A stretch of DNA of 48,433 nt from a virus, in IMG/VR virus record IMGVR_UViG_3300005663_000008, positions 1-48,433 of that record; one strand, given 5' to 3'. This document shows positions 1-48,433 of the stretch, one piece after another. Each line of letters opens with the position of its first letter. Position 1 is the stretch's first letter. The notes under the pieces are model-generated. The model saw nothing but the letters and a program-made list of their open reading frames with translations. It did not search any database and was not told the DNA's origin. Both the position numbers and the translations under genes were made by a program.

Positions 1-77
1 AAGATGTATAGCTTCTGACACAAGTGCCACAGGCAATAAAAATTTCAATGATGTTCATTTATCATATATGTTTATTG
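1..77. repeat. Terminal direct repeat, left copy (contig circularisation overlap)
   Basis: These 77 bases are identical to 48357-48433. The repeat lies inside the tail-spike reading frame, and joining the two ends restores one uninterrupted ORF. A length of exactly 77 is a common assembly k-mer size, so I read it as an assembly overlap of a circular map and not as a packaged terminal repeat. Confidence 0.93.
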
Positions 78-898
78 CTAACTGTGAGGATGAAGCAGTT
101 GATATTGACAACGGCTGGGGCTGGATAATAGATGATGTTGTCTTTGAGTTTAATGATGGCACTTATGTTGTGCAAGTTGTCGGTGGTAATTCCTTCAAAA
201 TTGTTAATTCTAAACTGATAGCAAATACAAATAATACTGCTGTAATACATTTATGGTCAGTTAATAATGCTATTATACAAGGCAATTTAATTCGTGCCTC
301 TGGTACGAGTTCTGCAATCAGATTAAAAGATGCTGAATCAACTATTATTGCTGCTAATACTTTTGACTCCACAGTAGGAAATGAAGAAATATTCATAGAA
401 AATGACTCGGACTTTGCAACTATAACAGGAAATGCTTTTGAGGGAAGTATTGCCAATGCTATTGAATGGGAAAATATGGATACTGGTGGGCATGCAATAT
501 CTGGGAATACTTTTAATACAGTTGGCTCACCTTATACAATCCCGATTCTTGATACAGGAACAGGCTCATATATAAAAATTTCAGGGAATACAGGACTAAC
601 GCAAACAATAACGGCAGCGGCAGGTGGCAGTATTTATACTTACGGCGAAACACTTATAGACGGGACTACCAATAATGTTGCGACTACACTTCCCGATGCA
701 AGAGGAGTCGGTCAACGGAAAGTTGTAAGGGCAGTGTCCAGCGTTGCCAATTGTGCGTCAGGTGGAGGCGCCGATGGATGTATTATGACTATAACAAATG
801 GCGATATAGGCACTTGTGAATTTGACGCAGTTGGAGAATCTTACATCGGTGAGTGGGATGGTGCTAAGTGGATTAAAGTAGGAGGAGATTGTACGTAA
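1..898 (+). CDS. Tail spike / beta-helix protein, C-terminal part (continues from 47824-48433)
   Basis: The frame is open from base 2 and continues the ORF that starts at 47824; the joined gene is 1431 nt and 476 aa. This part carries the body of a right-handed parallel beta-helix: short repeats rich in Asn, Ile and Val such as NNAIIQGNLI and STIIAANTF, as in pectate-lyase-like phage spikes that bind or cut surface polysaccharide. After the helix comes a compact C-terminal domain with four Cys (NCASGGGADGC, GTCEF, GGDCT at the end). An internal ATG at 68 is only the first Met in this half and is not the start. Enzyme activity cannot be told from sequence. The membrane/lysis gene follows 21 bases later. 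Confidence 0.8.
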   Translation, partial: RCIASDTSATGNKNFNDVHLSYMFIANCEDEAVDIDNGWGWIIDDVVFEFNDGTYVVQVVGGNSFKIVNSKLIANTNNTAVIHLWSVNNAIIQGNLIRASGTSSAIRLKDAESTIIAANTFDSTVGNEEIFIENDSDFATITGNAFEGSIANAIEWENMDTGGHAISGNTFNTVGSPYTIPILDTGTGSYIKISGNTGLTQTITAAAGGSIYTYGETLIDGTTNNVATTLPDARGVGQRKVVRAVSSVANCASGGGADGCIMTITNGDIGTCEFDAVGESYIGEWDGAKWIKVGGDCT

Positions 899-919
899 TA
901 AGAAATAGGAGGTGGCACG

Positions 920-1273
920 TTGTCAGAAGAACATGAAGTAAGAACAGAATGTGATAAGAAATTCACAGACTTATTTGAGTGGAAAAACTGTATGATGCCT
1001 AAGGTCGCTAAACTTCCCTCATGGTATTTACTTATCCCGGTGTTCGCTGTCATCTTTATTGCAATAGGATATTCATTTATCTTTGCCAATAATATAGATG
1101 ATAAAAACGTTGTTGAACACAGAGAACTTGCAACTAAACCGGAATTGGTTAAACTGGCCGATAAGGTTGATATGATCCAAACGGCAGTTGATCGGCAATC
1201 GGTTCACATTGAATCATTAACAAAGGTCATGGAAAAAATGGACTCGAAACTTGACAGAGCTTTGGAGAAATGA
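920..1273 (+). CDS. Small membrane protein, holin or inner-spanin candidate
   Basis: 117 aa from a TTG start preceded by AGGAGGTGG. A hydrophilic N-terminus of about 32 residues is followed by one transmembrane helix (roughly 33-55, YLLIPVFAVIFIAIGYSFIF) and a charged, coiled-coil-like tail with heptad spacing (LADKVDMIQTAVDRQ to the C-terminus). It sits directly before two cell-wall hydrolases, so it probably belongs to the lysis cassette. One TM plus a coil fits a single-span holin or an i-spanin; the sequence does not decide between them. Spacing to the next gene is only 3 bases. Confidence 0.6.
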   Translation: MSEEHEVRTECDKKFTDLFEWKNCMMPKVAKLPSWYLLIPVFAVIFIAIGYSFIFANNIDDKNVVEHRELATKPELVKLADKVDMIQTAVDRQSVHIESLTKVMEKMDSKLDRALEK

Positions 1274-1276
1274 ATT

Positions 1277-1570
1277 ATGGTCTGGTATAAACAGGGAGTA
1301 TATGGAGATCTACAGATTCCTGCCCGGAAAGCATTGGGTAAGGTTGCCAGATTATATGCTTCCAAGAAACAGGATCTCTTCATAACGGCTATTAGAGATG
1401 GCAACCACGGATTCGGTAGCCTACATTATGATGGATTAGCATTTGATTTCCGTAAGGGCAAGGGGATATCTAAACTGGATATTCAGGACATGCTGGGACT
1501 TGATTATGATGTTGTAGAACATGAAGGACATTATCATGTTGAATATGATCCAAAAGGAAGGGGGTATTGA
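1277..1570 (+). CDS. M15-like zinc peptidase (DD-/L-alanyl-D-glutamate peptidase type endolysin)
   Basis: 97 aa, about the minimal size of the Hedgehog/DD-peptidase (M15) fold. Residues 50-58 read HYDGLAFDF, matching the HxxxxxxD zinc motif (H50, D57), and residues 79-87 VVEHEGHYH supply the catalytic acid and the third ligand (H87). The family cleaves peptide cross-links of peptidoglycan. There is no signal peptide, so release would need a holin, for which the preceding gene is the candidate. Its stop codon overlaps the next start (TGATG), which indicates coupled translation of the two hydrolases. Confidence 0.75.
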   Translation: MVWYKQGVYGDLQIPARKALGKVARLYASKKQDLFITAIRDGNHGFGSLHYDGLAFDFRKGKGISKLDIQDMLGLDYDVVEHEGHYHVEYDPKGRGY

Positions 1571-2094
1571 TGATAAAATGTGGAGATATATTTTTAGTAA
1601 AGGGTACTGGCTGGATAGGTCGAGTAATAAATTTCTGGCAGAGTTTGAATTCCCTGGATAACAAATCAAAATACTCTCATACTGGGATAATATTAAATGA
1701 ACAGGGCAAAACCATTGAAGCATTATGGACTGGGATAAAATATGGAGATCTGCATAACTATCTGGGGCAGGAAGTTTTGATAGTTAGATATAATAAAATG
1801 GATCCAGAAATAAGAGATGCGGCTCTGGCAAAAATCCGGGAATTAAAAGGAAAGCCATATCCATACTGGAGATTGATTTTACATACCAGTTCAATTATGA
1901 GGAAATGGTCTGGGCTGAAGATCCCAGTGTGTAGCGAGATAGTTAAATACTTCATGCGAATGATTCGTAACAGTGATGAAAGCTGGTGGGGATATAACCC
2001 TGATCGCCTGCATGATGATTTTAAGATAGATAAGGATTTTGATCCTCATGTATATGAGGGAGAATTAAACAGTAAAGTTTTTGGATCCAAATAA
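1570..2094 (+). CDS. Permuted NlpC/P60-type cysteine hydrolase (YiiX-like)
   Basis: 174 aa with the circularly permuted papain-like order: GDIFLV at residues 5-10, the catalytic His in KYSHTGIIL (H37), an acidic residue in TIEALW (E50), then the catalytic Cys in PVCSEIV (C121). YiiX/LRAT-like relatives hydrolyse amide bonds in cell wall or lipid substrates. The ATG at 1570 is preferred to an upstream TTG because GGGGG lies just before it and it overlaps the M15 stop. Last gene of the rightward arm; its 3' end overlaps the end of the opposing gene by 30 bases. It may be a second lysin or an envelope-modifying enzyme. Confidence 0.65.
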   Translation: MIKCGDIFLVKGTGWIGRVINFWQSLNSLDNKSKYSHTGIILNEQGKTIEALWTGIKYGDLHNYLGQEVLIVRYNKMDPEIRDAALAKIRELKGKPYPYWRLILHTSSIMRKWSGLKIPVCSEIVKYFMRMIRNSDESWWGYNPDRLHDDFKIDKDFDPHVYEGELNSKVFGSK

Positions 2095-2592
2095 ATCTTT
2101 AAGAAAACCCTTACTATCCAACGGTACAACATGATCTTCCATATAAGGATACCAGTGTTTCCAGTTCTTATGTATGTCCCCAGAGTTGTAAGGGTACTTA
2201 TCTAAATAAACTCCCAGAACATATACCGGGGAATATCCCTTCTTGATGGCAGCTATCACTCCCAGGAGCGCTACAGATCCATGGAGAGGGTCAATCATTA
2301 AGACCTCATCAACTCTATGGTGTCGCTGGGATCCCACTTCCAGGCCGATAACATGAGAGTTATCAGGGATCGGGGAGTCTGCCGGGTGTAAAGTACAGAC
2401 AAAATTCCAGGGATATCCGGGCAGCCAATTGTGTGTATGATTTAATGACATGATCGGCATAAAGACATTAAGGGATTTGTAATAATAGAATTCCAGGTCC
2501 CGAATGTAATCTTTCTCCGGTCCACCTACTATTAATATAGGGCCGAGCGTGGATGTTATCTGAAACTTGGCTGGTTTATCATTTATTTTCAT
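2065..2592 (-). CDS. DUF115/MptE-like or glycosyltransferase-29-like phage protein
   Basis: 175 aa. The N-terminus ILIVGGPEKDYIRDL resembles the nucleotide-sugar/pterin binding start of DUF115-type proteins. The middle VDEVLMIDPLHG, then GSVALLGVIAAIKKGYSPVYVLGVYLD, follows the family pattern of a Gly-Ser turn, a helix and a lysine-Gly-Tyr-x-x-hydrophobic-Leu-Gly strand. It is the last gene of the leftward arm and overlaps the ParB-like gene by 4 bases (ATGA). The product could transfer a sugar or phosphate group; the substrate is unknown. Assigned by pattern recognition only. Confidence 0.4.
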   Translation of the reverse strand: MKINDKPAKFQITSTLGPILIVGGPEKDYIRDLEFYYYKSLNVFMPIMSLNHTHNWLPGYPWNFVCTLHPADSPIPDNSHVIGLEVGSQRHHRVDEVLMIDPLHGSVALLGVIAAIKKGYSPVYVLGVYLDKYPYNSGDIHKNWKHWYPYMEDHVVPLDSKGFLKDLFGSKNFTV

Positions 2593-2963
2593 TTGTCCCA
2601 GATTTCCTTCCAGTTAGAAATTGATTCATAATGTTTCTTCAGAGTATCTAACCTATCCAGATCATACCTATTCCATTCTTCAACTGCTTCCAGGATCTCC
2701 CAGCAATCAAATATATATAGCGGATCAAACTTTATCATTATTTCCCAACGGGACATACCTACCAGGATTCGGCCTTTATAAGTAATCAATGGATTGACTA
2801 AGCCGAATCTCCATATGGACACTATTATCTTATCAAAATATTCCTGACGTTCTGGCCGGCGTTTATCTCTTGTCTTGTATGAGAAGTGAACTGATCCAGC
2901 TCTAAAACCGGGGATTAATAATGCTCCCGGAATTCTCTTTTCTATGAATGATATTGGTGTCAT
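2589..2963 (-). CDS. ParB-like/sulfiredoxin-fold domain protein
   Basis: 124 aa. Residues about 45-75 (FDKIIVSIWRFGLVNPLI, then TYKGRILVGMSRWEIM) match the ParB N-terminal pattern in which a strand with xNPLIV is followed by a Gly-rich hairpin and a conserved RW/HRW helix. In ParB/Srx proteins this fold binds a nucleotide, and some phage members are nucleases or modification factors. The strong AAAGGAGAT precedes the ATG. It is coupled by 4-base overlaps to the radical SAM gene upstream and the DUF115-like gene downstream, so the three proteins are probably made together. Confidence 0.5.
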   Translation of the reverse strand: MTPISFIEKRIPGALLIPGFRAGSVHFSYKTRDKRRPERQEYFDKIIVSIWRFGLVNPLITYKGRILVGMSRWEIMIKFDPLYIFDCWEILEAVEEWNRYDLDRLDTLKKHYESISNWKEIWDK

Positions 2964-3883
2964 TTTATCTCCTTTAATGTTGTTGAAAACATATTGATTC
3001 TCTTGTCATTATTATCAACCGAGCTGAATACAAGAGCTTCTGATTTGTCAAGGTTGAGCTGGTCACAGTTTTTACATAGGATTTCAGATCCGGGATCATA
3101 GCCCTTATGAAATGCAAAGATTTCTTTATATTTTATAGATTCAAATATATCAGCAATACTCTGTGTATTCAAATCCCCCAGTGTCAATTCCCCATTGAAA
3201 TCAAAGCAGCACATATTAACAGTACCATCTACCTGTACTTGCAGCGGGGTATTGAAGGGTCTACCACAAGTATTCAACCGTTGTCTTTGGATCTCTCTAA
3301 ACCTCAGCGTGTTCCCCCAGTTATGCGGTCTCCATACATCTATAACATCAGCCCGGCTAATCCAGAATTTAACACATTTCTGCCAGTTGACTCCCTCAAT
3401 ATCCATGAAATTCATATAGACCTTGGCCTGTCTGGATTGCTGACATATTGTATCAAGATTGGAAATCATGTTCTCAAAGGCATAGTAGGTTTTCACTCCG
3501 TGTATCAATTCAAAGCTCTCCGGGGTGTCCCCGTAAAAGCTTACCCGAATGATGTCCATACCAGCGGACTCAAGGAGCTTGAATCGGGAAGGTGTCAACA
3601 TGGATCCATTTGTATAAACCGTAACTTTCAATCCCTTGGTTTTTGCAAATTCTATTTTATCATCCAATGTGGGATCATAAAGCGGCTCTCCAAAACCGGA
3701 AAAGGTAATTGAATTGAATTGATCGGTTTCTTTGAATATGTTATTCAATAAATATTTAAATCTTTCAAGTCCCATGGTTCCCGTTTGCCGGACAAATTGA
3801 TTTCTAGGGCACATCATACAGTGATAATTACAAAAGGTAGAAACCTCAAATCTTAATTCATTATTAACTGGGGAAATTTGCAT
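2960..3883 (-). CDS. Radical SAM enzyme with SPASM-type C-terminal domain
   Basis: 307 aa. C18-x3-C22-x2-C25 (STFCNYHCMMC) is the canonical 4Fe-4S/SAM cluster motif; SGFGEP at 62-67 is the SAM-binding GGE-like motif; VTVYTNGS at 87-94 is the next core strand. The C-terminus has the SPASM Cys set: C206, C225-C226, C270 and C273, with GDLNTQSIADIF between. SPASM enzymes usually act on peptides or carry auxiliary clusters. No obvious RiPP precursor or transporter is nearby; the partners are a ParB-like and a DUF115-like protein. It may modify DNA, a nucleotide or a small protein; none of these is shown. Confidence 0.82.
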   Translation of the reverse strand: MQISPVNNELRFEVSTFCNYHCMMCPRNQFVRQTGTMGLERFKYLLNNIFKETDQFNSITFSGFGEPLYDPTLDDKIEFAKTKGLKVTVYTNGSMLTPSRFKLLESAGMDIIRVSFYGDTPESFELIHGVKTYYAFENMISNLDTICQQSRQAKVYMNFMDIEGVNWQKCVKFWISRADVIDVWRPHNWGNTLRFREIQRQRLNTCGRPFNTPLQVQVDGTVNMCCFDFNGELTLGDLNTQSIADIFESIKYKEIFAFHKGYDPGSEILCKNCDQLNLDKSEALVFSSVDNNDKRINMFSTTLKEIK

Positions 3884-3895
3884 AACATCCTCTCT

Positions 3896-5005
3896 CTAAG
3901 ATCTGGGCCGGAGCTTAAACAGATTTCTATATTGATTTTGAACGATATAGAATTTACTGGAGCCGGTGCTTTTCTTTGTTATAACTCCTAAAATATATAA
4001 TTCCTCAACTACTTTCTTAGCAGTTGGCCGGGAAACCTTGATAGCATGGGTGATTTGGTTTAAAGTCATTTCTTTATTCCTACTGATAACAGTCAATGTT
4101 CTCAATCTGACATATGGAATTGTATGCCGGGTAACACGTTTAATGGCATTAATAGCCTTTGTTTTATCATTTAATATGTGCATAAGGCCGGTATATAAAC
4201 CTGACATTTGCTTAGCAGCTCTCCAGGGTTCTTCTACGTTATCAACCGGGAAGTCAATGTACCCAGTTTTCCAGTCCCTTGAAACATCGGCCCGCAGCAT
4301 TACTAACCTGGTTGCCAGGCCAGCTATGGCATCTGGATATAAAACCTTATCTGGAGTACCGCAGCCCTCAAGAAATTCCAGGGTAGCTTCTGATAGAATT
4401 TTATTAATTGATTTAACATGACCACCAGCTTTTATCTTATCCCAGATTTTAGATCTATCATTCATATCAAACATGGGTCTGAAGGTAAGAAAGCGTTCCC
4501 CCAGGGATGATTCTAGGGTGCGCATTTTCTCCAGGGCCGGAGTACCGGCAAGGATAATGCCAAACTTGGCTGAGAAATTCTTTGTCCCCAGACCCGTTGA
4601 TTTCTCCAGCTCTCCATCATAGGCGGCCCGGAGCTGGCTGAATACCTGGCTGCGGTATGTAGGGTGCATATCAGTGATTGTACTGGCATCCTTGATAAGC
4701 ATGTTACGGCCATCTAATCGGGGCAATAGAGAAGCTTCCTTACCATCTTCAGTATCTTTCTTTCGAGCGCCTGAAATTAATGAGTTCGGAGTTAGCAGCG
4801 ATACACATTCTATTTCTGGAGATTTGGATAAAGCGCTTACAACTTTACTTTTACCGGAACTGGGCGGAGCAATAATCATCAGCCATACACTTTCATTGTC
4901 CATACGATTCGCAATAACAGTTGCAATTATGATAGGTAGAAAATCTTTTTCCTTTTCAAGGTAGAGATGCTTGTAGAAGATCTTCTCAAGTTTTTTGAAT
5001 GTCAT
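3896..5005 (-). CDS. AAA+ family ATPase with C-terminal winged helix, possible replicative helicase
   Basis: 369 aa. Walker A is APPSSGKS (residues 46-53); a hydrophobic strand ending in an acidic residue (NMLIKD, 101-106) is the likely Walker B; SLGERFLTFRP (168-177) resembles an arginine-finger/sensor loop. Residues about 305-350 (LTLNQITHAIKVSRPTAKKV type pattern) form a winged helix with a typical recognition helix. The order P-loop then wHTH is seen in DUF3987/D5- and MCM-like phage helicases. It lies with replication genes, and no other ring helicase is evident in the genome, so a replication role is plausible. Its Shine-Dalgarno is weak. Confidence 0.55.
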   Translation of the reverse strand: MTFKKLEKIFYKHLYLEKEKDFLPIIIATVIANRMDNESVWLMIIAPPSSGKSKVVSALSKSPEIECVSLLTPNSLISGARKKDTEDGKEASLLPRLDGRNMLIKDASTITDMHPTYRSQVFSQLRAAYDGELEKSTGLGTKNFSAKFGIILAGTPALEKMRTLESSLGERFLTFRPMFDMNDRSKIWDKIKAGGHVKSINKILSEATLEFLEGCGTPDKVLYPDAIAGLATRLVMLRADVSRDWKTGYIDFPVDNVEEPWRAAKQMSGLYTGLMHILNDKTKAINAIKRVTRHTIPYVRLRTLTVISRNKEMTLNQITHAIKVSRPTAKKVVEELYILGVITKKSTGSSKFYIVQNQYRNLFKLRPRS

Positions 5006-5007
5006 GT

Positions 5008-5427
5008 TTAATTCTCACATACCGGATTCTGAATACAGCCTATGCAATTATTAATAGTTACAATTTGTTGACAAGCAAGACCTTCGATTTTTGCAGGACT
5101 TACACCGTTATCTTTTGCTAGAGTTGTAACGTAAACTTCATCGCTCGGATCGCTTTCATTCCCAACTGTATCATGTGCAGTTACCATAAAGTAATAAGTT
5201 GTATCGTCTGTTAAGTTTGGTATGCTTCCCGTTGGCTTAACGACCTGTTTGTTTCCTAAGTAATCGCCAGAAGCCGTACCGTAGTAAATAGTATATCCTG
5301 CCAAGTCAGTCAGTTCTGTGTTGTCTGCGTTCATTGTGGGGGCTTTCCATGACAAAGTTATGTTTGCCGCCTGAACTGTTACTGCAAATGCTAATACGAT
5401 TAATAATGTAAGGATTGTTTGTTTCAT
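5008..5427 (-). CDS. Secreted fibronectin type III domain protein
   Basis: 139 aa. A Sec signal peptide (MKQTILTLLIVLAFAVTVQA, cleavage after residue 20) is followed by one FN3 domain, residues about 22-108: ITLSWKAPT, LAGYTIYYGTASG, and TTYYFMVTAHDTVGNESDPSDEVYV are the classic B, C and F/G strand signatures. The last 25 residues contain four Cys (ACQQ, NNCIGC, VCEN), which suggests disulfides in the periplasm. AAAGGAG precedes the ATG. It is encoded among replication genes and not with tail genes, so it is probably an early secreted product. Role unknown; surface exclusion is one idea. Confidence 0.72.
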   Translation of the reverse strand: MKQTILTLLIVLAFAVTVQAANITLSWKAPTMNADNTELTDLAGYTIYYGTASGDYLGNKQVVKPTGSIPNLTDDTTYYFMVTAHDTVGNESDPSDEVYVTTLAKDNGVSPAKIEGLACQQIVTINNCIGCIQNPVCEN

Positions 5428-5651
5428 TTTGGCTCCTTTATATGCGGGATTGTAAGTTTATGATATGCCTCTAGTACATCAGCCATTTCTTTCCGTATTC
5501 TTTCGATGTTTGGCGTTTTCTTTTCATCTTCTGGATGATAATTGAGATAGCCAAATCGTTCTGCCTTACAAACTTCTTTTGTTAATTCAGAACATTCCTC
5601 AATTAATCTTATTGCAAGAGAACCTATATGTTTGTATTTTGGATCGCTCAT
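5424..5651 (-). CDS. MazG-like nucleotide pyrophosphohydrolase
   Basis: 75 aa, the length of a single MazG/all-alpha NTP pyrophosphatase half. EECSE (E18, E19, E22) and, 33 residues on, EMADVLEAY (E55, D58) form the EExxE and ExxD metal-binding pattern. Such enzymes hydrolyse NTPs or (p)ppGpp-related alarmones and are frequent in phages. The 4-base overlap with the FN3 gene indicates coupling. Confidence 0.7.
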   Translation of the reverse strand: MSDPKYKHIGSLAIRLIEECSELTKEVCKAERFGYLNYHPEDEKKTPNIERIRKEMADVLEAYHKLTIPHIKEPK

Positions 5652-5654
5652 GAT

Positions 5655-5756
5655 TTACCATCCCCTACTGAGAGGTTTCATTATCCAAGCTAATATTCCC
5701 CACGCAATAACTATTCCCAATACCAGACCTATTATTATTCCGATAACATATTCCAC
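5655..5756 (-). CDS. Single-span membrane microprotein
   Basis: From a GTG at 5756 this encodes 33 aa; from an in-frame ATG at 5765 it would be 36 aa. GGAG lies too close to the ATG but at good distance from the GTG, so GTG is preferred. Almost the whole peptide is one hydrophobic helix (VIGIIIGLVLGIVIAWGILA) followed by a positively charged tail (MKPLSRGW). It could be a small inhibitor or a membrane-modulating peptide; nothing more can be said. Confidence 0.5.
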   Translation of the reverse strand: MEYVIGIIIGLVLGIVIAWGILAWIMKPLSRGW

Positions 5757-5793
5757 TCTCCCCATCTCCTTTATTTGGACTGGTTAAATTCTA

Positions 5794-5943
5794 TTACTTA
5801 ATTTCCTTTTTTAAATCATCTTGAAGCTGTATTGACTTTGCATGTAGTGTAGTATTAAATTCAGATACAGTTCTTGTTTGAATACATATCTGATTTAACA
5901 GCTTTAAGGTTAATATCATAAATTTTATTCTCAAATCTCCCAT
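5794..5943 (-). CDS. Hypothetical small protein, 49 aa
   Basis: ATG at 5943 is preceded by a strong AAAGGAGG with good spacing. The N-terminus RIKFMILTLKLLNQIC is amphipathic and hydrophobic; the C-terminus SIQLQDDLKKEIK is charged and helical. No recognisable family. It fills the gap between the membrane microprotein and the next gene. Confidence 0.5.
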   Translation of the reverse strand: MGDLRIKFMILTLKLLNQICIQTRTVSEFNTTLHAKSIQLQDDLKKEIK

Positions 5944-5963
5944 CCCTCTCCCTCCTTTCGCCG

Positions 5964-6464
5964 TCAGGCTTTAACTCTTAATTCCTCTGCAAGTTTGACT
6001 ATATCTGGATGCCAACGCTTGCCGGTTCCTTTGCATTTATCACATTTATTACAAACTTGATTAATCATATCAGCCATTGTAGCTGTCTGTCCTTGGCCGT
6101 GGCACTCAGGACATTTATTATCCCTCTCCCTCAAAACCATGTCACGGATGAAGTCGGACAGGAGTTTGGGAAAAGTTTTGGGGTTGAGTTCAATTAATAA
6201 AGTCTTAACATAGTCTGTACCTAAAAAGTCTTTCTCTAAATTAAACCCTTTACCAAAAAGATAATCATCATACCACTCCTGCTCCTCCGCCTTTTCCTTC
6301 ATATCCCAAAAGGCTTCACTGTCACGGGCAAAGGACTTGAATCTATAATATACAAACATGTGCTGGTTACAGTTTTTACAAGTATTGCTGATTCCTAGAA
6401 ATTCATGAAAGCACTCATCAGGAAACAGCACAGCATGTAACAGTTTATTTTCTTTTTCGTTCAT
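5964..6464 (-). CDS. Zinc-finger protein with DnaJ-type CxxCxGxG motifs
   Basis: 166 aa. An N-terminal CxxC-type pair (NTCKNCNQH) is followed by a helical middle, then by CPECHGQG and CDKCKGTG, two CxxCxGxG motifs as in the DnaJ zinc domain and in phage zinc-ribbon proteins. The fold probably binds two zinc ions and may contact nucleic acid or protein. A similar motif pair closes the RyR-like gene at 7735-8292, so the phage encodes two such modules. It overlaps the upstream gene by 4 bases. Confidence 0.5.
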   Translation of the reverse strand: MNEKENKLLHAVLFPDECFHEFLGISNTCKNCNQHMFVYYRFKSFARDSEAFWDMKEKAEEQEWYDDYLFGKGFNLEKDFLGTDYVKTLLIELNPKTFPKLLSDFIRDMVLRERDNKCPECHGQGQTATMADMINQVCNKCDKCKGTGKRWHPDIVKLAEELRVKA

Positions 6465-6694
6465 TTCTTAACCCTCAATTTCCATCCCTCAGCTTTTAAT
6501 TCTTCGGTGATGTCGAAAGTTCCAAAAACATTATTCAACTTAAATGGTAATTTATCTATATCAAACTCCAAATCGTCAACGGTAATTGATCTGGATAATA
6601 TATTCCCTATTAAAGTGTATGGATGTTCTACTACATAATTTTCACCTATTTCTCTCGTTATCTCTCTAAAGATTTCCAGTTTGGTGATTTTCAT
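6461..6694 (-). CDS. Hypothetical protein, 77 aa
   Basis: A small acidic/basic mixed protein (LEIFREITREIGENYVVEH at 7-25; ends AEGWKLRVKK). No family recognised. It starts with an ATGA overlap at the stop of the zinc microprotein upstream and ends in another overlap, so it is part of a tightly coupled run of five small genes. Confidence 0.55.
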   Translation of the reverse strand: MKITKLEIFREITREIGENYVVEHPYTLIGNILSRSITVDDLEFDIDKLPFKLNNVFGTFDITEELKAEGWKLRVKK

Positions 6695-6771
6695 TTCTTC
6701 TCCCTGTAAGGATTATTTGGACAATCTTTACATTGCCATTGTTCATTTTTGCAATAGTCACATTCTTTCAT
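6691..6771 (-). CDS. 26-aa zinc-knuckle microprotein
   Basis: The peptide is only 26 aa but carries a perfect CxxC-x6-CxxC set: C4, C7, C14 and C17 (ECDYCKNE, then CKDCPNN). It is joined by ATGA overlaps to genes on both sides, which argues for real translation despite its size. A structural zinc site is likely; the target is unknown. Confidence 0.5.
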   Translation of the reverse strand: MKECDYCKNEQWQCKDCPNNPYREKK

Positions 6772-6923
6772 TTCTTAAGCTCCTTCAATATTTTCTTCTT
6801 AATCCCCTTTGCCAAGTTTGTATAATCTTTTTTGTTTTGTGCTGTCATATTGCTAAAACCAGTGTCAGTAGCAACGGCCCACAGAAAGTCTCTTAGCCAG
6901 TGTTTATCGGGCTTGGCTTTCAT
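6768..6923 (-). CDS. Hypothetical small basic protein, 51 aa
   Basis: 51 aa, rich in Lys (starts MKAKPDKHWLRDFLWAV; ends IKKKILKELKK). Both ends overlap neighbouring genes by ATGA. It follows the XRE regulator in the same transcript. Function unknown; the basic helical tail could bind nucleic acid. Confidence 0.5.
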   Translation of the reverse strand: MKAKPDKHWLRDFLWAVATDTGFSNMTAQNKKDYTNLAKGIKKKILKELKK

Positions 6924-7156
6924 TTCAATATCTCCTCAATCGAACAATTAAAAATATCAGCCCATTCTGGCAAATCATGAGCATAGATTGATTGTGTACC
7001 GTTTTCAATATTTGAAATAGTTGCTGAAGATACGCATAATTTCCGAGCAACATTATCTTGAGTCCAACCTTTTGCTTTTCTTAATTGACAGAGCTTATCA
7101 CCTAATCTTAGTTTTCTCTCTGATTTTCGTATTCTATATTCAAGGTCGTTATTCAT
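6920..7156 (-). CDS. XRE/Cro-like helix-turn-helix regulator
   Basis: 78 aa. Residues about 20-74 form a complete HTH_3 domain: LCQLRKAKGWTQDNVARKL, then the turn and recognition helix VSSATISNIENG, and the closing ADIFNCSIEEIL helix. There is no extra dimerisation or protease domain, so it is Cro-sized. It is the only clear repressor-type protein in the genome and a candidate reader of the GTGATATCAC palindromes near the promoters. With no integrase present, it more likely times early/late expression than maintains lysogeny. Confidence 0.75.
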   Translation of the reverse strand: MNNDLEYRIRKSERKLRLGDKLCQLRKAKGWTQDNVARKLCVSSATISNIENGTQSIYAHDLPEWADIFNCSIEEILK

Positions 7157-7434
7157 TTCTTAAGCTCCTCTAATCGGGCTTTGCATGTGTGGTTTTTGAA
7201 CTTCTTTTTTAGTTTATCTGGACTGTTCCAATCAATTCTTCCATTCCCAATCCTCACTCTGCGCCCGTCTTTTTTGATTACACGGACGGGAAAGTATGGT
7301 CTATCTTTAAATTCTTTGTCGCAAGAGGTGCAATTATAATAATATCCCATAAGAGTTTTAAATATTCTATAATGCCTCTTCCCATCTTCTTTATTTGGGT
7401 TGCAGAGAACTTTCATCTTCTTCCCATTGTTCAC
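7153..7434 (-). CDS. Hypothetical Cys-containing protein
   Basis: 93 aa from the first ATG; a second ATG at 7416 (MKVLCNPNKE) has a better purine-rich site and shortens the overlap with the upstream gene. Cys residues in CNPN, NCTSC and NHTCKA could form a zinc site. Very basic (RVIKKDGRRVRIGNGR), so nucleic-acid binding is possible. No family recognised. Confidence 0.5.
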   Translation of the reverse strand: MNNGKKMKVLCNPNKEDGKRHYRIFKTLMGYYYNCTSCDKEFKDRPYFPVRVIKKDGRRVRIGNGRIDWNSPDKLKKKFKNHTCKARLEELKK

Positions 7435-7528
7435 AGACGGCTTCTCTTGATAAGGTTATGTTATTTTCAGACATAGTACACTTATCAGTTCCATCATTAA
7501 ACTTACAACCTGTTGCATAACATTCCAT
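7391..7528 (-). CDS. Cys-rich microprotein, 45 aa
   Basis: ATG at 7528 has an excellent AGGAGGATAAA site. Four Cys (C3, C8, C17, C32; MECYATGCKF, KCTMS, VCEQW) suggest a zinc or redox site. It overlaps the next gene by up to 44 bases in a different frame, less if that gene starts at 7416. Confidence 0.5.
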   Translation of the reverse strand: MECYATGCKFNDGTDKCTMSENNITLSREAVCEQWEEDESSLQPK

Positions 7529-7537
7529 TTTATCCTC

Positions 7538-7738
7538 CTATGTTTCCAATGTTTGTATTAGGTCATCTATCCTACTATTAATACTTTCAATATGATTCCT
7601 TAACCAATTTTGATCTTGTTTAAGTGCTTTGATTTGTGATTTTTTGCTTGAGTTTTCCGGCAACTGAATAAAATGTTGCAATTCCCATGAATCATTGCCG
7701 ATTGTAATTGCTTCGTTTGTTGTTTCAGAATCTATCAT
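7538..7738 (-). CDS. Coiled-coil small protein, 66 aa
   Basis: Residues about 32-66 (KSQIKALKQDQNWLRNHIES onward) have heptad hydrophobics typical of a coiled coil. The N-terminus is acidic. No family recognised. It starts inside the end of the RyR-like gene (4-base overlap). Confidence 0.5.
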   Translation of the reverse strand: MIDSETTNEAITIGNDSWELQHFIQLPENSSKKSQIKALKQDQNWLRNHIESINSRIDDLIQTLET

Positions 7739-8292
7739 TTCAATATCTCCCCCTCCAATCTCAACACCCCACCCTTAAAGGGGATATCATTGTTTCTCAT
7801 ATATTCTGTCACCGCCTCTATAAATTCATCGAGCGTGACCTTTTGGGTTATTTGGCCTGTGCCTTTGCATGATTTACATTTATTCCAACATTGGGTTCTA
7901 TGAGCTAATCCTGTTGATTTGCCGGATGAATATTTACACTCAGGACAGTCCACGATCAGCTCTATGTCGGGGAGGGCAGGCAGGGATTTTAATTCCCTTT
8001 GTATTTCAAATATCTCTTTGGTTATTTTTAACATTTCTAGTTTATCCAACGCACTCTTAATCTCAGGGAGGGCAAGGATTTTGTCGGCTTCTTCCCTATC
8101 ACTGTCTTTCATATTTTCTGGTAAATCTTTGTACCATGTATCTACTTGTTTGCTCCAACGCTTCACAGCCCATTGAGGAATAGTAATGGTTCCATCGGGA
8201 TTTACTTTTGACTTTCTAAATATATAAGCCATCCACCCTGACCATGCTTCATGCATCTTGTCTGCAACCTTCTCTTTAAGTTTATCGTTCAT
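7735..8292 (-). CDS. RyR-like domain protein with C-terminal DnaJ-type zinc module
   Basis: 185 aa. Residues about 8-70 have the Trp/Asp spacing of the RyR domain of phage and bacterial proteins (EAWSGWMAYIF, QWAVKRWSKQVDTWYKDLPE, then DREEADKIL). A second part has CPECKYSSG and CKSCKGTG, a zinc module like that of 5964-6464. RyR domains occur in phage proteins of unknown, possibly sensory, function. The N-terminus and the segment ADKILALPEIK recur in the next upstream gene, so the two appear to be paralogues. Confidence 0.5.
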   Translation of the reverse strand: MNDKLKEKVADKMHEAWSGWMAYIFRKSKVNPDGTITIPQWAVKRWSKQVDTWYKDLPENMKDSDREEADKILALPEIKSALDKLEMLKITKEIFEIQRELKSLPALPDIELIVDCPECKYSSGKSTGLAHRTQCWNKCKSCKGTGQITQKVTLDEFIEAVTEYMRNNDIPFKGGVLRLEGEILK

Positions 8293-8519
8293 TTCATATC
8301 CCTCGATTTCTTCATTTCTACAATTTGTGTTCTGAGTGCAATATTACTTTTTGCAAGCATTGCGGCATATTCTTTTAACTCCTTAATCTCAGGGTCATTC
8401 AGGATTTTATTAGCCATGTGTTCTGATTTAGCATACTGAATTGAAGTCTCTTTAATATATTCTCCCCATAATTCACATCTAATTATTTCCGCAACCCTCT
8501 CTTTCAGATTATCATTCAT
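8289..8519 (-). CDS. Truncated paralogue of the RyR-like protein
   Basis: 76 aa. It starts MNDNLKERVAEIIRCELWGEYI, close to MNDKLKEKVADKMHEAWSGW of its neighbour, and its ANKILNDPEIKELKEYAAM matches ADKILALPEIKSALDKLEM. The central RyR Trp-rich part and the zinc module are missing. The C-terminus is coiled-coil-like. Probably a tandem duplication followed by deletion. Coupled by ATGA overlaps on both sides. Confidence 0.5.
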   Translation of the reverse strand: MNDNLKERVAEIIRCELWGEYIKETSIQYAKSEHMANKILNDPEIKELKEYAAMLAKSNIALRTQIVEMKKSRDMK

Positions 8520-10285
8520 GACTTCTCCCTCAAAAACCTCTCCAAATGCGTATTCCTCTGGATCTGATAATCTCTATCTATAATCTTAGGTATCTCTGCT
8601 CGCTGCCCGATTAATACACATACATCCTGAGCGCGGGAAATAGCCGTGTAGATCCAGTTTCTCTGCATAATTAAACTCCCGAAAGATTTATGGATAGGAA
8701 TTAGAATTATCTTATTCTCACTCCCCTGAAACTTGTGACATGTGATAGCATAGGCCAGTTGCAATTCATTCTTCCAGGCATCAATAGTTATCATTCTATC
8801 CGGGGCCTCAAACTGAATTACCATAGCTTTATTGGACATATCAATTGACTGTATATATCCGATGTCCCCGTTGATTATCCCCATTTCGTAATTGTTTTTT
8901 GTTTGGATAACTTTATCGCCTACTTTGAATCTGCACTTAGTAATATAAGGATTTGGATTTAAGGTTTTCTGTATTTCTTCGTTTAATGATTTACATGAGC
9001 ATAAAGTTTTCTCTCTCAACGGGGCAACAATCTGAACGTCCTTTAAAATATCAACCTCCGGGAATTTCTCTTTGATTTTGTGATCCATGAATTCCAAGAT
9101 CTTCTCTTTCATATCATATGTAGAATTACTTTCAATGAAAAAGAAATCTTTATCTTTCCCTTTTGCACTTATGATATCCTTACCGTCTTTAATTCTATGA
9201 CAGTTCGTAATGATAAGTCCGGGATCCTGCCGCTTGATAATATTTAATTCCACCGAGGGGATAATGCCTGAATTCAGCATATCGCCTAGAATATACCCTG
9301 CTCCTACTGGCGGCAACTGGTAAGTATCTCCCACAAATATTAACTTAGTATTCTCTTCCACAGCATCCAGGAGTTTATACATCAACCAGGTTGACAGCAT
9401 GGAGCTTTCATCAATAATAATAATCTGATACTCCATGGGATTAAAACTGTTATGTTTGAATTCAAATCCACCGGTCATTTTATTGAAGTAAGGTCCTAAT
9501 AACCTATGGATCGTAGAAGCGTGTTGACCGGTTTGCTCTATCATACGCTTGGCAGCTTTCCCTGTGGGTGCGGCCATGGCAATACTGGCCCCCTTATACA
9601 TATCAATAATAGCTTTGATAGTATAGGTTTTCCCTGTGCCTGGAGCGCCGGTTAGGATGAATACATTATTATCTATAACCCGGTATATCGCTTCCATCTG
9701 ATCTCTCATAAGAGTCCGGGCATCCGGGGATTGATATTCCAGGGTGTTTGTATGTTTGAGGATCCCTAATAATTTATCAGCTATTTCCTTTTCAGCTTTA
9801 TGATAGAAGTGATTGGAAATCATGTTGTTATCTTTGATGATTTTAAGACCTTCAATTAATTTATCAATTTCAGGTTCAACGAGATCCAGTTTTAGATCTA
9901 AAATAAATGCTGCATCTTTTACCAGATAATCCACGGGCACGCAAGTATGGCCGAACATCTGGATCCTGTCCCTGAGAACATGCTGTATGCCCGCCTGGAT
10001 CCGCTTTTCTGAGGTATGGGCGATATTGAGGTTCTTAGCTATTGCATCGGCAATTGTGAAGCCTATGCCATATATTTCCTCAATTAAACTGTATGGGTCG
10101 TTTTTGATGGTTTGTACTGCTTTTTCAGGGGACTCCCAGCGATCCAGAATCCGATTTTTGGCTGTCCAGGAGATCCGGGTGTTGAGATAGAGCTTATCCA
10201 GTTCTTTATAGGCGGAGTATCGTTTGTTGGAATTTTCACTTGATTTGCTCATCCATACTGGAACTACTGCTTTTCTAAATGCCAT
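8516..10285 (-). CDS. RecD2-like SF1B DNA helicase
   Basis: 589 aa. Residues about 40-170 form the helix-hairpin-helix region of RecD2-type enzymes (NDPYSLIEEIYGIGFTIADAIA). Walker A is GAPGTGKT (213-220), motif Ia APTGKAAKRM (239-248), Walker B IIIDESSM (289-296), motif III GDTYQLPPVG. The C-terminal 2A domain has AITCHKFQGSE and YTAISRAQ, motifs V and VI. RecD2 unwinds DNA 5' to 3' and works in repair or replication. With no T7-like primase-helicase present, it is a main candidate for DNA unwinding in this phage. Somewhat shorter than bacterial RecD2. Confidence 0.88.
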   Translation of the reverse strand: MAFRKAVVPVWMSKSSENSNKRYSAYKELDKLYLNTRISWTAKNRILDRWESPEKAVQTIKNDPYSLIEEIYGIGFTIADAIAKNLNIAHTSEKRIQAGIQHVLRDRIQMFGHTCVPVDYLVKDAAFILDLKLDLVEPEIDKLIEGLKIIKDNNMISNHFYHKAEKEIADKLLGILKHTNTLEYQSPDARTLMRDQMEAIYRVIDNNVFILTGAPGTGKTYTIKAIIDMYKGASIAMAAPTGKAAKRMIEQTGQHASTIHRLLGPYFNKMTGGFEFKHNSFNPMEYQIIIIDESSMLSTWLMYKLLDAVEENTKLIFVGDTYQLPPVGAGYILGDMLNSGIIPSVELNIIKRQDPGLIITNCHRIKDGKDIISAKGKDKDFFFIESNSTYDMKEKILEFMDHKIKEKFPEVDILKDVQIVAPLREKTLCSCKSLNEEIQKTLNPNPYITKCRFKVGDKVIQTKNNYEMGIINGDIGYIQSIDMSNKAMVIQFEAPDRMITIDAWKNELQLAYAITCHKFQGSENKIILIPIHKSFGSLIMQRNWIYTAISRAQDVCVLIGQRAEIPKIIDRDYQIQRNTHLERFLREKS

Positions 10286-10306
10286 TATTATCCCCTTTTC
10301 TTGGGT

Positions 10307-10483
10307 TTATTCCCAGTTTTCTTCCGCATATATCCAAACTTCTTCAACCTGTATTCCGTATTCAGGATTAATTTCTCCTATATCCATTCGGTAGTTATCA
10401 GTGGTGTTTTTTAAAAATACTTCAGCTTCACCATGTAATTTATATATTTGATTTAATCTCTCAACCAACTCAGATAATTTCAA
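10307..10483 (-). CDS. Hypothetical small acidic protein, 58 aa
   Basis: A TTG start at 10483 with an AGAGAGGG purine site 6-7 bases upstream. The sequence LKLSELVERLNQIYKLHGEAEVFL resembles a common phage pattern of a helix followed by HGxxxVxL and an acidic beta part (VEEVWIYAEENWE). Its start is 4 bases after the ERCC4 gene stop. Function unknown. Confidence 0.5.
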   Translation of the reverse strand: MKLSELVERLNQIYKLHGEAEVFLKNTTDNYRMDIGEINPEYGIQVEEVWIYAEENWE

Positions 10484-10486
10484 TTG

Positions 10487-10981
10487 TTACCCTCTCTTCC
10501 CCTTATAGTATTTCTTCAATGTCCCCAGTACCCATTCCTCAGCGGCTTTCCTGTTTTCAGCAAAGTGTATGGGGATATTATATTTCCCTCTGATAGAATA
10601 GATTGCTTGAATTAAAGCATTTGGATGGACCTGGCGGAGTCCTTTATTTGTTCTCGGCCTGAATTTAGTTTTAACTTTGGGCCCAGGCTCATTCCCCCCG
10701 CATTTGGATATTAATTTAGAAATAGTACACTCTACAACGATCTCCGCATATTCATATTCCTGGAGTCTTAATATCTCCGACATGAATCTCTTCCTGTCCG
10801 ATATAACACTGGAGATAAAATCATCGGGGTTCTTACGTTCAATGGAGATCATGTCCTCAAATCCTTTTATTGAATAATCCCCAGTATCAAGTTTATCCCT
10901 TACTATCATAATTCCCTTGGGCGGCTTCTTAAAGAATGGCGTTTGTTCTCTACTATCAATTACTATTACAAAGTTATCCAT
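10487..10981 (-). CDS. ERCC4/XPF-family structure-specific nuclease
   Basis: 164 aa. The ERCC4 active-site signature is complete: IDSREQ (D9, R11, E12), DTGDYS (D35) and IERKNPDDFISSV (E48, R49, K50). Phage members of this size act on branched or recombining DNA. Catalytic domain only, with no HhH tail. It lies next to the RecD2-like helicase and follows the methyltransferase; a recombination or resolution role fits this context. Confidence 0.82.
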   Translation of the reverse strand: MDNFVIVIDSREQTPFFKKPPKGIMIVRDKLDTGDYSIKGFEDMISIERKNPDDFISSVISDRKRFMSEILRLQEYEYAEIVVECTISKLISKCGGNEPGPKVKTKFRPRTNKGLRQVHPNALIQAIYSIRGKYNIPIHFAENRKAAEEWVLGTLKKYYKGKRG

Positions 10982-10991
10982 CTAATCTCCT

Positions 10992-11606
10992 TTAAAATAG
11001 TGGTTTACTTCTTGCACAGTCCAATATGTGTTTGCCGAGTTCGGGACAAACACAATTAGATAAATATTTAATATTGTCACAATCAATTTTATGATAATCT
11101 TGTAATTCTTTTCTATGTTCAGCTGCGGTTCTAGTTGTTTTTTTTTGACTGTTTGTAATTGAAATAGTTTTATCTTTACCTATATCGGAGATTATAAAGT
11201 TACACCAAAATAAATGCCTGCCACTCATTTGAGCATCAATAAAAGGTTTATAATATGGAATAACATTTTCAATAGCATATTTCCCTTTATAAAATTCCAT
11301 TAAGAATATTATTTCTTGATATAATTTCATATCTGGATATCTTATTACATTCTGTGCGTGTAAAGTACGATTCAAATTAGAATGTGTCGGACAAGGCGGG
11401 CTGCTCCATATAAAATCAAACTCTTTGAAGTGCTGCAATAAATATTCATGTGCATCAGCAACTATTACAGTATCATCGGGAAAGAAGTTTTGATATATTG
11501 CTGCAATCTTCTCGTTATTCTCAATAGCTGTAACTTCTACATCTTCCCATAACTTGCGATTGCCACCTATTCCGGCATAGAGATTGAGAGCTTTAAGTTT
11601 ATCCAT
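10992..11606 (-). CDS. Short cytosine-C5 DNA methyltransferase
   Basis: 204 aa. Motif I LNLYAGIGGN (8-16), the catalytic PPC motif IV (SSPPCPTH, Cys72) and motif VI ENV (113-115) are present. The protein is much shorter than typical Dcm-type enzymes (over 300 aa) and lacks a clear target-recognition region and motifs VIII-X, though a C-terminal Cys pair (NCVC) exists. It may be a minimal methyltransferase that protects phage DNA from restriction. The start is coupled to a string of three tiny ORFs upstream. Confidence 0.72.
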   Translation of the reverse strand: MDKLKALNLYAGIGGNRKLWEDVEVTAIENNEKIAAIYQNFFPDDTVIVADAHEYLLQHFKEFDFIWSSPPCPTHSNLNRTLHAQNVIRYPDMKLYQEIIFLMEFYKGKYAIENVIPYYKPFIDAQMSGRHLFWCNFIISDIGKDKTISITNSQKKTTRTAAEHRKELQDYHKIDCDNIKYLSNCVCPELGKHILDCARSKPLF

Positions 11607-11691
11607 CTAATAATCTCTTTTCTTTTGTATGTTTTTTAGATTTTTCCATTGGGCAGAGTTTTAACATGTAAATACAAAATAGGATTTTCAT
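11599..11691 (-). CDS. Tiny ORF, 30 aa, coupled to the methyltransferase
   Basis: It starts directly after the TAG of the 32-aa ORF (TAGATG) and overlaps the methyltransferase start. Basic (KSKKHTKEKR). May act mainly as a translational link; low evidence for a stable protein. Confidence 0.35.
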   Translation of the reverse strand: MKILFCIYMLKLCPMEKSKKHTKEKRLLDG

Positions 11692-11790
11692 CTAACAACA
11701 TTTACCCCTATCGGCAAAAGAACACGGTGATTCTTTTAATGTATAGAGTTGTAATCTATTAAGAAATACTTTATTCTTGCGTTTTTTCAT
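11692..11790 (-). CDS. Tiny basic ORF, 32 aa
   Basis: Starts MKKRKNKVFLNRLQLY and ends CSFADRGKCC with three Cys. It overlaps the 46-aa ORF by ATGA. Function unknown. Confidence 0.4.
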   Translation of the reverse strand: MKKRKNKVFLNRLQLYTLKESPCSFADRGKCC

Positions 11791-11927
11791 TGTGACAATA
11801 TATGGTCAATAGCAACTTTCAGTTTGTATAATAAATCTCTCACAGCTTCAGATATTTCATGTTTAAAGGCTTTATCGAGATCTTGGGTGAGAATAGAAAT
11901 TATTATTGTATATTTAGGGCTAAACAT
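11787..11927 (-). CDS. Hypothetical small protein, 46 aa
   Basis: ATG at 11927 is preceded by GGAG at good spacing. Helical, mixed charge (LTQDLDKAFKHEISEAVRDL). First of a three-ORF chain that leads into the methyltransferase. It lies 20 bases downstream of the structured element at 11948-12009. Confidence 0.45.
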   Translation of the reverse strand: MFSPKYTIIISILTQDLDKAFKHEISEAVRDLLYKLKVAIDHILSQ

Positions 11928-11947
11928 ATTTCTCCATGTTAAGTAAA

Positions 11948-12009
11948 GCGGGGCGGGCCTGGTCGTTCCAAACCCCCACAGAAAAGAACAAAGACAGGTT
12001 CCGTCCCGC
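11948..12009 (-). ncRNA. Candidate structured RNA leader (long imperfect GC-rich hairpin)
   Basis: The arms GCGGGGCGGGCCTG (11948-11961) and CAGGTTCCGTCCCGC (11995-12009) pair over about 14 positions with one bulge and a few mismatches or wobbles. An inner GTTC/GAAC pair extends the stem. It stands out in a 104-bp gap between the SSB-like gene and the small-ORF/methyltransferase chain. No run of T follows on the minus strand, so it is not a classic terminator; a regulatory leader, RNA processing site or small RNA are alternatives. Confidence 0.4.
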
Positions 12010-12031
12010 GAGTTCTAAAGGTTAGTAAGGT

Positions 12032-12598
12032 CTACCAGTCATCATCGTCATCAGAGTCATCTTTGGAATCTTTTTTGGAATCCTCTTTATCAGCATCCGG
12101 TTTCTTCTTATCAGATTTCTTTTCCTTCGCCATTTTCTTAACCAGGTCCTTATAATCTTCCTTGGTACAATATGACCTGATATTCCGGTAGGTTTTGGCC
12201 TTGTCGCCGCTTCCAACCGTTGACAACACAATCTCGCCGCCGTAGATAGCATCCACCAGCTGTTTAGTGACCTTCGCCTGGGGTTTGTCTGCCAGAAAGT
12301 AATCCTCATCAACTTCCAAGACCTTCCCGGTTGCTTTCCAGATGACTCCCAGTAAGTTCTCAACTCCGAAAAATCTCTCGTTAATTGCAAACTGGTTGAA
12401 CCTGTCCCACATGGGCATACCGATATTGTCTTCATGTTCGATACAGTCGATGATTTCAACTTTCATATTGCAGTATGTTTCATCGACATTATCGCCCTCA
12501 GTGTACTTCTTAAACTCTACTGATTTGACCTGAAATAAACAGTGACCCGGCTCAGGGTTTGAAAACCCTTCGTTTGTACTTGGTTTCAATGCCGCCAT
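12032..12598 (-). CDS. Single-stranded DNA-binding-like protein (DUF669 type)
   Basis: 188 aa. The N-terminal about 130 residues are beta-rich (GHCLFQVKSVEFKKYT, YCNMKVEIIDCIE, then MWDRFNQF) as in phage DUF669/OB-fold proteins. The tail is a Lys/Asp-rich linker that ends KDDSDDDDDW, the acidic C-terminal tip with a terminal aromatic typical of phage and bacterial SSBs. It is next to the Sak4-like ATPase, a common SSB-recombinase pair. A 145-aa ORF in another frame of the same DNA is a shadow. Confidence 0.65.
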   Translation of the reverse strand: MAALKPSTNEGFSNPEPGHCLFQVKSVEFKKYTEGDNVDETYCNMKVEIIDCIEHEDNIGMPMWDRFNQFAINERFFGVENLLGVIWKATGKVLEVDEDYFLADKPQAKVTKQLVDAIYGGEIVLSTVGSGDKAKTYRNIRSYCTKEDYKDLVKKMAKEKKSDKKKPDADKEDSKKDSKDDSDDDDDW

Positions 12599-12629
12599 AT
12601 TAGCATCTCCTTTTTTTAAGGGTTAGTAA

Positions 12630-12785
12630 TTAAGTGGTTTTCTTTTCATCGGGACAATTATGAACTTCCTGCACGTCCCCGCATCTCTGGCAGAATATAA
12701 TCCCATGCATCTTAACTTGACCATCTTTGTTTGATGTAACGGTAGTCATTACTGCATAAGAATGTGTATCTTTTTTACAGGCCAT
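12630..12785 (-). CDS. Zinc-ribbon microprotein, 51 aa
   Basis: ATG at 12785 follows GGAGGAAATGATA. Cys residues C3, C32, C35 and C44 (MACKKD, FCQRCGDV, HNCPDE) form a possible single zinc ribbon. It sits between SSB-like and Sak4-like genes. Function unknown. Confidence 0.5.
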   Translation of the reverse strand: MACKKDTHSYAVMTTVTSNKDGQVKMHGIIFCQRCGDVQEVHNCPDEKKTT

Positions 12786-12815
12786 TATCATTTCCTCCTT
12801 TCTATATTATTGTCA

Positions 12816-13607
12816 CTACTCTTTTTCCAGTTTTTCTATAATTGTTCCTATATTAAGACTGACGAACCGTTTCTTCATCAGTCGATCACTCGAACAACGT
12901 GTTACGAAATCGGGATGGTTGAAAGTAACTCTGGCCGGGTAGGGATAGTCCTCATCTTTACCGGGCAACACAGCGCCTACCAGATCAAAAAACCCGGCAC
13001 ATATCTGAGCAAAGCCGCCCTCAAGTGCCGGGGCACCCTCTAGAGATTTATCCCACTTAGGATATTCAACCATAGCAGCTGTCATGGTTACATATACTCC
13101 ATGCTTGGCGATATTCCCCAGGGCCTTTGAGAGTCTTATCATGGCTGACTTCACTCCGCCCCAGTCTGCTTGCTCTAATCTGAACCGGTCAATAAGGATG
13201 TTATCTCTCTTGGTATTCCCCTTCGCATCAGGAACTATTGAATCCTTAAATCTATCATCTTCCATTTCCAGTTTGGTTTCCTGTTGGAAGAACGAGAGAG
13301 TATCAAATCCAATTGAATCACAGGGGCGTTTGCCAGCATCGAATTTTGCTTTCAGTTCATTGATATCATCCATATATCCGTCAAAATCACCGTAGGATTT
13401 TATCTTGATCTTCCTGTCCTTTTGATCGTTACGAACTAAGTGTTGCTTGATAGTTCTCTTTATGTCCTTCGGCTCAGTGGAATAAACTATCAGCTTTCCC
13501 GGCATGGTAAATATCGCATCGGTTTTTCCTACTCCAAAAGGGCCATAAAGCAAAGTCATTAAGCCGGGTTCTGATAATGAATCCCAGCTTACAGTTTCTT
13601 CAATCAT
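12816..13607 (-). CDS. Sak4-like RecA-fold ATPase (AAA_24), recombination
   Basis: 263 aa. Walker A GPFGVGKT is at 22-29; a Walker B-like strand ends in DSIGFDTLS (about 97-105); IVYSTEP follows the first core strand, as in phage AAA_24/Sak4 proteins. Sak4-type proteins are minimal RecA homologues that promote single-strand annealing with a phage SSB. The SSB-like gene just downstream supports this role. Full length for the family. Confidence 0.72.
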   Translation of the reverse strand: MIEETVSWDSLSEPGLMTLLYGPFGVGKTDAIFTMPGKLIVYSTEPKDIKRTIKQHLVRNDQKDRKIKIKSYGDFDGYMDDINELKAKFDAGKRPCDSIGFDTLSFFQQETKLEMEDDRFKDSIVPDAKGNTKRDNILIDRFRLEQADWGGVKSAMIRLSKALGNIAKHGVYVTMTAAMVEYPKWDKSLEGAPALEGGFAQICAGFFDLVGAVLPGKDEDYPYPARVTFNHPDFVTRCSSDRLMKKRFVSLNIGTIIEKLEKE

Positions 13608-13630
13608 ATTTATTCTCCTTTCTTTTGTAA

Positions 13631-13837
13631 TTACCAGTTATCATTTCCAGGTAATAGCTTAGAAAACCATATTATCCAATATCCCCAGGAAACTTGATGG
13701 GTTATTTCAGTAAAATCTTTATCTGATTCCGTGCTACAAATTCTAATATATTTTGGTTTGAAAAGGAATTTTTTGTGCATCTTTTCAAAATTTAATTCAG
13801 GGCAATAAGCCCAGTTTATTTTATCTCTCAATATCAT
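13631..13837 (-). CDS. Hypothetical aromatic-rich protein, 68 aa
   Basis: The ATG at 13837 is chosen because AAAGGAG lies directly upstream; an earlier in-frame ATG at 13858 lacks a site. The protein is rich in Trp, Phe and Lys (INWAYCPELNFEKMHKKF; SWGYWIIWFSKL). It overlaps the end of the SMC-like gene by 17 bases. No family recognised. Confidence 0.5.
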   Translation of the reverse strand: MILRDKINWAYCPELNFEKMHKKFLFKPKYIRICSTESDKDFTEITHQVSWGYWIIWFSKLLPGNDNW

Positions 13838-15068
13838 GTTTTTCTCCTTTCTTTTCATAGTTGTCTTTTACAACCTCTCCATCTTCAATATAAACACCCA
13901 TTTCTCCGGTAACATTCACACATTCAATCCAGACCTGATAATCCTTATCTTTAACCATTTCCTTGATAATCTTTTTGTTCTTCGGGCCGATAAGAGATCC
14001 GTCCATGATCCTCAATACCCTGAGCTTAGGATTCAGGGCCATGGCCATAGCAAGGGATACCCTGAGAGATTCAGCAGCGCTACACTGTTTAAAAGGAATA
14101 TCCTTATATGTGACTCCATCTTCATCAAAGGCAAGATTATCAATCGGAAACTCTGCGCTCTTGAGAGCATCAACTTTCCGCTTATCCAGTTCTGCTATGT
14201 TTTCGGATAACTGCTGGGTTTCCAGTTGCAGATCTTCAATTGAGCTGATGAAATTCTTCTTTGCATCTTTGCTGACTACGTTGGTATTAATTGTCTGGAT
14301 TTCGGACATCATTTCTTTGATGGAGTCAATATCAGCCAATTCCTGCCCCTTGACAAATCTCTTTAGTTCTTCAATATCTCTTTTGATTATCATGGCCTGT
14401 TTTTTGAGTTGATCATATAATTCTTCTTTTTCTTTAGTTTTTTGGATTGCATCTTCAATTTCTTTGTTATATTCCTGTGCCTCTTCCAGCTCATCCATAA
14501 TATTCTGAAATTCAATCGTTTCATCGGGGGTGTCATCAGGGAATTCCGGGTTCTCAGCTAAATTAGATTCAGCGGTTTTCAGATTACTATTAACTTCAGT
14601 CCTCTCATCATAGATCTTCTTCCTCTTCTCTTCCCACTTCTCCAGATCCAGATCCAGGTCTATGAGTCCCAGAAGCGTTTCTCTCTGCTTCTTCTCGTCC
14701 ATTTGAGTAAAGGCAAGGGGGTCAAATGAAAGATCTCCTATGAGCTTATCCAGGACAGATTGAGGGGATTTCAGTTCTGATCCATCGGCACTGATAACTT
14801 TTAATGTAGATCCCTTTTGTGTCCATGAGCGGGTAACAACAATTTCCCCCAGATCTACGGTTGAATATGCGTTCTTCTGCCCTTTCCTGATCGGCTGCTT
14901 AACTCCTTTCATGGCCTTGCCGCCGCCCAGTGCATACCAGATCGAATCCAATACTGATGATTTCCCCTCTTCATTGTCCCCGGAAATAACTACTGTATCG
15001 CCTTTAGGGGTGATATCAATAGCTTTGATTTTCTTTACGTTTTCTGCTACTAATTGAAGTATTTTCAT
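13821..15068 (-). CDS. SMC/RecF/Rad50-like ATPase
   Basis: 415 aa. Walker A is ISGDNEEGKSS (28-38). The centre (about 140-300) is a charged coiled coil interrupted by a hinge-like region. The C-terminal lobe holds CSAAESLRVSLAMAMALNP, an ABC signature-like helix, and LRVLRIMDGS, the Walker B strand. Phage proteins of this kind work like T4 gp46 with a nuclease partner; the likely partner here is the PD-(D/E)XK nuclease two genes upstream, linked by overlaps. Smaller than bacterial SbcC. Confidence 0.75.
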   Translation of the reverse strand: MKILQLVAENVKKIKAIDITPKGDTVVISGDNEEGKSSVLDSIWYALGGGKAMKGVKQPIRKGQKNAYSTVDLGEIVVTRSWTQKGSTLKVISADGSELKSPQSVLDKLIGDLSFDPLAFTQMDEKKQRETLLGLIDLDLDLEKWEEKRKKIYDERTEVNSNLKTAESNLAENPEFPDDTPDETIEFQNIMDELEEAQEYNKEIEDAIQKTKEKEELYDQLKKQAMIIKRDIEELKRFVKGQELADIDSIKEMMSEIQTINTNVVSKDAKKNFISSIEDLQLETQQLSENIAELDKRKVDALKSAEFPIDNLAFDEDGVTYKDIPFKQCSAAESLRVSLAMAMALNPKLRVLRIMDGSLIGPKNKKIIKEMVKDKDYQVWIECVNVTGEMGVYIEDGEVVKDNYEKKGEKHDIER

Positions 15069-15202
15069 GGTTTCGTCTCCTTACGTTTTTTAACAATACC
15101 TTCGTTTTTTGACCATACTAAAGGTTTTGTTAATTGTTTTTTTATCTTTAAAAATGCTTGTTTGCATTGTTCTTTTGTTGGACTGAGGATTATAATCTTC
15201 AT
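15065..15202 (-). CDS. Tiny basic protein, 45 aa, linking nuclease and SMC-like genes
   Basis: It begins at the ATGA overlap with the nuclease stop and ends in an ATGA overlap with the SMC-like start. Lys-rich (KIKKQLTKPLVWSKNEG, VKKRKETKP). Its place between two probable partners suggests a small adaptor, or only a coupling ORF. Confidence 0.5.
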   Translation of the reverse strand: MKIIILSPTKEQCKQAFLKIKKQLTKPLVWSKNEGIVKKRKETKP

Positions 15203-16221
15203 CTTATTATTTCCTCTCCTGTATCCATTTTATGTTCAATATCAATTTTCCCGTATAATTCGGGTAGTTGTTTTGGTAATAAATCCGCTTCACAGCATTT
15301 AAGGAAATCGCATGTCCAGTCTCTATAACCATTGAAATAACAGCAGTTTTGATTCTGCCAGAAAGCAGCAATGTCCTTTTGCTCTATTAATTGCTTGAGC
15401 TGTTCTGATATCAATACTATTTCCCTCTCCCCCCGGATCAGATCAAATTCAGATCTATAGTATTTATTAGAGATAATATTTGCTTTCCTCTGGGCCTTGA
15501 AGGTTTTGGTAACCCGGTCTACAAATTCATTTTCATCTTCGTTTTTACCCTGTTTAAGCTGAGGTTTCTTAATCGCCCGGACAACTACTTCTTTCAATTT
15601 GGGCCTGGAGATAAAGTAAATCATCAGCTGTAGTCTCATGGTCCACGCTCCATAGATATCTGGAGTTTTGGCATATTTCCATTCATAACCGGTTTCCCCA
15701 TTGTTTAAAATCATATCAATAATGTTCTTAATTGCATATCCTTCTCTATATTCCAGTGCGGTTTGCTCAACTTTACACTTACCTATGATCTTGGCTATCC
15801 CCTTTTTCTTCAATTCATAATAGGCGTTTGCAACTCCGGTTACACATTTAACTTCATTGGGGACCTTACCTTCAGGAAATCTGGATCTGAGTTTTGCCAG
15901 TTTTTTTTCTGCATCAATAATATGAGTATTCAGACCGGAATAAAAGCCAGCCATATATCCATGGAATATACTGGATGTTTCAGCATTGAAGGAGGGTTCT
16001 AGCAATCTATATCCCATTAACCAGGCAAAGAGGAATTCTCTCAAGCATGCCTTATAAGTATTCAGATACGAATAAGAAAGTATCGGCTGCTTCATCCTGA
16101 TGTACTCGATACATCTATAATGTTCCTTGTGCCGACAGAAGCCTGGTTTGTGATCCCGGATGTAGTACAGGCAGGGCTTCCGGGTGTCATCATGATCCAG
16201 GCATATTGGAATGTGTGCCAT
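15199..16221 (-). CDS. PD-(D/E)XK nuclease, Cas4/RecB-like, with Cys clusters
   Basis: 340 aa. The nuclease core shows IIDMIL (D169), GYEWKY (E180-x-K182) and, after it, MRLQLMIYF with the conserved Gln of RecB/Cas4 motif IV. Four N-terminal Cys (C7, C17, C29, C37) and a C-terminal set (NCCYF, TCDFLKCC) could hold an Fe-S cluster or zinc, as in Cas4/AddB. A 5'-end processing role in recombination together with the SMC-like, Sak4-like and SSB-like proteins is the simplest reading. Its promoter region is the long non-coding segment upstream. Confidence 0.75.
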   Translation of the reverse strand: MAHIPICLDHDDTRKPCLYYIRDHKPGFCRHKEHYRCIEYIRMKQPILSYSYLNTYKACLREFLFAWLMGYRLLEPSFNAETSSIFHGYMAGFYSGLNTHIIDAEKKLAKLRSRFPEGKVPNEVKCVTGVANAYYELKKKGIAKIIGKCKVEQTALEYREGYAIKNIIDMILNNGETGYEWKYAKTPDIYGAWTMRLQLMIYFISRPKLKEVVVRAIKKPQLKQGKNEDENEFVDRVTKTFKAQRKANIISNKYYRSEFDLIRGEREIVLISEQLKQLIEQKDIAAFWQNQNCCYFNGYRDWTCDFLKCCEADLLPKQLPELYGKIDIEHKMDTGEEIIR

Positions 16222-16258
16222 ATCATTTTATCCTCTCAGTCCTCTCCCCGGCATGGCA

Positions 16259-16289
16259 GTACAGCTGAAATCTGGGTAGAAGGCTGTAC
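16259..16289 (-). other. Hairpin in the 5' leader of the nuclease operon
   Basis: GTACAGC (16259-16265) pairs with GCTGTAC (16283-16289) across a 17-base loop. It lies between the leftward promoter and the nuclease start, so it would be in the leader mRNA. A second pair, AATCTGGG at about 16269 with CCCAGATT at about 16340, could form an outer stem. Function unknown. Confidence 0.35.
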
Positions 16290-16359
16290 CGGAGATCCAC
16301 AACCGGAGAGAAGTTTGATTTACTGTTGAATTGAATTTCCCAGATTCCATGTTAAGGAA

Positions 16360-16388
16360 ATAATATCAGATAAATTTGGGCGTGTCAA
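16360..16388 (-). promoter_or_regulatory. Leftward sigma70-type promoter of the replication operon
   Basis: On the minus strand: TTGACA (16388-16383), 17-base spacer that ends in TGA, then TATTAT (16365-16360). Both boxes are near consensus and TGA gives an extended -10. It would drive the genes from 16221 leftward with a leader of about 130 bases. Confidence 0.7.
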
Positions 16389-16435
16389 GAGAAAAAAATA
16401 GGTATGATTTCTCACTATTCAGACCGGGATAATAG

Positions 16436-16447
16436 TGTAAAGGTGAG
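16436..16447. repeat. Direct repeat TGTAAAGGTGAG, copy 1
   Basis: 12 bases repeated exactly at 16840-16851, with a shorter relative TGTAAAGG at 16691 and inverted relatives (CTTTACAT at 16753). Iteron-like set in the non-coding region. Confidence 0.45.
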
Positions 16448-16523
16448 GGGCTGATTTCTGGAAATAAAACTTACAAGATATCTGAAAGGGTTTTACATAG
16501 GGTAGTACAAATCCAGGCCGAAA

Positions 16524-16540
16524 TAAAGTGATATCATTTT
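16524..16540. promoter_or_regulatory. GTGATATC palindromic operator-like site
   Basis: TAAAGTGATATCATTTT is a near-perfect inverted repeat centred on GATATC, close to the 18-base palindrome at 26805-26822 and the site at 18115. The sites recur in intergenic DNA near promoters. Confidence 0.45.
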
Positions 16541-16579
16541 GCTAATTTTCGTTAAAATATTTCCTTGGATTAAAATTAA

Positions 16580-16594
16580 TGAGAATGATTCTCA
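16580..16594. promoter_or_regulatory. Fur-box-like palindrome
   Basis: TGAGAATGATTCTCA is a perfect 7-1-7 inverted repeat that differs from the Fur consensus TGATAATnATTATCA in one symmetrical position per half. It lies in the candidate origin/control region, about 190 bases upstream of the leftward promoter. Host Fur, or a Fur-like protein, could bind; this is inferred from the sequence only. Confidence 0.4.
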
Positions 16595-16839
16595 ATAGCC
16601 ATGAAAAAGTGAAATTTTTGAAAAGTGATATGGAAAATTAATAACAGTTTAGAATTATATATTTACAGGCAAAAAACCCAAAGTGATATATGTAAAGGGA
16701 ATTACATAAGTGTGGAGTATTAAATATTGGTATTGCACCTATATATAATACTCTTTACATAAGGATTTTGAGAGTTTTGAAAAGGTGGGCAATCAGAGAT
16801 CAAGAAAACAATTTCAACAATTGGTTCCTGACCCCTGAC

Positions 16840-16851
16840 TGTAAAGGTGAG
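16840..16851. repeat. Direct repeat TGTAAAGGTGAG, copy 2
   Basis: Exact second copy of 16436-16447, just beyond the end of the next leftward gene. Confidence 0.45.
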
Positions 16852-16855
16852 AGTG

Positions 16856-17101
16856 TCAAGGGAGTAGGTTTTTATCCTTCATGTAGAGGTATCGGTATTT
16901 GATAATTTTGTACTGCCGGTTTAATTCCCAGATCTTAATAGATCGGGTTATTCCGAATTGCCAGATCTTGGCGAGCTTCCCGGACCGGGCGGATTCTAAA
17001 ATATGATACATTGCCAGGGATAACAATATAACTATTACTATACTGCCTGCCAGGGCTGCGAGAAGTCCCCAGGATTGCGCGGGTGTCATTGGTAGGTACA
17101 T
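16856..17101 (-). CDS. Single-span membrane protein
   Basis: From the ATG at 17101, 81 aa; AAAGGA sits 10-11 bases upstream. An earlier in-frame ATG at 17161 would give 101 aa with a poorer site and a larger overlap. After MYLPMTPAQSW there is one strong TM helix (GLLAALAGSIVIVILLSLAM) and a basic cytoplasmic tail (SIKIWELNRQYKIIKYRYLY). Possibly a membrane modulator expressed early. No family recognised. Confidence 0.5.
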   Translation of the reverse strand: MYLPMTPAQSWGLLAALAGSIVIVILLSLAMYHILESARSGKLAKIWQFGITRSIKIWELNRQYKIIKYRYLYMKDKNLLP

Positions 17102-17289
17102 TGTGTTGGGTTTCCTTTCCCCCTGGCTTGCTTGTCCCTCCAGGGCATAAACATTAAACATTCTCTTCTCTTTGCGTTATACGGTGGGTCCTTCATTATC
17201 CCGCAAGCACAATTCATGGGCTTACAGCAGTAATATCTGCGGCATGTTACTTTTATAGGGCAGATTTTGCCCGGACAATGTAGAGGCAT
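17086..17289 (-). CDS. Cys-rich small protein, 67 aa
   Basis: AAAGGAG precedes the ATG at good distance. Ten Cys, mostly in the first half (CPGKICPIKVTCRRYYCC, then NCACG), indicate one or two zinc sites. Basic. Overlaps the start of the membrane protein by 16 bases. Function unknown. Confidence 0.5.
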   Translation of the reverse strand: MPLHCPGKICPIKVTCRRYYCCKPMNCACGIMKDPPYNAKRRECLMFMPWRDKQARGKGNPTQCTYQ

Positions 17290-17320
17290 TTTATTTGATC
17301 TCCTTTCACGATTATAAATT

Positions 17321-17740
17321 TCAGTTGTTAATAAGCCCGTTTTCCATTAATGAATAATATTTACCATCAGCAATAATAAGGTGATCTATTAAGTTGATGC
17401 CAATTATCTTCCCGGCCTCCTGTAACCGCTTTGTTATGGTGATATCGTCAACGCTCGGATGTGTATCCCCTGATGGGTGATTATGACAGGCAATAATACT
17501 TGCCGTATCTTTCATAATGGCAATTTTAAACACTTCACGCGGATGCACTGGGCTTGTATTGAGCGAGCCGAGAGAAACCAGCTCAATATAGTTAATCTGA
17601 TTTTTAGTATTCAGTTCCAGTATCCAGAAATGTTCTTTGCTCCTGTCCTGTTCCGACACCTGATTATAAATCTCCCGCATAATAGTGTTCACATCCTTAC
17701 TGTTTTTCAATGACTCTTTCATATTTTCTCTTACTGTCAT
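17321..17740 (-). CDS. RadC-like JAB/MPN (JAMM) domain protein
   Basis: 139 aa. The JAMM metal motif is complete: HNHPSGDTHPSVDD gives H86-x-H88-x7-S96-x2-D99, and an upstream Glu (E53 in IELVSLGSL) completes it. RadC-like proteins of phages and mobile elements lack the N-terminal HhH, as here. Their biochemical role is unsettled (DNA repair or antagonism of host defence have been suggested). It is among the first genes transcribed from the leftward promoter. Confidence 0.82.
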   Translation of the reverse strand: MTVRENMKESLKNSKDVNTIMREIYNQVSEQDRSKEHFWILELNTKNQINYIELVSLGSLNTSPVHPREVFKIAIMKDTASIIACHNHPSGDTHPSVDDITITKRLQEAGKIIGINLIDHLIIADGKYYSLMENGLINN

Positions 17741-17868
17741 TATTGGGGGTTCCTTTCCAAATCTATTTTTGCAGCCTTGATTAATAAGTTAATATCATCA
17801 TTGGCCATGATTGGGATATATTGAATTATCCCGTTTACTATAATTACCTGATAAAGTATGTGTGTCAT
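17740..17868 (-). CDS. Hypothetical small protein, 42 aa
   Basis: It overlaps the RadC-like start (TAATG). N-terminus hydrophobic (ILYQVIIVNGIIQYIPIM), C-terminus helical and charged. The site is only moderate (AAGGCG). A shorter internal start (MANDDINLLIKAAK) is possible. Confidence 0.4.
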   Translation of the reverse strand: MTHILYQVIIVNGIIQYIPIMANDDINLLIKAAKIDLERNPQ

Positions 17869-17907
17869 ACGTCATATCGCCTTGTGTTGATGTTCTTGAA
17901 ACAATCC

Positions 17908-18060
17908 CTACCAAGACCTATCAGTATGCATGTACATGTAATCTCCAGCGTAATTGGCTGTGTTCTGTACTGTACTGAGTCTGCCTGTCTTGATTGCCTG
18001 ATCAAATGCTGCTGCGCTGTCCCTGTAAGTAAAACTGTCTATCCTGTTTGATGCTATCAT
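17908..18060 (-). CDS. First early gene, small protein of 50 aa
   Basis: GAAAGGAG precedes the ATG, and the gene is the first behind the leftward promoter at 18104-18132. The protein is helical and rich in Ala, Thr and Ser (YRDSAAAFDQAIKTGRLSTV), ending MYMHTDRSW. No family recognised. Its leading position suggests an immediate-early role, perhaps host takeover. Confidence 0.5.
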   Translation of the reverse strand: MIASNRIDSFTYRDSAAAFDQAIKTGRLSTVQNTANYAGDYMYMHTDRSW

Positions 18061-18103
18061 GGGGGTTATTCTCCTTTCTATTTAATTATTAATCTCATAT
18101 CAT

Positions 18104-18132
18104 AGAATATCACGAGTGATATCACTTGTCAA
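18104..18132 (-). promoter_or_regulatory. Leftward early promoter with operator in the spacer
   Basis: On the minus strand: TTGACA (18132-18127), a 17-base spacer that contains the palindrome AGTGATATCACT and ends in TGA, then TATTCT (18109-18104). A protein on the palindrome would cover the space between -35 and -10 and block transcription. Confidence 0.72.
18115..18126. promoter_or_regulatory. Operator-like palindrome AGTGATATCACT
   Basis: Perfect 12-base inverted repeat between the -35 and -10 boxes of the leftward promoter. Related sites lie at 18194, 16524 and 26805. The XRE regulator (6920-7156) is the obvious candidate binder. Confidence 0.55.
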
Positions 18133-18193
18133 GCCACTAAATGTTGTGACAAGACATATAAACTATCAATATATAGTGACAATTTAAATAATG

Positions 18194-18203
18194 ATGATAT
18201 CAT
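18194..18203. promoter_or_regulatory. Operator-like palindrome ATGATATCAT
   Basis: Perfect 10-base inverted repeat that touches the -35 box of the rightward promoter, about 78 bases from the site at 18115. Two sites in the divergent region could allow coordinated control of both arms. Confidence 0.45.
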
Positions 18204-18231
18204 TGACAATTACAAATCTATACATTATTAT
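18203..18231 (+). promoter_or_regulatory. Rightward promoter of the terminase/virion arm
   Basis: TTGACA (18203-18208), 17-base spacer, TATTAT (18226-18231), then GGAGG and the ATG at 18256. Unlike the other strong promoters here it has no TGA before the -10. Confidence 0.7.
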
Positions 18232-18255
18232 ATAAATAAAAAATGGAGGTTACAA

Positions 18256-18606
18256 ATGACAAGATTACCAATTAATTTAACTGATGAACAACACACCTTA
18301 ATTAAAGCTGAGTCAATTAGGACTGGGATATCGATATCAGAAATAATGAGGATATTAATTGATCGCATGAAAGTTAGAAAGAATAAAACAATTACAAAGT
18401 TATTTTTCCGGCCTGTTAATAGAACCGAGTGGAGGAATATTATAAAACGGAGAGATAACAATAAATGTCAAAACTGTGGTATACAGGGGACTAAAAAAAC
18501 TGTAGATGCACATCATATAATCCCAATGAAACAAGGCGGTAAAGATGAAATTACAAATGGGAAAACACTTTGTAAGCCCTGCCATAAAATAGAACATTTA
18601 TATTGA
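18256..18606 (+). CDS. HNH endonuclease
   Basis: 116 aa. The C-terminal half has the zinc-type HNH: CQNCG, then VDAHHIIPMKQGGKDEITNGKTLCKPCHKIEH, where the first HH, the Asn and the last His give the active site and the two CxxC pairs bind zinc. The N-terminus (LPINLTDEQHTLIKAESIRTG; SISEIMRILIDR) resembles a ribbon-helix-helix DNA-binding motif. HNH enzymes next to small terminases often assist DNA packaging, but a free-standing homing enzyme is also possible. GGAGGTTACAA precedes the ATG. Confidence 0.82.
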   Translation: MTRLPINLTDEQHTLIKAESIRTGISISEIMRILIDRMKVRKNKTITKLFFRPVNRTEWRNIIKRRDNNKCQNCGIQGTKKTVDAHHIIPMKQGGKDEITNGKTLCKPCHKIEHLY

Positions 18607-18632
18607 CAGGTCAATCAAATCTATGTTATTGA
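18603..18632 (+). promoter_or_regulatory. Possible promoter before the small terminase gene
   Basis: TTGACA (18603-18608) and TATTGA (18627-18632) with an 18-base spacer. The -35 forms a small palindrome TTGACAGGTCAA. Weaker than the other candidates. Confidence 0.3.
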
Positions 18633-18638
18633 TAGGTT

Positions 18639-19184
18639 ATGGAGCAAATCAGGAAACATATCAAAAATAAAGCTAAATTACTTCCCGGACTTAATCGGCC
18701 TGAACAGGATGCCATTGCAATAAGTGATATTGATTTTGCCAAGCCTTGGAAGATATTAGGCCGTCCACGTCTGTATAACTCACCGGCTGAGATGCAACAG
18801 ATCATAACTGCTTATTTCAATTACTGTGAAGAGAATCAAACCTTTCCCATGATTACAGGACTGTGCTTGTATCTTGATATGGATAGGAATAGGTTATTAG
18901 ACTATGAAAGTAATAAACATACAAGTGAAGATTCAGGTCCATATACAGGCATTATCAAAAAAGCTAAGATGTACATTCACCATTGCCTAGAGCATAGATT
19001 ATACAGTGTGCCCAACTTTGCACCTTATATATTCAGCCTGAAAGCCAATTACAAATGGTCAGATCAACCGGATCAAGGGGACAATATCCCGGCTGGCATC
19101 GGCAACCTGACCTTCATTAAAGTTGAGAATATGCAGGTTGTTGGCGCTCCTCCTGGGCAGATAACTATTGAGAAGAAAGAGTAA
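18639..19184 (+). CDS. terS: Terminase small subunit
   Basis: 181 aa. RPRLYNSPAEMQQIITAYFNYCEE, then PMITGLCLYLDMDRNRLLDYE, then IIKKAKMYIHHCLEHRLY and FAPYIFSLKANYKWSDQ follow the order of gp3-like small terminases: a helix with PxEM, a helix-turn-helix around TGLxLYLxxxR and the helix with IFxLKxNxxW. These proteins recognise the packaging site and regulate the large subunit. It lies between two HNH genes and about 4.5 kb before terL, an unusually wide separation. Confidence 0.75.
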   Translation: MEQIRKHIKNKAKLLPGLNRPEQDAIAISDIDFAKPWKILGRPRLYNSPAEMQQIITAYFNYCEENQTFPMITGLCLYLDMDRNRLLDYESNKHTSEDSGPYTGIIKKAKMYIHHCLEHRLYSVPNFAPYIFSLKANYKWSDQPDQGDNIPAGIGNLTFIKVENMQVVGAPPGQITIEKKE

Positions 19185-19605
19185 ATCCGGCAATTACACC
19201 TGGTCCGCCCATCCCCCGGTCCATAGGATTACATCTAAGCTCGCCTGCCTGCCCGGTCAATAGTACAGCATGTTCCATATCAGCGGACAACTGGCCTGCC
19301 TGCCCTCACCCCTCATCCGGTTGACATTCCCACGCTTGCCAGCTTCAGGCATTTCAATTTGCCTGCCGCTGCTCCTGTCCCTGCTCAATCCAGATCCCCA
19401 TTCCATTCCTATTTCAATTTCAATTCCTATTCAATTAAAGAATTCTTTCCTAATTTGCTATAGGGGCCAAAGTTCATTGGAGGTATAGCCTGTCTATATA
19501 TATCCCAGCTCTCACCTTAATCAATTTTTCAAAAGGGATGGGGGGGGTTGCTTTTAAGGGGTAGGGGTGTTATTATATTGAAATTTTTTAAAAAAGGGGG
19601 TGTAT
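19185..19605. other. 421-bp non-coding region between small terminase and HNH genes
   Basis: No supported gene. The first 200 bases are pyrimidine-rich on the plus strand, with the 12-mer GCCTGCCTGCCC at 19243 and 19294 and a hairpin CAGGCA/TGCCTG at 19346-19365. Then follow short A/T-rich repeats (ATTCC, TTCAATT) at about 19395-19440, and finally a G-rich part at 19535-19567. Sharp strand asymmetry suggests a structural role, such as a packaging site or the remnant of an intron-like element. Confidence 0.45.
19535..19567 (+). other. G-quadruplex-type motif
   Basis: Four G runs: GGG (19535), eight G (19540-19547), GGGG (19558) and GGGG (19564), with loops of 2, 10 and 2 bases. It meets a relaxed G4 pattern on the plus strand, just upstream of the second HNH gene. 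Confidence 0.4.
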
Positions 19606-20187
19606 ATGCAGGAGAAAATCTACAAAAGGGAATGTGTGTATTGTAAGCGAAAATTTGAAACCATTAATGAAACAAAAAAATATTGTAACTCTAGGTGTAA
19701 ACATAATATGTCAAGAGTTAAACGTAGAAGATCGAGGTGGTATGTGGGTTCCCGTATATGTTTGCTCTGTAAAAAAGAATTTGAACCAAAAAGAAAAGAT
19801 GCCTGTATATGTTATCGGGATTCTTGTCGGGCAAAAGACACTCCTAAGAGTAGGGCCAAGGCAAGGGCCGAAGCAAATAAGATCGGTTGGGAAAAAATCA
19901 TAATTGAAAAAGGGATGAATAAATGTAGTAATTGTGGATACAATAAATATTTTGGTGTAATAGATTTTCATCATGTAGATTCCAAGGGGTCAAGTGATTT
20001 AATTAGTTATATTATTAAATGTATACCCACCCCAAAACGAGTTGATGAATTAGATAAGTGTGTTGCTTTATGTGCAAATTGCCATAGAGAGAAGCACATA
20101 GAGGAAGGTACTGTGGGAAATTTCAATGGTATATATTACAATGGGTATAAGAAAAAACTATCTCCTTCATTGAATTTAAAAGGGTGA
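19606..20187 (+). CDS. HNH endonuclease with N-terminal zinc fingers
   Basis: 193 aa from the ATG at 19606, preceded by AAAGGGGG. Two Cys-rich finger-like segments at the N-terminus (ECVYCKRKF, YCNSRC; ICLLCKKEF, CYRDSC) precede an HNH domain: KCSNCGYNKYFGVIDFHHVD, and CVALCANCHREKH at the end. This architecture is common in mobile HNH genes. It stands alone after a long non-coding stretch, which supports a homing origin. Basic throughout. Confidence 0.78.
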   Translation: MQEKIYKRECVYCKRKFETINETKKYCNSRCKHNMSRVKRRRSRWYVGSRICLLCKKEFEPKRKDACICYRDSCRAKDTPKSRAKARAEANKIGWEKIIIEKGMNKCSNCGYNKYFGVIDFHHVDSKGSSDLISYIIKCIPTPKRVDELDKCVALCANCHREKHIEEGTVGNFNGIYYNGYKKKLSPSLNLKG

Positions 20188-20220
20188 TATTTTCTACCTA
20201 TTAATATATAGAAATTAAAC

Positions 20221-20249
20221 TTGACACAATGGTTATATCATGATATTGT
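20221..20249 (+). promoter_or_regulatory. Rightward extended -10 promoter
   Basis: TTGACA (20221-20226), 17-base spacer that ends in TGA, TATTGT (20244-20249). It has the same form as the promoters at 26844 and 18104. The expected start site (20256-20258) falls on the ATG of the following ORF. Confidence 0.6.
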
Positions 20250-20256
20250 AATTGCC

Positions 20257-20496
20257 ATGGAATCACAATTTCTGAATGATCCGGACAAGACAGTCAATAC
20301 CTATACAGTTGATGAGATACGGGGCAATCCTTATATGGGAGCTGAATATTATCAGGTTGGGCCTAAGTTTAAAACCATTTTTTTATTTGGCAAGATGCTG
20401 GATGAGATAGCGCCGGATCTGGTTGTAAGAATTGGGGATCGAATAAGAATAACCACTGGGGAACACAATAGAACATTGAAGATTGAGAAGGTCTAA
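20257..20496 (+). CDS. Hypothetical protein, 79 aa, possibly translated from a leaderless mRNA
   Basis: The frame is open back to 20212, but a TTG start at 20221 would lie in the -35 box of a strong promoter, so the ATG at 20257 is preferred. No Shine-Dalgarno precedes it, and the predicted transcription start is at or next to the A of ATG. A shorter form from 20335 has GGGG upstream. The C-terminus VVRIGDRIRITTGEHNRTLKIE is beta-rich. Function unknown. Confidence 0.5.
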   Translation: MESQFLNDPDKTVNTYTVDEIRGNPYMGAEYYQVGPKFKTIFLFGKMLDEIAPDLVVRIGDRIRITTGEHNRTLKIEKV

Positions 20497-20497
20497 C

Positions 20498-20737
20498 ATG
20501 ATAACCAGACGTAATTTCATAAAAGGAATAGCTGCATTTGTAGCTGTGCCGCTTATGGCAAAGGTTGTGATGTTTGTGCCGAGTGAATTGAGTTGTATAT
20601 CTGCTACGGAAATATCAAATAGAGCATTAGAAATATTGAGACAACCCGTTTATGGAAAAAGTCCCGCTGTGATGGCCATGAAATTACAAGGTGAGTGGAG
20701 AGAAATATATGAACATTATAAAGGAGCGTTTAAATGA
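20498..20737 (+). CDS. Tat-signal exported small protein
   Basis: 79 aa from the ATG at 20498 (an upstream in-frame ATG at 20483 overlaps the previous gene). The N-terminus ITRRNFIKGIAAFVAVPLMA has the twin-arginine motif (T-R-R-x-F-I-K) followed by a modest hydrophobic stretch, as in Tat substrates. The mature part is short and helical (ATEISNRALEILRQPVYG). A Tat substrate in a lytic phage is unusual. It overlaps the HExxH gene by 4 bases. Confidence 0.6.
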   Translation: MITRRNFIKGIAAFVAVPLMAKVVMFVPSELSCISATEISNRALEILRQPVYGKSPAVMAMKLQGEWREIYEHYKGAFK

Positions 20738-20997
20738 ACTGGTTAAACATATTCAGCAAAAGGCCGATAGATTTCGATGTGGATGTTAAGCAGCTGGGGG
20801 ATTGGGTGTTTTTCTTTTACAGTGATATCCGGTACCTCAGATCTGTATATCTAAAAAACGGGGGGCTTTTAAAGGTGCATAGACTAAAAGGATTTACAAA
20901 TAAAAATAAAAAAGCGATCCATACAATGAAGGGCAAAACATATACCCTTGGGCACGAAATGGAACATGCCTTGGGACTAATAGGAGATGACGAATGA
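20734..20997 (+). CDS. Small protein with HExxH zinc-protease-like motif
   Basis: 87 aa. Near the C-terminus YTLGHEMEHALGLIGDDE contains HEMEH, the HExxH motif, followed by acidic residues that could provide the third ligand. The N-terminus is beta-rich. This could be a minimal metallopeptidase or a degenerate relative; the motif alone is not proof. Joined by overlaps to the Tat-signal gene and the lipoprotein gene. Confidence 0.45.
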   Translation: MNWLNIFSKRPIDFDVDVKQLGDWVFFFYSDIRYLRSVYLKNGGLLKVHRLKGFTNKNKKAIHTMKGKTYTLGHEMEHALGLIGDDE

Positions 20998-21227
20998 AAA
21001 AGACAATAGTAATACTCGCATTAACATTACTCATGGGCTGTGCATCAACAACTGAGATCGTCTGGCATGATGGTAAAACGATAACCATTACAGGGGCTTC
21101 TGATGAGGTAGTAACCGCTAAGATCGGTAAGGATGAGGTCATAGCTGACCGGCGCGGCAAGGAGAACATCTTCCAGTCATTTGTTAATATGCTGATGTTT
21201 AAGGGTATGAGTACGGAGGCGAAATAA
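20994..21227 (+). CDS. Small lipoprotein
   Basis: 77 aa. MKKTIVILALTLLMGC is a lipoprotein signal with lipobox LMGC (Cys16); the mature protein begins CASTTEIVWHDGK. An outer spanin would have this start, but Pro-rich sequence is lacking and the lysis genes are far away. It could be a superinfection-exclusion lipoprotein. The mature part is mostly beta and basic at the end. Confidence 0.65.
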   Translation: MKKTIVILALTLLMGCASTTEIVWHDGKTITITGASDEVVTAKIGKDEVIADRRGKENIFQSFVNMLMFKGMSTEAK

Positions 21228-21424
21228 TCAATAAAACAGGTATTGTGATAGACAGTTATAAATTACATGTATTCAAGGACAGGTTGAGGGAACAGGGATT
21301 TAAATTTAAAGTAAAGCCCGGACCGTTTCCAAAGGCACTTTCTATACTGGTGGACACAGATAAAACCACTGAAGAAATGGAACCCATTATCAGAAAGATA
21401 AATGAAGAGGCAATAATAATATGA
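21224..21424 (+). CDS. Hypothetical protein, 66 aa, with probable ATA start
   Basis: The frame is open from before 21224 to a TGA that overlaps the FkbM start (ATGA). No ATG, TTG or well-placed GTG fits: GGAGG at 21215-21219 is followed, 4 bases on, by ATA (21224), which overlaps the upstream TAA stop as ATAA, or by ATC at 21227. The reading MINKTGIVIDSYKLHVF, then KPGPFPKALSILVDTDK, is protein-like. A GTG at 21245 is an alternative but has no site. Function unknown. Confidence 0.5.
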   Translation: MINKTGIVIDSYKLHVFKDRLREQGFKFKVKPGPFPKALSILVDTDKTTEEMEPIIRKINEEAIII

Positions 21425-22110
21425 TAAATTTCAATTACAAATTTGACTGGACATCCAACGACTCTTGGGCACTCCCGGATGGAGAGGAAATGGGGAAAGT
21501 GTTGTTTGAAAAAGTGGATTCCATGGTGGGACAGGGATCTATCCTGACTAAAAACAAGGGGGTATGTATCCAGGCCGGAGGTTTTTTCGGGTTATGGCCG
21601 ATACGATATGCCCAGGATTTTGAGTGGGTAATTACCTTTGAACCAATGGAGGAATCTTATGCCTGTCTTATGGAGAATATCCGGCGGTGTGGAGCAGATA
21701 ATATAATTGCTATTAATGCAGCACTTGGATATGAAATGGGCACTGTTAATATGCAACATGCGGTCAGGAATATCTCTTGGGGAAATTCTCATGTACTGGA
21801 ACAGGGGAACGATTTATCCTTCCATACCAATGAAGTCACTGAGGACATTATGATTATGGCTATTGATGAATTCCCTAATCAGCAAAAGCGAATAGATCAT
21901 ATAGCGCTGGATGTGGAAGCACATGAATTACTGGCGTTGAGAGGGGCAGAAATAACCATAAATCAATGGCATCCGACAATTGTTATAGAGGAACGCCTGC
22001 TTGCTCACACTAAAAATTTAACAGAAGCAAGGGACTGGTTAATTGAAAAGGGATATGAACTGGCTGGTCAAATTGAAGTGGACCTTTATTTTGTATGGAA
22101 AGGCAAGTAA
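21421..22110 (+). CDS. FkbM-type SAM-dependent methyltransferase
   Basis: 229 aa. GVCIQAGGFFGLWPIRYA is the SAM-binding motif I in FkbM form (IDxGGxxGxxxxx); WVITFEPMEESYACLMENI is motif II with the acidic EP pair that binds ribose; IDHIALDVEAHELLALRGAE is the conserved IDxEGxExxxLxG strand. FkbM enzymes methylate sugar or polyketide hydroxyls. In a phage it may modify a glycan, a nucleotide sugar or a protein. It overlaps neighbours on both sides. Confidence 0.78.
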   Translation: MINFNYKFDWTSNDSWALPDGEEMGKVLFEKVDSMVGQGSILTKNKGVCIQAGGFFGLWPIRYAQDFEWVITFEPMEESYACLMENIRRCGADNIIAINAALGYEMGTVNMQHAVRNISWGNSHVLEQGNDLSFHTNEVTEDIMIMAIDEFPNQQKRIDHIALDVEAHELLALRGAEITINQWHPTIVIEERLLAHTKNLTEARDWLIEKGYELAGQIEVDLYFVWKGK

Positions 22111-22415
22111 TGGATCTCATAGACGGAACAGGATTTGTAATGAAAGCGGTACATTTTCTTATTGAAGAACATTATATGCAACATGGAGTAATTCCCAATA
22201 TCGTTCTCGTCACTCCGAAACAGTATCATCTATTAGAGAAAGCATTCAAGTTTCAGAACTGTTTCTGTAAGGACCCTCAGGGCCGGGCGAAACGATACAT
22301 GACATATACAGTAGCGGGTAAGGTGGTCCGCATGGTCATGGAAGGGGATGAATACAGTAAGGCAGGGCAGCAGATCAAGGCGGGTAATGATTTATTTAAA
22401 GGGAGAAATAATTAA
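22110..22415 (+). CDS. Hypothetical protein, 101 aa
   Basis: The ATG at 22110 (TAATG with GGAAAGG upstream) is preferred over 22095. IPNIVLVTPKQYHLLEKAF is a Rossmann-like strand/helix; several basic residues follow (GRAKRYMTY). No family recognised. Such an arrangement is found in small phage proteins of unknown role. Confidence 0.5.
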   Translation: MDLIDGTGFVMKAVHFLIEEHYMQHGVIPNIVLVTPKQYHLLEKAFKFQNCFCKDPQGRAKRYMTYTVAGKVVRMVMEGDEYSKAGQQIKAGNDLFKGRNN

Positions 22416-22416
22416 G

Positions 22417-22755
22417 ATGACAAGAATACTCGCAAATCTACCAGATGATATGCACTTGAAATTAAAGGTAATGGCCGCTGAAGAGAAATTCCCTAAATGC
22501 AAGTCCATAGCGAAGTTGATTAATCGGGCACTGGATATTGTATATGGAAATAGAGGGAAAAATTCAGGTTATACTGTCTTGGAGCTTCACGAAGATATTC
22601 AAAATAAAACTCATAAAAAGAAAATCCGCCCTGTCCTTGGTGCCCCGGAACCTCAGGGAGCTGAAGCAAAGTTTGCCAAACAGGTAGCAGCGGAAACTAA
22701 AAAGGTAAAGAAGATAGCAGCTAAAACCCCGTTGCCGTTTAGGTTTGTGCCATGA
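22417..22755 (+). CDS. Putative DNA-binding protein, ribbon-helix-helix-like N-terminus
   Basis: 112 aa from the ATG at 22417 with GGGAGA upstream. TRILANLPDDMHLKLKVMA, then KSIAKLINRALDIVYGN, gives a strand and two helices like an Arc/RHH unit; the C-terminal half is Lys/Ala-rich (KKVKKIAAKTPL) as in small nucleic-acid-binding proteins. It could be a regulator of the rightward arm. Confidence 0.45.
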   Translation: MTRILANLPDDMHLKLKVMAAEEKFPKCKSIAKLINRALDIVYGNRGKNSGYTVLELHEDIQNKTHKKKIRPVLGAPEPQGAEAKFAKQVAAETKKVKKIAAKTPLPFRFVP

Positions 22756-23372
22756 ATATATTATTGAATCTCAAAGACAGATCTGAGGTAGCCTTTCCGC
22801 CCGGAAGAATAGATGAAGATGGTACCTGTAGTTTTTCTACCCCCAGATGTCGGGCTAATTGTAACTTGAAGCGTAATTTTTTTCAGGAAAGAGCTTATAC
22901 TTATTTTAAAGAAAACTTCCCAGAAAAAATTGTTAGAAAAATAATTGAAGATACAAAAGCTCGACATGTAGAATGGTTCATTACTGGAGATTGCCCGGAT
23001 GATATGACAGTTAAAATCAATGCAGTTATGAGGTCTTTAGCGGGAGATGGTTTTACTCAAAATGGCTTTACCCGGAATGAATTGTTGTGGTATAAATCTC
23101 ATAAAATAATTAATTTCAGGATGGCACTTACCGTAGAGGACATACTCAAGGCCCAGCGTATGAGTATATTTGGATTAACGGCTTATCCGAATTATAATAG
23201 CTGGACCTGTGATATTTTCTATCGGGGAGATATGGTAATGAATTGTGGCGGGGGTATTGGAACCTGTGGAGCAGGCTTTGTAACAGAAGGAGAGGAAGTT
23301 TATCCTGAGGATTGTATCGAGTGTTTAGATCATGTTCGGGGCTGTTTTTATGAATTCAAAAAGGTAGCATGA
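22752..23372 (+). CDS. GP88-like Cys-containing phage protein
   Basis: 206 aa. CSFSTPRCRANCNL near the N-terminus, EWFITGDCPDDMTVKI in the middle and NGFTRNELLWY after it follow the layout of the GP88 phage family, where a Cys cluster precedes GD and FTR motifs. More Cys near the end (MNCGGGIGTCGAGF; DCIECLDHVRGC) could hold a metal cluster. Function of the family is unknown. Coupled by ATGA overlap to the next gene. Confidence 0.4.
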   Translation: MNILLNLKDRSEVAFPPGRIDEDGTCSFSTPRCRANCNLKRNFFQERAYTYFKENFPEKIVRKIIEDTKARHVEWFITGDCPDDMTVKINAVMRSLAGDGFTQNGFTRNELLWYKSHKIINFRMALTVEDILKAQRMSIFGLTAYPNYNSWTCDIFYRGDMVMNCGGGIGTCGAGFVTEGEEVYPEDCIECLDHVRGCFYEFKKVA

Positions 23373-23530
23373 ACAAGAAAAAAGGAAAACAACTTAAGGA
23401 ACACGCATATAAATTATGGCCCGATGCAAAGGGCCGCATATCCGCCATAACCGGAAAGCCATATACAACCTTTAAAAATTTCTATCGGGCGGTAAAGAAA
23501 GCTTATGTCCCAGATTCCAGAAGCATGTGA
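23369..23530 (+). CDS. Hypothetical basic protein, 53 aa
   Basis: Overlaps the stop of the preceding gene by ATGA. Lys-rich (MNKKKGKQLKEHAYKLWPDA, FYRAVKKAYVPD). Resembles small phage DNA-binding proteins only by composition. Confidence 0.5.
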   Translation: MNKKKGKQLKEHAYKLWPDAKGRISAITGKPYTTFKNFYRAVKKAYVPDSRSM

Positions 23531-23672
23531 ACATTACAGGTCTACATGTGGGTGCTTGAAAAGATTAAAGAAAAATCAGGTCCCGACAATTGATCAGACC
23601 CGGTTGCATGTCTATCAAGGTGATAAAATAATTCCGTTTTGTAAGTGGTGTAATGGCAAAGAAACGATTTAA
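23505..23672 (+). CDS. Zinc-finger-like small protein, 55 aa
   Basis: Cys at C8, C15, C17, C46 and C49 (ACEHYRSTCGC, FCKWCNG) suggest a zinc site. It overlaps the previous gene by 26 bases and the terL start by 20 bases. Position directly before terL may imply coupling. Confidence 0.5.
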   Translation: MSQIPEACEHYRSTCGCLKRLKKNQVPTIDQTRLHVYQGDKIIPFCKWCNGKETI

Positions 23673-26337
23673 AAAGCCCAAACCCAAAGACATAGAGATC
23701 TATCCATTTGATCCTCATCCTCAAATCCATGTGCCCAAAGGTCATAACGGCTGGGAAGGGTACGATCCCAAAATCCATAAGACCTGGTACCAGACAAATT
23801 ATTTAGAACTCTTCAGGGAAATCAAAAGGGACCCCGATACAGCAATTCCAAAGCTCCGGCAAATTCTAATATCGGATCTATGGTTTATCTGTTACTTCAT
23901 AATGCCCTTGCCTGATGAAGTTAAGGAGTTGTTGAATCAGCCTTTTACCGTAGGATACGCGGGGAAGATCCAGAACGGTCCGATAACCGGTACTCTCGAT
24001 CTCGTAGCGCGGGAACATTTCAAGGCAGTAGATATTAATGAAAATGTATTTACTTCTGAGGGTTGGAAAAAACATGGGTCATTAAAAGTGGGCGATAAAA
24101 TATATGGTTCTAATGGAAATCTTTATAATGTTACAGAACGCACTGAAATATTTACATCTGCTGATTGTTATAGGGTTGTATTTGATGATGGATATTCAGT
24201 TGTTGTAAGCGGAGAACATCTATGGGCAGTAGAAAAACGTGGTCATCATAAACGAGAACCTATGATCATTGAAACAAAAAAATTATACAAACATCAACAT
24301 AAACCAGATAGGCGATATGCTGTAAAAGTAAATGCTCCCCTTAAATCCAGCTTGAGGTTTTTTGAATTATTGCCAATAGATCCATATACATTGGGAGCAT
24401 GGTTAGGTGACGGCACTCGTATGGATGGGGTTTTAACTTGTCAAGATAAGGAGGTCTTTGATCGTATATCAGAATTCTTTATTGTTGGTAAGGGTAGGCC
24501 GAGCAAGCCAATAACAAAAACGATAAAAGGGTTGAAGGTCAAGCTTAGAAATCAGCAATTGCTTGATAATAAACACATCCCCGAAAGATATTTTAGGGCT
24601 TCTGAACGTGATCGTGTTTCATTATTACAGGGACTTATGGATACCGATGGTACTTGTAATCCCCGTGGAACTGCAACTTTTGTTAATAAGAATTTCAGGC
24701 TCGCATCGGATGTTCATATGCTATGTTGTACTCTTGGGTTAAAACCTCAGTTTAATAGTTTTTCACAAGATCACGGGGTTGTATATTATGTATCGTTTCA
24801 AGCATATAAAAAATATCCTATATTTCACTTAAAAAGGAAACTGAAAAATTGTAAGAGTGGTGATAGAGTAGCTAGGCGATTTATAAAAGATGTTTTTAAG
24901 GTTTTGTCTATTCCTGTATCGTGTATTACTGTTGACAGTCCAGATGGTTGTTATTTAATTGGGAAATCCATGGTTACAACTCACAATAGTACCTTTATAA
25001 CCATAGGGGAAACCATCCAGTACAATATGCAATTCCCGAATAATGCCAATGCAATATTCTCCTATAACCGGGCAACTTCTAAAAGGTTCCTGAGAGAGAT
25101 AAAGCAGATCTACGAGAATGAAGATCATCCGGGCTGCAGACTTCTCCGTATGATGTTCCCGGATGTTCTATGGAGCGATCCTAAGGCCCAGGCTCCCAAA
25201 TGGTCTGAAGATGAAGGGCTGGTTCTCAAGCGTAAAACGGTATCAAGACATTCCACAATAGAAGCATGGGGTCTGCTCGATGGTATGCCTACAGGGGGTC
25301 ATTATCATAGGCGTATATATGATGATCTGGTAACTGAGGATATCGCTGCTTCTCCGGGAGAAATGGAAAAGGTTAAATTCAAATTTGACTCTTCACAGAA
25401 TCTGGGAGTTATGGCTGGTGGCCGGCACCGGGTAGCAGGGACAATTTACGCTTACGACGATCCGAATTGTTATGTCAGAGACAAGATTGAAATTATCAAC
25501 GGTGAGGAAAAACCGGTATATCATACTCGCCTATACCCCGCTACTGATGACGGTACTCCAGATGGTAATCCTGTTCTGGTATCTCCTGAGCGTTTACAGG
25601 AGCTTAAAAATACCCAGACGTTCTACTGCCAGCAGCTTTTAGATCCAGTGCCCGTAGGAGAAGCAAAATTAGACCCCGCTATGTTTATTGATATTGAACC
25701 GGAAATGATTCCGCATAAACTCTTTAAATTCGTAATTGTAGATCCAGCAGGGGACAAGGAAACTCAAAAGGGGGAAGATGACTGGGCAATTCATCTCTTG
25801 GGTGTGGAACCCTATATGGATGATATTGGTGCTTCAAATGTATATTTACTCAACTCCAAAATAGAGAAATTCGCCCATGCCCAGGCCATTGACGCGATAT
25901 GTAAAATGTATATAGATGGCGGCAGGGTAGAATGTATAGGCGTGGAAAAGGTTGGGCTTTCTTCAGTGGAAATTCATGTAGCCAATGCCATGAAGGAAAA
26001 AGGAAGATTTCTTTCTACAAAAGATGGATCTATCAGGATCCTCACTCCAGCAGGCAGGCAAAAAGACGGTCGTATCATGCAGGGAATGGATTGGCCATTA
26101 AAGAATGGGAAACTCCATATCTCCAAATCAGTGCCCAAGGCTTATAGAGATCGTATTCTCCAGGAAGCCCGGTTCTTTCCTAAGTGGTCAAAGAAGGATG
26201 GTCTTGATGCCTGGTCATATCTTTGGGATATTCTTCTGGACTTTTCTTTCTTATTTCGCAGTGAGAATGATGAGGATGACAGGGACGCAGAAAAGAGAGA
26301 TGTGGAAGCAAATGAGTTTGATCCCCTGAGGGCATAA
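23653..26337 (+). CDS. terL: Terminase large subunit with class 3-type intein
   Basis: The precursor is 894 aa; after splicing the terminase would be 573 aa. The P-loop is AREHFK (119-124) joined to STFITIGE (446 on), so the intein sits inside the Walker A-like motif between Lys and Ser. Walker B is RRIYDDLVTED (D557-D558). The nuclease domain has VIVDPAGD (D697) and ends with DGLDAWSYLWD. TerL cuts concatemers and pumps DNA into the procapsid; without splicing the ATPase should be dead. The start overlaps the previous ORF and has only a weak site (AAGTGG). Confidence 0.9.
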   Translation: MAKKRFKKPKPKDIEIYPFDPHPQIHVPKGHNGWEGYDPKIHKTWYQTNYLELFREIKRDPDTAIPKLRQILISDLWFICYFIMPLPDEVKELLNQPFTVGYAGKIQNGPITGTLDLVAREHFKAVDINENVFTSEGWKKHGSLKVGDKIYGSNGNLYNVTERTEIFTSADCYRVVFDDGYSVVVSGEHLWAVEKRGHHKREPMIIETKKLYKHQHKPDRRYAVKVNAPLKSSLRFFELLPIDPYTLGAWLGDGTRMDGVLTCQDKEVFDRISEFFIVGKGRPSKPITKTIKGLKVKLRNQQLLDNKHIPERYFRASERDRVSLLQGLMDTDGTCNPRGTATFVNKNFRLASDVHMLCCTLGLKPQFNSFSQDHGVVYYVSFQAYKKYPIFHLKRKLKNCKSGDRVARRFIKDVFKVLSIPVSCITVDSPDGCYLIGKSMVTTHNSTFITIGETIQYNMQFPNNANAIFSYNRATSKRFLREIKQIYENEDHPGCRLLRMMFPDVLWSDPKAQAPKWSEDEGLVLKRKTVSRHSTIEAWGLLDGMPTGGHYHRRIYDDLVTEDIAASPGEMEKVKFKFDSSQNLGVMAGGRHRVAGTIYAYDDPNCYVRDKIEIINGEEKPVYHTRLYPATDDGTPDGNPVLVSPERLQELKNTQTFYCQQLLDPVPVGEAKLDPAMFIDIEPEMIPHKLFKFVIVDPAGDKETQKGEDDWAIHLLGVEPYMDDIGASNVYLLNSKIEKFAHAQAIDAICKMYIDGGRVECIGVEKVGLSSVEIHVANAMKEKGRFLSTKDGSIRILTPAGRQKDGRIMQGMDWPLKNGKLHISKSVPKAYRDRILQEARFFPKWSKKDGLDAWSYLWDILLDFSFLFRSENDEDDRDAEKRDVEANEFDPLRA
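24025..24987 (+). other. Intein with LAGLIDADG homing endonuclease in terL
   Basis: 321 residues (Ala125 to Asn445 of the precursor). The first residue is Ala, not Cys or Ser. Block A is AVDINENVFTSEGWKKHGSL; block B GEHLW has Trp191; block F SCITVDSPDGCYLIG has Cys424; block G VTTHN ends with His-Asn and Ser+1, with Thr443 before His. Trp, Cys and Thr form the WCT triplet of class 3 inteins. Two dodecapeptide motifs, LGAWLGDG and LLQGLMDTDG, retain their acidic residues, so the endonuclease looks intact. Confidence 0.85.
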
Positions 26338-26339
26338 GA

Positions 26340-26495
26340 ATGGAAAATAAAATTGAATTTATAAATTATGACAATGTTTATGTGAATGGCGTAAAATTCA
26401 TAGTCTGTTTAAGATACTTTCGAATAACTACTTCTGGTGAAGTTGAAGAATCTAATAACAATGAGCATTTCTTTAAATGTTACAAGTCAAAGTGA
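26340..26495 (+). CDS. Hypothetical protein, 51 aa
   Basis: Starts 2 bases after the terL stop. Beta-rich, with Tyr and Asn (FINYDNVYVNGVKFIVCLRY) and a short Cys-Tyr-Lys end. No family recognised; the Shine-Dalgarno (GAGGG) is moderate. Confidence 0.5.
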   Translation: MENKIEFINYDNVYVNGVKFIVCLRYFRITTSGEVEESNNNEHFFKCYKSK

Positions 26496-26503
26496 GGGCA
26501 TAA

Positions 26504-26812
26504 ATGGACAAAATAGATAAGATATTTACAATTGCTGGAAGTATCGTAATTATATTTTTTGGTGTTTGGATATTAATGAGTGCTTTTAACAATACACGCG
26601 TTACAGTTAAATTTCAAGATCCTGAGACATCCTATAAGAACATATACATTCAAGAAGAAAACGGGGATGTAATTGGGGGAACTATCATCGGTGATTGCTG
26701 GTGGTTTGCGAGTGCTAAGACAGATATTCGATATCGTGGCTGTATTAATAATCGTAATGTTAAACAGGCTCTAGATGACATGATGAAAGAAATCCCACCT
26801 GATTTAAAGTGA
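26504..26812 (+). CDS. Membrane-anchored small protein, 102 aa
   Basis: One N-terminal TM helix (IFTIAGSIVIIFFGVWILM, about 7-26) without a cleavage site, then a soluble domain of about 70 residues with two Cys (GDCWWFA, YRGCIN). It may be an inner-membrane anchor facing the periplasm. The end of the gene runs into the 18-base palindrome at 26805. Confidence 0.5.
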   Translation: MDKIDKIFTIAGSIVIIFFGVWILMSAFNNTRVTVKFQDPETSYKNIYIQEENGDVIGGTIIGDCWWFASAKTDIRYRGCINNRNVKQALDDMMKEIPPDLK

Positions 26813-26822
26813 TATCACTTTA
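26805..26822. promoter_or_regulatory. Perfect 18-bp palindrome, operator-like
   Basis: TAAAGTGATATCACTTTA is identical to its reverse complement. It is the longest member of the GTGATATC site set. It lies 22 bases upstream of the promoter at 26844, where a bound protein could repress or activate. As RNA it would form a weak 7-bp stem with an ATAT loop, so a terminator role cannot be excluded. Confidence 0.55.
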
Positions 26823-26843
26823 CATTCTTATTATATTTTCTCC

Positions 26844-26872
26844 TTGACAAGATGATATCCTTCTGATATTGT
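26844..26872 (+). promoter_or_regulatory. Promoter of the virion operon
   Basis: TTGACA (26844-26849), 17-base spacer that includes GATATC and ends in TGA, TATTGT (26867-26872). It is expected to start transcription at about 26879, upstream of the GNAT-like and head genes. Confidence 0.68.
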
Positions 26873-26921
26873 TTGAATAATTAGATAATATTTTCAAAAT
26901 CTTTTAGTGGTAGGTGAGAGA

Positions 26922-27491
26922 TTGGTAAGTAAAGCCAACGAGATAGCCGAAACAGCCGCAGTGGTTTTTAAAGCTGGCTCTATTAAATGTGGAGTCGGCT
27001 TTTTTTACGATATATCAGACACGAAATCATGTCATATGTCTTTCATGTTTGATATCCTTAAAACCCATCCTGATTACTTCCCGGATAATATTAAAATGGA
27101 CAGTCTTATGGATCTGATCCATCTCTATTCAGATAAGGTATTTGACAGTTTGACTCTCTGGCGGGGCGGGGAAATTGTTGGGGGAATTTATCTTGATAAT
27201 TATATACAGGATATCTGCACCGCTGATATCAATATATTTCTGAAACGTCATCGGGTGAATCCTGAATATACCTCAGGGCTGCTATTAACTGCCATTCGGC
27301 ATTTCATGTTAAAGCACGATCTGAAACTTATCGGATCTATAATTGAAGTTGATAATGATGCCTGTTTAAAATTGGCAACAGCTGTACGCGGGGAAGTTAC
27401 TCATATAATGAAGGGGTACAAAACCGTAGGCGGAGTTTTGAAGGATTGTGTCTATGTCAGTGTTTTGAGAGAGGGGGTCTTGAATGGGTAA
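26922..27491 (+). CDS. GNAT-like acetyltransferase-fold protein
   Basis: 189 aa from a TTG at 26922 with GGTGAG upstream; a GTG at 26907 has no site. LTLWRGGEIVGGIYLDNY and ADINIFLKRHRVNPEYTSG, then LLLTAIRHFMLKHDLKLIGSIIEVDNDACLKLA, follow the GNAT order of strands and the acetyl-CoA helix, but the Q/RxxGxG/A loop is altered, so activity is doubtful. GNAT-like genes often lie ahead of podovirus portal genes. First gene behind the strong promoter. Confidence 0.55.
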   Translation: MVSKANEIAETAAVVFKAGSIKCGVGFFYDISDTKSCHMSFMFDILKTHPDYFPDNIKMDSLMDLIHLYSDKVFDSLTLWRGGEIVGGIYLDNYIQDICTADINIFLKRHRVNPEYTSGLLLTAIRHFMLKHDLKLIGSIIEVDNDACLKLATAVRGEVTHIMKGYKTVGGVLKDCVYVSVLREGVLNG

Positions 27492-28197
27492 AGGTGGAGG
27501 CGGGGGCGGGTCAGATAATATCAGCCGGGAATCTCTGGATCTGCAAAAGGAAATGTTTGAATTCCAGAAGGAACAAGTTAAGTTAGCTAAGCAGGGCCGG
27601 GAATCAGAGGAAGCGAAACTCGCAGCTCAGGCTGAACTCACCACTCGATTAAATAGGCAGGGCAGACAATCCACTATTAAAACTATCAAGAAAAGGGAAA
27701 GTTTTGATATTTTCTTTGAGCAATTCAAAAAAGATCAACCTCTGGATATCCCTGATTCAGTTCCGGTAGATCAGGCATTACAAGATAAATTTAGAAGTGA
27801 TATCACAACTGAACTGGGAGCTGAGTTTGATGCTCGGCTGGACAATAGAGGGTCTGGTTATGTATTTAGAGGTAATAACCCCAGTAAGCGGCTTATTGTA
27901 GATAGCTCAGGGAAGTTAATTACACAGACTAAAAATGCTGAACTAGGGGGTTTTGATGAGCTTTCAAGAGGATCTTCCTTGGCAACAAAGGATTTATTCA
28001 TTTCCAGAAATATTGAATCCCGTACCAGCTCTGCAATCTCAACCGCTACTACTGCTGAGGATCGTAGGCGCAAAGAAGCTGAGAAATTACAATTACAATC
28101 TGGGCGTAAGGCCCATGGTGAACAAAAACCATTTGAAAGATTGATAACTTCCCCAGCTAGAGTTCGACAGGCCGGATTTCTAAGGAGAAATATATAG
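27484..28197 (+). CDS. Virion-associated protein of unknown function
   Basis: 237 aa. The N-terminus is MGKGGGGGGSDN, followed by a coiled-coil helix (SLDLQKEMFEFQKEQVKLAK) and a repetitive charged C-terminus that ends RRNI. Proteins of this appearance precede portal genes in many podoviruses and may be minor structural or internal proteins. Overlaps the portal start. Confidence 0.5.
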   Translation: MGKGGGGGGSDNISRESLDLQKEMFEFQKEQVKLAKQGRESEEAKLAAQAELTTRLNRQGRQSTIKTIKKRESFDIFFEQFKKDQPLDIPDSVPVDQALQDKFRSDITTELGAEFDARLDNRGSGYVFRGNNPSKRLIVDSSGKLITQTKNAELGGFDELSRGSSLATKDLFISRNIESRTSSAISTATTAEDRRRKEAEKLQLQSGRKAHGEQKPFERLITSPARVRQAGFLRRNI

Positions 28198-29960
28198 TGG
28201 GTGACGCTCACGAAATCAATACTGGAGCTGGTACCAGAAAACAGTTGAACGATATGCAGCTGCTGAAAAAGCATCTGGACTATCTCATAAGGATCCGGCA
28301 GCCCATGGATGATGGGATATGGAAAGATCTCGGGGAAAATCTTTCTCCTTACCGGGAAGATATGGTAGGCGGGGTAAATAATAAGGGGACCTTACAACGG
28401 GGTAGACGTAAAGCAACAAAGATATTTGACAGTTCCGCTTTGAATTATTTAAACATATTTGCTGATGGACTTCATGGCAATATGATAAATCCATCTATTG
28501 TATGGTTTATCCAGCGGCTTCCCAGACAATACCGGTTCCTTGAGGATATCCCGGAAGTTCTCGCCTGGATGCAGGATACCCAGGAAGTGATTTATTCGGC
28601 TTTCCAGAATTCAAATTTCTATTCCCAGATGAGGCAGTATTTTAAGGATGGGGGATCCATAGGCACCGCTAATCTATTTGTTGAAGAGGACAGTGTTGAA
28701 AACAGGCTGGTATTCCATGCGCTTCATCCAAGGGAGTCTTATATAGCTGAGGACAAATTTGGGAATGTAGATACGGTGTTTCGAGTGTTCCCGGTTACAG
28801 CCCGTGTTATAAAGGATATGTTCGGCCTGGATAAAATGTCCATGACAGCGAAACAGGCTTATGCAAATAATCCTTTTACTGAAATAGATATTGTCCATGC
28901 TGTTTATCCTAATGATGAATTTGATAGAAGTAAATTGGGTAATAAATTCAAGAAATTTGCCTCAAGATGGTTTGAACGTGACGCAATTGATAATTCTCCA
29001 TTCCTCAGGGAAAAAGGTTATGATAACTTCCCGTTTCATGTATGGAGGTACTACCGAGGGGATCCAGGTCCTTATGGTGATTCTCCGGGAGTATTTGCCC
29101 TTGCGGAAATTATGGGGCTTCAGGCCATGCGCAAAACCTTACTCCGCGCCGGGCATATATCTACAGATCCGGCCTATAATGTTCCGGGGGAAATGAAGGG
29201 TAAGGTTAGAATCCATCCGGGCGGTATGAATTACATCGGCCCTGATTATAATCGTATCATTCGCCCAGTAACTACAGGTATTCAATATCCCATAGGCAAA
29301 GACATGGTTGAAGATTCACGTGAGATATTAAAACGTCACTTCCATGTGGACTTCTTTTTAATGCTTGAACAGGCTGAACGTCAGATGACAGCAAGAGAGG
29401 TTATTGAGCGCATGGGAGAAAAGGCTTCTATCCTGGCAGCTTCAATTGGCGATCTTACAGTTATGCTGGATTCTATTATAGATACAGTATTTGATATTGA
29501 ATTTAAAGCCGGAAGAATCAGTAAGCCGCCGAGGATTTTAAGTGAAGTTATGGGCGGTCAGAGAATCCCTACTGAATATCAAGGACCTCTTGCTCAGGCT
29601 CAGAGGCGCTTATTTGAAACTCGTGGGATTGTGGACTCTCTGGAGATGACGGTACCTTACATGGAGTTTTTCCCGCAAGTACAGGATCTTATTAATACAG
29701 ACAGAACCTTCCGGGATCTCCTTACTTCATTTGGCTTTCCTCAGGACAATTTAAATTCTATTCAAGAAGTGGAAATTATTCGGGAAAATAGATCTCTCCA
29801 GGCTCAGGAAGAGGGAACAAAGGTTGATATGGAAAGAATGAGCGCCTTATTAAAGGATCTTTCTCAGGCTGATAAAAACAGCGGGGGTAAACTTGCTCCT
29901 GCAATACAGCAAATTCTGGCTCAATCAGGAGTCCAGTCCCCAGGGGCGGTACCGGTATGA
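28197..29960 (+). CDS. Portal (head-to-tail connector) protein
   Basis: 587 aa from a GTG that overlaps the previous stop. It resembles the T7-type head-tail connector family: an N-terminal helix region (LLKKHLDYLIRIRQPMDDGI), KIFDSSALNYLNIFADGLHGNMI, then GSIGTANLFVEED, and DNFPFHVWRYYRGDPGPYG with SPGVFALAEI, the conserved crown-entry motif. It forms the 12-mer ring through which DNA enters. Length matches the family. Confidence 0.85.
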   Translation: MGDAHEINTGAGTRKQLNDMQLLKKHLDYLIRIRQPMDDGIWKDLGENLSPYREDMVGGVNNKGTLQRGRRKATKIFDSSALNYLNIFADGLHGNMINPSIVWFIQRLPRQYRFLEDIPEVLAWMQDTQEVIYSAFQNSNFYSQMRQYFKDGGSIGTANLFVEEDSVENRLVFHALHPRESYIAEDKFGNVDTVFRVFPVTARVIKDMFGLDKMSMTAKQAYANNPFTEIDIVHAVYPNDEFDRSKLGNKFKKFASRWFERDAIDNSPFLREKGYDNFPFHVWRYYRGDPGPYGDSPGVFALAEIMGLQAMRKTLLRAGHISTDPAYNVPGEMKGKVRIHPGGMNYIGPDYNRIIRPVTTGIQYPIGKDMVEDSREILKRHFHVDFFLMLEQAERQMTAREVIERMGEKASILAASIGDLTVMLDSIIDTVFDIEFKAGRISKPPRILSEVMGGQRIPTEYQGPLAQAQRRLFETRGIVDSLEMTVPYMEFFPQVQDLINTDRTFRDLLTSFGFPQDNLNSIQEVEIIRENRSLQAQEEGTKVDMERMSALLKDLSQADKNSGGKLAPAIQQILAQSGVQSPGAVPV

Positions 29961-30268
29961 ATGAAGAAGAATTACCAATAGAGATGAGAGAGAGGTCAAG
30001 GGAGAATTTCCGGGAGTTGTTTTCCGGGCCTATGGGTCGAGATGTCTTAAAGGATATCTTGGATTTACTTTATTTCTTTAATGACAACCTTCCTGCTGAA
30101 ATGGTAGAGGTTGCTAACGTAGGGAGAAAGATAGTCGGTATGTGTGGATGTGCGGATAATCCAGAACGCACAAAAGAAGAAATAATCAACGGGCTATTTA
30201 ATACTCCAATGTTTACAAAAACTTATAAAGATGAAGGGGGAGATGATGAAGAGGAAGACGAAAATTAA
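29957..30268 (+). CDS. Bbp19-like phage protein
   Basis: 103 aa. FRELFSGPMGRDVLKDILDLLYFF and MVEVANVGRKIVGMC match the pattern of Bbp19-family proteins that follow portals in Bordetella BPP-1-type podoviruses. Acidic C-terminus (GGDDEEEDEN). The next ORF starts within its 3' end. Confidence 0.5.
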   Translation: MNEEELPIEMRERSRENFRELFSGPMGRDVLKDILDLLYFFNDNLPAEMVEVANVGRKIVGMCGCADNPERTKEEIINGLFNTPMFTKTYKDEGGDDEEEDEN

Positions 30269-31598
30269 GGGAATTTTGTTATCGGTTTTATTAGTCATAT
30301 TAATGTCTGTGTTTTCCTTTGCAGCAGAATTCAATGTGCCCCCTGAAAACAACTGGGGAGAATACGGCAATCAGGACGCTTACTGGAACGCGGGTTATTT
30401 TAGAAACCTATATTCCACATCTTCTAAAATTGTTGGGACATCCCCTACATTAACAATTGGAGATGGCGGAGCAGAGGATATCTATCTAAGATTCGATGGA
30501 TCTACAACAGAGGGCAATTTCAAGCTGTGTATTGATACTACTACTGGGGATTTTAACATTGACTCTGGAACCCTTACTGATGTATGTGGCACGAACTCAG
30601 CTATTACAATTACTGACTCGGCAACTCCTTCTGTTATTATAGATGTAACTGCCACTGAAGCACTCCTTATTAGACAAGACGCTGATGCCGCTGATGTCTT
30701 TGTTGTTGATACAACTAATAAAAGAATTGGGGTTAATGTTACGCCGACTGTTGGTTTTCATCTTACACAATCTGTAAATTCAAACATAGGTGGCTTAGCA
30801 ATAGCAGACACTGGTGGTTCTAATTTTAGAATTTGGAGGTCGTCGGGTTCTGATCGAACAAACTTCAATTCTGGGACAGTTATTAAACATATCATGTTTG
30901 ATACAGGCGTTACAGCCAGTACTCTACTGGACGTATCAGACACCCCACAGGCAGGATTGACAGGGGGATTGAAATATTTTTCATACGCAATCGCACTTAC
31001 TGACGCTGCGGAAGATAATACCTGCACCCTTGGCGGTACCGGAGTTGCTGATTGTTTCGTATTACCGAATCCCACATCTCAGGGAAGATTAAAACTTCAC
31101 ACATCAAGCGCAGAATTTGGTTCGTATATCGTCAGTACATTAGGAGTTACTGTCGAAGCAGATGGTGATGCCGACCATGCGAACATGGAATTCAATGTAG
31201 CGAATGTAGCCGCCTGTGCTAACCTTAAACTTTGTGTTTTTGATTATGGGAGAGCTTTAACAGTAGATAGTATTTCAGAGGACACCTGTACTGGAAGCGG
31301 TGGCAGTGACTGTGACGGAGTATACACCGGGGTTACAACAACAGCGGCGGCGGCTGGCACCGGGGTTATCCTTACTGTAACTATAGCAAGTGACCTTATT
31401 ACCGTAGATGCCATTACATCAGGTGGACTTAGTTATGTTGTCAATGAGACTCTTACATTGACCGGATTAGTGGCGGCAGGATGTACTGAATGTGATGATG
31501 ACGCTACTGTAGATATTGCCACAGAAGGACATGTAGGGATACAAAATAACTTGGCATCAGGGACAACAACCGTAATGGTTCAATTCTGGTATGACTAA
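30231..31598 (+). CDS. Exported beta-rich fibre-like protein with signal peptide
   Basis: 455 aa from the first ATG; ATGs at 30243 and 30246 lie nearer the GGGGGAG. After a basic start (MKRKTKIKG) a hydrophobic core ends SVFSFA before AEFN, a Sec signal peptide. The rest has repeat-like beta modules found in marine phage fibres (TIGDGGAEDIYLRFDGS; GNFKLCIDTTTGDFNIDSG). Ten Cys in the mature part, an even number and partly in close pairs, suggest disulfides. It is placed between head genes, so a decoration or fibre role is likely. Confidence 0.6.
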   Translation: MKGEMMKRKTKIKGILLSVLLVILMSVFSFAAEFNVPPENNWGEYGNQDAYWNAGYFRNLYSTSSKIVGTSPTLTIGDGGAEDIYLRFDGSTTEGNFKLCIDTTTGDFNIDSGTLTDVCGTNSAITITDSATPSVIIDVTATEALLIRQDADAADVFVVDTTNKRIGVNVTPTVGFHLTQSVNSNIGGLAIADTGGSNFRIWRSSGSDRTNFNSGTVIKHIMFDTGVTASTLLDVSDTPQAGLTGGLKYFSYAIALTDAAEDNTCTLGGTGVADCFVLPNPTSQGRLKLHTSSAEFGSYIVSTLGVTVEADGDADHANMEFNVANVAACANLKLCVFDYGRALTVDSISEDTCTGSGGSDCDGVYTGVTTTAAAAGTGVILTVTIASDLITVDAITSGGLSYVVNETLTLTGLVAAGCTECDDDATVDIATEGHVGIQNNLASGTTTVMVQFWYD

Positions 31599-31609
31599 AA
31601 AGGAGGATT

Positions 31610-31999
31610 ATGAAACATTTATTAATAATATTATTGTTAATTCTAATACCTTTGACAGCAAACGCTGAACGGGACATCCCCGGCGTTTGGTATGAAAAGG
31701 GTAATCAGTGGGACAAAGATGAAGTAACCATGGAAATAGTATGGCAGGCGTTACATATTATGGACTGGTATCAGACTCGCCAGATTGTTGATGATCCGAA
31801 TTATTGGGAGATGAACCCGCTAATCGGTAAGGATCCTACCCGTGGGCAAGTCAATTCCTGGATGGCTGGATTTGCTGTAGGGCATTTAGTTACGAGTCAC
31901 TTTCTACCAAAAGAATATAAGAAGTGGTTTCAGGGGATATCCCTTGGAGCAAAAGGAGCAACTGTTATTTGGAATTACAGAGTAGGACTAAAATTTTAA
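31610..31999 (+). CDS. Exported small protein with signal peptide
   Basis: 129 aa. MKHLLIILLLILIPLTANA is a clean signal peptide, then ERDIPGVWYEKG. The mature part has DWYQTRQIVDDPNYWEMNPLIG, a pattern shared by small bacterial envelope proteins, and a second hydrophobic helix (WMAGFAVGHLVTSHFLP), so it could be a membrane protein. GGAGG precedes the ATG. No Cys. Role unknown. Confidence 0.6.
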   Translation: MKHLLIILLLILIPLTANAERDIPGVWYEKGNQWDKDEVTMEIVWQALHIMDWYQTRQIVDDPNYWEMNPLIGKDPTRGQVNSWMAGFAVGHLVTSHFLPKEYKKWFQGISLGAKGATVIWNYRVGLKF

Positions 32000-32014
32000 A
32001 GGGAGGAATAAAAG

Positions 32015-32809
32015 ATGACTGAACAAAACACCGAAACCGGAGAGCAGCAGCAACAGCAGCAAGGTGGAGGGGAGCAGCAGGGAGAACAAAACTGGTTGAC
32101 TTCCGTACCTGAAAACATTAGAGGCCATGAGGTATTCAAAGGGATGGACAAGGCTGGAGATGTATATCAAAAGCTGACTGATTTATCTGATGGTGCCAAA
32201 AATTTCGAGGGGATGGTAAGGATACCTGGCAAGGATTCTTCAGCTGAGGAAATTGCAACATTTAACAAGGCTTTCGGCCTACCCGAAAATGCAGAGGGGT
32301 ATGAGATTGTCCGGCCTGAAAACATGCCTGATGGAATGGTATATGACGAAGCTCTGGAAACAAAGTTTCGTGAAGTAGCCCATAAGACAGGCATGAAACC
32401 AGATCAGGTTGCTGCGGTTGCCAAGCTTGTAAATGATCACGGTATGGAAACGTATGCCGAAATTAACAAGATCCTGGATGACCGGAAAACAGCAGCCGTA
32501 GAAACTTTAAAACAACTCTGGCCAGGGGATAAATATGCCCAGGAGAATGATAGAGTTTTTAAAGTTATGACAGCTTTTGCTGGTCAATCTGAAATTCCTG
32601 AAGGTTTCGGGGGAATAGAGGGATTCAAGGGTTGGTTAAAAAATTCCGGTATGGTGAATGATCCCGTTTTTAACTGGATGGCATCAAAGATGTTTGATCA
32701 TATCGGTAATGATGATCTCTTTCTAAAGGGCGGAGCTGCAAACACCAGTACAAATGTTCCCGTTGAAGAACAGTTCTTTAGCGAGTCCATGGGTCACAAG
32801 AAAAAATAG
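32015..32809 (+). CDS. Scaffolding protein
   Basis: 264 aa. A Gln/Glu-rich start (TGEQQQQQQGGGEQQGEQNW), WLTSVPENIRGHEVFKGMDK, KTFGLPENAEGY-type motif (AFGLPENAEGYEIVRP) and a helical, charged body are typical of podovirus scaffolds, and it directly precedes the capsid gene. It is expected to organise procapsid assembly and leave the mature head. GGGAGG upstream. Confidence 0.78.
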   Translation: MTEQNTETGEQQQQQQGGGEQQGEQNWLTSVPENIRGHEVFKGMDKAGDVYQKLTDLSDGAKNFEGMVRIPGKDSSAEEIATFNKAFGLPENAEGYEIVRPENMPDGMVYDEALETKFREVAHKTGMKPDQVAAVAKLVNDHGMETYAEINKILDDRKTAAVETLKQLWPGDKYAQENDRVFKVMTAFAGQSEIPEGFGGIEGFKGWLKNSGMVNDPVFNWMASKMFDHIGNDDLFLKGGAANTSTNVPVEEQFFSESMGHKKK

Positions 32810-32838
32810 TAAAAATAATAGGAAGGAGATAAACGATT

Positions 32839-33825
32839 ATGGCAACAAACCTGCCGTCACTATACACATTAGTTGAACAGGCAAAGCAGATATCTCCTGA
32901 AGGAAAGCAGATGAGGATTGCCGAGGTAATGGCAAAAGAAATATCAATGGTTGTTGATATTCCTTTCTATCCTTCTAATGATATCTGGTCGCACAAATCG
33001 TTAAGAGCTGCTTCTATTCCTGCCGGTACCTGGAGAGGCGTGAATGAATACGTTGCTTCAGAAGTAGCGCTGGATGATGAAGTTCTTGACGTTATCGGAA
33101 TTTGCGAAACATTTGCAACATACGATATTGAGTATATTGATAATATGCCTGATCCTATGGCCGCAAGGTTAAGAAAAGCGAAAAGGTATATTGAGGGGTT
33201 GGCGCAGACATTATGCTCTGCGTTCCTGTATTCCAACAATCAGGCAACTCCGAAAAAGCCGCATGGTATTGCTCCACGGCTTAACGCTACAGGCCGCTAT
33301 GTTATTTCCAATGGCGGATCTTCAGCTCTTACATCCATCTATGTAATTAACTGGGATGAGGATACTGTATATGGAGTGTATCCGAAAAACTCGGAAGCTC
33401 CTAACGGAGATCCCTATCCGGTTATGCACAAAGATCTGGGTGAGAGAGTGGACGTGAATTCAAGCGGTAATAAGCTCAGGGTTTATGAGGACAACTTCAA
33501 GATGAAGGCTGGACTTGTCATTGAGGACAACCGGGCAATAGGTCGAGTCTGTAATGTCCCCTCAGCTACAGCTGCAACACAGACATGGGAAAACGATCTC
33601 ATAGTCCTGATGGACAGAATGAAAACCGGACCGGGCACAAGGATATACATGAATGAAGCCATGATATCCGCTGCCAGAATCAGGATGAAGGACAAGAACA
33701 ATGTTCACTGGACTCCTGATGGTGGTAAGGGCCTATTCGGAGAATCTGTCATGAAGTTTGATGAAACTCCAGTGCGGAAAATTGATTCCGCAATCCTGCT
33801 GAACTCTGAAAGTTCGGTAACATAG
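32839..33825 (+). CDS. Major capsid protein
   Basis: 328 aa, HK97-fold type by context and composition. The start has an excellent AAGGAGATAAACG. Features: N-terminal helix LPSLYTLVEQAKQISPEGKQM, MVVDIPFYPSNDIWSHKS and MDRMKTGPGTRIYMNEAM, characteristic of the BPP-1-like major capsid family. It lies between scaffold and decoration genes. Assembly into an icosahedral shell is the expected role. Confidence 0.83.
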   Translation: MATNLPSLYTLVEQAKQISPEGKQMRIAEVMAKEISMVVDIPFYPSNDIWSHKSLRAASIPAGTWRGVNEYVASEVALDDEVLDVIGICETFATYDIEYIDNMPDPMAARLRKAKRYIEGLAQTLCSAFLYSNNQATPKKPHGIAPRLNATGRYVISNGGSSALTSIYVINWDEDTVYGVYPKNSEAPNGDPYPVMHKDLGERVDVNSSGNKLRVYEDNFKMKAGLVIEDNRAIGRVCNVPSATAATQTWENDLIVLMDRMKTGPGTRIYMNEAMISAARIRMKDKNNVHWTPDGGKGLFGESVMKFDETPVRKIDSAILLNSESSVT

Positions 33826-33841
33826 AAAGGGGGCTAGGACT

Positions 33842-34273
33842 ATGATTGATGCTCAGAGATTATTTTCAGATGCACAGGCAGTAGTAGTAACCATTGATTC
33901 AACAACTACTATTGATCTTGGCGCCCTTGTGGATGACCGGGGTACAGCGCTTACTGACAGGCATGGAACCATTTCAGATATGTGGGTCTATGCAATTGTT
34001 AACACAGCATTTACAGGCGGTACAAACATTGTTCCTAAAATGCAGGATTCATCCGATGATTCAACATTCGCTGATGTACCTGAAGTGGTGAACGCTGCTG
34101 TAGTATTGGCAGACCTTGATGCAATAGGTGATGTTCTTTTGAAGATAAAACTTCCTAAGAATGTTAAGCGTTACATCAAGCTTGTCTACACTGTTACAGG
34201 TACAATGTCCGCTGGTAAGATCGATGCTGGTCTTGCTTACTCATGGCATTTACCAAGGGTGCTGTTGCCTTAA
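33842..34273 (+). CDS. Capsid decoration protein (Bbp16-like)
   Basis: 143 aa. RLFSDAQAVVVTIDSTTTIDLG, TFADVPEVVNAAVVLADLDA and YIKLVYTVTGTMSAGKIDAGL match the Bbp16-type decoration fold, with a beta-sandwich. It follows the capsid gene by 16 bases, with AAAGGGGG upstream. Expected to stabilise the mature head. Confidence 0.65.
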   Translation: MIDAQRLFSDAQAVVVTIDSTTTIDLGALVDDRGTALTDRHGTISDMWVYAIVNTAFTGGTNIVPKMQDSSDDSTFADVPEVVNAAVVLADLDAIGDVLLKIKLPKNVKRYIKLVYTVTGTMSAGKIDAGLAYSWHLPRVLLP

Positions 34274-34292
34274 ATGAGTAAATATTAAAATC

Positions 34293-34320
34293 GAGGGGAG
34301 AGCTTAATTGTTCTCCCCTC
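34293..34320 (+). terminator. Hairpin after the capsid genes (terminator or processing site)
   Basis: GAGGGGAGA (34293-34301) pairs perfectly with TCTCCCCTC (34312-34320) around a 10-base loop. No T-run follows, so it is a weak candidate for intrinsic termination; partial termination or mRNA protection to favour capsid expression are alternatives. It lies just before the next gene's ribosome binding site. Confidence 0.5.
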
Positions 34321-34337
34321 AGATTAAGGAGGGTAAA

Positions 34338-35030
34338 GTGAAGAAAAGAATTTTAGATTATCTGATAATGTTTGTTCTTGTGATATTCGTATCTTCTGCT
34401 GCTGCTGTTTACCAGAATGATATTCATAAATTTGTAAGGATTGTATTTCCTCAGGTAACTTTTGGAGTGGGAGCTGAAATAGATCAGGGATTTACTCTTG
34501 ATGGAAATACTGAAGATTTTTATGGATGTCTTGATGATTCTGCTGATACATTTATATTAGGGTTGGGTGCAGCTTGTGGAACTACCCCGGCTGTTACTAT
34601 TTCGGATTCAGGGACTGCTGTTCCGACTGTAAAACTTACAGGACAGATTTCCCCTGTTGCTATTGACACTGGAGCATCAACTGCGATTACATTAACAGGT
34701 GCAGACTGTGGCTTAAAAACAACCATCAAAGATGCAACACCTACTATAGCGTATACATTGCCAGCCGTTTCTATTACTGGATGTTCATTTGAGTTTGTTC
34801 TGGGAATTGATATTACCGCTGATCATACTATTACAGCTGCAGCGGTCAGTATCATAGATGGTCAAATGGATATTAACGGTACTTACTTGCAATGTGAGAA
34901 CGAAGATGCGTTTACCTTTAAAGCCAATGCCGCCCTTGTTGGTGCTTGGACAAAGGTTTATTCTGACGGAGTCAAATGGAATGTTCGCGGAGCTTCTACT
35001 GGTGGCACAAGTATAACTTGCACAACATAA
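34338..35030 (+). CDS. Exported fibre-like beta protein with signal peptide
   Basis: 230 aa from a GTG with AAGGAGGG in front; upstream TTG would lie in the hairpin. MKKRILDYLIMFVLVIFV, then SSAAA before VYQN, is a signal peptide or anchor. The mature part carries the fibre module GFTLDGNTEDFYGCLDDSAD and TFILGLGAACGTTPAVTISD that occurs in phage tail fibres. Six Cys in the mature chain (even). Ends TGGTSITCTT. Function uncertain: fibre or head spike. Confidence 0.6.
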   Translation: MKKRILDYLIMFVLVIFVSSAAAVYQNDIHKFVRIVFPQVTFGVGAEIDQGFTLDGNTEDFYGCLDDSADTFILGLGAACGTTPAVTISDSGTAVPTVKLTGQISPVAIDTGASTAITLTGADCGLKTTIKDATPTIAYTLPAVSITGCSFEFVLGIDITADHTITAAAVSIIDGQMDINGTYLQCENEDAFTFKANAALVGAWTKVYSDGVKWNVRGASTGGTSITCTT

Positions 35031-35063
35031 GGTAAACAATAAATAAATTAAACGGAGGTATTT

Positions 35064-35354
35064 ATGCCGGTATTCGTAGCCATTAAAGATAATTTCTGGC
35101 ACACGCTAATCAAGGCAGGTCAGAAGATAGAAGCAACTGAGGAACAGCTTGATGAAGCATGTATTCGGGAGTTTTACATTACTCACGGTGAGGATGTTAC
35201 AGAAGAACTGAAAAAGGTAGAAGTTAAGAAAAAAGAATTCAAAGAAGCGGATAAATTGAAACTCTTATTGGAAGAAGCGGGAATTGTTGTGGATAGTCGC
35301 TGGGGCCTGAAACGCCTGAGGAATGAAGTAAAGAAGAACAAAATTAAAACATAG
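35064..35354 (+). CDS. Hypothetical structural protein, 96 aa
   Basis: MPVFVAIKDNFWHTLIKAGQ starts the protein, followed by a long charged helix (EELKKVEVKKKEFKEADKLK) and a basic end. CGGAGG precedes the ATG. Position suggests a head-completion or adaptor protein. No family recognised. Confidence 0.5.
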   Translation: MPVFVAIKDNFWHTLIKAGQKIEATEEQLDEACIREFYITHGEDVTEELKKVEVKKKEFKEADKLKLLLEEAGIVVDSRWGLKRLRNEVKKNKIKT

Positions 35355-35363
35355 AGGTAAGTT

Positions 35364-36209
35364 ATGGCGGAGTCCGATAACATTCTGGAAGTAGCAAATG
35401 ATGCTTTAATCAAGGTCGGTCAGAAACCCGTTGCTGCGTTAACTGACCGGCCTGATGATCTAAACCGGATCTTCTCTACACAACGGGATATTGTTCTCGC
35501 TATGGCTCCCTGGACATTTGCCATGAAGAGAAGCCGCTTAACAGCTGCGGGATTGCTGGATTGTTCAAGTAAGATCATAACAATCATCGGGAATACAGAC
35601 CCTACAGCGGACACCATAGCAGATGATGGAACGGGATTTGTAACTGCTGGGTTTGTAGGCGGAGATAGAGCTTTGATTTCCGGCTCAGGCAATAACGTAG
35701 GATCTCATCCGATAGCTTCAGTTGTGGCGGCAACCCTTACCTCTGAAATCTATGGATCCCTTATAACTGAAACATTAACCAATGACGCAAATCTCAAGAT
35801 CTATGCTCAGCCTGCTAATCGCTGGAGTTACAAATACGCAACACCTTCTGATTCTGTTCGGATATGGACTGTTAATGAGCGCACTGATGACGATCAAACA
35901 TTGTGGGCGGAAGAGGGCGATTACGTAGTTACTAATGATATTGATAACGATCAGATTCATGTTAATTATATCAGTCAAGTATCAGATCCCGCTGATTGGA
36001 GTAAGCTTTTCAGGGAATGCTTAACTATCAAACTTGCTTCAGAACTCGCCATGTCTATTAAGGAAAGCTTAGATGAAAAGAAGATGTGGACAAAACATTT
36101 GGACTATAAATTAAAACAAGCTTTTGCCAGAAATGCTGATGATGGAAATACTGTTAAGAATATTGATACTTCCAGATCCAGTACCGGTTGGCAAAAAGCG
36201 GGGAGATAA
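35364..36209 (+). CDS. Tail tubular protein A-like
   Basis: 281 aa. N-terminus NILEVANDALIKVGQKPVAAL, then FSTQRDIVLAMAPWTFAMKRSRL, and NRWSYKYATPSDSVRIW match the T7 gp11 family. Residues about 67-135 form an extra beta-rich insert (TIIGNTDPTADTIADDGTG). It ends FRECLTIKLASELAMSIKESL, as in the family. Forms the ring that joins portal to tail. Confidence 0.78.
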   Translation: MAESDNILEVANDALIKVGQKPVAALTDRPDDLNRIFSTQRDIVLAMAPWTFAMKRSRLTAAGLLDCSSKIITIIGNTDPTADTIADDGTGFVTAGFVGGDRALISGSGNNVGSHPIASVVAATLTSEIYGSLITETLTNDANLKIYAQPANRWSYKYATPSDSVRIWTVNERTDDDQTLWAEEGDYVVTNDIDNDQIHVNYISQVSDPADWSKLFRECLTIKLASELAMSIKESLDEKKMWTKHLDYKLKQAFARNADDGNTVKNIDTSRSSTGWQKAGR

Positions 36210-36210
36210 A

Positions 36211-36489
36211 ATGCCTTTAGGTGAACAACCATTAACAGAAGACGATAAAAAATACCGGGCCGAGTCTGACCTTGATGCTTTCAAGCGTGTTGAGGAAGTA
36301 AGGGTAGATCCTGAGCGCATGGCTATGATGGCCCAGTTAGTACAGAAGGAAAAGGTTGAGTTACAGAATATTGAACCGGCTTTGGCCCAGATGTTTCCTT
36401 CATTAATAATGTCCAGTAGAAATATCAATAAGGCCCATGGGGATCAAAGCCGTAGTGGTGAGGGCGGTCAAGGCCCTGGAGGTATGTAA
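36211..36489 (+). CDS. Hypothetical small virion-arm protein, 92 aa
   Basis: The ATG at 36211 has GGGGAGATAA upstream; an earlier in-frame ATG lies inside the previous gene. Charged helical N-terminus (EDDKKYRAESDLDAFKRVEE) and a Gly/Ser/Gln-rich end (HGDQSRSGEGGQGPGGM). Between tail tubular A and B; could be a chaperone or minor tail component. Confidence 0.5.
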   Translation: MPLGEQPLTEDDKKYRAESDLDAFKRVEEVRVDPERMAMMAQLVQKEKVELQNIEPALAQMFPSLIMSSRNINKAHGDQSRSGEGGQGPGGM

Positions 36490-39381
36490 TTGAAAAGAGC
36501 GTTATGGGTTATTCTATTAATATTACTGCTCGTTATTCCTGCCTCAGCTGCAAAGATCTATGATATCTGGGAAGGTTTTCAGTCTGGTGAGCTTACCCCT
36601 TATCTCGATGGTCAAGTTGGTTTACAGGAATATTCTTCAGGTGCAAAAACCATGGAGAATTTCTTTCCGCGTGAACAGGGGCCGGTATCCAATAGATCTG
36701 GTTTTCGTTATGTAGCGGAAACAAAAACTTCAGCTAAACAATCGAGAATTATCCCCTTTGAGTTTTCAACTACTCAGGCTTATATTATTGAGCTAGGGGA
36801 TTTATATGCTAGGTTTTTTGCGAATGAGGGGCAGATTCAAGATCCCGATGCTAATACCTTATTGCTTATCCATGCCAATGAACCTGATGCAACGGCTGGA
36901 ACTTCGATTATTGATACGTCATCTACGGGTAGAATTCTGACAGCAGTTGCAAATGCTCAGACTGATGAGAGCAAGAAACAATTTGGGAACGCTTCATTCA
37001 AAACAGATGGTACTGGTGATTGGTTAACAGTTCCGAACTCAGCGGATTTTGACTTTTCGGGTGGGACTTTCACTTATGAATCTTGGGCATGGAATGATTT
37101 GACAGGTGGTGGGGCACAAAGATTATATTCTCAAGCCAAAGACGGAGCTACTTCAGATTATATTGAAGTAAATGTAATTTCAGATGGAACAATAACAGTA
37201 CAGGTTAATAATACCTCATCTTCAGTTGTTACAGTAGTAAGTACCGCTGGTGCTTTTGTGGCAAGTACATGGCAACATGTGGCTGTTGTTGAAAACGGCA
37301 ATGACTGGTTTATATTTGTCAGCGGAGTAGATAAGGCAGATACAGGCAATTCCGATACTTCAAGGTTAGCATCAGATGCAAACGAAGTTGTCATAGGTGG
37401 GTTCAATACTGGTTCGGGAATAACTGCTGGATGGAATGGTTGGCAGGATGAAATAAGAGTTTCTGATGTGGCAAGATACACTGCTAATTTCGTTCCCCAA
37501 ACAGTTGAACACGGCAATGCTGGTGCATCTCCATATGAAATAGTTACAACTTATATCGAAGCAGATCTCGCTAGACTTCAATTTACCCAGTCCGGGGACA
37601 CAATGTATATAGTCCATCCGGATTATCCACCCAGAACTCTTACTCGGACAGGACATGCTAATTGGACAATAGCTGATCTCGATATAATGGATGGGCTATT
37701 TTATTCCACTGATGAGATATCTGGATCCACAGTAAGCGCTGGAACATATAATGAAGCAAACTTAATTGACAATGATCTCACCACTGTAGGGCATACTCCA
37801 AATACCACAGGAGATGATTCAGGGGATTATTATCAATTTGTTTTTGCAGCAGCGGTAGACTTAGCCAAGATCCGCATCTATGTTGCAGGCGGAGCAGTCC
37901 AGGCAAATTTTAAAGTCCAGGTAGATCCTGATTCAGATCAGACTCATGATAATTATGAAGATGTTACTGGCGCAACAGTAACCATGGCAGATCAAGGGAT
38001 CGGCTGGATAGAAATTGAATGGGAGAAATCAGATTATACAAATGCTTCTCAGGACTGGCGTTTAACATACACTTCCAATGCAATAACAGCTGGGAATATT
38101 AATCAGATTGAAACCTATTCCGTAAGTTATCCTTCATCATGGGGCGTAGGATCATTCCCTTCTTCAATAGTATTTTTTGAAAATCGTTTATGGTTTGCAT
38201 ATTTTCAAACTCTCTGGGCCTCAGCTTCCGGGGACTATAATAATCTGCGCATAGGATCTGAAGTTACAGATGCCATGGAGTACACAATTGGATCCGATAA
38301 AGTCAATACAATACAATGGCTATCTTCCGGTAATATTTTAGTTGCTGGTACTGCTGGCGGGGAATATAAAATCTCAGCTTCTAATGTTGATCAGGCTATT
38401 ACTCCGTTGAATTTAAGAATAGTTAAACAATCATCATATGGATCTGAACCGCAAATGCCGGTGCAGGTTCGTGATGTTGTCTTATATCTCCAGCGGAACG
38501 GTAGAAAGATCAGGGAATTCACATATGAATTTCAGAGGGATCTATACGTTTCCCCGGATCTTACCCTTCTCGCTGAGCATGTAACTGAAAGCAGGATTAA
38601 ATCCATGGCGTATCAGGCGGAACCCTTTTCTATTCTTTGGGCAGTTCGTAATGATGGGGACATAGCCGCCATGACTTACCGGCGTGAACAGGGAAGCGTT
38701 GGCTGGAGTAGGCACACAACTGATGGGGATTTTGAATATGTAGCAGTTATTCCCAGTATAGATCAGGGGAATGATTATGATGAATTATGGGCAATTGTTA
38801 AGAGGACTATTAATGGATCAGTTGTTAGGAATATTGAATTACTTCAGCCTGTATTTTCCAGAACAGGCAGCATAGAAGATGCGTTTATAGTAGATTCAGG
38901 ATTTACTTATGATGGAGTACCTGCAACGGCAATGTCAGGTCTATCTGCTCTTGAAGGGGAAGAGGTGTCTGTATTGGCCGATGGGATATCAGTAGGCGCC
39001 ACTGGATGCAGCTCTGCACAATGTACAGTTTCATCCGGGGCAATAACATTAGATACTGCGGCTTCTAAAGTTCACATAGGGATGCCATATATTTCAATTT
39101 TACAAACAATGAGATATTCAGCTAATTCTTCAGCGGGCACTGTCCAAGGGAGAAAGAAGAGAATTAATCAGGCGGTATTTAGGTTACTTAATACAAAGCA
39201 ATTTAAGTTTGGCAATAACACAACAACTCTCAATGAACATACATTTGATTCTTTATTCTCAGGAGATTGGAGATTGGAACTCCCTAAGGATCATAATCTC
39301 GAAGGTTATGTAGTAATTAAAAATGATCAGCCTTTACCGATAACAGTAATTGCAATTATGCCGGAGGTAAATATACCATGA
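36490..39381 (+). CDS. Tail tubular protein B-like with signal peptide and inserted LamG and discoidin-like domains
   Basis: 963 aa from a TTG with GGAGG 7 bases upstream. MKRALWVILLILLLVIPASA is a complete signal peptide. AKIYDIWEGFQSGELTPYLDG, NFFPREQGPVSNRSGFRYV and later YIVHPDYPPRTLTRTGH and FENRLWFAYFQTLWASASGD are T7 gp12-like core motifs. Residues about 125-330 are a LamG/jelly-roll insert (DGTGDWLTVPNSADFDF; IRVSDVARYTANF); about 404-545 a discoidin/F5-8C-like insert (NLIDNDLTTVGHTPNTTG). Two Cys only. The inserts may bind glycans. Confidence 0.8.
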   Translation: MKRALWVILLILLLVIPASAAKIYDIWEGFQSGELTPYLDGQVGLQEYSSGAKTMENFFPREQGPVSNRSGFRYVAETKTSAKQSRIIPFEFSTTQAYIIELGDLYARFFANEGQIQDPDANTLLLIHANEPDATAGTSIIDTSSTGRILTAVANAQTDESKKQFGNASFKTDGTGDWLTVPNSADFDFSGGTFTYESWAWNDLTGGGAQRLYSQAKDGATSDYIEVNVISDGTITVQVNNTSSSVVTVVSTAGAFVASTWQHVAVVENGNDWFIFVSGVDKADTGNSDTSRLASDANEVVIGGFNTGSGITAGWNGWQDEIRVSDVARYTANFVPQTVEHGNAGASPYEIVTTYIEADLARLQFTQSGDTMYIVHPDYPPRTLTRTGHANWTIADLDIMDGLFYSTDEISGSTVSAGTYNEANLIDNDLTTVGHTPNTTGDDSGDYYQFVFAAAVDLAKIRIYVAGGAVQANFKVQVDPDSDQTHDNYEDVTGATVTMADQGIGWIEIEWEKSDYTNASQDWRLTYTSNAITAGNINQIETYSVSYPSSWGVGSFPSSIVFFENRLWFAYFQTLWASASGDYNNLRIGSEVTDAMEYTIGSDKVNTIQWLSSGNILVAGTAGGEYKISASNVDQAITPLNLRIVKQSSYGSEPQMPVQVRDVVLYLQRNGRKIREFTYEFQRDLYVSPDLTLLAEHVTESRIKSMAYQAEPFSILWAVRNDGDIAAMTYRREQGSVGWSRHTTDGDFEYVAVIPSIDQGNDYDELWAIVKRTINGSVVRNIELLQPVFSRTGSIEDAFIVDSGFTYDGVPATAMSGLSALEGEEVSVLADGISVGATGCSSAQCTVSSGAITLDTAASKVHIGMPYISILQTMRYSANSSAGTVQGRKKRINQAVFRLLNTKQFKFGNNTTTLNEHTFDSLFSGDWRLELPKDHNLEGYVVIKNDQPLPITVIAIMPEVNIP

Positions 39382-39995
39382 TATTACAAAGTAGGTTCGA
39401 TACAATTAATAAGAGAGGCTGTAGACCGGAACATCGGGAGAGGAATTTCATTGGTATTCTCGGAGCAATTCTAGGTGCGCTTGGCGGAGCAACCATACCC
39501 TCAGCTGTTACCTTTGGGACAATTGCTTTAGGCGCGGGTATCGGCCTTGCTGCTGGATCTCAAATAGATGCTGGAATTGCCAGATCAAACATGGCTGATC
39601 TAAACGCATTAAACGCTAAAAGAAATGCAGAGTTGACAATATCAAAAATCAGTTTGCAAAAGGATATCACAGACCTTACATTAAAACAGCATAAGGACAA
39701 AACCCAGAAACAGCTCAGGAAAATAGAACTAGCCCAGAATGTATCAGGTGCAGATCCTTCTTCTCCTTCATTTTTAATAACAGCGGAGAACTTTGCTGCT
39801 GATGCCCAGATAGATGCCTATGCTATTCAGGCCGCAGGATCAGCTGAAGAAGCTGCGCTGGTTGCAGAGAGAGCTGGATTTGAACAGGAAGCAGTTATTC
39901 AGGGAATGAAAAGAAAATCAGCCAGAACTTCTGGATTTGCCGGAGCCGGTGCAACATTATTAACAGGAGTGGGTAAATTTGCAGATGCAACATAA
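39378..39995 (+). CDS. Internal virion protein, T7 gp14-like
   Basis: 205 aa. After a basic N-terminus there is a Gly/Ala hydrophobic stretch (IGILGAILGALGGATIPSAV; GTIALGAGIGLAAG), then helices rich in Ala and Gln. Size and membrane-active segment fit the first ejection protein that enters the envelope. Overlaps the preceding gene by 4 bases. Not preceded by a signal peptide. Confidence 0.6.
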   Translation: MILQSRFDTINKRGCRPEHRERNFIGILGAILGALGGATIPSAVTFGTIALGAGIGLAAGSQIDAGIARSNMADLNALNAKRNAELTISKISLQKDITDLTLKQHKDKTQKQLRKIELAQNVSGADPSSPSFLITAENFAADAQIDAYAIQAAGSAEEAALVAERAGFEQEAVIQGMKRKSARTSGFAGAGATLLTGVGKFADAT

Positions 39996-40004
39996 AGGAG
40001 AGCT

Positions 40005-41546
40005 ATGCCGATAGTACCAGTAGATGAAAGCGTAGGGAAAAAACAATTTCAGAATGTAAAGGGTGGAGGGATCGGCACTCGTTCCGTGGATCCTGAAATA
40101 GCTGCGGCTCCATTTAATGCAGCTGCAAAGTTAGGCGCTGCTGCTGCTGGTTTAGGAGAGGCAATTCAAAATCGTCAGGCCCGACACAAAAAAGAAAATG
40201 AAGATAATTATGTAACCGAGTCTACCAATAGTTATAAGGAAACAATGCTGGGATTAATGTCCGATGAAAAGGTTAAATCCGGTAAAGATACATATGGAAA
40301 TATCCAGCGATATGATGAGCTTGGACAGGAACATGCTGATATTTTCATGACGAAAGTTTCTGACCGGATTACAAATATGTTGAAAAGTAATTTTGCTACG
40401 GTTGATTTTAATAATCATAGTGCTTTGGCTTTACAGCAGGCTCAGGGGCGCAAAGACTATGCTGCAACGAACCGTGACAAGCGCACAGAGGTTGCTGGTA
40501 AGGCAGTTACATTAACTCCAACAAAGGGCACCTTGGATTCTGAATTAACAACTATTCTCAATGGTTATCAGGAAGATGTAAGATCCGGGATTATAAGTGC
40601 AGATGAGGCTCAGGCTTTATTTGATCAGGAGAAAGCTTTTTTGGCAAAACAGATGCTCGATACATTATCAGTTGATTCTCCTGAAACAGCAAAGGACATG
40701 ATTGATACAGGGATCTTCAATGATTATTTAGACGGCAGTACTCTCCTGGAATTAAAAGGTAAGGCTGAAGCCATACAAAATGTTATTGAAAAGGACCAGC
40801 GGCGTGAAGCTGAGGAAGCCGAGAAGATCGAAAAGAAAGCAAAGAGGGATTTACATACTCAGTTTTCGTCTGATTTACAATTAGGTAAATATGAAAGTTT
40901 AACCAAATTTGTAACTACCGTTGCTAAAAGTTCTCTTGATGGCAGCGGAGATTATGGAATGAATACTTTATTTGTCAAGGGAAATACGTATTTTGAAAAT
41001 AAAAGTAAAGATATCGATCCCCATACTCAATATGATCCAGATCAGGTTAAAGCTTTTAATAATGCTTTTAAGGCTCTTGCAGATAATCCGGGCGTAATAT
41101 CCCTTGATACTCTCAAACAAGCGATTACAAACGCTTGGGGTGAAGGTTTAAATGGTGGAATCAATCGAACTCAATATGAAGGATATATCAAGCGTCTTGA
41201 TGCGATTGAAAAAGCCCAGGACAAAAAAGCAGATCCAATGGAGAATGATGGATACAAGGCTGGTGTGTCTGTTATAACTTCTGGCGGTGCGAGTTCATTT
41301 CTTCCTCTGGATAAAACTAACCATTTGATAACCTGGGCCGATGCTTCTCCGCTTGAACGTCAAAAAGCTACATTTAAAATGATAGAAGCTGAAGAGAAAT
41401 ATAAAACCTGGTGGCTGGATAATCCAAATGAAGATCCCATGAAATATATCCGGGAAAGAGTTGAACCGCAGCAGAAAACTGAGAAGGAAGGGAAAATCAA
41501 AGCTTTTTTAAATGAATTCTTTGGAATAGCTGGGGTAAATGAATAA
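40005..41546 (+). CDS. Internal virion/ejection protein, 513 aa
   Basis: Mostly helical and charged (AEEAEKIEKKAKRDLHTQF), with an Ala-rich N-terminus (AAPFNAAAKLGAAAAGLGEA). No TM and no enzyme motif. Position between the gp14-like protein and a very large protein matches gp15 of T7-like phages. Stop overlaps the next start (TAATGG). Confidence 0.6.
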   Translation: MPIVPVDESVGKKQFQNVKGGGIGTRSVDPEIAAAPFNAAAKLGAAAAGLGEAIQNRQARHKKENEDNYVTESTNSYKETMLGLMSDEKVKSGKDTYGNIQRYDELGQEHADIFMTKVSDRITNMLKSNFATVDFNNHSALALQQAQGRKDYAATNRDKRTEVAGKAVTLTPTKGTLDSELTTILNGYQEDVRSGIISADEAQALFDQEKAFLAKQMLDTLSVDSPETAKDMIDTGIFNDYLDGSTLLELKGKAEAIQNVIEKDQRREAEEAEKIEKKAKRDLHTQFSSDLQLGKYESLTKFVTTVAKSSLDGSGDYGMNTLFVKGNTYFENKSKDIDPHTQYDPDQVKAFNNAFKALADNPGVISLDTLKQAITNAWGEGLNGGINRTQYEGYIKRLDAIEKAQDKKADPMENDGYKAGVSVITSGGASSFLPLDKTNHLITWADASPLERQKATFKMIEAEEKYKTWWLDNPNEDPMKYIRERVEPQQKTEKEGKIKAFLNEFFGIAGVNE

Positions 41547-44500
41547 TGGCTGACTTGGATATAAAAACAGAAGATAAGGCTTTCAAGGTTCAATTTACTA
41601 AAGGACCGGAACCTGCTCTCTGGCAGAAATTCAAAAACTCTATCACTCCCGGTATAGATCCTGAACGAGCTACAAGGGCCTTAATTGATTCTGAAGCTTT
41701 GGGGATATCCCCTTCGGATGCTTATAATTTCCAGGACAATTTAAATGATGTTGAAAAAGGGGATCCCCGGTTAAAGAATCTCAGGATGTCTACTGGCGAG
41801 AGAATTAATGCTCGTTGGGACAATGGAGTGCGTCATGCCAAAAAAGGGGCCCTGGGATATAACATGATATTCAATGATGATCCCGCCCTGGAAGAAGCAA
41901 TTATCCAGCTCGGAGAAGATGATCAGATCCTTCATAATAATTTAGTTGAAAAAGCAATCGGGGCTTCAGCTGAAATGTTACCTATAATGATACAAGGGAT
42001 AGGAGAAGGAGTAGAAAAGGGATTGATTCTGGGCGGAGGGGCCGCAGCTATAACAGCAATTGCTGGCCAGGCTGGGCCGCAAATCGCAACTCCTGAGGAA
42101 TTAATTACCGTTCCCATAGCTTTCACATCAATGTTTACCGTAGGAACCACAGCCGGGACCTTGGAAAACATAATGAAAGTTGAAGCTGGCCTGGGATTCT
42201 TGGATATCCGTAGTTTAAAGGATAGTGAGGGCAATCAGATAGATCCCTTCATAGCGAAAACAGCAGCTCTGGGCATAGGATTAATCAACGGGGCCATAGA
42301 GGTAGCTCAGATCAAAACGCTCTTAAAAACTATTCCTGGGGGTGAGAAGCTGTTTCGACAGGGGATAAATGAAGTTACCAGGGATTTACTTACCCAGGGA
42401 TCTATAAAAAGTATCGCTTCTAAATATTTAGCTAAATATGCGGGATTCATAACAACTGAAACTGCTCAGGAGCTGGCCCAGGAGTCCACAAATATATCAA
42501 TTGAAGCTCTATCTAAATGGTTGAATAATAAATTAAAAGGTACTGATTTCAAGCAATCTACATTGAATTCTATATTTAATCGTCTTGCCGAAACTGCTGA
42601 GCAATCAGTTTTATCCTTTGCGGCTTTGGGCGCTCCAGGTACCGTAGTGTCCTTCGGCAGGGAAATTGGAGTGGATCTTTCTGAAGAAGCGGGCGGCGGG
42701 GAATTCGGTAAAAAATTCGATTCTCAAAAACATTCTCTTAAAGACTTCATTGAATCAAAGGGGGGACTGAATTTATCTAAAGAAGGACTGGGCGGGCTGG
42801 AAGGTGAGTTGAATATTGTTGCAGAGGAACCGGGCGGCAAGAAATTAATCAAAAAAGATAAGGGATTGTCTGTTGACGATATGTTACAACAAGCAATTGA
42901 TGAGGGGTTTTTAGGTGAAGAAGCTACCCCGTCTGATTTCATAGAAGCTCTTACCGCAGATCTCCGGGCAGAAGGTACTGAGGGTAGGATATTCTCTTCT
43001 GTTAGGGATCCTGGAGCTGGTATAGAAGCTGGAGCTGAGGCTTTATTTGAAGCTGAAGAGGGTCTGGGAACTCAGGTAAAGGAGAGATTAGAGAAGCAGC
43101 TTAAATCTACTCAGCAGAGGTTGATTGCTGCTAAAGAAGAATTGAAGGAAGAACGTGGAAATTTAAAAGCAATTGCTCAGGCCCGGAAAACCGAAAAGGA
43201 AAAAGCAATTGCTGAGGAAAAGTTGTTATCCAAAATCCAAATAGCTACCGACAAAATTATAATTGAGGAAAGAGCTGAACAGCGTATCCAGGCAGCAATT
43301 AAGAAATCAGAGAAGAAAATAACTAAAGAAAAGAAGAAAACTGAGAAAATTATCAGCAAGACTGAAAAGAAACTATTAAAACAGGAAGCTAAATTACAAA
43401 AGGAATCTGAAGATCTTCAGGCGAAGTTTAAGGGGAAAACCGAAAAGGAAATTACCAGATTCAAAGAAAAACAGGCTCAGCTCAGAACTGATAAGGACAT
43501 TCTCAAAAAGCGTAGGAAAACTATCAGCTCTATAATGTCTGAATTGAACCTGGAAGAAAAAGATCTCCGGGCTATTTCCAAACGGGATATCCGTTTGATG
43601 TCTAATTATGAATTCAAGAGATTTGCTGATGAGATGAGAATCAAGGCGTTACAACATGCTGAGAAGCTTCAGGCGAAAGCGGAAGTTATATTTACAATTA
43701 ATGATATGAATCTCCACAAATGGCAGAACTACCAGAAAGCTTTGGGATTACCGGCTATAAGTAAAATGTCCACTGAAGAGTTACAGCAATTTGGCGCAGC
43801 GCTTGAGGGTTTTGAAAAGGATGATGTATTTTTGGGGCCGCGTACTCTTGAGGTAGTAGATCGGACTCCGCTTAAAGGTATCCGAACCTGGAGGCAAGCA
43901 AAGGAGCATTTGGCTAAGCGGACAGGAGTTACCGTTGAGGAACTATCCAAAATAAAGGTATCAGAGCTGGATGATTTCCGTTGGGATACTTCTCTATCTG
44001 AACGTAACGCTTTCTATGAAATGCTGGTTGAAGAAACAAATAAGTCTATGCTGATCTCAGGTGCTGCTTATCTGAACATCGAGAAAGAAGCTTTGAGGTT
44101 GGCAGCTGCTTCCAACAAATCCAGAGGGGTAGGGATCAAAGGTAAATTAATTCCACAAGATCCACAGATATTTGATTACCTTGAAGCTGATGAAGAAATA
44201 AAAGTTGACTTGGCTAAGCATATGACACCGGAACAATTGAACTATGCGGAATTCATTAAAAGCAAATTCTCTGAAGCTCTGGATTATTTGGTATCTAATA
44301 AAACAATAACAAAGGGGAGAGAAAATTACTTTGTACATATCCGTAAATCGTTCTTTGAAACTTTAACTACCGATGGATTGGGATCTGCTGTTGCGGGTAT
44401 GTTCAAACATTACGCTGAGGATGAATTAGTGTTCAAGGTACTCGATGAGGAAACAGGGAACATACTTCCATTGGAAAAGTTCTTCCAATTCAGCTTACCC

Positions 44501-45709
44501 AGGACAGGCGAACTGGAACCTACAAGAAATATTACAAAAGCTTTCCTTGTTTATATGAGGGCAATAGAAAAGAAAAAGGGACTGGATCAAATTACTCCAA
44601 TGTTAGACATTTATGCTCAATCCCTTACTCCACAGAAAATGACTCCCAGAGGTTTGGAAATGGATCGGGACCTCAAAACCTTTCTCAATAAATGGTTGAA
44701 CAATAAACGTGGCCGGCGTGTACGCTGGGTAGCAAAACAGGGTGGTAAGATTGATATGGGAATCAGAACTATCCGTATGATGACTTCTCTTATAGATCTG
44801 GGCTGGAACATAGGCGCTGGAGTAGCTTCAACGGTGGGTGAACAGGCTATGACATTTCAGAGCTTAGGTGCGAAGATCTACGGAAAAGGTTTAAAACGCA
44901 TGGCATCCAAACAGGGTCAAAAGGTTGCAGCTCAATATCAAAACCTTACTGATAAATCTGCATGGCATGAAATCGTAGAAGCCGATAAAGAGGTAAGTGA
45001 AAGATTGATGGAGGGACTGTTTATATTGTTCAAAGCCTCTTCAGTCCGGGCGAACAAAATCCATTTACTCGGATCCATGACAGATCAGGAATATGCTTCT
45101 GGGGAAATTAGTGTTGAACGGTTAGCTGGGATCAAAACAGAAATGGGCAGGTATCGTCACATAACCGGATCCGAGTCAATAATAGGATCTACCACAGCGG
45201 GAAGTGCAGCATTACAGTATAAGAAATGGGCGGTCCCCCCACTAAGGACTACAGTTAAGAATTTAAATATCTTACGTAAAGATCTTGCTGCCAAAAAGCC
45301 AGGTGAAGCATTGACTTCTAAAGAAGCAAAAGAACTGTATAGGGCAGTTGAAACTACGGCTATCATCCTGGCTGTTGGCGCACTGGTTATTGCTGATAGT
45401 GAAGAAGAGAAAAACAACTTCCTTATTAAATTAAAACATAGAATCCACCGGGAATCCATGACGTTGCTTGGCAGTATAGATCCTGAATTAATATCTGGTG
45501 TACCCAGGACATTACAGTTCATAGCAAAACTGGGACAGAACATAAAGTCCCTTATATTATTAGAAGAATATAAACGTAGGCCGCGTAAGGGAGAACTCAA
45601 GGGCATTGCTGGAATTAAAAAACAATTCACTCCTGTTGCTATCAAGCAGTTTCAGGGTAAGAAAACTAAAAAACAATCAAGAGAAACAGCCGGAGAATCG
45701 GTATTTTAA
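41546..45709 (+). CDS. Large internal virion protein, 1387 aa
   Basis: Longest gene. Residues about 140-280 have Gly/Ala-rich hydrophobic helices (GLILGGGAAAITAIAG; IPIAFTSM-like), about 500-720 a long Lys/Glu coiled coil (RLIAAKEELKEERGNLKAIA), and the C-terminus has further hydrophobic helices (TAIILAVGALVIAD). No lysozyme-like motif was seen, unlike T7 gp16. It is the expected ejection-tube protein that crosses the periplasm with DNA. Confidence 0.68.
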   Translation: MADLDIKTEDKAFKVQFTKGPEPALWQKFKNSITPGIDPERATRALIDSEALGISPSDAYNFQDNLNDVEKGDPRLKNLRMSTGERINARWDNGVRHAKKGALGYNMIFNDDPALEEAIIQLGEDDQILHNNLVEKAIGASAEMLPIMIQGIGEGVEKGLILGGGAAAITAIAGQAGPQIATPEELITVPIAFTSMFTVGTTAGTLENIMKVEAGLGFLDIRSLKDSEGNQIDPFIAKTAALGIGLINGAIEVAQIKTLLKTIPGGEKLFRQGINEVTRDLLTQGSIKSIASKYLAKYAGFITTETAQELAQESTNISIEALSKWLNNKLKGTDFKQSTLNSIFNRLAETAEQSVLSFAALGAPGTVVSFGREIGVDLSEEAGGGEFGKKFDSQKHSLKDFIESKGGLNLSKEGLGGLEGELNIVAEEPGGKKLIKKDKGLSVDDMLQQAIDEGFLGEEATPSDFIEALTADLRAEGTEGRIFSSVRDPGAGIEAGAEALFEAEEGLGTQVKERLEKQLKSTQQRLIAAKEELKEERGNLKAIAQARKTEKEKAIAEEKLLSKIQIATDKIIIEERAEQRIQAAIKKSEKKITKEKKKTEKIISKTEKKLLKQEAKLQKESEDLQAKFKGKTEKEITRFKEKQAQLRTDKDILKKRRKTISSIMSELNLEEKDLRAISKRDIRLMSNYEFKRFADEMRIKALQHAEKLQAKAEVIFTINDMNLHKWQNYQKALGLPAISKMSTEELQQFGAALEGFEKDDVFLGPRTLEVVDRTPLKGIRTWRQAKEHLAKRTGVTVEELSKIKVSELDDFRWDTSLSERNAFYEMLVEETNKSMLISGAAYLNIEKEALRLAAASNKSRGVGIKGKLIPQDPQIFDYLEADEEIKVDLAKHMTPEQLNYAEFIKSKFSEALDYLVSNKTITKGRENYFVHIRKSFFETLTTDGLGSAVAGMFKHYAEDELVFKVLDEETGNILPLEKFFQFSLPRTGELEPTRNITKAFLVYMRAIEKKKGLDQITPMLDIYAQSLTPQKMTPRGLEMDRDLKTFLNKWLNNKRGRRVRWVAKQGGKIDMGIRTIRMMTSLIDLGWNIGAGVASTVGEQAMTFQSLGAKIYGKGLKRMASKQGQKVAAQYQNLTDKSAWHEIVEADKEVSERLMEGLFILFKASSVRANKIHLLGSMTDQEYASGEISVERLAGIKTEMGRYRHITGSESIIGSTTAGSAALQYKKWAVPPLRTTVKNLNILRKDLAAKKPGEALTSKEAKELYRAVETTAIILAVGALVIADSEEEKNNFLIKLKHRIHRESMTLLGSIDPELISGVPRTLQFIAKLGQNIKSLILLEEYKRRPRKGELKGIAGIKKQFTPVAIKQFQGKKTKKQSRETAGESVF

Positions 45710-45720
45710 TGGAGGTGGTT

Positions 45721-46200
45721 ATGAAAAGAGTATTAACATTATTAATTGTAATTTTATCATTATTATTTGCAGGGGAATTATTTGCTGCTTCATGTACCAA
45801 TGGAACGGTAACCAAAACAATTAAATCTTCCACGGCAAGAATGTTAGTTGTGCAGTATGATATTGATTCAGATGCTTCCGGGGATGTATCAGGGGGAACG
45901 AACTGCGAGATAGATATTGAGAAAAGATACTTATATAAGGTTGAGATATGGCCGGACACTGGAGGGACAATACCTTCCCCTCTTTATGATTGCAGATTCA
46001 ATACTCCACTGGGGGTTGACATTATGCAGGGAGAGTTACAAGATCTTCCCCAGCTCAATACTGTATCAACTGGAACAGCTACTCCATTGATCGGAGGCGC
46101 TGCCATAGCCAGTTATGGATATGAAAAGCTGGATATTGTTTGTGCCAATATGGGGGATACTCAGGGCACAACAATGGACATACACTTCTATAAGGAATAG
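45721..46200 (+). CDS. Exported tail adaptor-like protein with signal peptide
   Basis: 159 aa from the ATG at 45721, with GGAGGTGG in front; an ATG at 45709 would place the site inside the gene. MKRVLTLLIVILSLLFAGELFA is a signal peptide, then ASCTNG. The mature protein is beta-rich with four Cys. Directly precedes the fibre gene, so it may be an adaptor or chaperone for it. Confidence 0.6.
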   Translation: MKRVLTLLIVILSLLFAGELFAASCTNGTVTKTIKSSTARMLVVQYDIDSDASGDVSGGTNCEIDIEKRYLYKVEIWPDTGGTIPSPLYDCRFNTPLGVDIMQGELQDLPQLNTVSTGTATPLIGGAAIASYGYEKLDIVCANMGDTQGTTMDIHFYKE

Positions 46201-46202
46201 AG

Positions 46203-47810
46203 ATGAAGAGAATATTACTATTATTATTATTGATTCCATCACTAGCTTTGGCCGGTGGTGGTTTCAAGCATACCCATAATTCATCCGGTGATATAATAAG
46301 CCCGGCCACTGAAGATAAGCAAGATGATGTAATAACTGAACTTCGGGGCATACCTAAAACAGCTTTTGGTGAAGTTAGTGTTGCTGAATTAACGCCTATA
46401 GTTCAAATTCATTCAGCTTATAATATCAATACTAGAATTTTGGAGGAAAGAAATAATAACGGGGTATCCTCTATATCTAATAACAAATTTCAAGTTTCAA
46501 CGGGAGCTAGTGCTAATCAATCTTCAGCATTATTATCAAAAATAGCAGTAAAATATAATGCTGGTCAAGGTGGTTTATGGAGAGGCACGGCTGTATTTAC
46601 AGCTTGTACTGCGAACTCAACTCAATATATAGGTATAGGAACATCTTCGGAAGGATATTTTTTCGGATGTAACGGTGATACGTTTGGAATACTGAGGAGA
46701 CAAGGCGGCTCACCTGAAATAAGAACTTTAACAATATCGGCAGGGGCTACTACAGCAGAAAACATAACTATTACTTTAGATGGAGACGCCGATGCGACGG
46801 TGGCTGTTACCAACACAGGAGATATTACACTAACAGCCAATGAAATAGCCGCACACGATTTTTCCGATTTAGGGCAAGGCTGGAAAGCTCATTCTATGGG
46901 GGCTAATGTAGTATTTGAGTCTTACAACGCAGTCTTACAGACAAGCACTTATTCGTTAAGTGGAACAGCTCCGGTGGCAGGAACATTCGCTCAGAGTGTA
47001 GCTGGTGTGGTTCCTACTGAAACGGTTGTTGCTCAGACCGCTTGGGATACAGACCGCTTCTTATTTAGCACAGACCCATCTAATAGCCCAGCAGGTGTTA
47101 CCTTAGATCTTACCAAGGGAAATGTTTATCAGATTAGATATCAATGGTTGGGATTTGGATTGATTTCTTTCTTTATAGAAGATCCAGATGACGGCGATTA
47201 TCATTTAGTTCATAAAATAGAATACGCTAATGCCAATACTATTCCTTCGTTAGATAATCCTACCTTGCCTGTGTGTATAGCAGTAAAAAATACAAGCAAT
47301 ACCAGTGACATAGTTCTACAATCGTCTTCCATGATGGGGGCTATTGAAGGAAAAGATTTAGAGGAAGGGATAAGAAATAATATTACCGCAGAAGATACTG
47401 GCACGGGAACCAGTGAAACTCCCATATTTTCAATTCATAATCACACTATTTATCAGAGTAAAATCAATCGGGTAAGAGTAGAACTTACAGTCTTCACTGC
47501 TTCGATTGATTCTACCACTGCAAACAAACCATCAACAATAAGAATAAGACTGAATCCTACGCTCACGGGAGCTTCATTCTCTGCTGTTGATGTCAATACA
47601 TCCGTTGTTCGAACAGATACAGCGGCCACTGCGGTTTCTGGTGGCGATATTATATTTTCACAAATTATAACTGAGGGAGCTTCTCCTATAATTGATTTTA
47701 CTGAGATAATGGATAAGCTTAATCCCGGAGAAACTGTTACCGTTAGCCTTGAATCATCAAGCGGTAATGTGGATAGTGTTATATCAATGAATTGGAAAGA
47801 ACTATTTTAA
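46203..47810 (+). CDS. Tail fibre/receptor-binding-type protein with signal peptide
   Basis: 535 aa. MKRILLLLLLIPSLALA is a signal peptide before GGGFKHTHNSSG. The body has motifs found in fibre-like proteins of marine phages: VQIHSAYNINTRILEERNN, STQYIGIGTSSEGYFFG, FGILRRQGGSPEIRTLTISAG and NVYQIRYQWLGFGLISFFIED. Three Cys in the mature chain. It is followed by the spike gene with AAAAGGAG in between. Host binding is likely, by context. Confidence 0.65.
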   Translation: MKRILLLLLLIPSLALAGGGFKHTHNSSGDIISPATEDKQDDVITELRGIPKTAFGEVSVAELTPIVQIHSAYNINTRILEERNNNGVSSISNNKFQVSTGASANQSSALLSKIAVKYNAGQGGLWRGTAVFTACTANSTQYIGIGTSSEGYFFGCNGDTFGILRRQGGSPEIRTLTISAGATTAENITITLDGDADATVAVTNTGDITLTANEIAAHDFSDLGQGWKAHSMGANVVFESYNAVLQTSTYSLSGTAPVAGTFAQSVAGVVPTETVVAQTAWDTDRFLFSTDPSNSPAGVTLDLTKGNVYQIRYQWLGFGLISFFIEDPDDGDYHLVHKIEYANANTIPSLDNPTLPVCIAVKNTSNTSDIVLQSSSMMGAIEGKDLEEGIRNNITAEDTGTGTSETPIFSIHNHTIYQSKINRVRVELTVFTASIDSTTANKPSTIRIRLNPTLTGASFSAVDVNTSVVRTDTAATAVSGGDIIFSQIITEGASPIIDFTEIMDKLNPGETVTVSLESSSGNVDSVISMNWKELF

Positions 47811-47823
47811 AAGGAGAGAGATT

Positions 47824-48433
47824 ATGAAAAAAAGAATATTTATGACATTGGCGATATTATTATTTGCAGTAAATGTTTGGGCTTGGCCGCCGATGGGTGG
47901 GGATTGTACTAAGGATTGTACCCTTGGAGGAACTACAGATATAACCGGCAATCTCACAGGAAGTGTTAACAGTGGCGCGACTATTGTTATCTGTTCTTCA
48001 ACCGCCCATGCAAACTGGAAATGTGATTATACTGCTGACGGTACAGATGATGATGTACAGATTCAAGCTGCTATTGATGAACTTGAGGCGGCGAGTGACA
48101 CAGGCGGGGGGAAGATCCAGTTCACAGAGGGAGAATTTATAATTGGTGCTCAAATAGATATAGCTAAAGGTAACTTATTGTTGTCTGGTATTGGGCCTAA
48201 TGTTGATGATGCAACTGGCTGGGCAACTCAGTTGAAAGCAAAGAATAGTTTAAATGATGATATGTTTTTGTTAAAAAATGATGGTACGAAGCATAGGTAC
48301 TTTAACCGTTTTGAGTTTATGAATATAGATGGGAATCTAGGAAACAATACATCTGGAAGATGTATAGCTTCTGACACAAGTGCCACAGGCAATAAAAATT
48401 TCAATGATGTTCATTTATCATATATGTTTATTG
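47824..48433 (+). CDS. Tail spike / beta-helix protein, N-terminal part (continues at base 2)
   Basis: The ATG has AAAAGGAGAGAGATT in front. MKKRIFMTLAILLFAVNVWA is a signal peptide, then WPPMGGDCTKDC. ADGTDDDVQIQAAIDELEAA at about 70-90 is the classic start of Pectate_lyase_3/beta-helix spikes, followed by GGGKIQFTEGEFII. Because the contig is circular the gene continues from 48433 to base 78 (or from 48357 to base 1) to a stop at 896-898, 476 aa in all, with ten Cys. Confidence 0.78.
   Translation, partial: MKKRIFMTLAILLFAVNVWAWPPMGGDCTKDCTLGGTTDITGNLTGSVNSGATIVICSSTAHANWKCDYTADGTDDDVQIQAAIDELEAASDTGGGKIQFTEGEFIIGAQIDIAKGNLLLSGIGPNVDDATGWATQLKAKNSLNDDMFLLKNDGTKHRYFNRFEFMNIDGNLGNNTSGRCIASDTSATGNKNFNDVHLSYMFI
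48357..48433. repeat. Terminal direct repeat, right copy
   Basis: Identical to bases 1-77. See the left copy; one of the two should be removed to obtain the 48,356-bp circle. Confidence 0.93.

Follow-up and report, generated by a model that had tools for sequence, protein, structure and literature searches.

The question raised by this locus is what kind of element interrupts the nucleotide-binding loop of a phage terminase gene, and whether that element is still mobile. The window, by which we mean the whole 48,433-base IMG/VR virus record analysed here, contains on its plus strand an open reading frame (23653-26337, 894 aa) that encodes a phage large terminase (TerL). Among the PHROGs, phrog_38 (terminase large subunit) matches the C-extein, over residues 444-874 with E = 7.3e-31. 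Three further terminase families, phrog_36964, phrog_15 and phrog_19299, match chiefly through the intein, which indicates that inteins are present in those terminase profiles. Neither the precursor nor its C-extein has a match in Pfam, and the extein is therefore a divergent terminase, recognised through the PHROGs and through its homologues. This identity is in keeping with the gene neighbourhood, in which 18639-19184 matches packaging protein gp3/small terminase, 28197-29960 a head-tail connector protein and 32839-33825 a major capsid protein of the GP7 type. A free-standing HNH endonuclease gene of low G+C (19600-20187, + strand; phrog_2255, E = 2.1e-15), possibly a second homing element of the packaging region, lies between TerL and the small-terminase-like gene.

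The features of the gene are as follows.

23653..26337, + strand: intein-interrupted TerL precursor, identified by PHROG terminase large subunit matches and homologue alignment
23653..24024, + strand: N-extein, residues 1-124, ending in LDLVAREHFK, the first half of Walker A
24025..24987, + strand: class 3 intein with LAGLIDADG endonuclease domain, 321 aa, precursor residues 125-445
24217..24225, + strand: block B H65-L66-W67, the catalytic-triad His and the WCT Trp, from invariance and alignment to 6rix/6bs8
24388..24414, + strand: first LAGLIDADG motif, TLGAWLGDG (D129), with GDG invariant in 19 aligned inteins
24622..24651, + strand: second LAGLIDADG motif, LLQGLMDTDG (D208), with the core DTDG invariant in 19 aligned inteins and a weak Pfam LAGLIDADG_3 match below the cut-off
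24922..24924, + strand: block F Cys300 (precursor Cys424), predicted initiating nucleophile, invariant and aligned to the block F Cys of 6rix/6bs8
24979..24987, + strand: block G T319-H320-N321, the WCT Thr, penultimate His and terminal Asn, with THN invariant
24988..26334, + strand: C-extein, beginning with Ser (the +1 nucleophile) and running from the second half of Walker A onward

The intein is in frame and splits the Walker A loop as REHFK/S (the slash marks the junction), that is, between HFK and STF, where a sequence-only reading of this DNA had placed it; the boundaries 24025-24987 and the number Cys424 given there were exact. Its first position is Ala (A1), with no Cys or Ser nucleophile there. 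Block B reads GEHLW, block F SCITVDSPDG and block G VTTHN, so that the three positions that mark class 3 (WCT) are all filled, by Trp in block B, Cys at F:4 and Thr at G:5. The C-terminal junction, THN/S, has the terminal Asn, the penultimate His and the +1 nucleophile. The residues H65, W67, C300, T319, H320 and N321 are unchanged throughout our alignment of 19 inteins. The top PDB matches found with phmmer are 6rix (MchDnaB1, E = 1.6e-13) and 6bs8 (MsmDnaB1, 4e-13), which we take as class 3 DnaB inteins following PMC7664689 and the PDB title, and in these alignments Trp67, Cys300 and THN fall on the block B Trp, the block F Cys and the THN of the solved inteins. The block B Trp and block F Cys are thus not displaced from the class 3 positions, and the class proposed from the letters alone is borne out. 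NCBIfam and Pfam match the intein only weakly, and tblastn finds 742 phage records that match it. An Ala at position 1 would also be expected of a class 2 or degenerate class 1 intein in which the +1 residue attacks directly, but the Trp, Cys and Thr stand at class 3 positions and are invariant among the relatives, and the solved structures that are matched best belong to class 3. On these grounds the class 2 reading was rejected, and we regard it as very improbable.

Intein-free homologues were gathered with a degenerate DNA pattern for an uninterrupted W[A/P]REHFK[S/T]T, which yielded 74 viral contigs from IMG/VR; since this set was collected by exact motif, prevalence cannot be estimated from the share of sites that are occupied. 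All 74 terminases are contiguous across the junction and align without a gap to the joined extein, with which they share 26-50% identity, and the Manatee Spring terminase (MW202554) likewise aligns straight through the site as RGHLK/THI. When viral contigs were searched with just the C-extein, or with several C-exteins aligned, nothing usable came up. The contiguity of the homologues at the site, a comparison that the sequence-only reading had called for, means that the segment is an insert and not a part of the terminase fold. The reading frame does run on continuously with the terminase, as it would if the segment were a natural insertion domain of the terminase family and no intein at all. 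That explanation is refuted by the intein-free homologues; moreover, the segment carries complete intein splice motifs and a HINT/LAGLIDADG fold, and the same type of insert occurs in other proteins, for example a phage DnaB, so that the probability left to it is negligible. The E-value of 1.6e-13 to a solved intein, together with the 742 phage records and the 74 contiguous homologues, also rules out a chance match. Considering the sequence, the motifs, the predicted fold, the empty site and the patchy distribution described below, the segment is almost certainly a full-length intein of class 3, equipped with a LAGLIDADG endonuclease and lodged in a phage TerL between the Lys of Walker A and the next Ser; no observation speaks against this identity.

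The AlphaFold2 model of the intein is confident (pLDDT 93.4) and shows a HINT fold with an endonuclease fold located between the splicing halves. In Foldseek searches it matched two-domain PI-SceI inteins (TMq up to 0.80), the class 3 DnaB intein 6bs8 (TMt 0.82-0.83) and also I-DmoI. The catalytic Asp is retained in each LAGLIDADG motif, in agreement with the earlier claim that both motifs are intact; D129 and D208, and likewise K183 and K272, are invariant in the 19 aligned inteins.

A class 3 intein is present at the same TerL residue in ten other viral contigs (L002-L007, L010, L012, L102 and L103). The eleven occupied terminases are scattered on the terminase tree, a quick tree with intein-free rows picked by motif, on which at least nine gains or losses are needed; such a patchy distribution is what a homing element should show. 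In the intein tree, those of this site cluster separately from those of other sites, with 88/94 support. The G+C content of the intein is 35% compared with 44% in its own extein, and the respective values for third positions are 0.23 and 0.43; because several other genes of the window are equally low in third-position GC, this is a weak sign of foreign origin. A scan in which each bacterial and archaeal species was represented by a single genome, made with short exact peptides and thus liable to miss distant relatives, confirmed no relative of the intein. We find it rather probable that the REHFK/S site in this poorly sampled family of terminases is home to a separate class 3 intein lineage, distinct from the mycobacteriophage TerL inteins and spread repeatedly among uncultivated viruses by P-loop homing. 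A variant of the class 3 reading, differing from it in mobility alone, would have the intein still splicing while its endonuclease is no longer active and the element is kept by descent. Activity is not revealed by sequence, and the occupied terminases are far apart (28-38% identity to the window extein), which would suit this variant; the retention of both catalytic Asp residues and of Lys183 and Lys272 in all relatives, the number of changes on the terminase tree and the difference in third-position GC between intein and extein speak against it, and we consider it unlikely, though to be taken seriously. Five of the same-site inteins (L006, L007, L010, L012 and L102) have Asp and not Ala at the start; Trp in block B, Cys in block F and THN are retained in them, and the five form their own branch. 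A related intein in another viral protein (L015, 3001-3996) is Cys-initial, ends as TSN/C and has a Cys in block F too; it may be a class 1-like or transitional member.

In the published class 3 route, the block F Cys, helped by a His and a Thr, attacks the N-terminal splice junction, the acyl group then shifts to the +1 residue, and the intein is freed when Asn cyclises (PMC7664689, PMC7891396, PMC5050341). By analogy with these known inteins, Cys300, activated by His65 and Thr319, would attack the peptide bond between Lys(-1) and Ala1 to give a branched thioester. The chain would then move to Ser+1, Asn321 would cyclise and the exteins would be ligated as REHFKST with the P-loop restored. 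Since this spliced product is the intact Walker A loop, DNA packaging should require splicing. On the same analogy, terminase alleles that lack the intein are probably cut by its endonuclease domain, upon which the intein DNA would be copied in.

In mycobacteriophages, inteins occur most often in TerL; the sites used most are TerL1-a and -b, both in the P-loop, the TerL1-c, -d and -e inteins are treated as class 3, and both splicing and DNA cutting have been demonstrated for the TerL1-c (Bethlehem) intein (PMC5050341). The window insertion, in the TerL Walker A loop and adjoining its Lys, has the location that characterises TerL1-a and -b. Mycobacterium phage JeTaime, one of the hundreds of matching phage records, has a class 3 intein in its TerL (gp10). 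This intein shows Ala1, W, C and THN, and its insertion site, RKNGK/T, would, judging from its sequence, represent the TerL1-a site of PMC5050341. Like ours, it is a LAGLIDADG class 3 intein starting with Ala1 between the TerL Walker A Lys and the next Thr; however, the two inteins share 36% identity and reside in different terminase families (NGK/T in JeTaime, REHFK/S in the window). The inteins of the ten uncultivated viral contigs share with ours the terminase family, the residue and the WCT triplet, but their identity to it is 32-50% and five are Asp-initial. The mycobacterial DnaB class 3 inteins (6bs8, 6rix; PMC6195587, PMC7664689) have the same splicing-domain motifs and fold; in contrast to the window intein, the solved ones are mini-inteins that lack an endonuclease domain, and their host protein is DnaB. 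The inteins TerL1-c, -d and -e likewise belong to class 3 and sit in phage TerL, but at other places in the ATPase domain (PMC5050341). The earlier suggestion of a new host protein context therefore does not stand, given the published class 3 inteins in phage TerL and those at Lys/Ser or Lys/Thr P-loop sites (PMC5050341), the JeTaime intein and the ten viral contigs. Nor are class 3 inteins few, as had been stated, for 1701 were known in nr by 2020, with LAGLIDADG motifs in 82.5% (PMC7891396). Class, host protein and site were already known; what is new is limited to the sequence and the terminase family. The locus contributes a clean and apparently intact class 3 intein, housed in a divergent phage terminase of which many alleles free of the intein can be compared, and confirms the pattern that class 3 inteins occupy the P-loops of phage DNA enzymes; the understanding of their mechanism or evolution is unchanged by it.

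Two minor observations concern annotation and the terminase family. The profiles phrog_510 and phrog_50, named DNA primase and DnaC-like loader, match the window at the intein alone (24025-24987), which means that these profiles contain intein sequence and may misname intein-bearing proteins. The same terminase family also has a second insertion site further downstream, before CQQ, where the TerL reading frame of L095 (804 aa) and that of L024 (MW202554.1, 2923-4578) bear a different insert, with the junctions FN/CHAAGTK...SKN/CQQ and FA/CSRPDM...SRN/CQQ. Being Cys-initial, this insert is apparently a class 1 intein.
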